Of a DNA stretch of 37,119 bases, positions 1 through 37,119 are shown in pieces (position 1 is the stretch's first letter; each line of letters begins with the position of its first letter). This stretch comes from a virus, in the IMG/VR virus record IMGVR_UViG_3300027985_000256, positions 1 to 37,119 of that record. One strand, given 5' to 3'. The position numbers were made by a program, and so were the translations under genes. The notes under the pieces are model-generated. The model worked only from the letters and a program-made list of their open reading frames with translations. It did no database searches and was not told the DNA's origin.

Positions 1-35
1 AAAAATAAAGTATTGAATATCAATAAGTTACAAAG

Positions 36-67
36 GGAACGTAAAAGGTAAAAAATGGAACGTAAAA
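36..67 (+). repeat. GGAACGTAAAA direct repeats (left group)
   Basis: Two exact copies of GGAACGTAAAA lie at 36-46 and 57-67, 21 bases apart (two helical turns). An inverted copy is at 143-152. The spacing on one face of the helix suggests a protein-binding iteron. The function is inferred only. Confidence 0.6.
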
Positions 68-273
68 TAAAACAAACGTGAATAGATGTTAATAGAAGTT
101 AACTATTAAACGGAAGATATAATCTAATAAATAAAAAATGAATTTACGTTCCCTAAAAAAATTTGTAAGTTGAACTACGAATGGAACGAAATGATTCTAA
201 AATAAAGCCATTCGCACATTAAATATTTAACATACATTAACAATTAAGACGATTTTTGGTAGCGTTATTTATA

Positions 274-304
274 TTGTTTCTTAATAATGAATTGCGTATA
301 TTTG
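274..304 (+). promoter_or_regulatory. Early promoter P1
   Basis: TTG at 274-276, 20 bases, then TATATTTG at 297-304 match the Bacteroidetes -33/-7 promoter. The -33 area (ATATTGTTTCTTAATA) belongs to the extended class also seen at 19927, 32072, 34375 and 36303. It would drive the replication operon beginning at 341 with a leader of about 30 bases. Confidence 0.75.
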
Positions 305-340
305 TAAAGTCATAAGACAAGCAATTAAAACAAAATCAAA

Positions 341-2056
341 ATGCAAAAACAAGTAAAGATCATTAACGTAACCGCCGAAAGATTCGGAATTTTTAAAGCC
401 TTAGAATTAGACTTAGATAAGTTTAAGCAAGGCGTAATAGCCTTTAAAGGTAATGCAGGACAAGGCAAATCTACTGCGCAAAATGCTATTAAAATGGGTA
501 CACAAGGACGTGCAACTCTTGCTGATGCCTCTCAGTATGGTGAAGATTGGACAACAGAAACTCAGTTATTAGATGGCGAAAGGCGTATCTATATCGGTGG
601 AGCCATTAAGAATGGCACTATTGAATACAAGCTTTACGAAAAGGACGAAGAAGGTAAGAAGGTAATGAATCCAATTATTGACGGAGTAAAGGCCACCCCG
701 GCAAAGTATATGGATTTAATATCTACGGAATTAACATTTGGTATTCGTAAATTTTTAAGCGATGATAATACAGAGCATAAGAAGTTTATGTTTGAATTAT
801 TCCGTCCTGAGCTTGAAAAGCTGGGTGTAATCTTCGATAAGAAGAGCTCAGAATATGAAGAAAGCATACTGGGACAACTTGATAAACTTACTGCCGAACG
901 TGACCAATTAAGAGCAAGATGTCAACACATGGGAGCTTTTGTTGCTGACTTTGAGCGAGAAGGTTATAAGCTTGAAAATATTGCAGCAATGCAGAGAGTT
1001 GATGTTTTGGCTTTGAGTGAAAAAAGAAATCAATTATTGATTCAGAAAGGACAGGCAGAAGGAAACGCAAAGGCAGATTATCAAAAGGCGATTTCCGAAG
1101 TAATTGAAAAAGGTCAGAAGTTAGTTAATGAGGCTAGGGAGATTAACGAGAGGCTGATGGGGGAGTATGAGAAAAAATCTAAAGAATATTTCTCTTTAAT
1201 AAACCAAAAAGATTTAGATCATAAGATTTTTACTGAATCTTTAAGTCAAATATCAACCTGTAAGTTTATTACAAGTGATGAAGTTGAAGAATTAGGTAGT
1301 GAAGTTACTGCTAAGTTTATGAATTTCTATTCTAATTTAGAAGACTTAAAAGAACCCCAAAAGCCATCAACTATTCCAATAATTGAGGGAGCTTTAAGGC
1401 CTGAAAACGGAGTTGTTTATCATTCTGATTACAACGAAATACTAACAAAAAGGAATGAACTTGCAAAAGAATATTCAGCCATCAAACAGCCTGTTGTTAA
1501 TATTGAAGAGTTTGACAGTAAGATTTCGGATATTGATATACAAATTAAAAATGCTGAATTAAACAACAGGTTTTGCGACCGTTACGACTTGAATCGTCAG
1601 TGGGGTGAGGCTTGTGGAAAGGTTGACCAAAAAAGAAATGAGCTTGCAAAGATGTACGCTCAGGTAAACACAGGAGTTGAAGGTTTAAGAATGAAACCAT
1701 TTTTCAATGAGGATGGAAAGATGGAAATTAAAACCGTTTACTCAGGTGTTTATGATTCTGATTTCTTCAAAAATAAAGATGGTGAAGAAAGACTTCTTGT
1801 GTCCTACTCATCAACTCAAAGGCCATTAATAGGTATCTTATTACAGGTTGCCAGATTGAAACAAAAGAGTAAGATTTTACCTTATATTTTCCTTGATGAC
1901 GTGCCAATGGATAGCCGAAGTCGTGACCTTATTACTCGTATTGCCGAAGAAAATAATTTAACAATTATCACATCTATTACCGGAGATTTTGACAAGGATA
2001 AATTAACAGAGAATGAATTGTTAATCGAGGGTGGAGAGGTGTTTTTTAATGCTTAA
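341..2056 (+). CDS. SMC/SbcC-like ATP-binding protein
   Basis: A 571-residue P-loop ATPase of the SMC/Rad50/SbcC type. Residues 37-45 (GNAGQGKST) form Walker A. The middle is charged and helical, consistent with a coiled coil. Near the C-terminus a signature-like region is followed by a hydrophobic strand ending in LDDVPMD, which fits Walker B and D-loop. Unlike full SbcC it is short, with no obvious zinc hook. Phage ATPases of this kind, next to recombination genes, usually act in DNA end processing or replication; that role is inferred. It is the first gene after P1. The start follows an A-rich leader (aaaatcaaaATG) with no Shine-Dalgarno, as is typical of this genome. No partner SbcD-like nuclease gene is seen nearby. 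Confidence 0.8.
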   Translation: MQKQVKIINVTAERFGIFKALELDLDKFKQGVIAFKGNAGQGKSTAQNAIKMGTQGRATLADASQYGEDWTTETQLLDGERRIYIGGAIKNGTIEYKLYEKDEEGKKVMNPIIDGVKATPAKYMDLISTELTFGIRKFLSDDNTEHKKFMFELFRPELEKLGVIFDKKSSEYEESILGQLDKLTAERDQLRARCQHMGAFVADFEREGYKLENIAAMQRVDVLALSEKRNQLLIQKGQAEGNAKADYQKAISEVIEKGQKLVNEAREINERLMGEYEKKSKEYFSLINQKDLDHKIFTESLSQISTCKFITSDEVEELGSEVTAKFMNFYSNLEDLKEPQKPSTIPIIEGALRPENGVVYHSDYNEILTKRNELAKEYSAIKQPVVNIEEFDSKISDIDIQIKNAELNNRFCDRYDLNRQWGEACGKVDQKRNELAKMYAQVNTGVEGLRMKPFFNEDGKMEIKTVYSGVYDSDFFKNKDGEERLLVSYSSTQRPLIGILLQVARLKQKSKILPYIFLDDVPMDSRSRDLITRIAEENNLTIITSITGDFDKDKLTENELLIEGGEVFFNA

Positions 2057-2067
2057 TTTTTAATCAA

Positions 2068-2090
2068 AAGGGGAGTTTATTTCTCCCCTT
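2068..2090 (+). other. Intergenic hairpin after the ATPase gene
   Basis: AAGGGGAG at 2068-2075 and CTCCCCTT at 2083-2090 form a perfect 8-bp stem with a 7-base loop. No T-run follows on the + strand, so it is more likely an mRNA-stabilising or attenuating hairpin than a full terminator. Confidence 0.6.
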
Positions 2091-2106
2091 ACAAAACTTT
2101 AAAACT

Positions 2107-2253
2107 ATGTACGAATTTTTAAAAATCACTTTTGGATTGTTACAATTTTTTGGCGCAATATGCTTATTAATTGCCTTTTATTATGCAATAGTAATTATCG
2201 CAAAAATATTAAGTATAACCTATAAATCTTTCAAATCATGGATGCAGGATTAA
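2107..2253 (+). CDS. Small membrane protein (48 aa)
   Basis: A 48-residue reading frame starting MYEFLK and ending SWMQD. Residues about 9-38 are strongly hydrophobic (LLQFFGAICLLIAFYYAIVI region), giving one transmembrane helix. It lies in the early operon after a hairpin, and the next small gene starts inside its end (overlap of 16 bases), which supports translation of both. No family is recognised. It might anchor a replication or host-takeover factor, but nothing seen proves this. Confidence 0.6.
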   Translation: MYEFLKITFGLLQFFGAICLLIAFYYAIVIIAKILSITYKSFKSWMQD

Positions 2254-2402
2254 TTTCTTTTGGTTTTTTCTTTTTATTAATCGGAGCTTTTATGGCTTAT
2301 CAAACTTTTAAGACAAAGAATAAAGATACATGGCTATTACTTCTTTTCAGTGTAGCTTTATTTGGAATGGGTAGTATTCTTCTATGGAGGGGGCTGGTAT
2401 GA
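2238..2402 (+). CDS. Small membrane protein (54 aa)
   Basis: A 54-residue protein starting MDAGLISFG, with two hydrophobic segments (about 5-20 and 32-50) separated by a basic stretch (KTKNKD), so it probably makes a two-helix hairpin in the membrane. Its start overlaps the end of the preceding miniprotein, and its stop codon TGA (2400-2402) overlaps the ATG of the helicase gene at 2399. These couplings make it a real operon member. No homologue is recognised. Confidence 0.6.
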   Translation: MDAGLISFGFFFLLIGAFMAYQTFKTKNKDTWLLLLFSVALFGMGSILLWRGLV

Positions 2403-4045
2403 TAAAACTCCGAGACTATCAACAAAAAGCAATAGACGACGTAAGAGCAGCCTTAATAAGATCACCAAAAAAGAAAGTAATTTGTGAAGCTCCAACGGGA
2501 GCTGGTAAGACTGTAATGTTCAGTTATATTGTTGGGAATGCAGAATCTAAGGATAATAAAACTTTAATACTAACGGATAGAACTGAGTTATTGCAAGGCA
2601 CAGGAAATACTTTAAAAAACTTTGGAATACACCCAATTTATATAACAGCTGGAAGAAAACACCCCCCAATAGGGAAAACTTTTGTTGGTATGGCTCAGAC
2701 TTTAAAGAATAGACTTGATAAGCCTGAATGGATAAGATGGTTTAATTCATTAAGCTTAATCGTAATTGATGAGGTTCACAAACAAGAGTTTAATTTATTT
2801 TTCGAACAGGAACTCTTTAAGGATAAAACTGTAATCGGATTCTCAGCCACTCCAAAACGTGGAGGTAAACAAAGACAATTGGGCGAAGACTTTGACGAAA
2901 TAGTTCATACGCTCACAGTTGTTGAACTTATTGAAATGGGTTTTTTAATGCCTGACTTATATTTTGGTTCAGATTTGGCACCCGATATGAAAGGTGTAAA
3001 AAAAGATTCCAAAGGCGATTATTCAGAAAGTGATATGTTTAAGAGATATGACACACCAAAGTTATACGGAGGTGTTATTGAGGCTTATAAAAAACATACT
3101 CCTGATACAATAGCTATTGTATTTTGCGCTAATATTATTCACTGTGTAAGGACCTGTAAGCAATTTAATGAAGCTGGAATTTCCGCAAAGTTTTTAGTTA
3201 GCAATATGAGCAAGCCTAAAAAACCGGATGAAGAAGAGCCGGAAGATAAAAGTAAAGCTTCTGCTGAATGGGTTAAGTATTGGGAAAAGAAAGCTTATTA
3301 CGATGAATATAATGAGGCTATGGCTGAGTATTCAGGAGAAAGAAGTCAGTTAATAAGAAGATGGAAAGATGGCGAATTTAAGGTGATGATTAATGCCGGA
3401 ATACTTACAACCGGCTTTGACTTTCCGGCGATCGAAACGGTAGTTTTATTTAGGGCGACAGTAAGTGAGGTGTTATATTTGCAGATGCTTGGAAGAGCTT
3501 CTAGGATTTCACCAGATACAAGTAAGACACATTTCAACATACTTGATTTTGGTCGCAATGCTGAAAGATTAGGCGGTTATAAACTACCCCGAAAATGGCA
3601 TATATGGCACGAGAGTAAATCGAGTTCAGGAGTTCCGGCAGTAAAAGAATGTGGTGCGCCTGGTAAAGATAAAAATGGAAAGTTTGGCTGTGGTGATTAT
3701 ATCCTTGCAAGTGCTAAGATTTGTCCAGGGTGTGGATATATCTATCCTGAGAAAAAAGAGGAAGGAAGTATTGATCTATCGTTAATGGTTGAAGATAATA
3801 CAGGTCAAATGAAAGCCGTTAAACCTATTCATGAAATGAATTATCAAGAATTGGAACAATTTGCTAAGTATAACAAATTCAAGCAAATGTGGGTCATTGT
3901 TCAAATTTATTTGCGAGAAGGAAATGAGGGTTTGGAAAATTACCGTAATTTTAAAAACTATTCCCCTGGCTGGAAAACAAAAATATTTTCACATATTCCG
4001 GCAAAGGTAATAGCTGAGAGAGTTCAAAAAGAAAGCTCAGTATAA
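2399..4045 (+). CDS. SF2 DNA/RNA helicase with C-terminal Cys motifs
   Basis: A superfamily 2 helicase of 548 residues, Ssl2/UvrB-like in layout. Visible motifs are Q-like RDYQ, motif I TGAGKT (33-38), motif II DEVH (124-127), motif III SATP, and motif VI QMLGRASR (362-369). Between about 418 and 446 four cysteine knuckles (ECGAPG, FGCGDY, CPGCGY) suggest a zinc-binding tail. An upstream in-frame ATG at 2384 exists, but I chose 2399: it gives the usual helicase N-terminus MIKLRDYQ, overlaps the previous stop as ATGA, and sits 8 bases after GGAGGGG. It probably unwinds DNA in phage replication or recombination. The protein is typical of phage and plasmid helicases in length and order of motifs. 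Confidence 0.88.
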   Translation: MIKLRDYQQKAIDDVRAALIRSPKKKVICEAPTGAGKTVMFSYIVGNAESKDNKTLILTDRTELLQGTGNTLKNFGIHPIYITAGRKHPPIGKTFVGMAQTLKNRLDKPEWIRWFNSLSLIVIDEVHKQEFNLFFEQELFKDKTVIGFSATPKRGGKQRQLGEDFDEIVHTLTVVELIEMGFLMPDLYFGSDLAPDMKGVKKDSKGDYSESDMFKRYDTPKLYGGVIEAYKKHTPDTIAIVFCANIIHCVRTCKQFNEAGISAKFLVSNMSKPKKPDEEEPEDKSKASAEWVKYWEKKAYYDEYNEAMAEYSGERSQLIRRWKDGEFKVMINAGILTTGFDFPAIETVVLFRATVSEVLYLQMLGRASRISPDTSKTHFNILDFGRNAERLGGYKLPRKWHIWHESKSSSGVPAVKECGAPGKDKNGKFGCGDYILASAKICPGCGYIYPEKKEEGSIDLSLMVEDNTGQMKAVKPIHEMNYQELEQFAKYNKFKQMWVIVQIYLREGNEGLENYRNFKNYSPGWKTKIFSHIPAKVIAERVQKESSV

Positions 4046-4066
4046 CAACAATCAAAATCAATCAAA

Positions 4067-6445
4067 ATGCTTGTAACTATCTTTAGAAACATTAAGGAGA
4101 TAAACACCCCTTTTCATTTGAATATCGAAAAGATATTTGAAAGAATACAAAAAGGAAACTCCAAAGAACTTTGCGAAAAAATTAGAAATGAGAAAGACAA
4201 AAAGCTTCGCAATGAATTTAAAAAGGACCTGCCATCAATTCTATTTTCAGGCAATTTCAACAACCGAAAACAAGGAGCTGAACCAATCGAGCATTCAGGG
4301 TATATCGTTATTGATATTGACGACATCCCGCTTGATAAATTGGAAAGTGGAAAAGTTCTGATATGCCAAAGTGAATATATTTACGCATGCTTTTTATCTC
4401 CTTCCGGCAATGGATTTAAAGTCATTGTAAAAATACCCAAGGATATTAAACGCCATGGGGATTATTTTAGGGGTATTGAAGCTTATTTTGCAAATGCTTT
4501 GGATATTGAAGTAGATACAAGCGGAAAGAATATAAATCGAGTGTGTTATGAATCATATGACCCCGAAATTTATATCAATGACAAAGCATTATTATTTACC
4601 GATTTAATTGAAGATGTAGCTCCAAAAAGATATAGTAATGATCTACCCACAATCCCGGTTACAGACGTCGATGAGATACAAAGAAGATTAATTACTTGGT
4701 GGCAAAAAAACTACACATACGTAGATGGTCAAAAACATCACTCAATAATCGCTTTGGCCGGAGCATTTAACCGTTACGGAGTATCTTACAGCGATGCTTT
4801 AAGATACTGCAATTCTTTAACCTCAAACCCGGAAAGTCACAAAGTAAATGAGCAGCGAATTAAATGGTTCTACGAAAAATATTCACACATACATGGGAGC
4901 GAAAAATTTGAAGATGTTGACAGAAGAAAGCAAATAGCAAATAGTTTAATCGACAACGATATTGAAAGGTCGGTTGAAATACTGCAAGGTTATGAAGAGT
5001 TTCAAAACTTTCAACCTCACGAGCTGGAGGACTTCGCTCAAAAAATGAACGAAGAAAAGAAAGTCAAGAAAAATTCATCCAGTAGAGTATTTTGGTATTA
5101 TGATGATGGTAAGCTTAAGATAGATTTAAACGACCTATTCACATATATTAATGACTTAGGATATTATATATATTATCCTGCAAAATCTCCTGATAATTAC
5201 AAGCTGGTTCATTTGGCTAATGGTATAATTCGTTATGTAGATACTAGAGAGATTAAAACAAAAGTGCTTGATTTCGTGATCAAAGAAAATAATAATGCAG
5301 TATTTAATATTTTAAATGATAGGACTAAATATTGGAGCGAAAAGTTTTTAAATGTATTACCGGAAATAAACCCTCCAATACTTAGGGATAGCGAACACAT
5401 TTCTTATATACCAACTAAAACCGGACTTTATAAAATTACTAAAGATGAGATAAAAAAAATAGATTACGCAGATTTAACGGATGGAGTTGTGTGGGATACT
5501 CAGATAACTGACATTGATTTTGAATATAAAACAAGGGGAGGTGATTATGAGAAATTTGTCAATCATCTATCTGGTGGAGGAGATAATTATGAGGTATTAA
5601 AATCTATAATCGGATACCTACTACATAACTACAAAGACCCTGCAAATGCAAAAGCCGTATTTCTATTTGATTTGAATATATCTCAGATAGATGGAGAACC
5701 TGAGGGCGGAAGTGGTAAAAGCTTACTCGCCGAGGGGTTAAAGAAAATAAGGGAGATTGCCCCGATTTTAGGAGATAGAGTTGATTTTAAAAAGTCGTTT
5801 GTTTTTCAGGAAATTTCAGAAAGCACACAAATAGCCTGGGTTGATGAGATGCCAAAAAATACAGACTATCAACCGTTTTTTGGTAGATTAACAAATGCTC
5901 TACCTATCGAAAAAAAGAATCAGAATGTTATTACACTAAGCAACGATAAGTCACCGAAATTTCTATTCACACAAAACTTTAAACCTAAAGGATCATCAGG
6001 TAGTCATAAGCGCAGGCGAATAGATTTCGGGGTTAGTAACTATTATTCTATTGACCACACTCCAAGGAATGAGTTTAAAAGAAACTTTTTTACACAGTGG
6101 GATAAGGAGGAATGGGATAAGTTCTTTACTTTCTTTCTTGATTGCTTAAAAGGTTATTTAAATACAGGAGTAATAAAACAAAGTCAAAGTGAACATTTAG
6201 AAATGGCTACGGAATTAGGCATCGATTTAGCTGACTTCTTTATAAGTGATGGTAATTTAAACAATATTATTGCCTCAGGATATGTGAACATCAGACAGCT
6301 ATACGATTCATTTATAAATGAGTATGAAACAGACATGGTCCATAAACAATTTATAATGTCATTCAGAAAAGTATTGCGCATTAAAAAATTAAAATTTGAA
6401 GAAAAAGGAAAAGGTGATAAGCGTATATTTGTATTATTAAAATAA
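4067..6445 (+). CDS. Primase-helicase (VirE_N / PriCT / SF3-like)
   Basis: A 792-residue replication protein. The N-terminal 200 residues resemble the BT4734/VirE N-terminal family common in Bacteroidetes mobile DNA, with an acidic catalytic-type patch VIDIDD near 81-86 and SGNGFKVIVK near 118. A central stretch (GQKHHSII...AFNRYG) fits a PriCT-like linker. The C-terminal half has a Walker A, EGGSGKS, near 545-551 and an acidic WVDEMP motif near 590, as in D5/SF3-type phage helicases. With no polymerase gene in the window, it probably primes and unwinds the phage DNA for the host replisome. The start follows the leader aatcaaaATG. Its last codons contain the TTTG box of the next promoter. Confidence 0.85.
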   Translation: MLVTIFRNIKEINTPFHLNIEKIFERIQKGNSKELCEKIRNEKDKKLRNEFKKDLPSILFSGNFNNRKQGAEPIEHSGYIVIDIDDIPLDKLESGKVLICQSEYIYACFLSPSGNGFKVIVKIPKDIKRHGDYFRGIEAYFANALDIEVDTSGKNINRVCYESYDPEIYINDKALLFTDLIEDVAPKRYSNDLPTIPVTDVDEIQRRLITWWQKNYTYVDGQKHHSIIALAGAFNRYGVSYSDALRYCNSLTSNPESHKVNEQRIKWFYEKYSHIHGSEKFEDVDRRKQIANSLIDNDIERSVEILQGYEEFQNFQPHELEDFAQKMNEEKKVKKNSSSRVFWYYDDGKLKIDLNDLFTYINDLGYYIYYPAKSPDNYKLVHLANGIIRYVDTREIKTKVLDFVIKENNNAVFNILNDRTKYWSEKFLNVLPEINPPILRDSEHISYIPTKTGLYKITKDEIKKIDYADLTDGVVWDTQITDIDFEYKTRGGDYEKFVNHLSGGGDNYEVLKSIIGYLLHNYKDPANAKAVFLFDLNISQIDGEPEGGSGKSLLAEGLKKIREIAPILGDRVDFKKSFVFQEISESTQIAWVDEMPKNTDYQPFFGRLTNALPIEKKNQNVITLSNDKSPKFLFTQNFKPKGSSGSHKRRRIDFGVSNYYSIDHTPRNEFKRNFFTQWDKEEWDKFFTFFLDCLKGYLNTGVIKQSQSEHLEMATELGIDLADFFISDGNLNNIIASGYVNIRQLYDSFINEYETDMVHKQFIMSFRKVLRIKKLKFEEKGKGDKRIFVLLK

Positions 6446-6458
6446 ATGCGTATATTTG
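6428..6458 (+). promoter_or_regulatory. Internal promoter P2
   Basis: TTTG (6428-6431), 19 bases, then TATATTTG (6451-6458) match the Bacteroidetes promoter. The motif GCGTATATTTG occurs twice, 27 bases apart; the first copy, inside the primase 3' end, supplies the -33 box of the second. It would give separate transcription of the recombination genes downstream. Confidence 0.7.
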
Positions 6459-6484
6459 TAAAAGGAAACAATAAAACAAATTTT

Positions 6485-6644
6485 ATGGAAGCGAAAGAAT
6501 TGAATAAAGAAAGATATAGAGAAATGGCAATTTCTTATTGGGAGAATAAAAAGAAAGGTATTCATAATTTAGCCGATAAAAAAGGAGTATACAAAAGAGT
6601 ATTGTGATAAGCAGATTGAATACTTTAAAAAATTAAAACTATAA
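6485..6644 (+). pseudogene. Small gene with apparent frameshift in an A-run
   Basis: As read, ATG at 6485 gives 40 residues (MEAKELNKER...) ending at TGA 6605-6607. Removing one A from the run at 6578-6583 joins this to the +1 frame (KEYTKEYCDKQIEYFKKLKL) and gives a coherent charged 52-residue protein ending at 6644, eight bases before the next gene. The extension has the same lysine- and glutamate-rich character and closes the gap to the next start. A real frameshift, slippage on the A-run, or a sequencing error would all look like this. No family is recognised. It is the first gene after P2. Confidence 0.5.
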
Positions 6645-6652
6645 TAAACACA

Positions 6653-6952
6653 ATGGCAAAAATAAGAATTGACCCATACGTCGAGGCTTTAACCCTCGCG
6701 AAAGCCACTATTAAAAGTGGTAAGAACTTTCAATATACTATTGATGAGTTGATAGATAACTTTATTAACGGCAAGTTTCTTTATAAAAATAATCACAACA
6801 TTTATAAGTTTGTGAATAAAAAAAGAATGGCCGTGTACATTGACGAGGATAAATACTCTATTCTCAAAGAACATGTTGAAAAACATTACGGAAGTTGCAG
6901 ACATAAAGCTGTAATTAACTTTTTATTAATTAACTATTTAGAGCATAATTAA
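6653..6952 (+). CDS. Hypothetical, possible ribbon-helix-helix protein
   Basis: A 99-residue protein of unknown family. Its last 45 residues, from MAVYIDEDKY onward, read as a short strand followed by two helices (SILKEHVEKH and HKAVINFLLINYL), which is the order of a ribbon-helix-helix DNA-binding fold. The N-terminal half is mixed and basic. It precedes the annealase gene by one base, so it belongs to the recombination module. A DNA-binding role is inferred from this pattern alone. Confidence 0.65.
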   Translation: MAKIRIDPYVEALTLAKATIKSGKNFQYTIDELIDNFINGKFLYKNNHNIYKFVNKKRMAVYIDEDKYSILKEHVEKHYGSCRHKAVINFLLINYLEHN

Positions 6953-6953
6953 A

Positions 6954-7547
6954 ATGGAAACAAAAACAATCCAACAAATTCAAAACGAATTAGCAGCACC
7001 ATTTACAAAAGAAGTATCAGGAAAAATTTATCCTGCTCATAAGTGGCTACCAAAAACAGCCTCAAGAGATGGTAAAAAAATGATGTGCATTGCCTACTTA
7101 GATAGGGATTTAGTTATACAAAGACTAAACTCAGTACTAGGCGTTGATGGCTGGCAATTTGATGTAAAAGAGTTATCTGACGGCTCAAAGGTTGGGACAT
7201 TATCAATTAAAGTTAGTGGCATGTGGATTGACAAATCTGACGTCGGCACCAAAACAGCAGTGGAGGGAGAGAAGGGGAGTGTAACAGATGCGTTAAAAAG
7301 ATGCGCCACATTATTTGGAGTTGGTACTTATCTTTATAATCTTGGCAGTAGATGGGTTGATGCAATGCCAGGAGGTAACGGTAAACCACAACCATGCCAT
7401 AATGGTAAAATTCTTTACGGGGATGACCTTTCAAACTATATCAATGGAATGTCATCGGCACAAGGTTTGATGTATCAAATCTTCTCTTTACGCCCTGAAT
7501 TAAAAGAAGATCAGGAAGCGAAAAATCTTTGGTTTAAATTAGCTTAA
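6954..7547 (+). CDS. Rad52/Rad22-like single-strand annealing protein
   Basis: A 197-residue protein with the Rad52/22 family pattern: YLDRDLVIQRLNSVLG followed by GWQFD near residues 48-70, and the signature DALKRCATLFGVGTYLY near 112-128. These proteins anneal single strands coated by SSB during phage recombination-dependent replication. The gene is followed by SSB and a YqaJ-type 5'-3' exonuclease, the classic annealase/exonuclease/SSB set. The length is normal for phage members, which keep only the annealing core. Start at 6954 directly follows the previous stop. Confidence 0.88.
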   Translation: METKTIQQIQNELAAPFTKEVSGKIYPAHKWLPKTASRDGKKMMCIAYLDRDLVIQRLNSVLGVDGWQFDVKELSDGSKVGTLSIKVSGMWIDKSDVGTKTAVEGEKGSVTDALKRCATLFGVGTYLYNLGSRWVDAMPGGNGKPQPCHNGKILYGDDLSNYINGMSSAQGLMYQIFSLRPELKEDQEAKNLWFKLA

Positions 7548-7558
7548 AAAACAATAGT

Positions 7559-7948
7559 ATGATAAACTTAACAATTTCAGGACGCGTCGGAAATGATGCG
7601 AAAGAGACTGAGCACGGTTGTGTTTTCTCAATAGCCACAACTAAAAAAGGGTATAAAAAACAAGACGGGACTACATCTCCAGATCAAACCATTTGGTTTT
7701 CAGTTTTCGGCAGAAAAGGACTTGCTCCTTATGTGAAAAAAGGCGATTCGATTACCATTTATACAGACTTTATAAAAGCAGATGTGTATGAAGGTAAGGC
7801 AACGTTATCATGCTTTGCAAATGATTTAGAGTTTGGAGCAAAAGCACAGGCTCAGCCTCAAGCTCAGCAGCCTACTCAACAGCCAGCGCAGCCGGAAAAT
7901 AATACTCCTGAGCCACCAGCAGGACAAAACAAAGATTTACCATTTTAA
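7559..7948 (+). CDS. ssb: Single-stranded DNA-binding protein
   Basis: A 129-residue SSB. The first 95 residues form an OB-fold pattern (LTISGRVGNDAKE, IWFSVFGRKG, YVKKGDSITI, LSCFANDLEF). A Gln/Pro-rich disordered linker (about 96-120) leads to the tip NKDLPF, the usual acidic-hydrophobic tail that docks partner proteins. It coats single strands for the neighbouring annealase, exonuclease and primase. The order annealase-ssb-exonuclease supports this. The start follows aacaatagtATG without a Shine-Dalgarno. Confidence 0.92.
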   Translation: MINLTISGRVGNDAKETEHGCVFSIATTKKGYKKQDGTTSPDQTIWFSVFGRKGLAPYVKKGDSITIYTDFIKADVYEGKATLSCFANDLEFGAKAQAQPQAQQPTQQPAQPENNTPEPPAGQNKDLPF

Positions 7949-7957
7949 TTTTATACC

Positions 7958-8821
7958 ATGAATTTCGAAGATCAATTAAAACAATTCAAAAATGAGCTTG
8001 TAGAAGAATTTAACCTACAAGCTCCCGAAGAGCAAGATCATTTATCGCCTTATAGAGTTGGTAAAATCACTGGCTCAGGGATAAAAAAGTTAATGACATG
8101 TAGCAATAAACCTACTAAAACAAATCCAAAGGATTGGAGTACTAGGTTTTGGCTTACTAACTTTGGTGATACGGCTTTAAATTACTGCCTAGAAAAAGCA
8201 GTGGAGCGAATAACAAACAAGCGTGTTGAATTTCCAAGTACTTGGGAAATGCAATGGGGAACAAATCACGAACCAATTGCACGAGAAGAAATATTTAAGC
8301 AATATGGTATTGTGGTGCCTGAGCAGGATTTTATGTTTTTCATGCAAAATGCAGGAAGTACACCAGATAGCTTTTTTGAAGAATTTAAGGAGATGCAAAA
8401 TGTAAATGTTGAAATCAAATGCCCTCCGAAAATGCTAAATCATGCAAAATATTTGAGTGAACAAGTTGACGAATCTCATGAATATTTCTGGCAAATACAA
8501 GCTGAAATGATGAGCCAATCAGTATTCAGGAAAATAGATTGTAATAAAACTGCATTTTTTTCTTATCATCCTTATTTTAGTGATGAAACAAAATTAGGAT
8601 GTACTATTGTGGAAGCTTCCGGAATTCATCAAATAGCAGTCAAAATACGCTGTATAATTGGCGAAAGAATTATTCAAGGTCTTATATCCGATCGCTTGTT
8701 AAAAATGCCTCATACATACATAAAAGATGCGATTGAGGATATACCGGGCGATTATGATGAGTTGGCAATTTGGTTTAATGAAGAAATAAAGAATTATGAA
8801 CCGGTTCAGCAAGTACTTTAA
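7958..8821 (+). CDS. YqaJ-type recombination exonuclease
   Basis: A 287-residue PD-(D/E)XK nuclease of the YqaJ/lambda exonuclease family. Visible family motifs are KITGSGIKKL near 30, WGTNHEPIARE near 100-110 (Glu of the active site region), VEIKCP near 150 (E-x-K core), and YFWQIQAEMM near 177-186. It would resect duplex ends to give 3' strands for the Rad52-like annealase just upstream. The C-terminal end overlaps the start of a 64-residue gene by 26 bases. Length fits the family. Confidence 0.87.
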   Translation: MNFEDQLKQFKNELVEEFNLQAPEEQDHLSPYRVGKITGSGIKKLMTCSNKPTKTNPKDWSTRFWLTNFGDTALNYCLEKAVERITNKRVEFPSTWEMQWGTNHEPIAREEIFKQYGIVVPEQDFMFFMQNAGSTPDSFFEEFKEMQNVNVEIKCPPKMLNHAKYLSEQVDESHEYFWQIQAEMMSQSVFRKIDCNKTAFFSYHPYFSDETKLGCTIVEASGIHQIAVKIRCIIGERIIQGLISDRLLKMPHTYIKDAIEDIPGDYDELAIWFNEEIKNYEPVQQVL

Positions 8822-8990
8822 GAACGAACAAAAGATAACTGAATCAATATTAAAGGCTCATTTAGAGCGTGAGCCGTTATTTTGTGATACCATAAATACT
8901 TCTATTGTAAGAAAAAATAGAAGTTGTGTACATAATGTCTTTTACAAAAATGTTTTAATCGGAAAATTTGCAAATACTATTGAGAAATGA
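8796..8990 (+). CDS. Hypothetical protein (64 aa)
   Basis: A basic 64-residue protein with two cysteines and no recognised family. It starts inside the exonuclease gene and its TGA overlaps the ATG of the following nuclease gene (ATGA at 8987-8990). This tight packing suggests it is translated. It may assist one of the flanking nucleases, but no motif shows it. Confidence 0.6.
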   Translation: MNRFSKYFKNEQKITESILKAHLEREPLFCDTINTSIVRKNRSCVHNVFYKNVLIGKFANTIEK

Positions 8991-9454
8991 CAGAAGACCA
9001 ATTGCAATTCAAAATAGTAACCTGGTTCCACAATTCAATACCTGAAGAGCGAGGTTACCTGTACAGAACAGAAAACAAAACAACTAAAGGAGCACGAGAT
9101 AAAGGCTTAGGATTAATCAAAGGAGTTTCTGACTTGCACTATACCGCCCCATGCTCAATGCGTTGTTATTTCGAACTAAAAGTTATGAGTTCGAGACATG
9201 AAGTAACCCATCTCGAAGAACAGTTACACTTTATTGAACTGCAAGAAAAAAGATGTGGTTTAGGATTTTTTGTTTTTGAACTTGAACACTTTCAAACTAT
9301 AATGGCTAATATAGTGCCTAATGGTGTTAATTTATTGGCGCATAGAATGGCAAAAGATTCTGTTAATTATATTCGTGATAGTGTTAATTATGCCAGAGAA
9401 AGCAGATGTAAAACAGTAATGTTAAATTATGATTTTAAAAGTATGGTGGTATGA
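8987..9454 (+). CDS. VRR-NUC domain nuclease
   Basis: A 155-residue nuclease of the VRR-NUC branch of the PD-(D/E)XK fold. The core reads GVSDLHY near 46-52, then YFELKV near 63-68 (E-x-K), followed by H-x3-E-x-Q near 76-82. Phage VRR-NUC proteins act as Holliday-junction or structure-specific endonucleases; here it completes the recombination set after the annealase, SSB and exonuclease. Length is typical for a stand-alone phage member. Its stop overlaps the next start (ATGA). Confidence 0.85.
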   Translation: MTEDQLQFKIVTWFHNSIPEERGYLYRTENKTTKGARDKGLGLIKGVSDLHYTAPCSMRCYFELKVMSSRHEVTHLEEQLHFIELQEKRCGLGFFVFELEHFQTIMANIVPNGVNLLAHRMAKDSVNYIRDSVNYARESRCKTVMLNYDFKSMVV

Positions 9455-9706
9455 AAAAATATATGGTAGAATTAAAAATCGCAAGAGTAAATCCATCTAG
9501 CTCTATAATTAAAAAAAATAGAGGTCGCTCCGTCTTTAAATGATGAAAAAGAGATGAGAAAGGAAGCTAAAGAATTAGCTAAATTCAAATGGTCTAAAGA
9601 GTATGTAAATCGGGATTGTCACGTGGGTGATTTTAGTAATTTTAATCAGATTAAAAAATATCTAAAAGGAATTAAAATCGAAGTAATTAATATTAAGAGT
9701 ACATAA
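9451..9706 (+). pseudogene. Small gene with apparent frameshift in an A8 run
   Basis: ATG at 9451 overlaps the previous stop and gives 30 residues (MKKYMVELKI...) ending at 9543. Removing one A from the run 9511-9518 continues in frame to TAA 9704-9706, giving an 84-residue protein with EVAPSLNDEK, KFKWSKEYV and a C-terminal IKIEVINIK. The restored frame has normal composition and ends exactly at the operon terminator, so the intact form is likely 84 residues. This is the second gene in the operon with one extra A. No family is recognised. Confidence 0.5.
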
Positions 9707-9738
9707 AAAACCCCTATTGTTTAGGGGGTTTGTTTTTT
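9705..9738. terminator. Bidirectional terminator between early and lysis genes
   Basis: A-run, then CCCCTA (9711-9716) and TAGGGG (9722-9727), then a T-rich run form a GC-rich hairpin with A and T tracts on both sides, able to stop transcripts from both directions. It lies between the converging early operon (ends 9706) and the lysis operon, whose last stop codon (9721-9723) is inside it. Confidence 0.85.
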
Positions 9739-9975
9739 CTTACCAAACAATCTGAATCTACGCTTTTTCTTTATGTTGTTTTCTTCGTTTGACACTTGGG
9801 TACTATTAGAGGTAGACACATCGTTATTTGCACCTTTATTCTTTATCTTTCCGTATTCGTTATTAACTACCGTTTCAGGCTTATCTAAAAATTTAGCGTA
9901 AACGAATAACCCACCTACAAAACATATAATTCCCAATAGTGCTAAACCTATTTGCTTAATCCAATTACTTGCCAT
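9721..9975 (-). CDS. Membrane-anchored small protein of the lysis cassette
   Basis: An 84-residue protein with one N-terminal transmembrane segment (about residues 8-28, IGLALLGIICFVGGLFVYAKF), then a polar Asn/Ser-rich stretch and a very basic end (KKKRRFRLFGKKK). The last gene of the lysis operon. The form, one membrane anchor plus a polar tail, fits a spanin-like or holin-accessory protein, but the family is not recognised. It overlaps the preceding holin-like gene by 11 bases. No lipobox is seen. Confidence 0.65.
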   Translation of the reverse strand: MASNWIKQIGLALLGIICFVGGLFVYAKFLDKPETVVNNEYGKIKNKGANNDVSTSNSTQVSNEENNIKKKRRFRLFGKKKQTP

Positions 9976-10150
9976 CTTTAGATAGTGCTAGATAAATAAC
10001 TATACCGAAATTAACAAACTCAGGAATAAAAGCTGTTAATCCTCCGGCTACATTTTCAGGTATCCATCCCATAACTTTAGCCATTGTGGATAATGCTAGT
10101 AAAAATCCTACAATTGACGTTTTCTTTTCTTGAATAATGTTTTTTATCAT
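9965..10150 (-). CDS. Holin-like membrane protein
   Basis: A 61-residue protein with two hydrophobic segments (about 12-27 and 36-57) around a short turn, a basic N-terminus and a charged C-terminal end (SKDGK). Size and two-helix form match small class II phage holins, which make holes in the inner membrane at lysis. It lies directly after the DUF5675-like gene (ATGA overlap) and before another membrane protein. The assignment rests on shape and position, not on a recognised family. Confidence 0.65.
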   Translation of the reverse strand: MIKNIIQEKKTSIVGFLLALSTMAKVMGWIPENVAGGLTAFIPEFVNFGIVIYLALSKDGK

Positions 10151-10560
10151 GACTTTTGTATTATAGTTAATTCAAAATTATTTACTCCAATAAGTTCAAA
10201 TAGTTTTCTCATTGCATCTTTACTTGATGAAATGTCAGGTTTATTGTCTTTATCTAAGTCAATTCTTTTTAATCCTACCAATATACAACCTGATGAGTGA
10301 TAATAGTAATTACCTGAGTGTATTAAAATACCTGTTCTCCCGTCAACTTCTGGAAGCCTAAAGCTATCTGGATGCTTTATAGTATTATTTGGAATTACTT
10401 TATAAGTGCCCTCTGGTATGCAACTTTCGTTTCTTTTATTATCTAACCAAGCACGCTCTAATGTATAAACTCTTAAAGCTTCTGAACCATCAATAAAAAC
10501 TGTCATTTCACCGATAGTTCTATCTGTTAGATATTCACGTTTTAATATTGCTGAAATCAT
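10147..10560 (-). CDS. DUF5675-like protein, candidate lysis enzyme
   Basis: A 137-residue protein resembling the DUF5675 family found in Bacteroidetes phages. It shows IPEGTYKV near residue 49, then GRTGILIHSGN near 75-85 and HSSGCILVG near 89-97. The His plus S-x-G-C pattern recalls the active site of YkuD-type L,D-transpeptidases, so a peptidoglycan-directed role is reasonable. No other endolysin candidate is seen in this cassette, which makes it the best choice for the cell-wall enzyme; that is inference. It is coupled by ATGA overlaps to both neighbours. Confidence 0.75.
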   Translation of the reverse strand: MISAILKREYLTDRTIGEMTVFIDGSEALRVYTLERAWLDNKRNESCIPEGTYKVIPNNTIKHPDSFRLPEVDGRTGILIHSGNYYYHSSGCILVGLKRIDLDKDNKPDISSSKDAMRKLFELIGVNNFELTIIQKS

Positions 10561-10838
10561 TGCCTATTCTGTTTAAGCTGTAGTTCTTGACGTAGCATTT
10601 TAATCTCTCCCAAAAATAATTCTTGCGTACGTTGTATGCTCTCTTGGTTAGTCTTTATTAGTTCTGAGTTAGATTTAATCTTGACATCTACAGTCTTTAA
10701 TTTCTCTTCTACTATTTCTTTATCTGCCTTTTGATCAAGCTGATAAACAACTCTTCTTAATGACCATCCAGTAAATAGAATTATTAATGTAAATACTACA
10801 TTTATTATTAAGCTATACTTTTTTAACCAATCTGACAT
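10557..10838 (-). CDS. Membrane-anchored coiled-coil protein
   Basis: A 93-residue protein with a single transmembrane helix (about 9-25) followed by a long charged heptad region (KADKEIVEEKLKTVD... to the end), so probably an inner-membrane anchored coiled coil. The form is similar to XhlA-type lysis proteins or to the inner-membrane spanin. It stands between a four-helix membrane protein and the DUF5675-like gene. The exact role in lysis is not shown by any motif. Confidence 0.7.
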   Translation of the reverse strand: MSDWLKKYSLIINVVFTLIILFTGWSLRRVVYQLDQKADKEIVEEKLKTVDVKIKSNSELIKTNQESIQRTQELFLGEIKMLRQELQLKQNRQ

Positions 10839-10839
10839 G

Positions 10840-11220
10840 CTATTTTCGGTTTAGGAATTTTACTACCGCTAAGATAACAAATATTAATGCACTAAACAAT
10901 ATACTTATATAGTCAGATTTTAAATAATCAAAGTATTCAGTATAATTCCCTTTGCTTAAAATAGCGCAAACAATACGGAATACAGCTAACCCAGTCAAGT
11001 AAGATATAATAGAATAATTCAATAAAATAGATAAAACATTTCCTAAATTATTTCTAAATAAATACAAAGGTATAACAGGAAGATACCAATATCTTACAAT
11101 TTTTATATACGCATTCCAATACACATCTTTTGATATTCCGAAATTAAGATATAAAGCTTCGAGGGTAAAAAATACCCCCGAAAACAAAATGAACCAATAT
11201 TCTTTAATAAACTTATTCAT
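10840..11220 (-). CDS. Polytopic membrane protein of the lysis cassette
   Basis: A 126-residue protein with about four hydrophobic segments (near 8-25, 40-56, 62-84 and 103-120) and basic ends. Rich in aromatic residues. No family recognised. Its place beside the candidate lysis proteins suggests a holin or holin-like function, though a superinfection exclusion protein is also possible. Its start overlaps the end of the small acidic gene upstream by eight bases. Confidence 0.6.
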   Translation of the reverse strand: MNKFIKEYWFILFSGVFFTLEALYLNFGISKDVYWNAYIKIVRYWYLPVIPLYLFRNNLGNVLSILLNYSIISYLTGLAVFRIVCAILSKGNYTEYFDYLKSDYISILFSALIFVILAVVKFLNRK

Positions 11221-11320
11221 TTACTTCCTCAGGTTTATCTTCTCCGATTCCGTCACCGCCTCCTGGGTCTTCCTCAGGGTCTACTGGACACATTAGCACC
11301 CAATTTTTAAACTTTTTCAT
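11213..11320 (-). CDS. Small acidic protein (35 aa)
   Basis: A 35-residue frame starting MKKFKNWVLMCPVD, followed by an acidic, Gly/Pro-rich tail (PEEDPGGGDGIGEDKPEE). It begins 17 bases after the tail fibre stop and overlaps the next gene by eight bases, so it is placed like a real gene. No transmembrane segment or lipobox is clear. Composition is unlike its neighbours. The function is unknown; it may belong either to the fibre or to the lysis set. Confidence 0.55.
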   Translation of the reverse strand: MKKFKNWVLMCPVDPEEDPGGGDGIGEDKPEEVNE

Positions 11321-11337
11321 GTGTATATTTATTTAAT

Positions 11338-14300
11338 TTAAACAATAATTGAATCGTAATAATTGGCGATAACTAAACCGCCTGCAATAGTTGGATGTAT
11401 ACCATCTTCTAGCAACGTGCCGCCGCCATTATTTGACATCTCAGTATATACGTCAGCTTGATAAGTATACGGAGTACCACCACCAACCCATAATGTGCCA
11501 GAAATCCAATTATTATAACTATCCATTAACGCTTGACTACCTGAACCAAAATCGGTTATTAAATATGTAGTAGGTATTATAATGCTTGTTTTTCCATAAC
11601 CTAACGTTTCTAATTCAGTTATTATTGAATTAATATTTGATTGATAAATCGCTAAACTTACATTTGAACGAACGTCATTTACTCCAACTGCTAAGAAAAT
11701 CAATGCATCCTCAGCGGTTTTTTCAGGAACTATTCCTGATGTTACTTGGCTTAGTATGTCGTTACTAGTATATCCCTCAACTCCATAATTAAAGTGATAG
11801 ACTTGTTTGTATTTAGACAATGGACTCGTCCACCTTCTACGGATAGTTATCGAATCGCCTAAAAATCTGTAAATTGGGCTTATTAAAATACCTGAATCAA
11901 TCTGTGTAAAAACACCTTTTTTTGCCGAATTAAAAAATACAGACTGCCCTAATCCAGTCCAATTTGTTAAATCAGTAGAATATGCAATGTTATTATCCCC
12001 ACCAGAAATAGAAGTTCCTGTTATAATCACAATGTTATTTCCAACTATGATTGAATAACCCTGATTAGGTATAACCGCACCCTGAGTTTGAGGTGTCCAT
12101 ACTTTTCCATCATCAGACGTTGCAATTTCTGCATTACCCTGACCTACAGCTAACCATTTATTAAGAAATGGGACATATTTAACATCAAGACATTTTTGAT
12201 TAAAAGGAGCATCCACTCCACCGCTTAATAAAGTCCAATTAGCTCCATTATCATCAGACCAAGCCATAACGGCACTGCCTTCACCGCCTAAAACAATAAG
12301 ACCTCCATTTGTATCGCCTCCATAACACGCTACGGAAAAAACAGTTTTAAGTAAAGTGTCGTCAAATACAGTCCCATCAGTAGTTCTTAATATTGTAGTA
12401 GAAGTTCCCTGTCCACATACGTAAATAGTTCCATTTACATTTACAAATCCATGTACAAAAACATTTAATTGATTATTTACCCCAGTCCATGTTTTACCAT
12501 CTGTTGAACGAAGTAAATTATTTGAGTGTGTATTTTGCGCACCTCCAGCCAAATAAAAAGCACCAGTAGGACTGTAAATGAAGTCGTTAACATCCGCTGT
12601 AAGGAGATTGCCCGAATCTGTATTTTCAACCCAATTTATTCCATTTTCAGACCATCCAAAAACACCATTTATACCACCGCCCAGAAAGATTTGATTACAA
12701 TACCTAACACATGTTCCATTTGATTTAAAAAGCTCATTTGTATCATCTGCCGTCCACGATTGACCATCTGTAGACGTATATATTTTTTTAGCTGTTGATA
12801 ATCCCCTTCCTGCAATAGCAAATAAGTTTGATAATATTATTGCTACTGAATCGTATACTTGTGATACTTCTAAATAATACTTACTATCAACTTTTGTTTC
12901 CTTTATTAAATAGCTACCTTGTTCTACAAGTGTTAAAACTTTTGTAGTCTTATTCCATCTTGCATCATTATCTAAATAATATGTATCAGATGGGAATGTT
13001 AAAGTTACACTTGTTGTAGTTGTATTAAATACGTAATATCCTTTTTCAGCTAAGGAATCATTACTTCTAGTTATTGTTTTTGCAATAGCAAAGTTTAAAG
13101 TGTTAATAGCAAATAACTCAGTTTTAGAGTTATAATTTAAATCAATAACATTTGTGCTATCTACTAAAGTGCTTCTTTCTCTTGTGATGTTCCCACCTCC
13201 AACTCCCAACAAACTAACACCTACAACATCATTAAGCGCAAAATCAGTGCCTTTATTTTGAACAGTCATTACAACTGTCCACCATCCGGTATTATCTGTC
13301 ACGGAAGTAACTTTGTAATTAGCCCACTTTGATCTATTTCCTATTGCTTTTAAGCCTATAATGCTATCAGCACTTAAAGCGTTTAGAAAGTCACCTATAT
13401 TTCCATTGTCGTATTCTGCTTCGGAAATATAAATCTCTGTTGCACTCCCTTGAGTAGAGTTATTTAATTTAAACTTACCAGCTCCTGGGTCTCCGGCTGT
13501 TGTTGAGGTGTCGAATTGTAATCTTAATGATGTTTGCAAATCAGATACTGTTGCAAAAACATTACTCCCACTTGGAGTATTTGCCCCTATTATTGCGCTG
13601 CTTTGATTTGAGTTCAAATGAAAATACTGCCCTGCTTCACCTCCTTGTAATCCAGTTAGTAAATTATGCTCACTTATGCCGACTCCACCACCTGAAAAAG
13701 TTGTGGTAAAAGGATTTTGAATACTTGCAAAAGTAGCCAGCCCTTGCTGAACTGTAAACTTTGCAACCAATAAAGCCCCTGCATAAAAAGGCGATAGCTC
13801 AGGCGGCCTGCTTGCAGGAATACTTGCAGCTTGCGCTTCGGCTAAAGAGTTAAATTCTTGCTGTCCTTCAAGTAAAGCCCAATAACTTGGAGAATCAATA
13901 ATGTAATAAAGGAATTTATTTACATATTTGTTGTTACTTATTGACACTAGCCCTGTTGCTATGTTGTTGTATTGTGTGTTTGAAACCTGAGTTTGTCCCG
14001 TTGTTCTTGTCCACACTCCATTTGTTACATATAACCTTGTAAAAGTTCCTCCTGTAGATGTATTTAAAGGTGCTATACCTTTATAATCATTACTTAATGC
14101 AACAGCCCCCGCTGCTATTGCTACATTGCGAGTGCCAACCTCAGATGGAGTTAAGCCTCCGAGATAGCGGATAGCCTGGAAATTAAGCTGTGTTAAAACG
14201 TTTTTATAAACCGCATTAGTTCCGCTATCTTTAAATGTATTAACAATTATTTTAGAAACAATATTAACACATGTTGCAAAAGGCAGTTTATCCCAATTTT

Positions 14301-14871
14301 GATAGAAGTACCCACCTGCGCTTGCCATTGCTGCAAATTGCGGAGTGCCTGCATTATAATCTACATATATGATGTAGTTTTGATTTTCGGGTATCGCAAT
14401 GTTTTTAGCAGGTACAACAACAGCTTTAAAATCAGAATCAAGGATATTAGCTGTTTTAATCCAGACTTCTGCCTCAGTTATATCTATTGTCCCGTCGCCT
14501 TTATCTGTAACCTCTCCACCATCTGAAATAAAAGGGCTTGAATCGTGACTTTGTAATTCTTTTAAGTGAATTAAATGATCCGCAGAAGGGTCACGAGGTA
14601 ATTGTATCTCGTCAGTTGTCGGCTGATTAAAATCCAAACCATCCTCAGTCTCATTTACCTTTACAAATTTACCTGATTGACCAGAGTAAGAGCTAGGGGT
14701 GTCTAATAAACTTAAAAAACTAGCTGATAACCCCGCTACTATCTCTTTAAATCTTGCCCATGTAAAGTTTTTAGACCCCTGTACGCTTGGTTGCCCCAAT
14801 ACAACTCTATCTAAATCATCAGGCTCATTTGGTGATGTTATCAGCGTACCATTAAATAGTTCTTTTGGCAT
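11338..14871 (-). CDS. Large tail fibre / receptor-binding protein with SGNH hydrolase domain
   Basis: A 1177-residue modular tail protein. The N-terminal about 90 residues carry a fibre-type attachment pattern (TWARFKEIVAG, then LLDTPSSYSGQSGKFV). Near 405-425 is the recurrent fibre motif HNLLTGLQGGEAGQYFHL. From about 690 to 980 there are repeated STDGQSWT / SENGINWV-type segments, like a beta-propeller of the BNR or kelch type. The last 180 residues are an SGNH hydrolase: GDSIT near 1006 (Ser nucleophile), GVEGYTSND, AVGVNDV (block III) and DGIHP near 1158 (Asp-His). It probably binds and deacetylates or de-esterifies surface polysaccharide of the host. Coupled to the adaptor gene upstream. 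Confidence 0.85.
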   Translation of the reverse strand: MPKELFNGTLITSPNEPDDLDRVVLGQPSVQGSKNFTWARFKEIVAGLSASFLSLLDTPSSYSGQSGKFVKVNETEDGLDFNQPTTDEIQLPRDPSADHLIHLKELQSHDSSPFISDGGEVTDKGDGTIDITEAEVWIKTANILDSDFKAVVVPAKNIAIPENQNYIIYVDYNAGTPQFAAMASAGGYFYQNWDKLPFATCVNIVSKIIVNTFKDSGTNAVYKNVLTQLNFQAIRYLGGLTPSEVGTRNVAIAAGAVALSNDYKGIAPLNTSTGGTFTRLYVTNGVWTRTTGQTQVSNTQYNNIATGLVSISNNKYVNKFLYYIIDSPSYWALLEGQQEFNSLAEAQAASIPASRPPELSPFYAGALLVAKFTVQQGLATFASIQNPFTTTFSGGGVGISEHNLLTGLQGGEAGQYFHLNSNQSSAIIGANTPSGSNVFATVSDLQTSLRLQFDTSTTAGDPGAGKFKLNNSTQGSATEIYISEAEYDNGNIGDFLNALSADSIIGLKAIGNRSKWANYKVTSVTDNTGWWTVVMTVQNKGTDFALNDVVGVSLLGVGGGNITRERSTLVDSTNVIDLNYNSKTELFAINTLNFAIAKTITRSNDSLAEKGYYVFNTTTTSVTLTFPSDTYYLDNDARWNKTTKVLTLVEQGSYLIKETKVDSKYYLEVSQVYDSVAIILSNLFAIAGRGLSTAKKIYTSTDGQSWTADDTNELFKSNGTCVRYCNQIFLGGGINGVFGWSENGINWVENTDSGNLLTADVNDFIYSPTGAFYLAGGAQNTHSNNLLRSTDGKTWTGVNNQLNVFVHGFVNVNGTIYVCGQGTSTTILRTTDGTVFDDTLLKTVFSVACYGGDTNGGLIVLGGEGSAVMAWSDDNGANWTLLSGGVDAPFNQKCLDVKYVPFLNKWLAVGQGNAEIATSDDGKVWTPQTQGAVIPNQGYSIIVGNNIVIITGTSISGGDNNIAYSTDLTNWTGLGQSVFFNSAKKGVFTQIDSGILISPIYRFLGDSITIRRRWTSPLSKYKQVYHFNYGVEGYTSNDILSQVTSGIVPEKTAEDALIFLAVGVNDVRSNVSLAIYQSNINSIITELETLGYGKTSIIIPTTYLITDFGSGSQALMDSYNNWISGTLWVGGGTPYTYQADVYTEMSNNGGGTLLEDGIHPTIAGGLVIANYYDSIIV

Positions 14872-14873
14872 GA

Positions 14874-15422
14874 TTATCTTTTTATAGTTTTTCTAACTCC
14901 TCTTAAAACTGGTCGGTATGGTTGTTTTGATTGTCCGCAATACCAAAGTGGATAAAGTGAGGTATTATCATTCAAATACTGCTTGATAAAATCCCATTGA
15001 TGTAATGCTTTTTCTCGCACATTAATCTTGATTTCTTTTCGTTCAGCTGAACTTAATCCGGTAGCCTCGTTTCTCTCTTTTTTCACAAAACCGGTAAAAG
15101 TATCGGCTGCAAAACTTTCAGTCACATACTGCGAATAAATCATGTACGCCAAAACCCAAATAATACCTTTAAATTTAATAGTATTGCCGTTACAATCTTT
15201 AAAAGTACCACCTTCTAATAATGTCACATTTCTTGCTTCGGTTGGGTTATCCTGAATATCTTGAAGAAGCGCAGCCCCTAATAATTTCTGCAAATCAGTT
15301 TCCTCAACTTCTTCCGCTAATTGGTCATAATTAGACTTACCGCCTACTTGCTTGTAAGCGGTCGCCCAATTATTAGAAATTGGTTTAATTGCTTGTTGCT
15401 GCGCTAGTGTTATCAGTGCCAT
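14874..15422 (-). CDS. Probable head-tail adaptor (DUF6712-like)
   Basis: A 182-residue protein that starts with LAQQQAIKPI and is largely helical, with a central hydrophobic part (GIIWVLAYMIYSQYV) and a basic C-terminus (RGVRKTIKR). It follows the portal gene with a 38-base overlap. Proteins of this type in Bacteroidetes phages sit beside the portal and are likely gp6-like connectors; I think it belongs near DUF6712, but this label is from memory. It could also be a fibre-linked protein, because the fibre gene follows by two bases. Confidence 0.55.
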   Translation of the reverse strand: MALITLAQQQAIKPISNNWATAYKQVGGKSNYDQLAEEVEETDLQKLLGAALLQDIQDNPTEARNVTLLEGGTFKDCNGNTIKFKGIIWVLAYMIYSQYVTESFAADTFTGFVKKERNEATGLSSAERKEIKINVREKALHQWDFIKQYLNDNTSLYPLWYCGQSKQPYRPVLRGVRKTIKR

Positions 15423-16653
15423 TATCTATTAATTTTATCGGTTCAATTGTCCAATCCTGATTATTAGCTAATTTAGGGATATTTGAATTTTTAAAAATAT
15501 CCGCAAAGCTTTGTGCAATTAATTCTCTATCATCAAGCGTTAAGGCATTATAAAATTGTGTAGCTTGGATAATTGCTTCGCCTGACGTTGTGCCCAATTG
15601 ATTCTGCTCGTAGTCAATTAGAATAGCAGGTATGCCACGAATCGACATACGAATATTATTTTTTAAACCCTGCTCCCAACTATCAAAAAGTTTTGAATCA
15701 ACTTTTGTTTCAATAGTTTCAACTTGAAAGCTATTTTTTGGAAACTCCCCAGTATCGGGGTCTAAATCATCTTCAATTACAATTACAGTTTCACCGTCCG
15801 CCCCAACAAAATCAACAATATCTTTAGAAACTGTATCATCGTGAACCCTTTCTAATCTAGGGTCGTTCAAATTTCCATCAATACTTGTAATTTCCTGCTC
15901 TTTATACTCTTTTTGTTTGCGTATAATAGTTTTATTGAAGAAACCATTCCGGATAGTTCTGTTCTTAAATAAAGCTACCTGTTGCTCTGTGTCAACGTCC
16001 ATATAAGCAGCATCAAAAGGAGATAGAGGATAAAAATAAGTATTATCAAGAAATTGAAAATACACCTGTCCTTTATATTTACCCTCCTCAACTCCATTTA
16101 TTTGAGCTTGAATTACTTCTAAATTATTTGAAAAGATATGATAAGAAGATGCTTTTTTTGCATCATACTTTCCTATATCCTTATCCTTTCCCCAATTGTC
16201 GTAAAAAAGTATTTTTGCCGAAAATCCAGTGTCGTCAGGTTTTGCAAAACGGCCATCTTTAAAAGGTTTTAAGTGAACCGTTCCTGTTTGACCTTCATAA
16301 TTTCTATTGCAATGAATATAGTACCCATTATGCCACGCACAACTATCGGCAACTTGACGAAGTAATGATCTAACAGTTATTTCTTTTCCTCGCTGATCTC
16401 TTCCTATTACAATATTGTTTATTGCTTGATTTTTAAATCCTTTTCCTGCAAGAAATTTTGAATAAATACCGGCAGCAGCTTTAGCGGTAACACTTCCATT
16501 AATGGCTAATTCCATCATTTGAGGGTAGTCATTTTTTTCGCCAAATACCATTAAACCATGAACACCATCATCCACGGCTTTGATGTTTTTATTTAGCTTA
16601 ATTACTGCCCTCTTATCAAGGTCTTCAACTGTTATCCGCTTGCTATTAGCCAT
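15385..16653 (-). CDS. Portal protein
   Basis: A 422-residue portal protein. Early residues (VFGEKNDYPQMMELAINGS, then AGIYSKFLAGKGF) and the C-terminal region near 330-395 (IRGIPAILID, TTSGEAIIQATQFYN, REliaQSFADIF-like) fit the portal family, in which the last helices line the channel. It forms the dodecameric ring through which DNA enters the capsid. The gene is unusually placed: downstream of the major capsid gene and far from the terminase. It overlaps the next gene by 38 bases and the previous by one base. Confidence 0.8.
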   Translation of the reverse strand: MANSKRITVEDLDKRAVIKLNKNIKAVDDGVHGLMVFGEKNDYPQMMELAINGSVTAKAAAGIYSKFLAGKGFKNQAINNIVIGRDQRGKEITVRSLLRQVADSCAWHNGYYIHCNRNYEGQTGTVHLKPFKDGRFAKPDDTGFSAKILFYDNWGKDKDIGKYDAKKASSYHIFSNNLEVIQAQINGVEEGKYKGQVYFQFLDNTYFYPLSPFDAAYMDVDTEQQVALFKNRTIRNGFFNKTIIRKQKEYKEQEITSIDGNLNDPRLERVHDDTVSKDIVDFVGADGETVIVIEDDLDPDTGEFPKNSFQVETIETKVDSKLFDSWEQGLKNNIRMSIRGIPAILIDYEQNQLGTTSGEAIIQATQFYNALTLDDRELIAQSFADIFKNSNIPKLANNQDWTIEPIKLIDNGTDNTSAATSN

Positions 16654-17060
16654 TATTCAGATTTTTTTGTTTTTGATTTTGCTTCAATTTTCTTTCCGTA
16701 ATTTTCAGGAAGCTTATTGAATTGAGACTCCATTAAAAAACCTTTCTCCAAAGCATCAATTGCCTGTCCGTCGGTAATCATGTCAGAATTATAATGTTTA
16801 CAAGCTTTTGAAGAGTAGCAATTCCCTTTCCATTTAGGTACACAAGTACGATCTTTTACGTCCTGTGCTATTTTAGCTTTTGCCATACCGTCAATTTTAA
16901 GTTGTGAATAATATTTTCGTTGTGAAACTGCGCAAACTCTAGGCTGCGCCCCATTTAAATACAGTTTCGAATAGCATCTGAGTAAAGATAATGACAATTG
17001 AGGAGATTTAATAATCTCCTCAACATCATTATTCAATATTTTTTCAACATCTTCAAGCAT
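16653..17060 (-). CDS. Cys-containing structural-region protein, unknown
   Basis: A 135-residue protein. The N-terminal half is helical; around residues 43-90 it has several cysteines (RVCAVSQRKYY, RTCVPKWKGNCYSSKAC) and a following HYNSD, so a metal site or disulfides are possible. The C-terminus is lysine-rich. It lies between the putative tail tube gene and portal with one-base overlaps on each side. I recall similar proteins beside portal genes of other Bacteroidetes phages but know no function. Confidence 0.6.
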   Translation of the reverse strand: MLEDVEKILNNDVEEIIKSPQLSLSLLRCYSKLYLNGAQPRVCAVSQRKYYSQLKIDGMAKAKIAQDVKDRTCVPKWKGNCYSSKACKHYNSDMITDGQAIDALEKGFLMESQFNKLPENYGKKIEAKSKTKKSE

Positions 17061-17647
17061 TACGCAGGGGTTTCAAGTCCTTCAAGTAATGCCTTAGTAG
17101 TTGCGTAGTCTGTATCAATCACAGTGTAAGAAGACCACTTCTCGGTATCCCCTTCTTGAGATGTGAACTCTAAAGGACGTGAGCCATTGGCGTCGTTAGC
17201 CCTGTTAGTATCAGCAGATTTAAACAAGCCGTATTTAACCCCGTAAGCTTTAAATACTCCGTCACCATCATCAGTCTTATCACGACTTTCAACGATAATC
17301 ATGAAATTATTCATTTTGTCGATAGCCTCAACATCAGCAGCTTTCATTGCATAAGCAGAAAAAGCAGCGAAATGAGTATATCTGTCACCTCTACCAACTT
17401 CTGAAACTAAATCAGAACCGGTATTGATTCCTTTTCTGGAGGTAGTGAGCGTGTATGCCTTAATACCCGAAGCAACAGCTCCAGTATTTACAATGTCAGT
17501 TATCTTTGATGGATTAGTGACATCGAAAGTAAGTGAAAATTTATCATCAAGGTTTAATAACCATGCTTTAATCTCATTACCTCCATTGCCCTGTACATCA
17601 CAAGTAGCAACTACATCTTGAATTACACTTTCTAAGCAATCAGCCAT
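17060..17647 (-). CDS. Putative tail tube or capsid-associated protein
   Basis: A 195-residue protein of beta-rich look, with a central SGIKAYTLTTSRKG, a conserved-looking DKMNNFMIIVESRD, and GVFKAYGVKYGLF followed by LEFTSQEGDTEKW. The last part resembles the strand pattern of major tail tube proteins. It directly follows the major capsid gene behind a GC-rich hairpin and so may be a highly made structural protein. A capsid decoration role is the main alternative. The call is inferred from pattern and position. Confidence 0.5.
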   Translation of the reverse strand: MADCLESVIQDVVATCDVQGNGGNEIKAWLLNLDDKFSLTFDVTNPSKITDIVNTGAVASGIKAYTLTTSRKGINTGSDLVSEVGRGDRYTHFAAFSAYAMKAADVEAIDKMNNFMIIVESRDKTDDGDGVFKAYGVKYGLFKSADTNRANDANGSRPLEFTSQEGDTEKWSSYTVIDTDYATTKALLEGLETPA

Positions 17648-17663
17648 AATTTAAAGTTTTAGC

Positions 17664-17684
17664 AAGGGGGGGCGAACCCCCTTT
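17664..17684 (-). other. GC-rich hairpin after the major capsid gene
   Basis: On the transcribed strand AAAGGGGG, a TTCG loop and CCCCC(CC)TT make a very stable hairpin in the 42-base gap after the capsid gene. No T-run follows, so it is probably a 3' stabiliser or a partial terminator that keeps capsid message above that of the downstream genes. Confidence 0.7.
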
Positions 17685-17689
17685 ATTAA

Positions 17690-18772
17690 TTAATAGCCTA
17701 CAACAATCATGTACTCCTCAAGAACTTTCGCATCTAAACTAAAGCCGTAAGCGGTTTTGTTTTGACGGTTATCCTGGTCGTACCACATTTCAAGCTCTGT
17801 AAAATCAGACTCGTTCAAAGTTCCAATAGGAATATTTGCAGGTACAGTTAAAACGATACGGTTAGGTAAGTAGTAAGCGTTGTTTGTTGTGTTATCAACA
17901 AAATCAGCGAACAAATCCACGTCCCAAATAGTCTCCATGTTTACCACTGGCACTCCATTCCACATTAATTGTCTGAAACCTTCTTCAGTATATGTGATAG
18001 TTGAATTTTCGCCAGCTTTTTGTAATGATTTACGGTAGTTTTCCCAAATAGCATTATTTACATAAAGCTTTTTGTCCGGATGAGCTTTTAAACGTGGGTC
18101 AGCCAACGCCCAAATTTCCTCGAAATAAGTATCTTTCGCTAAATCAGCAGTTAAATTCAACTGAGCAGCAGGAGTTACCTGAGCATTTAAAGCGATAGTA
18201 TAACGCTTAATGTCAGTAGTTGTTACACCGTCAAAGATTTGTTCCCAAAGACCGTCAAAATAGTCGTAAAATTTAACATTTCCAGCATCAACCAAACCAG
18301 CAGTACCAGCACTAGCAGCAGCGGCGGCAGTATTTCCAAACCATGCGGCACGGTAAATAATACGTTGCATAGTTTCAAGCATCAAGATAGAGAAGAAAAT
18401 CTGCAAGTCAGTGCCTTCGATCTCGTAATTGTCACGATACTTTTGAATTTTACCAAAATAAGCCTTAAACAAAGCGTTTAATTCTTTATTACAGTGAATC
18501 AAAGTATCTTCGATTCCTGCCGGCTCCCAATATTTTTGAGTAAGCGTACTAGAAGCACCCGAAGTCAAACGAGTACAGCCCGAAGCTTTAAGACCTGTTT
18601 TGCCAAATTGAGAAGCAAACACAATCTGCTCCTTCATTTTAATTCCTGTTTGAATGCCATGCAAGGCCATCAAGTCAGGACGAGAAAAAACCTCCTCGAT
18701 AATAAATTGTTGGATTTCCTGAACCTCCTGGGGATTCAGAGCTAATCCTGAAATATCTAATCCTGTTGCCAT
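17690..18772 (-). CDS. Major capsid protein
   Basis: A 360-residue capsid protein, probably of HK97 fold. It shows an N-terminal helical segment (LNPQEVQEIQQFIIEEVF), a middle region with ASGCTRL and an Ala-rich loop near 148-158, and a late stretch GVPVVNMETIWDVD typical of the P-domain of capsid proteins. It is encoded 7 bases after the protease/scaffold gene and before the hairpin at 17664-17684, the usual order of protease then capsid. Length and lack of a long N-terminal delta domain suggest the scaffold is supplied by the C-terminal part of the protease gene. Confidence 0.82.
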   Translation of the reverse strand: MATGLDISGLALNPQEVQEIQQFIIEEVFSRPDLMALHGIQTGIKMKEQIVFASQFGKTGLKASGCTRLTSGASSTLTQKYWEPAGIEDTLIHCNKELNALFKAYFGKIQKYRDNYEIEGTDLQIFFSILMLETMQRIIYRAAWFGNTAAAAASAGTAGLVDAGNVKFYDYFDGLWEQIFDGVTTTDIKRYTIALNAQVTPAAQLNLTADLAKDTYFEEIWALADPRLKAHPDKKLYVNNAIWENYRKSLQKAGENSTITYTEEGFRQLMWNGVPVVNMETIWDVDLFADFVDNTTNNAYYLPNRIVLTVPANIPIGTLNESDFTELEMWYDQDNRQNKTAYGFSLDAKVLEEYMIVVGY

Positions 18773-18779
18773 AACTTAA

Positions 18780-19850
18780 TTATTTCTTTTTGTATGAAAA
18801 TTTATTTTTACCTCCATCGTTTCTATTTGCCGGAGTATTTGGTTTCGGCTTATCATCCGAAAATTTTTTTTTGAAGCTGCTTAACTCATTTTTAACAGTT
18901 TTAACCTGAGCACTAACATCTCGTAAAGATGCCTTAAGTCCGTCACGCTCTCTCTCAACGGCAGTAAGCGAGTTTTGAATACTTGCAAGCTGTTCTTTTA
19001 AATCAGCATTTTCAGCTTTTAAAGCTTCCATCTCTTCATCTCCGATTGATGCTGGTTTAATCTCGGTCAATACCCCGTCAGCAACAACGTACACAGTACC
19101 ATCATCTTTGGTGTATTCGCCAGTTTGTCCAGCTTCACCGTTTACGTTTACAGGCATATCAACAGCGATTTGTTCCTCTGTTTCTGCCTCCGGAAATTCC
19201 AGCTCAACGCCGTTGGTGTCCTGAATGACAATGTTTTTCGGATTAAACCACGCCTTCATGCTAGAAATAAGCTTATCCAACTTACTTTCAATGCCGGAAA
19301 GTTTTTCTTTGTCTTCTTTTTGCATATCAATTTGCATTTTAAAATTTGTGAATAGATTCTTTATGTCAGAGCCTTCCGGCTTATCTGAGCCTTGATTTAT
19401 GTTTCTTATTTCTTTTATAAGGCCTAATTGTAAAGCCTCTTCTGCATCAATAATTCTCTCCTCGTTCATTAAGGCCTGTAATTCATCTTTACTTCCATTC
19501 AAATGAGTTACATAAAGATTTAAAGCTCTCTCTTGCTCGGCCCTTAATTCCTTTGCTGTTTTTTCCATTGCAGCAGCGTCACCGATTTCCATATTCCAAG
19601 GATTATGAATCAAATACCTTGAGTTTGGAGTCCCCCACGGTTTTTTTGATGCAATAAGTGGAAGTGTTGCAGCAGAGGCGCAAACACCAATTATCCCTAC
19701 CTCGATGTTATTACCAACTACATAGTCATACATTGCAAGCCCTTCAAATAAAGAGCCTCCTACCGAATTAATTAAAACAGATTCTGTATTTTGAAAGTCG
19801 GCTATAGTTATATCATAACCTATCTCTCCTTGTAAAATCTTCTCTTTCAT
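18780..19850 (-). CDS. ClpP-like prohead protease fused to scaffold region
   Basis: A 356-residue S14-type protease. The first 155 residues have GEIGYDIT, the INSVGGS strand (28-33), the nucleophile motif CASAAT (Ser59), the base in YLIHNPW (His82) and IDAEEALQLGLI near 132. From about 165 on the chain is a charged linker and then a long coiled coil (near 275-330) with a basic end, as in fused protease-scaffolds. It would cleave the scaffold and mature the prohead. It is the first gene of the capsid operon. The start MKEKILQGEIGYD is the family's normal N-terminus; it lies only four bases after the predicted -7 box, so the message may be leaderless. Confidence 0.85.
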   Translation of the reverse strand: MKEKILQGEIGYDITIADFQNTESVLINSVGGSLFEGLAMYDYVVGNNIEVGIIGVCASAATLPLIASKKPWGTPNSRYLIHNPWNMEIGDAAAMEKTAKELRAEQERALNLYVTHLNGSKDELQALMNEERIIDAEEALQLGLIKEIRNINQGSDKPEGSDIKNLFTNFKMQIDMQKEDKEKLSGIESKLDKLISSMKAWFNPKNIVIQDTNGVELEFPEAETEEQIAVDMPVNVNGEAGQTGEYTKDDGTVYVVADGVLTEIKPASIGDEEMEALKAENADLKEQLASIQNSLTAVERERDGLKASLRDVSAQVKTVKNELSSFKKKFSDDKPKPNTPANRNDGGKNKFSYKKK

Positions 19851-19854
19851 GCCC

Positions 19855-19886
19855 CTAATTTAACGCTTATTTATATTTAGTCCAAA
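19855..19886 (-). promoter_or_regulatory. Late promoter A (capsid operon)
   Basis: On the minus strand TTTG (19886-19883), a 20-base spacer and TAAATTAG (19862-19855). The spacer (GACTAAATATAAATAAGCGT) nearly equals that of the promoter before the tape measure gene and is related to that before the tail operon. TTAGGGGCATG follows, shared with the tail operon. Confidence 0.6.
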
Positions 19887-19926
19887 TAAAAATAACAAAA
19901 CAAATTGATATGTTGACATTATTTAG

Positions 19927-19958
19927 TTTGTTTCTAAATACCAGAATGCGTATATTTG
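19927..19958 (+). promoter_or_regulatory. Promoter P3 (first + island)
   Basis: TTTG (19927-19930), 20 bases, TATATTTG (19951-19958). The spacer begins TTTCTAAATA, the extended class shared with P1 and three minus promoters. It would drive the first island of small genes from 19980. Confidence 0.75.
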
Positions 19959-19979
19959 TATTAACAAAAGAAAATAATC

Positions 19980-20270
19980 ATGGAAAATAAGATAGTTGAA
20001 CTAGAAAAACAGATTATAATTTCAAAGAATGATAGAAAGCGTATCTTTAGACGTGCTCATTATTTGGTTAGAGAAATGTTTTGTTTTTCTCTTTCTCAGG
20101 CATTAAAACAATGTTGGAAAGAACTTAAAGAATATAATTTTAAATTAGAATGTGAGTTAATTAATGAAATAAATAAAATTAAATCACTTTATCGTTTAGA
20201 GTTACCAATCAACGAGCAATTGAATAGAGCTTTTTTGCGAGGTGAAAATGTTTATTGCGATGGGTATTGA
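19980..20270 (+). CDS. Hypothetical island protein (96 aa)
   Basis: A helical, charged 96-residue protein. The central segment RRAHYLVREMFCFSLSQALKQCWKELK recalls a short helix pair seen in many small phage and host proteins of Bacteroidetes, in which aromatic residues pack two helices; no function is known. It is the first gene after P3 on the + strand, opposite to the structural genes around it, and is followed by an attC-like inverted repeat. Confidence 0.65.
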   Translation: MENKIVELEKQIIISKNDRKRIFRRAHYLVREMFCFSLSQALKQCWKELKEYNFKLECELINEINKIKSLYRLELPINEQLNRAFLRGENVYCDGY

Positions 20271-20277
20271 TTGGGGG

Positions 20278-20367
20278 TAACTGTTTGTATATGGTCTGAA
20301 AGCCATAGTACGAACCCCGATTAAATGAACGAATATTAACATGGCTTTTTAACTATATACGTTGTTA
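20278..20367 (+). repeat. attC-like imperfect inverted repeat 1
   Basis: Nested stems TAAC/GTTA (20278-20281 with 20364-20367), GTATAT/ATATAC (20287-20292 with 20355-20360) and AAAGCCAT/ATGGCTTT (20299-20306 with 20341-20348), separated by unequal, unpaired bases. It fills the 119-base gap between two small genes. The form resembles an integron attC site; no T-run makes it a terminator. Confidence 0.5.
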
Positions 20368-20389
20368 TAAGCCGTTTTTACTTAAAATT

Positions 20390-20713
20390 ATGATACCAGA
20401 ATTAAATAAAGAATACGACTACTTTGATGATGGGAAGATAACCCCAAGTAGACACGATAAAGTTACAATAACGGAACTTGTGCGTTTTAACAAAATAGAT
20501 AAAGAAACTAAGGTTAATTGGTTAGAAGAAGTTGAGCAATGCCACTGGCTTTACAATAATGAAACAGATTATTTTGTTAAGGGGATACTTAAAGAAACAG
20601 AAGAAGATGTGATATTTGTGCGAACCTTAAATAACGGATGGTTTAGTTTAGGATGGTGGGCTGGGCGTTTAGATACAGATGGTAGTTTGATAGCACGATT
20701 AAATGGCTTATAA
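20390..20713 (+). CDS. Hypothetical island protein (107 aa)
   Basis: An acidic 107-residue protein, IPELNKEYDYFDDGK at the N-terminus and GWFSLGWWAGRLDTDGSL near 84-101. The NETDYFVKGIL and FVRTLNNGWFSLGWWAGRLD segments look like a family I have met as hypothetical proteins in Bacteroidetes mobile DNA; no function is known. Its stop codon TAA (20711-20713) lies inside the outer arm (TATAAC) of the following inverted repeat, as in integron cassettes. Confidence 0.65.
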   Translation: MIPELNKEYDYFDDGKITPSRHDKVTITELVRFNKIDKETKVNWLEEVEQCHWLYNNETDYFVKGILKETEEDVIFVRTLNNGWFSLGWWAGRLDTDGSLIARLNGL

Positions 20714-20826
20714 CGGGTGGCAATAAGAAACGTGCCAACACTAAATTTGAAAAAATGAGATAAATTAAATATTAACCACTCCGCTTATAAATAGCACGAC
20801 AGGCATGTTTTTTATTGCGTGTTATA
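20710..20826 (+). repeat. attC-like imperfect inverted repeat 2
   Basis: Outer arms TATAAC (20710-20715) and GTTATA (20821-20826), middle arms CAATAA (20721-20726) and TTATTG (20812-20817), inner ACGTGCC (20730-20736) and GGCATGT (20802-20808, one wobble pair). The left arm has three extra bases between outer and middle stems, giving bulges. The outer arm contains the stop codon of the preceding gene. Confidence 0.55.
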
Positions 20827-20858
20827 GTTAGTTTTTGAGCGGTGGTAAAATAAACAAT

Positions 20859-21014
20859 ATGAGTAATTTAAGAATAAACATTAGATTTTTACAGTACCAC
20901 TTACAGATAACAGATAATTGGAAAGTGAGCGTAACTTACAACGATTACCACAAAAACCTTGAACATGGTTGGTTTGATATATGTGAATGGCGACCCTTTA
21001 AGCGGGTGGGGTAA
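20859..21014 (+). CDS. Hypothetical island protein (51 aa)
   Basis: A 51-residue basic, aromatic-rich protein starting MSNLRINIRFLQYH and ending CEWRPFKRVG. The alternation of basic and aromatic residues suggests a small beta sheet. No family is recognised. It stands between repeat 2 and another gap with a partial repeat (GGTAGT/ACTACC near 21036-21078). Both gaps end in a similar TTTTTGAGCG element just before the next leader. Confidence 0.5.
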   Translation: MSNLRINIRFLQYHLQITDNWKVSVTYNDYHKNLEHGWFDICEWRPFKRVG

Positions 21015-21105
21015 TTAACTATAACGGGGAGTACATGGGTAGTGTGCTTTTCCTATAACCTACTAAACTACCTAAGAAGAACAAGTAAAATTAATTTTTG
21101 AGCGT

Positions 21106-21459
21106 ATGGAAACAATAAGCGAACCTAGACAAGTAAAAGCAAGAAAAGCCCATGTGTGTAACTGGTGCGGTTGCACTATACCAGTTGGAGAAACATACAA
21201 TACGGCTACTTATAAATATTATCAAGTGTACACATGGAAAAGCCACCTTAAATGCATGGACTTAGTGAACGCCTTGAACATGGAGGGTGATGAAGGTATA
21301 TCTACTGAAACATTTTACGAGTATGTAACAGAAGAGTTTAGCAATATTTGGCGTGAACTTGATGAAGAATTGTACGAAAGTAAAGACTTTGTGATACCTG
21401 ACTTTAAAGAGCAAGTGGCTTTTGTGTATGAAAAGCGGTGCGGTGGGAAGAAAAATTAA
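21106..21459 (+). CDS. Putative zinc-binding island protein (117 aa)
   Basis: A 117-residue acidic protein with CNWCGCTIP near 18-26, then GETYNTATYKYY and WKSHLKCMD near 45-53. The C-x2-C plus H-x2-C pattern is a likely treble-clef-type zinc site, as in small HNH-like or ribbon proteins, but no nuclease His-Asn pair is clear. The C-terminal half is acidic and helical. Similar hypothetical zinc proteins are known in Bacteroidetes mobile DNA. It has its own short gap on both sides. Confidence 0.65.
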   Translation: METISEPRQVKARKAHVCNWCGCTIPVGETYNTATYKYYQVYTWKSHLKCMDLVNALNMEGDEGISTETFYEYVTEEFSNIWRELDEELYESKDFVIPDFKEQVAFVYEKRCGGKKN

Positions 21460-21490
21460 TTTTACTCTTCCAATTTTGCACCTACGTAAT

Positions 21491-21559
21491 TTCGAAGAGC
21501 AAGCACATTACCTATGTACTGTGTTGTGCTTAACGAAGTGGCGTTTTAATGAAGCACAA
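21491..21559 (+). repeat. Three-arm inverted repeat 3
   Basis: Arm 2 (TTGTGCTT, 21524-21531) pairs perfectly with arm 3 (AAGCACAA, 21552-21559). A longer, broken pairing of arm 2 with arm 1 (21491-21507) is also possible through TTCG/CGAA, AGCA and CACA. The loop holds GCGTTTTAATG, nearly shared with the repeat at 26228-26283. Most of the 154-base gap is made of this element. Confidence 0.45.
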
Positions 21560-21613
21560 AGATTGTTGTATGGGCTGAACGCTTTTAATAATAACCACTA
21601 AAGATAATACGAG

Positions 21614-21988
21614 ATGAAAAGTAACGATAACCGTGCGTTGGCAGAACTTAATGAAAAGTTGCTTGAACGCAAAGAAGCAGAAAGAACAAAATATAAAATT
21701 GCTTTAAATGACAGAGACAGAAACTATGCACATGGAATGATGCTTGCTTATGGACAAGCTGCTGCAATGGTGCGTGAGCGTATGGCAGAATGTTCGGACG
21801 AGAACAGCGTTTTGCCTATACAACGTGTTAACGGCTGGCTTGATTTTCAAAGCAACAAAGAGCTATTTAACGAAGAGGCTAAAAAGAACTGCTTATGCAA
21901 GTTTGAAGATGGTACTGTAATTAGATATGATGAAGAGCACCCACTGGAAATAATGACACACTTTAAGTTAGCGGAAGCTTGCAGTTAA
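21614..21988 (+). CDS. Hypothetical island protein (124 aa)
   Basis: A 124-residue protein with a highly charged N-terminal helix (LAELNEKLLERKEAERTKYK), a motif YAHGMMLAYGQAAAMVRER near 38-56, and a C-terminal part CLCKFEDGTVIRYDEEHP. The order helix, Ala/Gly-rich helix, short sheet does not match a family I know. Its TAA stop lies in TTAACG, the same junction type as in other genes of the islands. Confidence 0.6.
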   Translation: MKSNDNRALAELNEKLLERKEAERTKYKIALNDRDRNYAHGMMLAYGQAAAMVRERMAECSDENSVLPIQRVNGWLDFQSNKELFNEEAKKNCLCKFEDGTVIRYDEEHPLEIMTHFKLAEACS

Positions 21989-22005
21989 CGATTGCATATA
22001 GTCAA

Positions 22006-22019
22006 TAGACAAATGTCTA
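22006..22019 (+). repeat. Palindrome TAGACA-AA-TGTCTA
   Basis: A 14-base perfect dyad with two centre bases. Two longer copies lie at 26298-26313 and 26379-26394, each near the end of a + strand island. It is suited to binding a dimeric protein. The function is unknown. Confidence 0.6.
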
Positions 22020-22035
22020 ATTAAACCATAACGTC

Positions 22036-22146
22036 ATGAATATAAACAATTTATACGATTTAACAAATAATCTTTCTAAAGATGAAATTAAATTGTTGCT
22101 AGACATATGTATAGATGAATTAGGCAATGTATGTTTTGAATGTTAA
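22036..22146 (+). CDS. Hypothetical island miniprotein (36 aa)
   Basis: A 36-residue acidic protein starting MNINNLYDLTNN and ending GNVCFEC. The SKDEIKLLLDICIDEL stretch predicts one amphipathic helix. It follows the palindrome at 22006. No family recognised; credible by composition but short. Confidence 0.45.
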   Translation: MNINNLYDLTNNLSKDEIKLLLDICIDELGNVCFEC

Positions 22147-22168
22147 TCGTTCCAGAATATACCAAATA

Positions 22169-22249
22169 ATGAACAATAATAACACGCTAAAAATAGGTAA
22201 TCATAAATTCTTAATGATTAATGAGTGTGTAAATAACACAGCTAAATAG
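22169..22249 (+). CDS. Possible 26-aa open frame at island end
   Basis: ATG at 22169 gives 26 residues (MNNNNTLKIGNHKFLM...) and the stop lies inside the terminator hairpin. Spacing fits the island, but the frame is very short and may be chance. Confidence 0.25.
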   Translation: MNNNNTLKIGNHKFLMINECVNNTAK

Positions 22250-22259
22250 TAGCTGTGTT
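22235..22259. terminator. Hairpin terminator between island 1 and tape measure gene
   Basis: AACACAGCTA (22235-22244) pairs with TAGCTGTGTT (22250-22259) in a perfect 10-bp stem with a 5-base loop, followed on the + strand by a T-rich run (gttattattatt). It separates convergent transcripts and includes the tape measure stop codon. Confidence 0.75.
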
Positions 22260-24374
22260 GTTATTATTATTACTTCTTGTTTGCTCATTAGTCACGCTAT
22301 CGACAACCAAAGTAGGCTGTAATTCTGCATTTTGACTATCTCTAACATTTGTGGTATCTCTACTTATTATACCGCTTGTAACATCATCGGCCACATTTGA
22401 GCGAATAGAGGCAACGGGGTTACTCTGTGTTGATGTGCTTAATCCAGGAGCACTCACATTTTTTTCTCCTGGTAAACCTGACTTTGTACTCAGAATTTTT
22501 TTAACATTAGCAATACCCGAAGCAACAGCAGCACCAGCGGCCGTAATACCTAATACGGGTCCCACTATCGGTATAGGAGATAGTGCAGCATATGCACCAG
22601 TTGCAGCTTGATAAGTGTTAATTGTTGCAGAAGCAACAGCAGCAGCTTTTCCCACTCCTGTATTTTCTCCTGCAATAGCAGCTATATTGTTTGCAAAATC
22701 CTGAGCAAGCATCATTTTAGCCTGAAATTCAGCTTTGTCAAGTTCTTTCTGCGCTTTGCTATACTTCTGATTTATGAGTGTTGTATCAGCTCCTATTTTC
22801 TCTGCAAATTCAATCTCTTGCTGTCTTTGCATCTCAAGAAATTCCCTCTCAAGTTCTAATTCAGCAAATAGATTACCCTCTGCTAATATCTGCCTGTTTT
22901 CAAAATCTAAAGCTCTGGCCTCATTTATTTTTGCAAGACGTTCTTTTTCTATTTCAGCAGACCTTATAGCCTTATCGACTTCTATTTGAAGCTCTTTATC
23001 TGCTATTTCTGCCAATCTTTCAAGCTGAGCAATTTCAAGTTCTTCTTGTTCTTTTAATAAAGAGTTTGTATTTGTCAATTGTTCTGAACGCTGCCCTGCA
23101 ATTCTTTCTTCAATTTCTGCGATCTTTATTTGTGCGTCAAATATAGCCTCTTGAGTTTCAAGAGTGTCGCCGTCGGCTATCTTTCTTAAATTTGCAAACT
23201 CTAATTGTTTACGTGCAAGGTTTAATTCTTTAGCTAATTGTTCATCGAGAATTTTACCGAGTTGTATATTTGCTTCAATTCTTTCTTCAATAGATTTACT
23301 TTCGTCATCCCTTATTTGGCGTTGAAGTTCAGCATTTTTCTGAAATACTAATTGTTGTAATTCGAATTGCTTTTGTATTCTTAAAAGCTCTCTTTCTGCG
23401 TTGGCTAATTTTTTATTTGCATCAATAGCCTTATCCACATTCTCAACAACTGATTTTCCGAACTCGACAATTGCATCTCCGGCGGCTACTATTTTATCAG
23501 TTCCATTTTCTATTCCTGTGCCTAATTGGATAAAACCATCGGCAGCAGTTTTTGCAGCTCCTTTAAAATCTCCTTTAAATAATTTCTGAACAGCTTCCCA
23601 AAGTACACCAACAGCTTTTACCCTGTTAATTAAATTCTCTTTAATTATATTTCCGAGGTCTATGATTGTTTGTTTAGGATTCTCAAAGGCTGCCACAAGT
23701 TTTTCTCCTATAAACTCTACGATAGGAGCTAAAGCGTTAATTATACCATCTAACACACCTTTAAATATCGCAGCTATTTTATTAAATGCTTCGGTAGCTT
23801 TCTCACTTCTTTTTACAGCAGCTTGGAAAAGCTTAAATAAACCAACTATTGCCGTAATCACTAACACAACCGGATTAGCAGCTAAAGCCTTTAGTGAAAT
23901 ATCAAATCCGGCAGTTCCTTTGATAGCATCTTTTATATTGTCTCCATAATTCCCCACATTCCTGCGAGTATCGCCAGTAGCAGCCTCTTCTTCTTTTAAA
24001 GCATCGGTTAAAGCCTTTTTTTGCGCTGTTAGTTTTTTACCGTCCTCAGTATTAGCACGCTCTTCTTTGCTTAATCGCTGCCACTGAATTGACACAGCAG
24101 CAAGTTGCGCGCGTAATTGTTGCACGCTGCCCTCTTGTGATTTCTTCGCTTGTATAGCTGACTGAGTAAGTTTAGTATTATTCCTGAGCTCCGTTTGTTC
24201 AACTTTTAATTGAGCCGTAGCTTCCGCAATAGCTTTAGAATTATCGCCCTCAGCTTTTTGAAGTTCTTTAATTTCTCTTTTTAGATCATCAACAGCCTTT
24301 TGACTTGCTGCCAAATCTTTGACCGCTTGATCTGTATCTATGTTAACCTCGAATAAATTTACAATTTCAGCCAT
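22242..24374 (-). CDS. Tail tape measure protein
   Basis: A 710-residue, highly helical protein. Residues about 20-150 and 315-560 are long charged coiled coils (rich in Glu, Lys, Ala, Gln); about 155-260 form a hydrophobic part (NPVVLVITAIVGLF, then IIDALAPIVEFI-like), and about 580-640 form an Ala/Gly-rich hydrophobic stretch. This make-up is typical for tape measure proteins that set tail length and later enter the host membrane. With about 0.15 nm per residue the tail would be near 105 nm (rule of thumb). It is a single-gene transcript with its own promoter, between two opposite-strand islands. No enzyme domain is seen. Confidence 0.85.
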   Translation of the reverse strand: MAEIVNLFEVNIDTDQAVKDLAASQKAVDDLKREIKELQKAEGDNSKAIAEATAQLKVEQTELRNNTKLTQSAIQAKKSQEGSVQQLRAQLAAVSIQWQRLSKEERANTEDGKKLTAQKKALTDALKEEEAATGDTRRNVGNYGDNIKDAIKGTAGFDISLKALAANPVVLVITAIVGLFKLFQAAVKRSEKATEAFNKIAAIFKGVLDGIINALAPIVEFIGEKLVAAFENPKQTIIDLGNIIKENLINRVKAVGVLWEAVQKLFKGDFKGAAKTAADGFIQLGTGIENGTDKIVAAGDAIVEFGKSVVENVDKAIDANKKLANAERELLRIQKQFELQQLVFQKNAELQRQIRDDESKSIEERIEANIQLGKILDEQLAKELNLARKQLEFANLRKIADGDTLETQEAIFDAQIKIAEIEERIAGQRSEQLTNTNSLLKEQEELEIAQLERLAEIADKELQIEVDKAIRSAEIEKERLAKINEARALDFENRQILAEGNLFAELELEREFLEMQRQQEIEFAEKIGADTTLINQKYSKAQKELDKAEFQAKMMLAQDFANNIAAIAGENTGVGKAAAVASATINTYQAATGAYAALSPIPIVGPVLGITAAGAAVASGIANVKKILSTKSGLPGEKNVSAPGLSTSTQSNPVASIRSNVADDVTSGIISRDTTNVRDSQNAELQPTLVVDSVTNEQTRSNNNNNTATI

Positions 24375-24392
24375 ACTACCAAATGTTTACAA

Positions 24393-24424
24393 CAAATATA
24401 ACACTTATTTTTATTAAGTCTAAA
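24393..24424 (-). promoter_or_regulatory. Late promoter B (tape measure gene)
   Basis: On the minus strand TTTA, a 20-base spacer (GACTTAATAAAAATAAGTGT) and TATATTTG (24400-24393), 18 bases before the start codon. The spacer differs from that of promoter A at only four positions. Confidence 0.65.
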
Positions 24425-24465
24425 TAAATTAGAAGTGTTAAAGAATGTTAAATTTAATGCGTATA

Positions 24466-24497
24466 TTTGGATTGTGTTATTATTATACCTATATTTG
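24466..24497 (+). promoter_or_regulatory. Promoter P4 (second + island)
   Basis: TTTG (24466-24469), 20 bases, TATATTTG (24490-24497). The -33 box is part of another TATATTTG copy (24462-24469), the same tandem arrangement as at P2. It serves genes from 24538. Confidence 0.7.
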
Positions 24498-24537
24498 TTA
24501 TGTAATCAATTAGTAATAACAATCAAAACGAAAAAAG

Positions 24538-24750
24538 ATGAAAACAAAATTTAATTATAACGGATTCGAATTAGAACTAAATTGGTATAGCGATAACGAT
24601 GATGACTCTTCAGGCTATAAAGGTCATGGTATTATTATTGAAGAGGTACATTTATTTGGTAAGGACATAACTAAACTTTTAGAACCTCAAATAAACCAAT
24701 TAACTTCTGAATTTGAAAAGTATTTAAATAGTCAAAACAAATCAATATGA
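24538..24750 (+). CDS. Hypothetical island protein (70 aa)
   Basis: A 70-residue acidic protein with a beta-type N-terminal half (FNYNGFELELNWYSDNDDDS) and a helical C-terminal half (ITKLLEPQINQLTSEFEKYL). The leader AACAATCAAAACGAAAAAAG is the A-rich type of this phage. Its TGA overlaps the ATG of the next gene. No family is recognised. Confidence 0.6.
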   Translation: MKTKFNYNGFELELNWYSDNDDDSSGYKGHGIIIEEVHLFGKDITKLLEPQINQLTSEFEKYLNSQNKSI

Positions 24751-24890
24751 AAAACTTCACTAAAGTAAAACAAGAAATCGAAGCTACTAAAAAGCAAATC
24801 ATTTCTGACTCAGAAAATATCGATAGATGTATTTCTGTTATCAAATCAAATGTTGAGAAAGTAAATGAAAGATTAACCAATAAAAAATAA
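24747..24890 (+). CDS. Hypothetical coiled-coil miniprotein (47 aa)
   Basis: A 47-residue charged helix (MKNFTKVKQEIEATKKQII... to ERLTNKK) with a heptad pattern, coupled to the previous gene by ATGA. It ends two bases before the next start. It may be a partner of one of its neighbours; no family is recognised. Confidence 0.55.
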   Translation: MKNFTKVKQEIEATKKQIISDSENIDRCISVIKSNVEKVNERLTNKK

Positions 24891-24892
24891 CC

Positions 24893-25102
24893 ATGGACGC
24901 ATTTGTATCAAAAGTAAGAAGCTTTAATAATAAGCTTCAAAAAGAAAGATGTTTAGAGTTAGGAGTTCCTTTTATTCCTATTTCCAATGACAAAATAAAT
25001 TTAATTGATGAAATCAATCATACTTTAACACTTGAGCAACTTGATAAAATAGGAGTTGTTAGTAATGTTAAGTATGATAATGGGAGGAAGGTTGTTTGCT
25101 AA
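24893..25102 (+). CDS. Hypothetical island protein (69 aa)
   Basis: A 69-residue protein, basic N-terminal helix (VSKVRSFNNKLQKERCLELG), a Pro-containing turn (VPFIPISNDK), then a helix (LTLEQLDKIGVV). No family recognised. Its TAA stop is within CTAACG, the start of an attC-like repeat. Confidence 0.55.
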   Translation: MDAFVSKVRSFNNKLQKERCLELGVPFIPISNDKINLIDEINHTLTLEQLDKIGVVSNVKYDNGRKVVC

Positions 25103-25143
25103 CGTTAAATATTTGTGCAGTTGGGGATTAGAAACCACTGCAC
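25100..25143 (+). repeat. attC-like inverted repeat 4
   Basis: GTGCAGT (25115-25121) pairs with ACTGCAC (25137-25143); the stem extends inward to GG/CC past a single bulged T at 25122. The preceding stop codon lies in CTAACG at its left edge. Short, but with the same bulged form as repeat 6. Confidence 0.4.
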
Positions 25144-25177
25144 CGTCAAAATAATAGAAACTTAATAAACATAGATT

Positions 25178-25534
25178 ATGAATGAATTAGCACTTAAACC
25201 CCAATTGCATAAACATAGTGTTAACAAGCGTTTTTATTTTCGTCAAGATGATGATACCTGTTACACTATTGAAAGTCACTTGCAATACATGATTGAAAAC
25301 CACATTGAAGAAATGGATATATTTCTCGCAAAACGTGAAACAGATAGTTGCTATTTCTTTTGTAAGCACTTTAACGAAGTTGGCGAAAAATCAGAAGGTG
25401 GTTGTGGCAAAATGTGTGAAGCATATAAACCACGTAACGGAAAATCAGGTGCATGTAAATTTATTGGTTATGTTTATGAGCAAACGGATAAGTGCTTTTC
25501 ACTAAAAGTTGATAGTGTCAAGTTTGATTCTTAA
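25178..25534 (+). CDS. Cys-rich island protein (118 aa)
   Basis: A 118-residue protein with eight cysteines, most in CYFFCKHFNE, GGCGKMCEAY and GACKFIGY (residues about 58-95), so probably metal-binding or disulfide-linked. The N-terminal 50 residues are basic and then acidic helical. I recognise no family. It is bounded by attC-like repeats on both sides, which makes it the cleanest cassette-like unit. Confidence 0.6.
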   Translation: MNELALKPQLHKHSVNKRFYFRQDDDTCYTIESHLQYMIENHIEEMDIFLAKRETDSCYFFCKHFNEVGEKSEGGCGKMCEAYKPRNGKSGACKFIGYVYEQTDKCFSLKVDSVKFDS

Positions 25535-25544
25535 ATACTTGTTA

Positions 25545-25597
25545 ACGTTTGTAATATGGTGTGTAGCGTGAATTACGCACTGAATTACATTAAACGT
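25545..25597 (+). repeat. attC-like inverted repeat 5
   Basis: Nested stems ACGTTT/AAACGT (25545-25550 with 25592-25597), TAAT/ATTA (25552-25555 with 25584-25587) and GCGT/ACGC (25566-25569 with 25575-25578), with unpaired bases between them. Left edge is GTTAACG, ten bases after the stop of the preceding gene. Confidence 0.55.
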
Positions 25598-25672
25598 ACT
25601 GCCGTAGTTTTAATATTTTTAGGGAGGGGGAATAATAAAAATACAAATATTATTAAAATAATTGCATTTTTA

Positions 25673-25704
25673 TTTGGTAAATACAAATATATGTCGTATA
25701 TTTA
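25673..25704 (+). promoter_or_regulatory. Promoter P5
   Basis: TTTG (25673-25676), 20 bases, TATATTTA (25697-25704), one base off the -7 consensus. It precedes a two-gene operon starting at 25743. Confidence 0.6.
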
Positions 25705-25742
25705 CATCGTAATTAAAAGCTAAACAAATAAAAAATACGATT

Positions 25743-25991
25743 ATGAAATCTAAAGTAACTAAAAAACAAATCATTGAAGCAACAGAAGTTAATAGCAATT
25801 ATTCAACTGGGTCAGTAAGATATTCATTTGAAACAGTAATTAACAATGTTAGGTTTATTAAGCCTTACACTTCTACAGTAATGAGTATTGAATATTGTGA
25901 TAAAGATGGTTATCCGATATGTGAAAATGTTCATGGAATAGATTATAAAAAAGACTTTATTCAAGAAGTATATAATTATCTTAACTCATAA
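25743..25991 (+). CDS. Hypothetical island protein (82 aa)
   Basis: An 82-residue protein, with a polar N-terminal helix (VTKKQIIEATEV), a beta-rich middle (SVRYSFETVINNVRF) and a C-terminal DYKKDFIQEVYNYLNS helix. Its TAA shares one base with the next ATG. No family recognised. Confidence 0.6.
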   Translation: MKSKVTKKQIIEATEVNSNYSTGSVRYSFETVINNVRFIKPYTSTVMSIEYCDKDGYPICENVHGIDYKKDFIQEVYNYLNS

Positions 25992-26203
25992 TGAAACGAA
26001 AAAACGTAATAATTTACATGACCCCAGTGCCTGAGTGCTGGGGTAACTTAAAACACTTCTGCGAAGCTAAGGGCATTTCTTACAATACTTTTAACAGAAA
26101 ACCTATGCCGTTTGAAGTGAATGGCTACAAAGTTCACAAAGTACCGTTCCTAACTGGTTTGATAAAACCAGAAGCGGGCGGGCAAAATATTAAAACGGAC
26201 TAA
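25991..26203 (+). CDS. Possible small DNA-binding protein (70 aa)
   Basis: A basic 70-residue protein. NLKHFCEAKGISYNTFNRK near 19-37 has the spacing of a helix-turn-helix, followed by FEVNGYKVHKVPF, which reads like a short wing. I recall similar winged small proteins in Bacteroidetes mobile DNA. A regulator of the island is a reasonable guess, not proven. It is translationally coupled to the preceding gene and followed by a bulged inverted repeat. Confidence 0.55.
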   Translation: MKRKNVIIYMTPVPECWGNLKHFCEAKGISYNTFNRKPMPFEVNGYKVHKVPFLTGLIKPEAGGQNIKTD

Positions 26204-26227
26204 ATGCACTACGCTTCATTAATTGTA

Positions 26228-26283
26228 CGAACAAGCTATACACTATATTACGTGTTAGCTTGTCGTTTTAATGCAAGCTAACG
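26228..26283 (+). repeat. Three-arm bulged inverted repeat 6
   Basis: CG-A-ACAAGCTA-T-ACAC (26228-26243) pairs with GTGTTAGCTTGTCG (26252-26265) in a 14-bp stem with two single extra bases (A26230 and T26239). The second arm also pairs with CAAGCTAAC (26274-26282) in a perfect 9-bp stem, so two structures exclude each other. The loop has CGTTTTAATG as in repeat 3. Single bulged bases on one arm are a hallmark of attC sites. Confidence 0.6.
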
Positions 26284-26297
26284 AGAGCATAGCGAGA

Positions 26298-26313
26298 CTA
26301 GACATTTGTCTAG
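26298..26313 (+). repeat. Palindrome CTAGACA-TT-TGTCTAG
   Basis: A 16-base perfect dyad, longer than the copy at 22006-22019. It lies in the non-coding stretch 26204-26390 between the second island and the tail-tip operon end. Confidence 0.65.
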
Positions 26314-26378
26314 TATTGCCAAAGGTTTTGATTTTATGCAATTTAAGTATATGATTTATTTAAGCAGATTTTTTCAAG

Positions 26379-26394
26379 CTAGACAAATGCCTAG
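26379..26394 (+). repeat. Near-perfect copy of the CTAGACA palindrome
   Basis: CTAGACAAATGCCTAG, one mismatch from the dyad at 26298, and it includes the stop codon of the tail-tip gene. On the minus strand it could also form a weak hairpin at the operon end. Confidence 0.5.
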
Positions 26395-28040
26395 AAAAAA
26401 TAATCCCCCGAACCATCAATAAAACCATCTCCAACGCCATCTGTCCAATAATTTAACGACGGTGGCGTTACTGGTGTTTTATCACTTACATAAATCAACT
26501 CCAAAGTAGTAGCCTGTTTTGACTTCTGAGGATTAAAACCACTAATCTTATTAAGAAAGTAAGAACCGTTTAACTCTTTAATCCAGTATAATCTGAAAAA
26601 TTCAAGGTTATTAATATCATTTAAAGTAAGCCATCTTTTTACCTCGTAGAATTTTGGATATTTAATAATACTATCCAATAAATTATACTCTCCATCAAGG
26701 CTATATATAGCAGTTTTTTGCAATCTGAAAGCTGTACTTTCTAACACTCCGCTTTCTAAATTGTAGATATTAATCGCATCGTCAGTAAGGCCATTATCAA
26801 GTAAGAAAACAAAAGTTTTGAAAGCTTCTTTGGGTGATAAATCCGGCACTATACCTCCATTTATTTGTAGAAACGATGGGATATAAGCATCTATATCAAA
26901 CAAATTAGTTGTAGCGTCTAAATTCTCATTATTGCAAATAAGAGTTTTACTACCCACTAAATCGTCAGCCTCTTCGTATTTCTCTTTAAACTTAATTACA
27001 TTCTCCTGAGCATAACCATCTATTGAGGGCTTGTATTTTGGAATACCTGTATATCTTCCTGACCAATTGACAACGTCTGCAAGTGTGGCCATATCATCAA
27101 ATCTAGCCAACCTTATGACACTATCGTCAAACTCATCTATAATAACGTTAAGATGTTGCAAGAATACATTTATAAAATCATATAGTTTTTTCCCTGCCTT
27201 ATCTTTCTGGTTCTTTAATGGCAAAAATTTTGAGTCCTGATTGTATTCAAAATAATAACCCGTAACAACTCCGGCAGTATATGAAAATCTTATACCAATA
27301 TCCCTAATTGGAATATACAAAGCTTTCGCTATAACATCATCCCATAAATTGCCATTCTTAACACCTCCGGAAGTAAGGAAGTTAACACCATATCTTTGCT
27401 CTATATATTCAAAAATAGTTTTGCAATACACAGAGAAGTGACCACCATCTGCCTTATCTCCTGATTCCGGCCAATAGCGCAAATAAATACTATTAAAATC
27501 CTCTACAAATGCAGAACCGTTATCAGGGTCGTAGTTGTATAAATTACTAAAGAAAAAAGAAAGTTTTATCCCTTCATTAGCTATTGAGTAAGGGTGCAAA
27601 AAGTCTGTAAAATTCCCGACAAATGGATTTTCTTTAGATGGCAAACTTTTTTCCTCTTGCATCCATTTAATAAAGTCAGTAACAAAATCAGGCCACAATA
27701 CTTTTTTTGTAGCCGTCCAAACGTCCTCTTTTTGAAATACAAATAAGCCGATCCTATCTTCAATGAAATCAACTCTTACTTTTGCTTTCGATATTAATTG
27801 TTCATTATCTACCCAATAATCAAGAATATTCTTTCCATATACCTTTGTTGATAATGATTGAGGATTATTAGCGTTGCCGAATATCTGCAAATTATTATAC
27901 GTTGCCGGGATGGTAAATGAGTTTGTGATGTTGACTTTTCTCGCTCCAGGATTTTTAACGTCGTAGCTTTGAAATGTAACACCGATAGCTGTCTTGTCGT
28001 CAAGATCAACTTTTAACCCATTTATCTTTAATAGCCTCAT
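26391..28040 (-). CDS. Tail-tip / baseplate hub-like protein
   Basis: A 549-residue protein. The N-terminus (INGLKVDLDD, then GARKVNITNSFTIPAT near 32-47) and the later DFINVFLQHLNVIIDE match the general look of large tail-tip proteins of Bacteroidetes phages, probably equivalent to the hub (gp27-like) that closes the tail tube. Its C-terminus is Gly/Asp-rich and aromatic (DGVGDGFIDGSGDYFF). It is the last gene of the tail operon and starts inside the previous stop (ATGA). No hydrolase motif is clear. Function inferred from place and size. Confidence 0.6.
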   Translation of the reverse strand: MRLLKINGLKVDLDDKTAIGVTFQSYDVKNPGARKVNITNSFTIPATYNNLQIFGNANNPQSLSTKVYGKNILDYWVDNEQLISKAKVRVDFIEDRIGLFVFQKEDVWTATKKVLWPDFVTDFIKWMQEEKSLPSKENPFVGNFTDFLHPYSIANEGIKLSFFFSNLYNYDPDNGSAFVEDFNSIYLRYWPESGDKADGGHFSVYCKTIFEYIEQRYGVNFLTSGGVKNGNLWDDVIAKALYIPIRDIGIRFSYTAGVVTGYYFEYNQDSKFLPLKNQKDKAGKKLYDFINVFLQHLNVIIDEFDDSVIRLARFDDMATLADVVNWSGRYTGIPKYKPSIDGYAQENVIKFKEKYEEADDLVGSKTLICNNENLDATTNLFDIDAYIPSFLQINGGIVPDLSPKEAFKTFVFLLDNGLTDDAINIYNLESGVLESTAFRLQKTAIYSLDGEYNLLDSIIKYPKFYEVKRWLTLNDINNLEFFRLYWIKELNGSYFLNKISGFNPQKSKQATTLELIYVSDKTPVTPPSLNYWTDGVGDGFIDGSGDYFF

Positions 28041-28564
28041 ATCTGCTTAATAGTAAACCACTCAGGAAGTTTTGCCTGTAAATTAATTACTCCTGTTTTT
28101 TGCTTTCTTCTTCTTACAATATTATCACCTGTAATCTCCGATAATTCAACCCAATCGGCTAAAGTATCACTTGTGCCATTGCCAACGTACAAATAAACCC
28201 TTGGACTTGTGTATATTTCAGATAACACTTCCAATTGCTCAGAATCTACCTCAGCTGATAAAGATAATGTTCTTTCGTTCCTATAACCTAAATTCTTTGA
28301 ATTAGTCTGAGCATTAAGAATGTTAGTAATAAACTCATTCGTTGTGCCTATTTGCTGAGGTCTATCATTAACCTCGTAATAATTTGTGAACGAAAAGAAA
28401 CGGTAACGACCTTTTGAATCCAGGTATTTTAATATCCTGTAACCGGAACAAAAATCCAAGGTTTTTATAGTGGCCACACCCGAAGCAATGCCGCTCTTGT
28501 AAAATGTTACCACCCTGCCATCTGTTGCAGTAGTCTTTAGCCTATAATATCCTATTTTGCTCAT
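28037..28564 (-). CDS. Tail-tip structural protein (distal-tail-like)
   Basis: A 175-residue, mostly beta protein with VVTFYKSGIA, YRILKYLDSKGRYRFFSF and a C-terminal part QEKLPEWF-like ending FTIKQI. A short protein directly before the hub gene is typical of a distal tail or tail-tip ring protein. No known family is certain. Coupled on both sides (ATGA and TAATG). Confidence 0.5.
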   Translation of the reverse strand: MSKIGYYRLKTTATDGRVVTFYKSGIASGVATIKTLDFCSGYRILKYLDSKGRYRFFSFTNYYEVNDRPQQIGTTNEFITNILNAQTNSKNLGYRNERTLSLSAEVDSEQLEVLSEIYTSPRVYLYVGNGTSDTLADWVELSEITGDNIVRRRKQKTGVINLQAKLPEWFTIKQI

Positions 28565-29235
28565 TAGTGAATATGGATAACACCTTGAAATGATTGATTG
28601 TTATTCAATGAGAAACCAACAATTGCTTTTATATTTCTTGTACCTCCCTCAAAATATAACTCGTTTACATTTTCAGTTGCAGAATCTCCTGATAATAATC
28701 TAATATTTGGTGTTGTATTTGGGAATACAGGGAAAGATAATGGTAATGTGCAAATAATACCATCATCAGGAACACTTCCGTCTCCTGCAAATTCTCCTGA
28801 CACTAAAATAGAGCCTCCTCTCATGCTTGCTATTATACTTGCGCTTGCTATATCACTACCAAAAGCAGTAACAGCGGTATAAGGAATATTTGCCCCATTC
28901 AATTGATCAACATATATTTTAGTGGCTGGATGATAATTTGATGCCGGCTGATAAAAATTTGTATTATCTTTCTCAAGCACATTTGTTCTATCGGCTTTTA
29001 AATCTAATTCATTATCTACCTCGGTAGTCGAATAGACATCTAAATTAGTGCGCATTGCTGGCGCATCACCGTCAGCTAAATTGCTAGATAGTTTAAAAAA
29101 TCCTAAGACTGTATTAAGCCATGCAACAAAATTAGCTATTGTAATATTGCTTGTAGGACTTCCTGATTTACCAGATGCCAGCTTTTCGGTTGTGTCTGGG
29201 GTTGTTACTTCCCCTTGTTCAAATATCCTTGCCAT
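28564..29235 (-). CDS. Short tail fibre / receptor-binding-like protein
   Basis: A 223-residue protein. N-terminal residues (ITIANFVAWLNTVLGFFKL) resemble the attachment part of the large fibre; then LADGDAPAMRTNLDVYST and ELDLKADRTNVLEKDNT suggest a trimeric coil, and the C-terminal 90 residues look like a compact beta head with GSILVSGEFAGDG. Such proteins form small fibres or upper baseplate appendages. It is cotranscribed with the tail-tip genes. Confidence 0.55.
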   Translation of the reverse strand: MARIFEQGEVTTPDTTEKLASGKSGSPTSNITIANFVAWLNTVLGFFKLSSNLADGDAPAMRTNLDVYSTTEVDNELDLKADRTNVLEKDNTNFYQPASNYHPATKIYVDQLNGANIPYTAVTAFGSDIASASIIASMRGGSILVSGEFAGDGSVPDDGIICTLPLSFPVFPNTTPNIRLLSGDSATENVNELYFEGGTRNIKAIVGFSLNNNQSFQGVIHIH

Positions 29236-29238
29236 ATC

Positions 29239-29862
29239 TTAAAGTGCTATATCAATTTTAAATGGTGTATCGTCGTAATCTGTAAAAATCTCATCGTCAT
29301 AATCCTGTGCAAATTCTAAATTTGCAATAGGACTATCGATAGTTAATGCGTTTGCAATATCGTCATTATAAAAGTAAATGTAAACAAATTGACCATCGGG
29401 TGCATAATAAATCTGATCTTCATTGTTAAAAATATCTACAAAATTCGGGTTCTCTCCAAACTGCGCAGCCCCATGAACTAGGTCAATAGTCACTTCATCA
29501 AAAACCAGCTCATTGTCTGGATGATAGAATTTGATTTTTACCAACTTAGTAACCCCCTCAACGTATTGAAATGAGTTATTAAGCTGCGCAAAATCATCGA
29601 ATAAACCCATCAACCCTTTTATAACATCATTGGCCACAAAAGCAAATTGCCTTAAATTAGCCAAGGGGTCAGAAAAAGGAATGCACTTATACGTTTCTAT
29701 CACTTCATCATTGGAAGTGTCAATAACATCAACATATAAAGTACTTGGCTCCTGATCTGTGTACGTCACATCAGCAAGAAATACCAAAGGCGAATGAACC
29801 GGGCATAAAACCGACCCGTTAACGATATTATCCTGTGATATGTTTATTGCTGTTATTGCCAT
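29239..29862 (-). CDS. Tail operon protein, unknown (207 aa)
   Basis: An acidic, beta-rich 207-residue protein (many Asp in the last 60 residues: EFAQDYDDEIFTDYDDT). The N-terminal half has SPLVFLADVTYTDQE, which looks like an immunoglobulin-type or fibre-attachment domain. Placed between the neck-type and fibre-type proteins, with a one-base overlap upstream. Structural role likely, precise role unknown. Confidence 0.5.
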   Translation of the reverse strand: MAITAINISQDNIVNGSVLCPVHSPLVFLADVTYTDQEPSTLYVDVIDTSNDEVIETYKCIPFSDPLANLRQFAFVANDVIKGLMGLFDDFAQLNNSFQYVEGVTKLVKIKFYHPDNELVFDEVTIDLVHGAAQFGENPNFVDIFNNEDQIYYAPDGQFVYIYFYNDDIANALTIDSPIANLEFAQDYDDEIFTDYDDTPFKIDIAL

Positions 29863-30338
29863 TACTTCAACCTTTTAATTAAGTCACTACTTAACTCATC
29901 AACTCTATTAAGCACAAGTTTTCTATTTAAATCGCTTACTCTTTCAGTTGTAACCACATCAGAAACTAAACCTCCTGCATTATTCTGATTTGGAACAGTC
30001 CAACCATTTCTGGCAATATTCCAAGCAACTGCAAATGGATTTAAATTCAATCCTTTATCCTCTACCCATTGAGCCAATATGGTAGAACCTGCCCAACCTA
30101 CCCAAGATTTTAAGGCTTCCGGTGATTGATTTGAGTTTCGGCTTCTTCCATTCTCCAAGGCTCCTGTGTAGCGTTCTCCTTTTATACCGACATGATAACC
30201 TTGCGCAGTAACATCATTAAACTGCTCTAAAGTATTAGCCCAATTACCAGAGGCTCGAAGTCCAAGATTATCGTAATTAATAATCAAATCTTTCTGTACG
30301 TATGAAAGCCAATTCTTTATAATTTGGTTGTCTGTCAT
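29862..30338 (-). CDS. Neck / head-tail completion protein (HK97 gp10-like?)
   Basis: A 158-residue protein. The N-terminus is helical and basic; the middle has GYHVGIKGERYTGALENGRSRN, and the C-terminus VSDVVTTERVSDLNRKLV. The EHG-R-like ALENGRS with the later NIARNGW resembles HK97 gp10-type completion proteins, whose conserved pattern is a short Tyr-x-x-x-x-E-x-G turn. Its place as second gene of the tail operon agrees. Moderate confidence. Confidence 0.5.
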   Translation of the reverse strand: MTDNQIIKNWLSYVQKDLIINYDNLGLRASGNWANTLEQFNDVTAQGYHVGIKGERYTGALENGRSRNSNQSPEALKSWVGWAGSTILAQWVEDKGLNLNPFAVAWNIARNGWTVPNQNNAGGLVSDVVTTERVSDLNRKLVLNRVDELSSDLIKRLK

Positions 30339-30784
30339 TGTATAAATTGGATATTAGAACACATTACGAAATCTATATTTGTGTCGAATAAATTCTTTGC
30401 AAAGCTAAAATTCGATGGAATAACATCAAGATTATTGTCACATTTAAAAGCCCCTATGAAATTTTCAAGCTGTCCTTGTAACTCAAATAACCTCCTGTCA
30501 TATTTCTGTAAGCTTGTTTCATCCAAAGAAGCATTTTCGCCAGATGGGTCAAACTTCCTACCCAACATCAAAAGCACTTGAAAGGTACGCTCTGAAACAA
30601 TAGCACCTGAAAATTGAGGCGTATATCTAACAGCAGCTAAAAGAATATTTTCTCCTGCTGCAAATGGCTGATTGCACGCTACGATATTAAAATCCTGATT
30701 CCTATCATCAATAGCAAAATCAAACTTCCAGCCGTTTGTTGTAGCTGCTGTTCTTAATGCTCCTATGATGTCGAATTGTTCCAT
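30335..30784 (-). CDS. Putative tail terminator / neck protein
   Basis: A 149-residue protein with an alpha/beta pattern: N-terminal helix, DDRNQDFNIVA, FQVLLMLGRKFDPSGE, a long helix (KYDRRLFELQGQLENFIGAF) and a strand end. This order matches tail terminator-type proteins in outline. It is the first gene after promoter C, and its start follows TTTAGGGGC as in the capsid operon. The family is inferred, not recognised. Confidence 0.45.
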   Translation of the reverse strand: MEQFDIIGALRTAATTNGWKFDFAIDDRNQDFNIVACNQPFAAGENILLAAVRYTPQFSGAIVSERTFQVLLMLGRKFDPSGENASLDETSLQKYDRRLFELQGQLENFIGAFKCDNNLDVIPSNFSFAKNLFDTNIDFVMCSNIQFIQ

Positions 30785-30788
30785 GCCC

Positions 30789-30820
30789 CTAAATTAATAT
30801 TTATTTGGATTAAATAAAAA
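30789..30820 (-). promoter_or_regulatory. Late promoter C (tail operon)
   Basis: On the minus strand a weak TTTT -33, a 20-base spacer (TATTTAATCCAAATAAATAT) and TAATTTAG. The spacer shares 12 of 20 positions with both promoters A and B (core AATnnAAATAA), and the downstream TTAGGGGCATG equals that at promoter A. Confidence 0.5.
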
Positions 30821-30840
30821 TAAAAGTTTGGAAACAAAAA

Positions 30841-30877
30841 AAAGGATGTTCACAGCGACTAAACTCGGACATCCTTT
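30841..30877 (-). terminator. Intrinsic terminator ahead of tail operon
   Basis: On the minus strand AAAGGATGT (30877-30869) and ACATCCTTT (30849-30841) pair in a 9-bp stem, then eight T follow. It ends the accessory operon before promoter C. TGTGAACA occurs twice, once before each arm. Confidence 0.8.
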
Positions 30878-30893
30878 AGTGTTCACAATTAAA

Positions 30894-30909
30894 ACCTATT
30901 TTTATAGGT
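30894..30909 (-). terminator. Small hairpin between two terminators
   Basis: ACCTAT / ATAGGT, 4-base loop, followed on the minus strand by TTTTAATT. Weak alone; second of three hairpins in 110 bases. Confidence 0.55.
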
Positions 30910-30921
30910 ACTTTGTAAATA

Positions 30922-30950
30922 AAAGGTAGATGTTACCAGCACCTACCTTT
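30922..30950 (-). terminator. First hairpin after the accessory operon
   Basis: AAAGGTAG / CTACCTTT, 8-bp stem with 13-base loop, followed on the minus strand by TATTT. It lies 24 bases after the last stop codon of the accessory operon. Confidence 0.65.
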
Positions 30951-30973
30951 TAAAATTATACTAAATGTTAAAA

Positions 30974-31180
30974 TTAAACTGAAACCCCTCCGCCTAATAT
31001 ATTTTTTCTTGCTTCTCCTTCCCAAACTTGTTGATACATTGGCTTAATGAATCTACCAATAATTCCATCTGGAATAAAACTTTGCCTTTTAGGCTTAATT
31101 CTGACAGGATTATATTTACATCCTGTTTTTGCATCAAAGTAAATCTTATTACCTTTCTTATCAAATCCTTTTCTTATCAT
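30974..31180 (-). CDS. Hypothetical basic protein (68 aa)
   Basis: A 68-residue basic protein (MIRKGFDKKGNKIYFDAK, later RIKPKRQSFIP), ending in a Gly-rich tail (ILGGGVSV). Last gene of the accessory operon, overlapping the preceding gene by four bases. The family is not recognised. Confidence 0.55.
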   Translation of the reverse strand: MIRKGFDKKGNKIYFDAKTGCKYNPVRIKPKRQSFIPDGIIGRFIKPMYQQVWEGEARKNILGGGVSV

Positions 31181-31653
31181 GATTCTATTTTTAAAGCGTT
31201 AATATCAATTGCTAAACCTGATTCAATAAGACCAAATACGTCAAAGTTCCATTTAATTAAATCCTGAAACATCCAATGAGGCAATAAATCATAGCCTTTA
31301 TCATTTGATAAATTATTAATAAATGACCTGTATGCTTCCTCATTTATTGCACCAAATATTTTAACCCATTTTTCAGCCATATTTTCAACCGCCACAAACC
31401 TCCCACCATTAACCTCTATTTCTTTTGTGAGGTCTGAAAATGGATGTAATATAAGCTTATAATCACTTCCTCGCTCTATTTCATTAAATAAATTTTCTAT
31501 TTGAATGTGTTCATTATCTGAAAGCGTATATAAGGCATCTTTATTTGGGCTTACTACCCAATTAACACATTCGCCTAATCCGTCATTAAACTGAACTCGC
31601 AATCCATATGGCAAATAAGGTGCTACATGTTTTAATTCTAATTTCTGTATCAT
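31177..31653 (-). CDS. Conserved Bacteroidetes mobile-DNA protein, unknown (158 aa)
   Basis: A 158-residue protein with LKHVAPYLPYGLRVQF at the start and DLLPHWMFQDLIKWNFDVFGLIESGLAID near the end. I know this end motif as common in hypothetical proteins of Bacteroidetes phages and prophages; no function is known. The middle is acidic and mixed. Operon member with short gaps to its neighbours. Confidence 0.75.
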   Translation of the reverse strand: MIQKLELKHVAPYLPYGLRVQFNDGLGECVNWVVSPNKDALYTLSDNEHIQIENLFNEIERGSDYKLILHPFSDLTKEIEVNGGRFVAVENMAEKWVKIFGAINEEAYRSFINNLSNDKGYDLLPHWMFQDLIKWNFDVFGLIESGLAIDINALKIES

Positions 31654-31655
31654 AA

Positions 31656-32012
31656 TTAAAACCTCTCATACGTAACACTATTCCCAAACCACTCCATAAT
31701 CCTATTTGCCAAAGACTTATTGATGTCAGCAACTGCTCCAAGCCAATGCTCTGATGGGTCAGCTATGCGGTAGTCGTATGTGCCCCAATCGAATGTATCT
31801 TTACTCCACAGCTTCCATTCAGATGATCCCTTATCTTTATATTCTAAAAGCCGGCCATCCATAAAGGCTTGCAAAATTAAATCCTTGTAATTAACCTCAG
31901 GCTCAAATACTACGATAACAGTATTCTCTGAATTTGGGAATTGTTCACTTACCGAAGTCACAACTTTAACTCCAGGAATCTTTTTAATTTGTTCAATTGT
32001 TTCTTTGCTCAT
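31656..32012 (-). CDS. Hypothetical protein with phage YRI-type end (118 aa)
   Basis: A 118-residue protein. I place the start at 32012 (MSKETIEQIKKIPG): an upstream in-frame ATG at 32072 exists, but it would overlap the promoter at 32042-32072, whereas 32012 has the A-rich leader AATCAAAATCAAAACAAG. Near 72-85 it has WKLWSKDTFDWGTYDYRI, a pattern seen at the end of many small phage proteins. The function is unknown. Confidence 0.65.
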   Translation of the reverse strand: MSKETIEQIKKIPGVKVVTSVSEQFPNSENTVIVVFEPEVNYKDLILQAFMDGRLLEYKDKGSSEWKLWSKDTFDWGTYDYRIADPSEHWLGAVADINKSLANRIMEWFGNSVTYERF

Positions 32013-32041
32013 CTTGTTTTGATTTTGATTGTTAATAATAG

Positions 32042-32072
32042 CAAATGTACCACAAACACTATTAAGAAACAA
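32042..32072 (-). promoter_or_regulatory. Extended promoter inside the accessory operon
   Basis: On the minus strand TTG (32072-32070), 20 bases beginning TTTCTTAATAGT, then TACATTTG (32049-32042). It belongs to the extended class of P1 and P3 and starts a transcript for the last three accessory genes. Confidence 0.75.
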
Positions 32073-32078
32073 TATAAA

Positions 32079-32342
32079 TTACTTACTCTTATGTGAATTT
32101 GGATATGTGTTTCCATAATGCTTTATGTAGTTATATATTTCGCTTAAATACATTTCTATAGGTGTTGAACACCTTTGCATGTGTGGTATTACCCTCCATA
32201 CAGTACCGCTGCCGTAATATTCCTCTATAACCCCATTAGTGTATTCTATTTTCATTACCTTATTTTCATAAGATGCTTCTTTTAAAAAACATTTATTTTT
32301 TTTAAAAGAAAATACCTTTTTAATAATATCTTTTATTTTCAT
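32079..32342 (-). CDS. KTSC-like small protein (87 aa)
   Basis: An 87-residue protein. After a basic N-terminal helix, residues 23-80 (ASYENKVMKIEYTNGVIEEYY, then GTVWRVIPHMQRCSTPIEMYLSEI) follow the plan of the KTSC domain: two beta strands with a G-x-x-Y-x-Y turn, then a helix. KTSC domains occur in phage and host proteins of uncertain nucleic-acid-related function. It lies directly before the promoter at 32042. Confidence 0.6.
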   Translation of the reverse strand: MKIKDIIKKVFSFKKNKCFLKEASYENKVMKIEYTNGVIEEYYGSGTVWRVIPHMQRCSTPIEMYLSEIYNYIKHYGNTYPNSHKSK

Positions 32343-32353
32343 ATTAATATAAA

Positions 32354-32623
32354 TTACTTCATTACTCTTTCGATCTCATCAGCTATAATTTTATGAAGCT
32401 TACGCCCAAACCAATAATTGACAAACCATTTATTTTGCCATTCAAACCACATGTCGACATTTTTATTTAGATGATTAAGTCTTAATTGTTTTTTTAACAT
32501 TCGATTATGGTATGGGTAAAGGATAGAATTTACAAGCCATTTGTAAGCGAATAGTTTTTTTATAAGCCAATAGTGAATAAATGGCAGAATTGAAAGGGTG
32601 ATGATTATTAGTGTTAGTTTCAT
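32354..32623 (-). CDS. Membrane-anchored basic protein (89 aa)
   Basis: An 89-residue protein, hydrophobic at residues 3-25 (LTLIIITLSILPFIHYWLI) and then basic and Trp-rich (MWFEWQNKWFVNYWFGRK). It is probably anchored in the inner membrane by its N-terminus. It starts one base after the preceding stop. No family known. Confidence 0.6.
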   Translation of the reverse strand: MKLTLIIITLSILPFIHYWLIKKLFAYKWLVNSILYPYHNRMLKKQLRLNHLNKNVDMWFEWQNKWFVNYWFGRKLHKIIADEIERVMK

Positions 32624-33178
32624 TTACTTATTCTTTAAATTCCTAATTCTAAAAACTTCTTTCTCGTATTCGTTTACGTCCTTATTATATTTCATTTCCA
32701 TAAAACAAAACTCATAAGGCCATTTTTTTATCTGCTCAATCTTGTCATAATCTCCTGTTCCTGCAAGGTTTCTAAACTGAGGATAGTTGCCGTACATATT
32801 GAACCTGTCAATATCTGCTGCTGCTTCTTCATATGTCGGCTCATATCCTAAATTATCAGCTTCTAATTTATTTATCTTGTCAACTTCTTCCTTCATCCAC
32901 AACCTTGACGAATGGATGTTATAAACGCTCTCGTTACCTATCTTTCGAATATCAATATCAAAAGTTTCATAAAGTAATTCAATGTACTTATCAAATTTAG
33001 CACCTACTTTATTAAACAAATGCTGAGCATCTTTTACAACACCAAATGGCTTCTTAATCAATGCACCTATATTGAAATAATCAACAGGAGGAAGTTTGCC
33101 GTAACGAAGCACGTAATCAACCTCCTCTTTATTTATTCCGGCAATGTAATTATTAATCGTTGTGTGTTGAACTTTCAT
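32624..33178 (-). CDS. Hypothetical accessory protein (184 aa)
   Basis: A 184-residue protein of mixed, mostly helical composition. It has VDYVLRYGKLPPVDYFN near 20-36, then a long helix region with YEPTYEEAAADIDRF near 117-131, and a charged end. No family recognised. It overlaps the preceding small gene by 26 bases and may be translated from the same message as the next membrane protein. Confidence 0.6.
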   Translation of the reverse strand: MKVQHTTINNYIAGINKEEVDYVLRYGKLPPVDYFNIGALIKKPFGVVKDAQHLFNKVGAKFDKYIELLYETFDIDIRKIGNESVYNIHSSRLWMKEEVDKINKLEADNLGYEPTYEEAAADIDRFNMYGNYPQFRNLAGTGDYDKIEQIKKWPYEFCFMEMKYNKDVNEYEKEVFRIRNLKNK

Positions 33179-33263
33179 TTTTCAAAGCTTCTATTTGTTT
33201 GTGAAGTTCTCCGGCAAGCTCGTAATTTTCTTGCTCGATAGCTATACTATTTCTGCTTCTCAT
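33153..33263 (-). CDS. Miniprotein with UVR-like helix pair (36 aa)
   Basis: A 36-residue protein starting MRSRNSIAIEQENYEL. The stretch AIEQENYELAGELHKQIEAL matches the plan of the UVR motif of UvrB, UvrC and ClpC-type proteins, an antiparallel helical hairpin for protein contact. Longer in-frame starts exist upstream but would run back through the preceding gene, so I chose this one, which overlaps it by only 17 bases. A protein-binding adaptor role is inferred. Confidence 0.5.
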   Translation of the reverse strand: MRSRNSIAIEQENYELAGELHKQIEALKNESSTHND

Positions 33264-33507
33264 TAAGATACTCGAAATAAGAAAGGGCTGCTGTGAACGA
33301 ACACCAACCAATCTGCTTTCCAATATCCTCCCATACATGCCTACTGTAAGTCATTGCATTCTTCCCCTTATGTTCAGGGTAGTCATTCTCAAAATCTTCA
33401 TTCCTTCTTTTTAGCTCGGCTTCTATGGTCGGAATATGCCCTTGTGCTTCCAATCCAAATACTACTTTCAGCCCTTTTTTTTCGGCTGCTTCAAATAATT
33501 CTTTCAT
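33247..33507 (-). CDS. Hypothetical accessory protein (86 aa)
   Basis: An 86-residue protein with KKGLKVVFGLEAQGHIPTIE at the start and a later WEDIGKQIGWCSFTAALSYFEYL helix. It has no recognised family. Its leader (CAATCAAAATAAAACGATATG) is almost identical to that of the gene at 33936, a repeated A-rich initiation region. Confidence 0.6.
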   Translation of the reverse strand: MKELFEAAEKKGLKVVFGLEAQGHIPTIEAELKRRNEDFENDYPEHKGKNAMTYSRHVWEDIGKQIGWCSFTAALSYFEYLNEKQK

Positions 33508-33513
33508 ATCGTT

Positions 33514-33936
33514 TTATTTTGATTGTTTAATAATATCTTTAATGATTAAACTATCATCATTATTTTTTGGTAGATTATAATAATCTGAACATTCACAGCA
33601 GTTATAATAACAATATTCAACTGCTCTTAATTTATTTTTAATAACATCATCAAATACCCTTTCTAAATATGGTAGCAATAATTTAAACTCCTTGTTTGTT
33701 GCTATTCTAACATTACCAAAATCACCTGATTGCTCACCATAAGTATAATAATATACAAAATCCAGATACCAATCTTTATCAGTTCCTTCTATTTCAAAAC
33801 CTTTATCTCTATTATAAAGATTACCTAGTTTTTCTTTTAAATAATCTTCACAATCATAAGGTTCTTTTACATTTATTTTGTCCATTAATCCTTGTATAGG
33901 ATACCTTAATACTTTTTTATGTACATAATCACTCAT
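33514..33936 (-). CDS. Hypothetical acidic accessory protein (140 aa)
   Basis: A 140-residue protein rich in Tyr, Asp and Glu, with DFVYYYTYGEQSGDFGNV near 59-76 and a Cys cluster YCYYNCCECSDYY near 108-120 that could bind a metal. No family recognised. Its start overlaps the stop of the preceding gene. Confidence 0.6.
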   Translation of the reverse strand: MSDYVHKKVLRYPIQGLMDKINVKEPYDCEDYLKEKLGNLYNRDKGFEIEGTDKDWYLDFVYYYTYGEQSGDFGNVRIATNKEFKLLLPYLERVFDDVIKNKLRAVEYCYYNCCECSDYYNLPKNNDDSLIIKDIIKQSK

Positions 33937-34100
33937 ATCGTTTTATTTTGATCGTTACTAATCTCTTCCAACTTCTTTTCAAACTCTTCAATAGTGCAAT
34001 GCATACCGTTCTCGCAAAAGTATTCTATTGTTTTATTAAAAACCTCCTCTCCGTATTTAGAGAGGAGTGTTTCAGCTTTGTGTTTTTTGGGTTGTGTCAT
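33933..34100 (-). CDS. Hypothetical small protein (55 aa)
   Basis: A 55-residue charged protein starting MTQPKKHKAETLLSKYG, with KTIEYFCENGMHCTIEEFEKKLEE near 23-46. The helix pair with two cysteines recalls small phage proteins of unknown function. It starts one base after the TAG that would end the interrupted gene upstream and overlaps the next gene by ATGA. Confidence 0.6.
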   Translation of the reverse strand: MTQPKKHKAETLLSKYGEEVFNKTIEYFCENGMHCTIEEFEKKLEEISNDQNKTI

Positions 34101-34101
34101 G

Positions 34102-34320
34102 CTACCACTCTATTTTATATACTTCGTGCCTATCAAAAGGGTGTAAGACTAAAGATAACTTATAACCTTTACTTATAAGTTCGCTTTGTTGTTCCTGTTT
34201 TAATAGCGTTTAGAAAGTAAATCTAAAACCTCCAGTTGCGGTATTGGTTATATTGTGGTATACATTATCCATATCAACCTCTACTTTATCCGCTAATTCT
34301 CTTGCTTTATCTGCATTCAT
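34102..34320 (-). pseudogene. Small gene interrupted by in-frame TAA
   Basis: From ATG 34320 the frame gives 36 residues (MNADKARELADKVEVD...GGFRFTF) and stops at TAA 34212-34210. The same frame then continues for 35 residues without another stop (TLLKQEQQSELISKGYKLSL... to EW) and ends at TAG 34104-34102, one base before the next ATG. The second half has no ATG of its own. An AAA-to-TAA change would explain it; readthrough is the alternative. It is the first gene after the promoter at 34345. A single 72-residue protein was probably the ancestral form. Confidence 0.55.
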
Positions 34321-34344
34321 AAAAATTAATTTTAATTGTTTCCC

Positions 34345-34375
34345 CAAATATACAACCAAAACTATTTAGAAACAA
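34345..34375 (-). promoter_or_regulatory. Extended promoter of the accessory operon
   Basis: On the minus strand TTG (34375-34373), 20 bases beginning TTTCTAAATAGT, TATATTTG (34352-34345). It starts directly after the large terminase stop codon and gives a leader of about 20 bases. Confidence 0.8.
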
Positions 34376-34381
34376 TATAAA

Positions 34382-35530
34382 TTACCTCCTGCGACCCCCG
34401 CGAGTTGATACTGCGTTGCTTTTTGAAAATGGCTTAATCATAGTTTTTGCAATGTATCTTCCGGCATCAATACCATGGTTCCAATCGTCCATGGGCACTT
34501 CGCCTTTCTTATCAAGCCATAGCCAGTTGTTTAGTTCTTTTGATAGATTATAACTTTCGGGGTCTACAACAATATCATAACCTTGAAGTAGTTTAATATC
34601 ATCTACAATAGGAGATTTAGAAACGCCCCTGATATTTAACCCAAGCCCTCTTAAATCAAGTATCGTCCTCTTAGCTGAACTATCCGCAATAATCATTTTA
34701 CTACCTACACCACGGCTTAATATTGATTTTCCAAGTTGGCCTGTTGATAATCCATTTTGATATAATTCTTCTTTCCAGTATATAATTTTCAATCGGCTAT
34801 CAACAGCGCATTTGACTAAAGCATCCGGGTCTTTTACCCCGAAGTCAAGCCCATAACCAAAAGGTAATGTATTATCAAACTGACCAAATTCATAACTTAA
34901 AATCGCACCCTCTAATCTTCCAACTTCTCCAAGGCCGTACACCCTCCACCAGTTTTCATTATCTCTGCGGCTCTCAATCTGCTCAATAATAGATTCGTCC
35001 AGGTAATTATTATCCAGATAAGTTGATTTGATAAATACATGCTTTTCCTTTGGTATAACGTCGGTATGCACCCAAAACTCAGCAGTTGGGTTGAAGTCAA
35101 TAAATGTGCATAAACTTGTACGTATGCGCAGCTGTGTATATACATCGTAACTTAGATGGTTGCACTCATTCAAATATAAAATATCTCTCCTGGGACCATG
35201 GGCTTTGGCTGCATTATCTGCTCCAAAAAACTCAATCAAAGTTTTACCAATGGTGTAAATATGATCGGTTTTATTTTTGACTTCATCAATATTGACACCT
35301 TCACCTATCAGGATGTTTTCAAAGTCGCGCATTGCACCACATTTTAAATGAGGGAGTGTCTTTGATACTATTGATATTACAAGCCTCTTTTCGCTATACA
35401 AGGCTATTAAATAAAGCAATTGAAGCGTTGAGAAAGTCTTTGATGAACTAGTCCCTCCCTGGTTGATTATAAGCTTTGATTTAGCGTTATAAGCTTCGAT
35501 ATTTTTTGAGAATACATTTGTTGTTTTCAT
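34382..35530 (-). CDS. terL: Terminase large subunit
   Basis: A 382-residue terminase ATPase-nuclease. The Walker A form is GGTSSSKT (25-32), Walker B ILYLNECNH near 116-124, followed by the coupling motif FIDFNPTAEFW near 142-152. The RNase H-like nuclease shows GLDFGVKDPDA near 223-233 (first Asp), MIIADSSA near 273-280 and DWNHGIDAGRY near 355-365. It packages DNA with the small subunit gene upstream. It is on the short side for the family but complete in motifs. Its ATG follows a strong terminator by six bases, so expression probably depends on readthrough. Confidence 0.92.
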   Translation of the reverse strand: MKTTNVFSKNIEAYNAKSKLIINQGGTSSSKTFSTLQLLYLIALYSEKRLVISIVSKTLPHLKCGAMRDFENILIGEGVNIDEVKNKTDHIYTIGKTLIEFFGADNAAKAHGPRRDILYLNECNHLSYDVYTQLRIRTSLCTFIDFNPTAEFWVHTDVIPKEKHVFIKSTYLDNNYLDESIIEQIESRRDNENWWRVYGLGEVGRLEGAILSYEFGQFDNTLPFGYGLDFGVKDPDALVKCAVDSRLKIIYWKEELYQNGLSTGQLGKSILSRGVGSKMIIADSSAKRTILDLRGLGLNIRGVSKSPIVDDIKLLQGYDIVVDPESYNLSKELNNWLWLDKKGEVPMDDWNHGIDAGRYIAKTMIKPFSKSNAVSTRGGRRR

Positions 35531-35536
35531 ATTAAT

Positions 35537-35564
35537 AAAAAAAGCGAGATAATAATCTCGCTTT
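35537..35564 (-). terminator. Strong terminator just before terL
   Basis: On the minus strand AAAGCGAGAT, TATT loop, ATCTCGCTTT (10 bp perfect) and seven T in a row, ending six bases before the terL ATG. A complete intrinsic terminator inside the packaging operon. Confidence 0.88.
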
Positions 35565-35590
35565 AAAGTTAATGAAAAATATTTTAATTA

Positions 35591-35886
<296 letters not shown>

Positions 35887-35899
<13 letters not shown>

Positions 35900-36243
35900 A
35901 CCTTAACAGAATTTAATGATTTAACTGCCTTTTCTGTCATTTGAATGATTTCAATTGCAACTAAATCAATTGAATTAACAGCCATTGGAAATTTGCATCC
36001 GTCTGGATTAGAAGTTCCTTCCTGTGATAATTGAGATAAAGAAGCCGCTCCTGACCATTGCCAAACTCTACGAGCATTTAATATTGTAACTTCCATTCCT
36101 GCAAGAGTCGATTCTTTACGATCTAAAATACCATAGAATACACCAGCTGAATAGGTACGTATCATAACCATTGGCTTATCGCCCGAAACTGACATTAATT
36201 CTTTCTTAATGTAAGTTTCTCCGTTGATTTGAATTTCATTCAT
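35887..36243 (-). CDS. DUF6948-like phage protein
   Basis: A 118-residue protein with VMIRTYSAGVFYGIL near 26-40, ARRVWQWSGAASLSQLS near 57-73, and KFPMAVNSIDL near 84-94. This matches a widespread phage family that I know as DUF6948 (name from memory), usually near terminase or structural genes. The order strand, WSGAASLS turn, strand suggests a compact beta fold. It is the first gene after its own extended promoter and is coupled to the Gly-X repeat gene. The function is unknown. Confidence 0.72.
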
Positions 36244-36272
36244 TTTTAATTGATTTTAAATTAAACATGAAG

Positions 36273-36303
36273 CAAATTTAATCATAAAACTATTTAGAAA
36301 CAA
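36273..36303 (-). promoter_or_regulatory. Extended promoter of the DUF6948-like / Gly-X genes
   Basis: On the minus strand TTG (36303-36301), 20 bases beginning TTTCTAAATAGT, TAAATTTG (36280-36273). Same class as P1, P3 and the two accessory promoters. Confidence 0.78.
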
Positions 36304-36318
36304 TATAAATTAAGTTAC

Positions 36319-36348
36319 AAAAAAAGCCCTATACGTATATAGAGCTTT
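36319..36348 (-). terminator. Terminator after the small terminase gene
   Basis: On the minus strand AAAGCTCTATA, TACG loop, TATAGGGCTTT (11 pairs with one G-U) and seven T. It ends the small terminase transcript before the next promoter. Confidence 0.82.
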
Positions 36349-36385
36349 CCTTAACAATCGATCAAAATCAATCAAAACGAATTTA

Positions 36386-36880
36386 TCATTTACCGCCCAT
36401 AAGCTTATTAACTTCTTCGGCTGTTTTATTATCCTGGACCACAACGGTAGGTTTCGGGGTCATAGTACCGTCGGTTGAGGATAGGTCTTTTTTGTCTACT
36501 AAACCAATATCCTTGCCGATAAAGTTAGGATTTAACAGCCCAACAGCAGCGTTTTCAAACTTCTGCATCTTGATAACATCCTGTACACGTGTAAAGGTTT
36601 CCTTATAATCTTCTCGCTTTTCGTACTCATAAAACGTTGTTGTAGCTATTCCTAAGAAATTACACAGTCCTAACACTGTGAACACTCGAACTTTATCAAC
36701 CATCACTCTTTCAACCCCCAACTTGGTATTATGAATCTCCTCTGCTTGTATCGGATTATTAACGCACCACTCAAAATACTCATTGCATTTATCCTCGAAT
36801 ATCTCTGGTGTTTCGAATATTTTCGAAGCTCCGCAAGATTTTCTTAGCAAGTAGTATGTATTTCCTGTTGGTGCTGGCAT
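36386..36880 (-). CDS. terS: Terminase small subunit
   Basis: A 164-residue DNA-packaging protein. It shows FEDKCNEYFEWCVNNPIQ near 27-44, then a helix-turn-helix-like FTVLGLCNFLGIATTTFYEYE near 63-83 and KFENAAVGLLNPNFIGKDIGLVDK near 106-129, all typical of P22 gp3/Nu1-like small terminases of Bacteroidetes phages. The C-terminal tail is disordered and polar. It recognises the packaging start and delivers it to the large subunit, here separated by two other genes. It is the gene nearest the right-end repeats, which could be its binding sites. Confidence 0.85.
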   Translation of the reverse strand: MPAPTGNTYYLLRKSCGASKIFETPEIFEDKCNEYFEWCVNNPIQAEEIHNTKLGVERVMVDKVRVFTVLGLCNFLGIATTTFYEYEKREDYKETFTRVQDVIKMQKFENAAVGLLNPNFIGKDIGLVDKKDLSSTDGTMTPKPTVVVQDNKTAEEVNKLMGGK

Positions 36881-37119
36881 ATCATTTTTTCATTTTCCGA
36901 ACGTTCTACAAACCTCCAACTTTTTTTTGAATTTTCCAAATGTTAAAATTTCAGGGTAAAAATGATTTAGGAACGTAGGAACGTAAAACCTATATTTCTT
37001 ATTATTATTTTTCATTTGCGTTTTTACGCATTTAAAATATTTTTTTCTTTTTTTTTCTTTTTTCCTTCCTTTAGTTCCTAAAAGAAGAAAAATAATATAT
37101 ATAAATAATTAATAATAAG
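36881..37119. other. AT-rich non-coding right end
   Basis: No gene is credible. It carries GAACGTTC (36899-36906), and GGAACGTA followed by GGAACGTAAAA (36970-36988), related to the left-end repeats, and then an almost pure A/T and T-run region. No terminal direct repeat of the two window ends is visible. Confidence 0.6.
36970..36988 (+). repeat. GGAACGT direct repeats (right group)
   Basis: GGAACGTA at 36970-36977 directly joined to GGAACGTAAAA at 36978-36988. Same unit and orientation as at 36-67. Confidence 0.65.

Follow-up and report, generated by a model that had tools for sequence, protein, structure and literature searches.

The window analysed here, a 37,119-base virus record (IMGVR_UViG_3300027985_000256) taken at its full length, belongs to a tailed phage of the Bacteroidota type whose predicted proteins include a BT4734-like_N protein, a portal, a ClpP-type protease, a tape measure and a terminase; its host group is presumably the Bacteroidota. 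The structural genes, which lie on the minus strand, are broken up at 19980-22249 and 24538-26203 by two islands of small ORFs on the plus strand. Two hairpin-bearing gaps are associated with these islands: site A lies within the first and site B at the 3' end of the second, downstream of which there is no plus-strand gene as far as the convergent gene 26391-28040. The DNA of 26000-26420 had no match among named phages, and close relatives of the tape-measure protein, sought for an empty-site comparison, were not found. Several other repeats were observed in the window. A TAGACAAATGTCTA-like palindrome occurs near the 3' end of both islands (22004-22020, 26298-26316 and 26379-26394), and T and A runs border its copy at 26379-26394, which resembles a two-way terminator. 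A dispersed repeat, TTTATATTGTTTCT...GCGTATATTTG together with its complement, stands beside genes at 265-320, 19919-19974, 32042-32087, 34345-34390 and 36273-36318 and probably represents a family of phage promoters carrying the TAnnTTTG box of Bacteroidota. A tandem repeat with a 12-base period (21 registers) occupies 35545-35928.

The earlier note on this DNA had described site B (26228-26283) as a three-arm repeat whose middle arm can pair with either neighbor, and had pointed to the same plan at site A. The three arms and the CGTTTTAATG loop, the perfect 9-bp pairing of the middle and right arms, and the corresponding plan of site A are all present as described (Table 1). Both pairings of the middle arm are also physically possible in site B, since it can pair with 26231-26245, with bulges, and this left/middle pairing is what minimum-energy folding of the 56-71-nt stretch predicts for both strands, as RNA or as DNA. 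The element reaches well past these 56 nucleotides, as the left segment has its true partner in an L'' arm that comes directly after the R'' of the preceding unit. Sites A and B are alike in carrying one or more genes between L'' and L' while the R loop is vacant; no Pfam family was found for the two ORFs in the site B unit at E 0.1. In site A the AAC of R'' has decayed to AAA, and the element also occurs in three other loci (L022, L047 and L101). The window arrays extend over 20278-21560 and about 25100-26283.

Table 1. Units, arms and ORFs of the two arrays in the window (position 1 is the first base of the window).
Feature	Position	Strand	Remarks
Complete mobile unit	20278-20714	+	L''/L' hairpin region; R' 20364-20373; ORF 20390-20713 (107 aa); R'' 20705-20714
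attC-like site between units	20719-20818	+	L'' 20719-20736; L' 20802-20818
Second unit	20821-21026	+	R' GTTATAGTTA 20821-20830; ORF 20835-21014 (59 aa, TTG start); R'' TAACTATAAC 21016-21025
L'' arm of site A, GAGTACATGGGTAGTGTGC	21029-21047	+	
ORF (117 aa) in L''-L' loop of site A	21106-21459	+	phrog_7314
Site A	21503-21559	+	L' about 21503-21522; R' GTTGTGCTT 21523-21531; loop AACGAAGTGGCGTTTTAATG; R'' AAGCACAA 21552-21559
Cassette ORF (118 aa)	25178-25534	+	start between L'' and L' arms read by eye, near 25105-25120 and 25199-25217
R'' arm + G, ACTTGTTAACG	25537-25547	+	end of the unit before that of site B; its R' GTTAACAAGC at 25220-25229, within ORF 25178-25534
L'' arm of site B unit, TTGTAATATGGTGTGTAGC	25549-25567	+	pairs with L' across ~690 nt; G opposite T at two positions; score 15.8
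Two small ORFs in L''-L' loop of site B unit	25743-25991, 25991-26203	+	82 aa and 70 aa
L' arm of site B unit, GCTATACACTATATTAC	26235-26251	+	overlapped by the left arm of the earlier note
Site B, vacant R'-R'' unit	26254-26283	+	family pattern; DNA fold of hairpin, z -3.95
R' (middle arm) of site B, GTTAGCTTG	26254-26262	+	9 bp perfect pairing with R''
Loop of site B, TCGTTTTAATG	26263-26273	+	
R'' (right arm) of site B, CAAGCTAAC	26274-26282	+	followed by G 26283

Site B belongs to a family of hairpins in viral DNA. A first, loose search pattern returned mostly chance matches, about nine of those listed having the full form by eye along with a few looser relatives; the common form behind them is GTTnnnnnn-TCGTTTTAATG-nnnnnnAAC. 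The family pattern fixes only GTT, the loop and AAC and leaves six positions per arm free. It is present in at least 120 stretches of viral DNA, whereas a 257-Gb collection of cellular genomes, searched with an additional fixed base, has it in only 18. All six free positions pair in 98 of the 123 listed viral matches (5/6 in 21, 4/6 in one and 2/6 in three) and in 7 of the 18 cellular ones. The stem sequences differ widely among these matches and yet pair, so the arms of the middle/right hairpin are variable and complementary. The proposal that an architecture shared by two gaps without overall identity is selected is upheld. The loop was fixed in the search, so its conservation is not readable from the 123-match set; similarly, a stem figure of 169/209 is biased because those loci were chosen by their loop. 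In the unbiased set of 77 loci, which were fetched by their recombinase, TCGTTTTAATG is the commonest loop among perfect hairpins of at least 8 bp (17 of 287; the next commonest has 4). Additionally, an attC-like 31-mer, TAACGTCCGATGATAAACAATCGTTTTAATG, was observed to be exactly identical in 95 viral stretches, on contigs of up to 464 kb, which suggests recent spread or strong constraint; its core has 69 distinct contexts. Rfam searches gave no match at the gathering score in the window and, in five array loci, one weak match (mir-50, E 0.55) below that score, which was treated as chance.

The left/middle pairing behaves differently. In a set of 114 distinct elements, the longest upstream match of the middle arm has a mean of 4.18, compared with 4.10 (sd 0.07) when the arms are shuffled among the elements, and matches of at least six were found in 10 elements against 8.8 expected. 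Covariation over the family, the check suggested in the earlier note, is thus divided: compensatory change is evident in the middle/right pairing, and none above the shuffled level in the left/middle one. The lack of compensatory change that the note had named as refuting its reading therefore holds for the left/middle pairing. Because this pairing does no better than shuffled arms, the idea of mutually exclusive hairpins, or a switch, is unsupported and was rejected.

The arms make sense when entire arrays are considered, in which two inverted repeats alternate: L''...L' and R'...R'' (GTTx7...x7AAC, then G). The unit form is a hairpin followed by GTTx7-gene-x7AAC, and in loci L231, L208, L194 and L220 each small ORF lies between GTTx7 and x7AAC, then G. 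Ten-base inverted repeats beginning with GTT and spaced 80-900 nt apart occur at 119.5 per 10,000, against 15-44 for the 13 other trinucleotides shown; they drop at 11 bases, with a G after the repeat in 149 and a C before it in 25. The cassette arms read GTTATnnnnnGTT and AATTnnnnnATAAC-G with a G opposite T at one fixed position, which explains the ten-base limit; the fixed G opposite T is seen in R' and in L''. With exact 9-base arms and an ORF of at least 35 aa covering at least 60% of the interval as the criteria, 430 R-loop gene cassettes (median 269.5 bp) were identified in 159 of the 308 loci, and between cassettes lies an attC-like site of the form AACG-nnnn-L''...L'-nn-GTT. An embedded promoter was considered, as L' arms are often TATA, and dropped, the TAnnTTTG box being present in only 17 of 430 sites.

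Genes may occupy either loop. An L'' partner scoring at least 13 lies upstream of most vacant elements and rarely in the downstream control, and an AACG-anchored L'' was found for 64 of 113 distinct vacant-R elements, the other 49 being without one. Where the L interval is at least 160 nt (54 vacant-R elements), it holds a same-strand ORF in 51 and an opposite-strand ORF in 7. Conversely, R'' could be located for 14 of 35 vacant-L elements, 13 of these with an ORF (3 on the opposite strand), while 21 had no R'' within reach. In many elements, the gene-free loop is closed by TCGTTTTAATG. As to the cargo, most of 130 sampled cassette proteins (from L453-L529 and L194) have no Pfam family, and DNA methyltransferases are the commonest recognized type, with 7 matches over 4 Pfam families that may overlap. 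In the minus-strand array of L231, some cassette ORFs begin within the attC-like site, which then supplies the coding sequence of the protein N-terminus (LNISDVSES-like).

The ends of DNA blocks shared between the 308 loci were compared with the array motifs. TAACG marks 90 of 279 left ends (expected 3.0) and 31 of 344 right ends (expected 3.9). GTTA, by comparison, departs little from chance at left ends (20 against 14.1) and shows a moderate excess at right ends (50 against 19.8); TGTTA is raised at both (11 against 2.2 and 19 against 3.2), as is the control word ATTGC at left ends (9 against 2.1). Among 121 blocks of at least 140 bp and at least 90% identity with both flanks different, 38 run from AACG to AACG, none from GTT to GTT and 27 have neither motif; these breakpoint counts include related locus pairs. 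The window itself offers an example: its unit 20278-20714 matches that of an unrelated phage (L288/L556) at 92% over 437 bp, exactly from TAAC to TAAC. No match to the other window DNA or to 14 other window proteins was found in 20 kb of that contig, nor the window tape-measure protein in the whole record. Sequence comparison points firmly to an exchange of units with breakpoints at TAAC|G.

Array-bearing records frequently encode a tyrosine recombinase of ~267 aa directly 3' of the array and on the same strand, in contigs up to jumbo size. A profile search of viral contigs yielded 198 relatives, of which 80 were kept. The attI-like motif TAAC-TATnATATAT, or a looser variant, precedes the gene in 52 of 60 distinct loci that have upstream sequence, against 6.1% of random control windows, mostly 46, 47, 55 or 56 nt ahead of the start, a few of the 52 matches being weak and at other distances (e.g., L471, L473, L486 and L528); the motif is absent from eight loci. 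In the related phages, the sequence shows the array running up to this attI-like end, just ahead of the same-strand recombinase. Same-strand cassettes number 198 in the 194 kb upstream of the recombinase and 7 in the 229 kb downstream, and 53 of the 60 loci have at least one upstream; on the opposite strand there are 41 upstream and 1 downstream, figures that are not independent, since inverted repeats read alike on both strands. The enzyme comprises PF13495 and PF00589 with the conserved R..HxxR..GH..Y residues. Its best family match is NF040815, and it falls below the cut-offs of both NF040815 and TIGR02249 (for the latter, 101.7-164.5 bits in four proteins against a cut-off of 265, with none of 32 viral records above it); the nearest PDB entries by sequence are the XerA-like 4a8e and IntI4 (2a3v). 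PF00589 occurs in 11 of 46 array-bearing records and in none of the other 35, many of which are fragments; the window record is likewise without it. A serine recombinase as the mover was rejected, as one is present in only 1 of 32 records.

Taken together, these observations make it very probable that the hairpin of site B bounds a gene cassette on its 3' side in an integron-like array of a Bacteroidota-type phage, and that site A is likewise a vacant boundary hairpin of such an array. Recombination was one of the two roles that the earlier note had considered, and it is upheld as a candidate, as the elements bound shuffled gene cassettes and, in relatives, adjoin a recombinase. The cassette system of these phages probably works like an integron. 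The recombinase would act on one folded strand of the cassette sites, would cut at TAA|C of R'' and would join units to one another or to the attI-like site. A folded circular unit may form a dumbbell with one stem, made of the R and L arms, and two loops, either of which could carry the gene while TCGTTTTAATG closes its counterpart. The window arrays would be orphan segments; with no recombinase on the 37-kb record, they would need one in trans or from a missing part of the genome.

Other explanations of the hairpins have to be considered. Were they RNA switches, the middle arm would alternate between the left and right arms and control translation or termination, which is compatible with the two folds possible in site B; however, the shuffled-level left/middle pairing, the lack of a plus-strand gene before the convergent one downstream and the absence of an Rfam match make this very unlikely. 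A transcription terminator or mRNA-end hairpin between small genes appears just as improbable: site B does lie 3' of small ORFs and forms a stable hairpin with TTTT in its loop, but no T-run follows the stem, complementary copies of the arms lie on the other side of the same gene, which a terminator would not need, and blocks recombine at these hairpins.

Two further readings accept exchange at the hairpins and dispense with the array-adjoining recombinase. Plain homology islands, as in T4-like phages, would allow general phage recombination to shuffle genes without a dedicated enzyme, and the 31-mer core shared by 95 stretches is what such islands would provide. They predict breakpoints on both sides of the hairpin cores, whereas the observed ends concentrate at TAACG; they also leave the attI-like site at fixed distances before the recombinase unexplained, and the scarcity of the TAnnTTTG box speaks against the T4 type, so that we regard them as quite unlikely. 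Alternatively, ordinary cassettes may have been captured from host integrons by the host IntI (in the sense of CALINs), the phage recombinase being unrelated. The sites of Polaribacter phage P12002L have the same layout, and the available part of Qi et al. 2023 (PMC9892861) reports that one P12002L attC site recombines with IntI1, of two sites tested. Nevertheless, the rarity of the pattern in cellular genomes relative to viral stretches, a breakpoint side opposite to that of IntI and an attI-like site adjoining the phage recombinase render host capture unlikely.

The phage arrays resemble class 1 and sedentary chromosomal integrons in consisting of small one-gene cassettes with R''/L''/L'/R' sites based on AAC and GTT, that is, attC-type inverted repeats, and in having, in relatives, a tyrosine recombinase with an adjoining attI-like site. 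They differ in their 10-13-bp R arms, in the genes possible in the L''-L' loop, in the conserved vacant loop and in the orientation of the cassette genes, which point toward the recombinase. In classical integrons the bottom strand recombines between C and A of the R' box, a choice of strand that ensures expression of the captured gene, as stated in the accessible text of PMC2727003. While integron exchange occurs at G|TT of R', with attC travelling with the upstream gene, the phage arrays break at AAC|G of R''; the exchange side (TAA|C of R'') mirrors the classical one, and the hairpin travels with the gene downstream of it. Extrahelical bases choose the recombining strand in integrons; what the phage arms have is the fixed G opposite T in R' and L''. 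Furthermore, the IntI-specific insertion is absent from the phage enzyme, in which 84 residues separate the box-I R from HxxR in 71 of 76 proteins, against 132 in an alignment with IntI4. Because these two defining features of integrons, the G|TT crossover and the additional domain, were not found, the system is not filed as an IntI integron.

Longer cellular relatives of the recombinase occur in Bacteroidota (109 of 395 genomes at E 1e-40 or better). In six regions the arrays lie on the opposite side, starting with GTT 3' of the recombinase; same-strand calls number 7, 9, 6, 8, 2 and 8 against 0, 0, 0, 0, 0 and 1 when reversed, a few of the calls being spurious and overlapping the recombinase or each other. 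These chromosomal integron-like arrays (L550-L555, from G141, G200, G341, G224, G087 and G425) stand directly downstream of frames that are mostly 290-410 aa, and several have attC-like spacers of roughly 118 nt. According to the available portion of the IntegronFinder 2.0 report, Bacteroidetes earlier had only In0 elements, with one complete integron in Salinibacter.

Xer-dif modules are gene modules between recombinase sites, with dif sites of 28 bp; the phage recombinase shares the family of XerA and XerCD, as the NF040815 match suggests, but its sites form hairpin-rich arrays with an attI-like end rather than 28-bp dif sites. T4-type phages have promoter-early-stem-loop cassettes, with hairpins between small genes and module exchange at them; the present arrays lack the TAnnTTTG promoter box and have fixed breakpoints and a linked recombinase. 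Attachment-site clusters in phages have been described before: screening 10,705 genomes with IntegronFinder and HattCI, Qi et al. 2023 (PMC9892861) report 17 CALINs, 3 complete integrons and one In0, the phage CALINs including P12002L. The part of that report available describes no phage recombinase or attI-like site of the present type, no genes in either loop and no vacant loop, and the titles and abstract beginnings retrieved from open-licence literature describe no phage platform of this kind. The chances appear evenly balanced that these arrays constitute a gene-capture platform distinct from IntI integrons, with a short Xer-like recombinase without the IntI insertion, dumbbell cassettes carrying the gene in either loop, an opposite polarity (the site 5' of the gene, and genes facing the recombinase), a spread through Bacteroidota jumbo phages and a chromosomal sister system in Bacteroidota.

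Several consequences would follow. What appeared to be an RNA switch becomes a map of cassette borders, and the array signature can be used to find further such arrays. An additional domain has been reported to be necessary for IntI activity; an integron-like phage enzyme that does without it makes this requirement directly testable. Integron-like gene shuffling appears widespread in related, often giant, viruses and, if the proposed system is confirmed, would account for the way in which many large phages of Bacteroidota, as yet uncultured, acquire and rearrange tiny accessory genes by the dozen.
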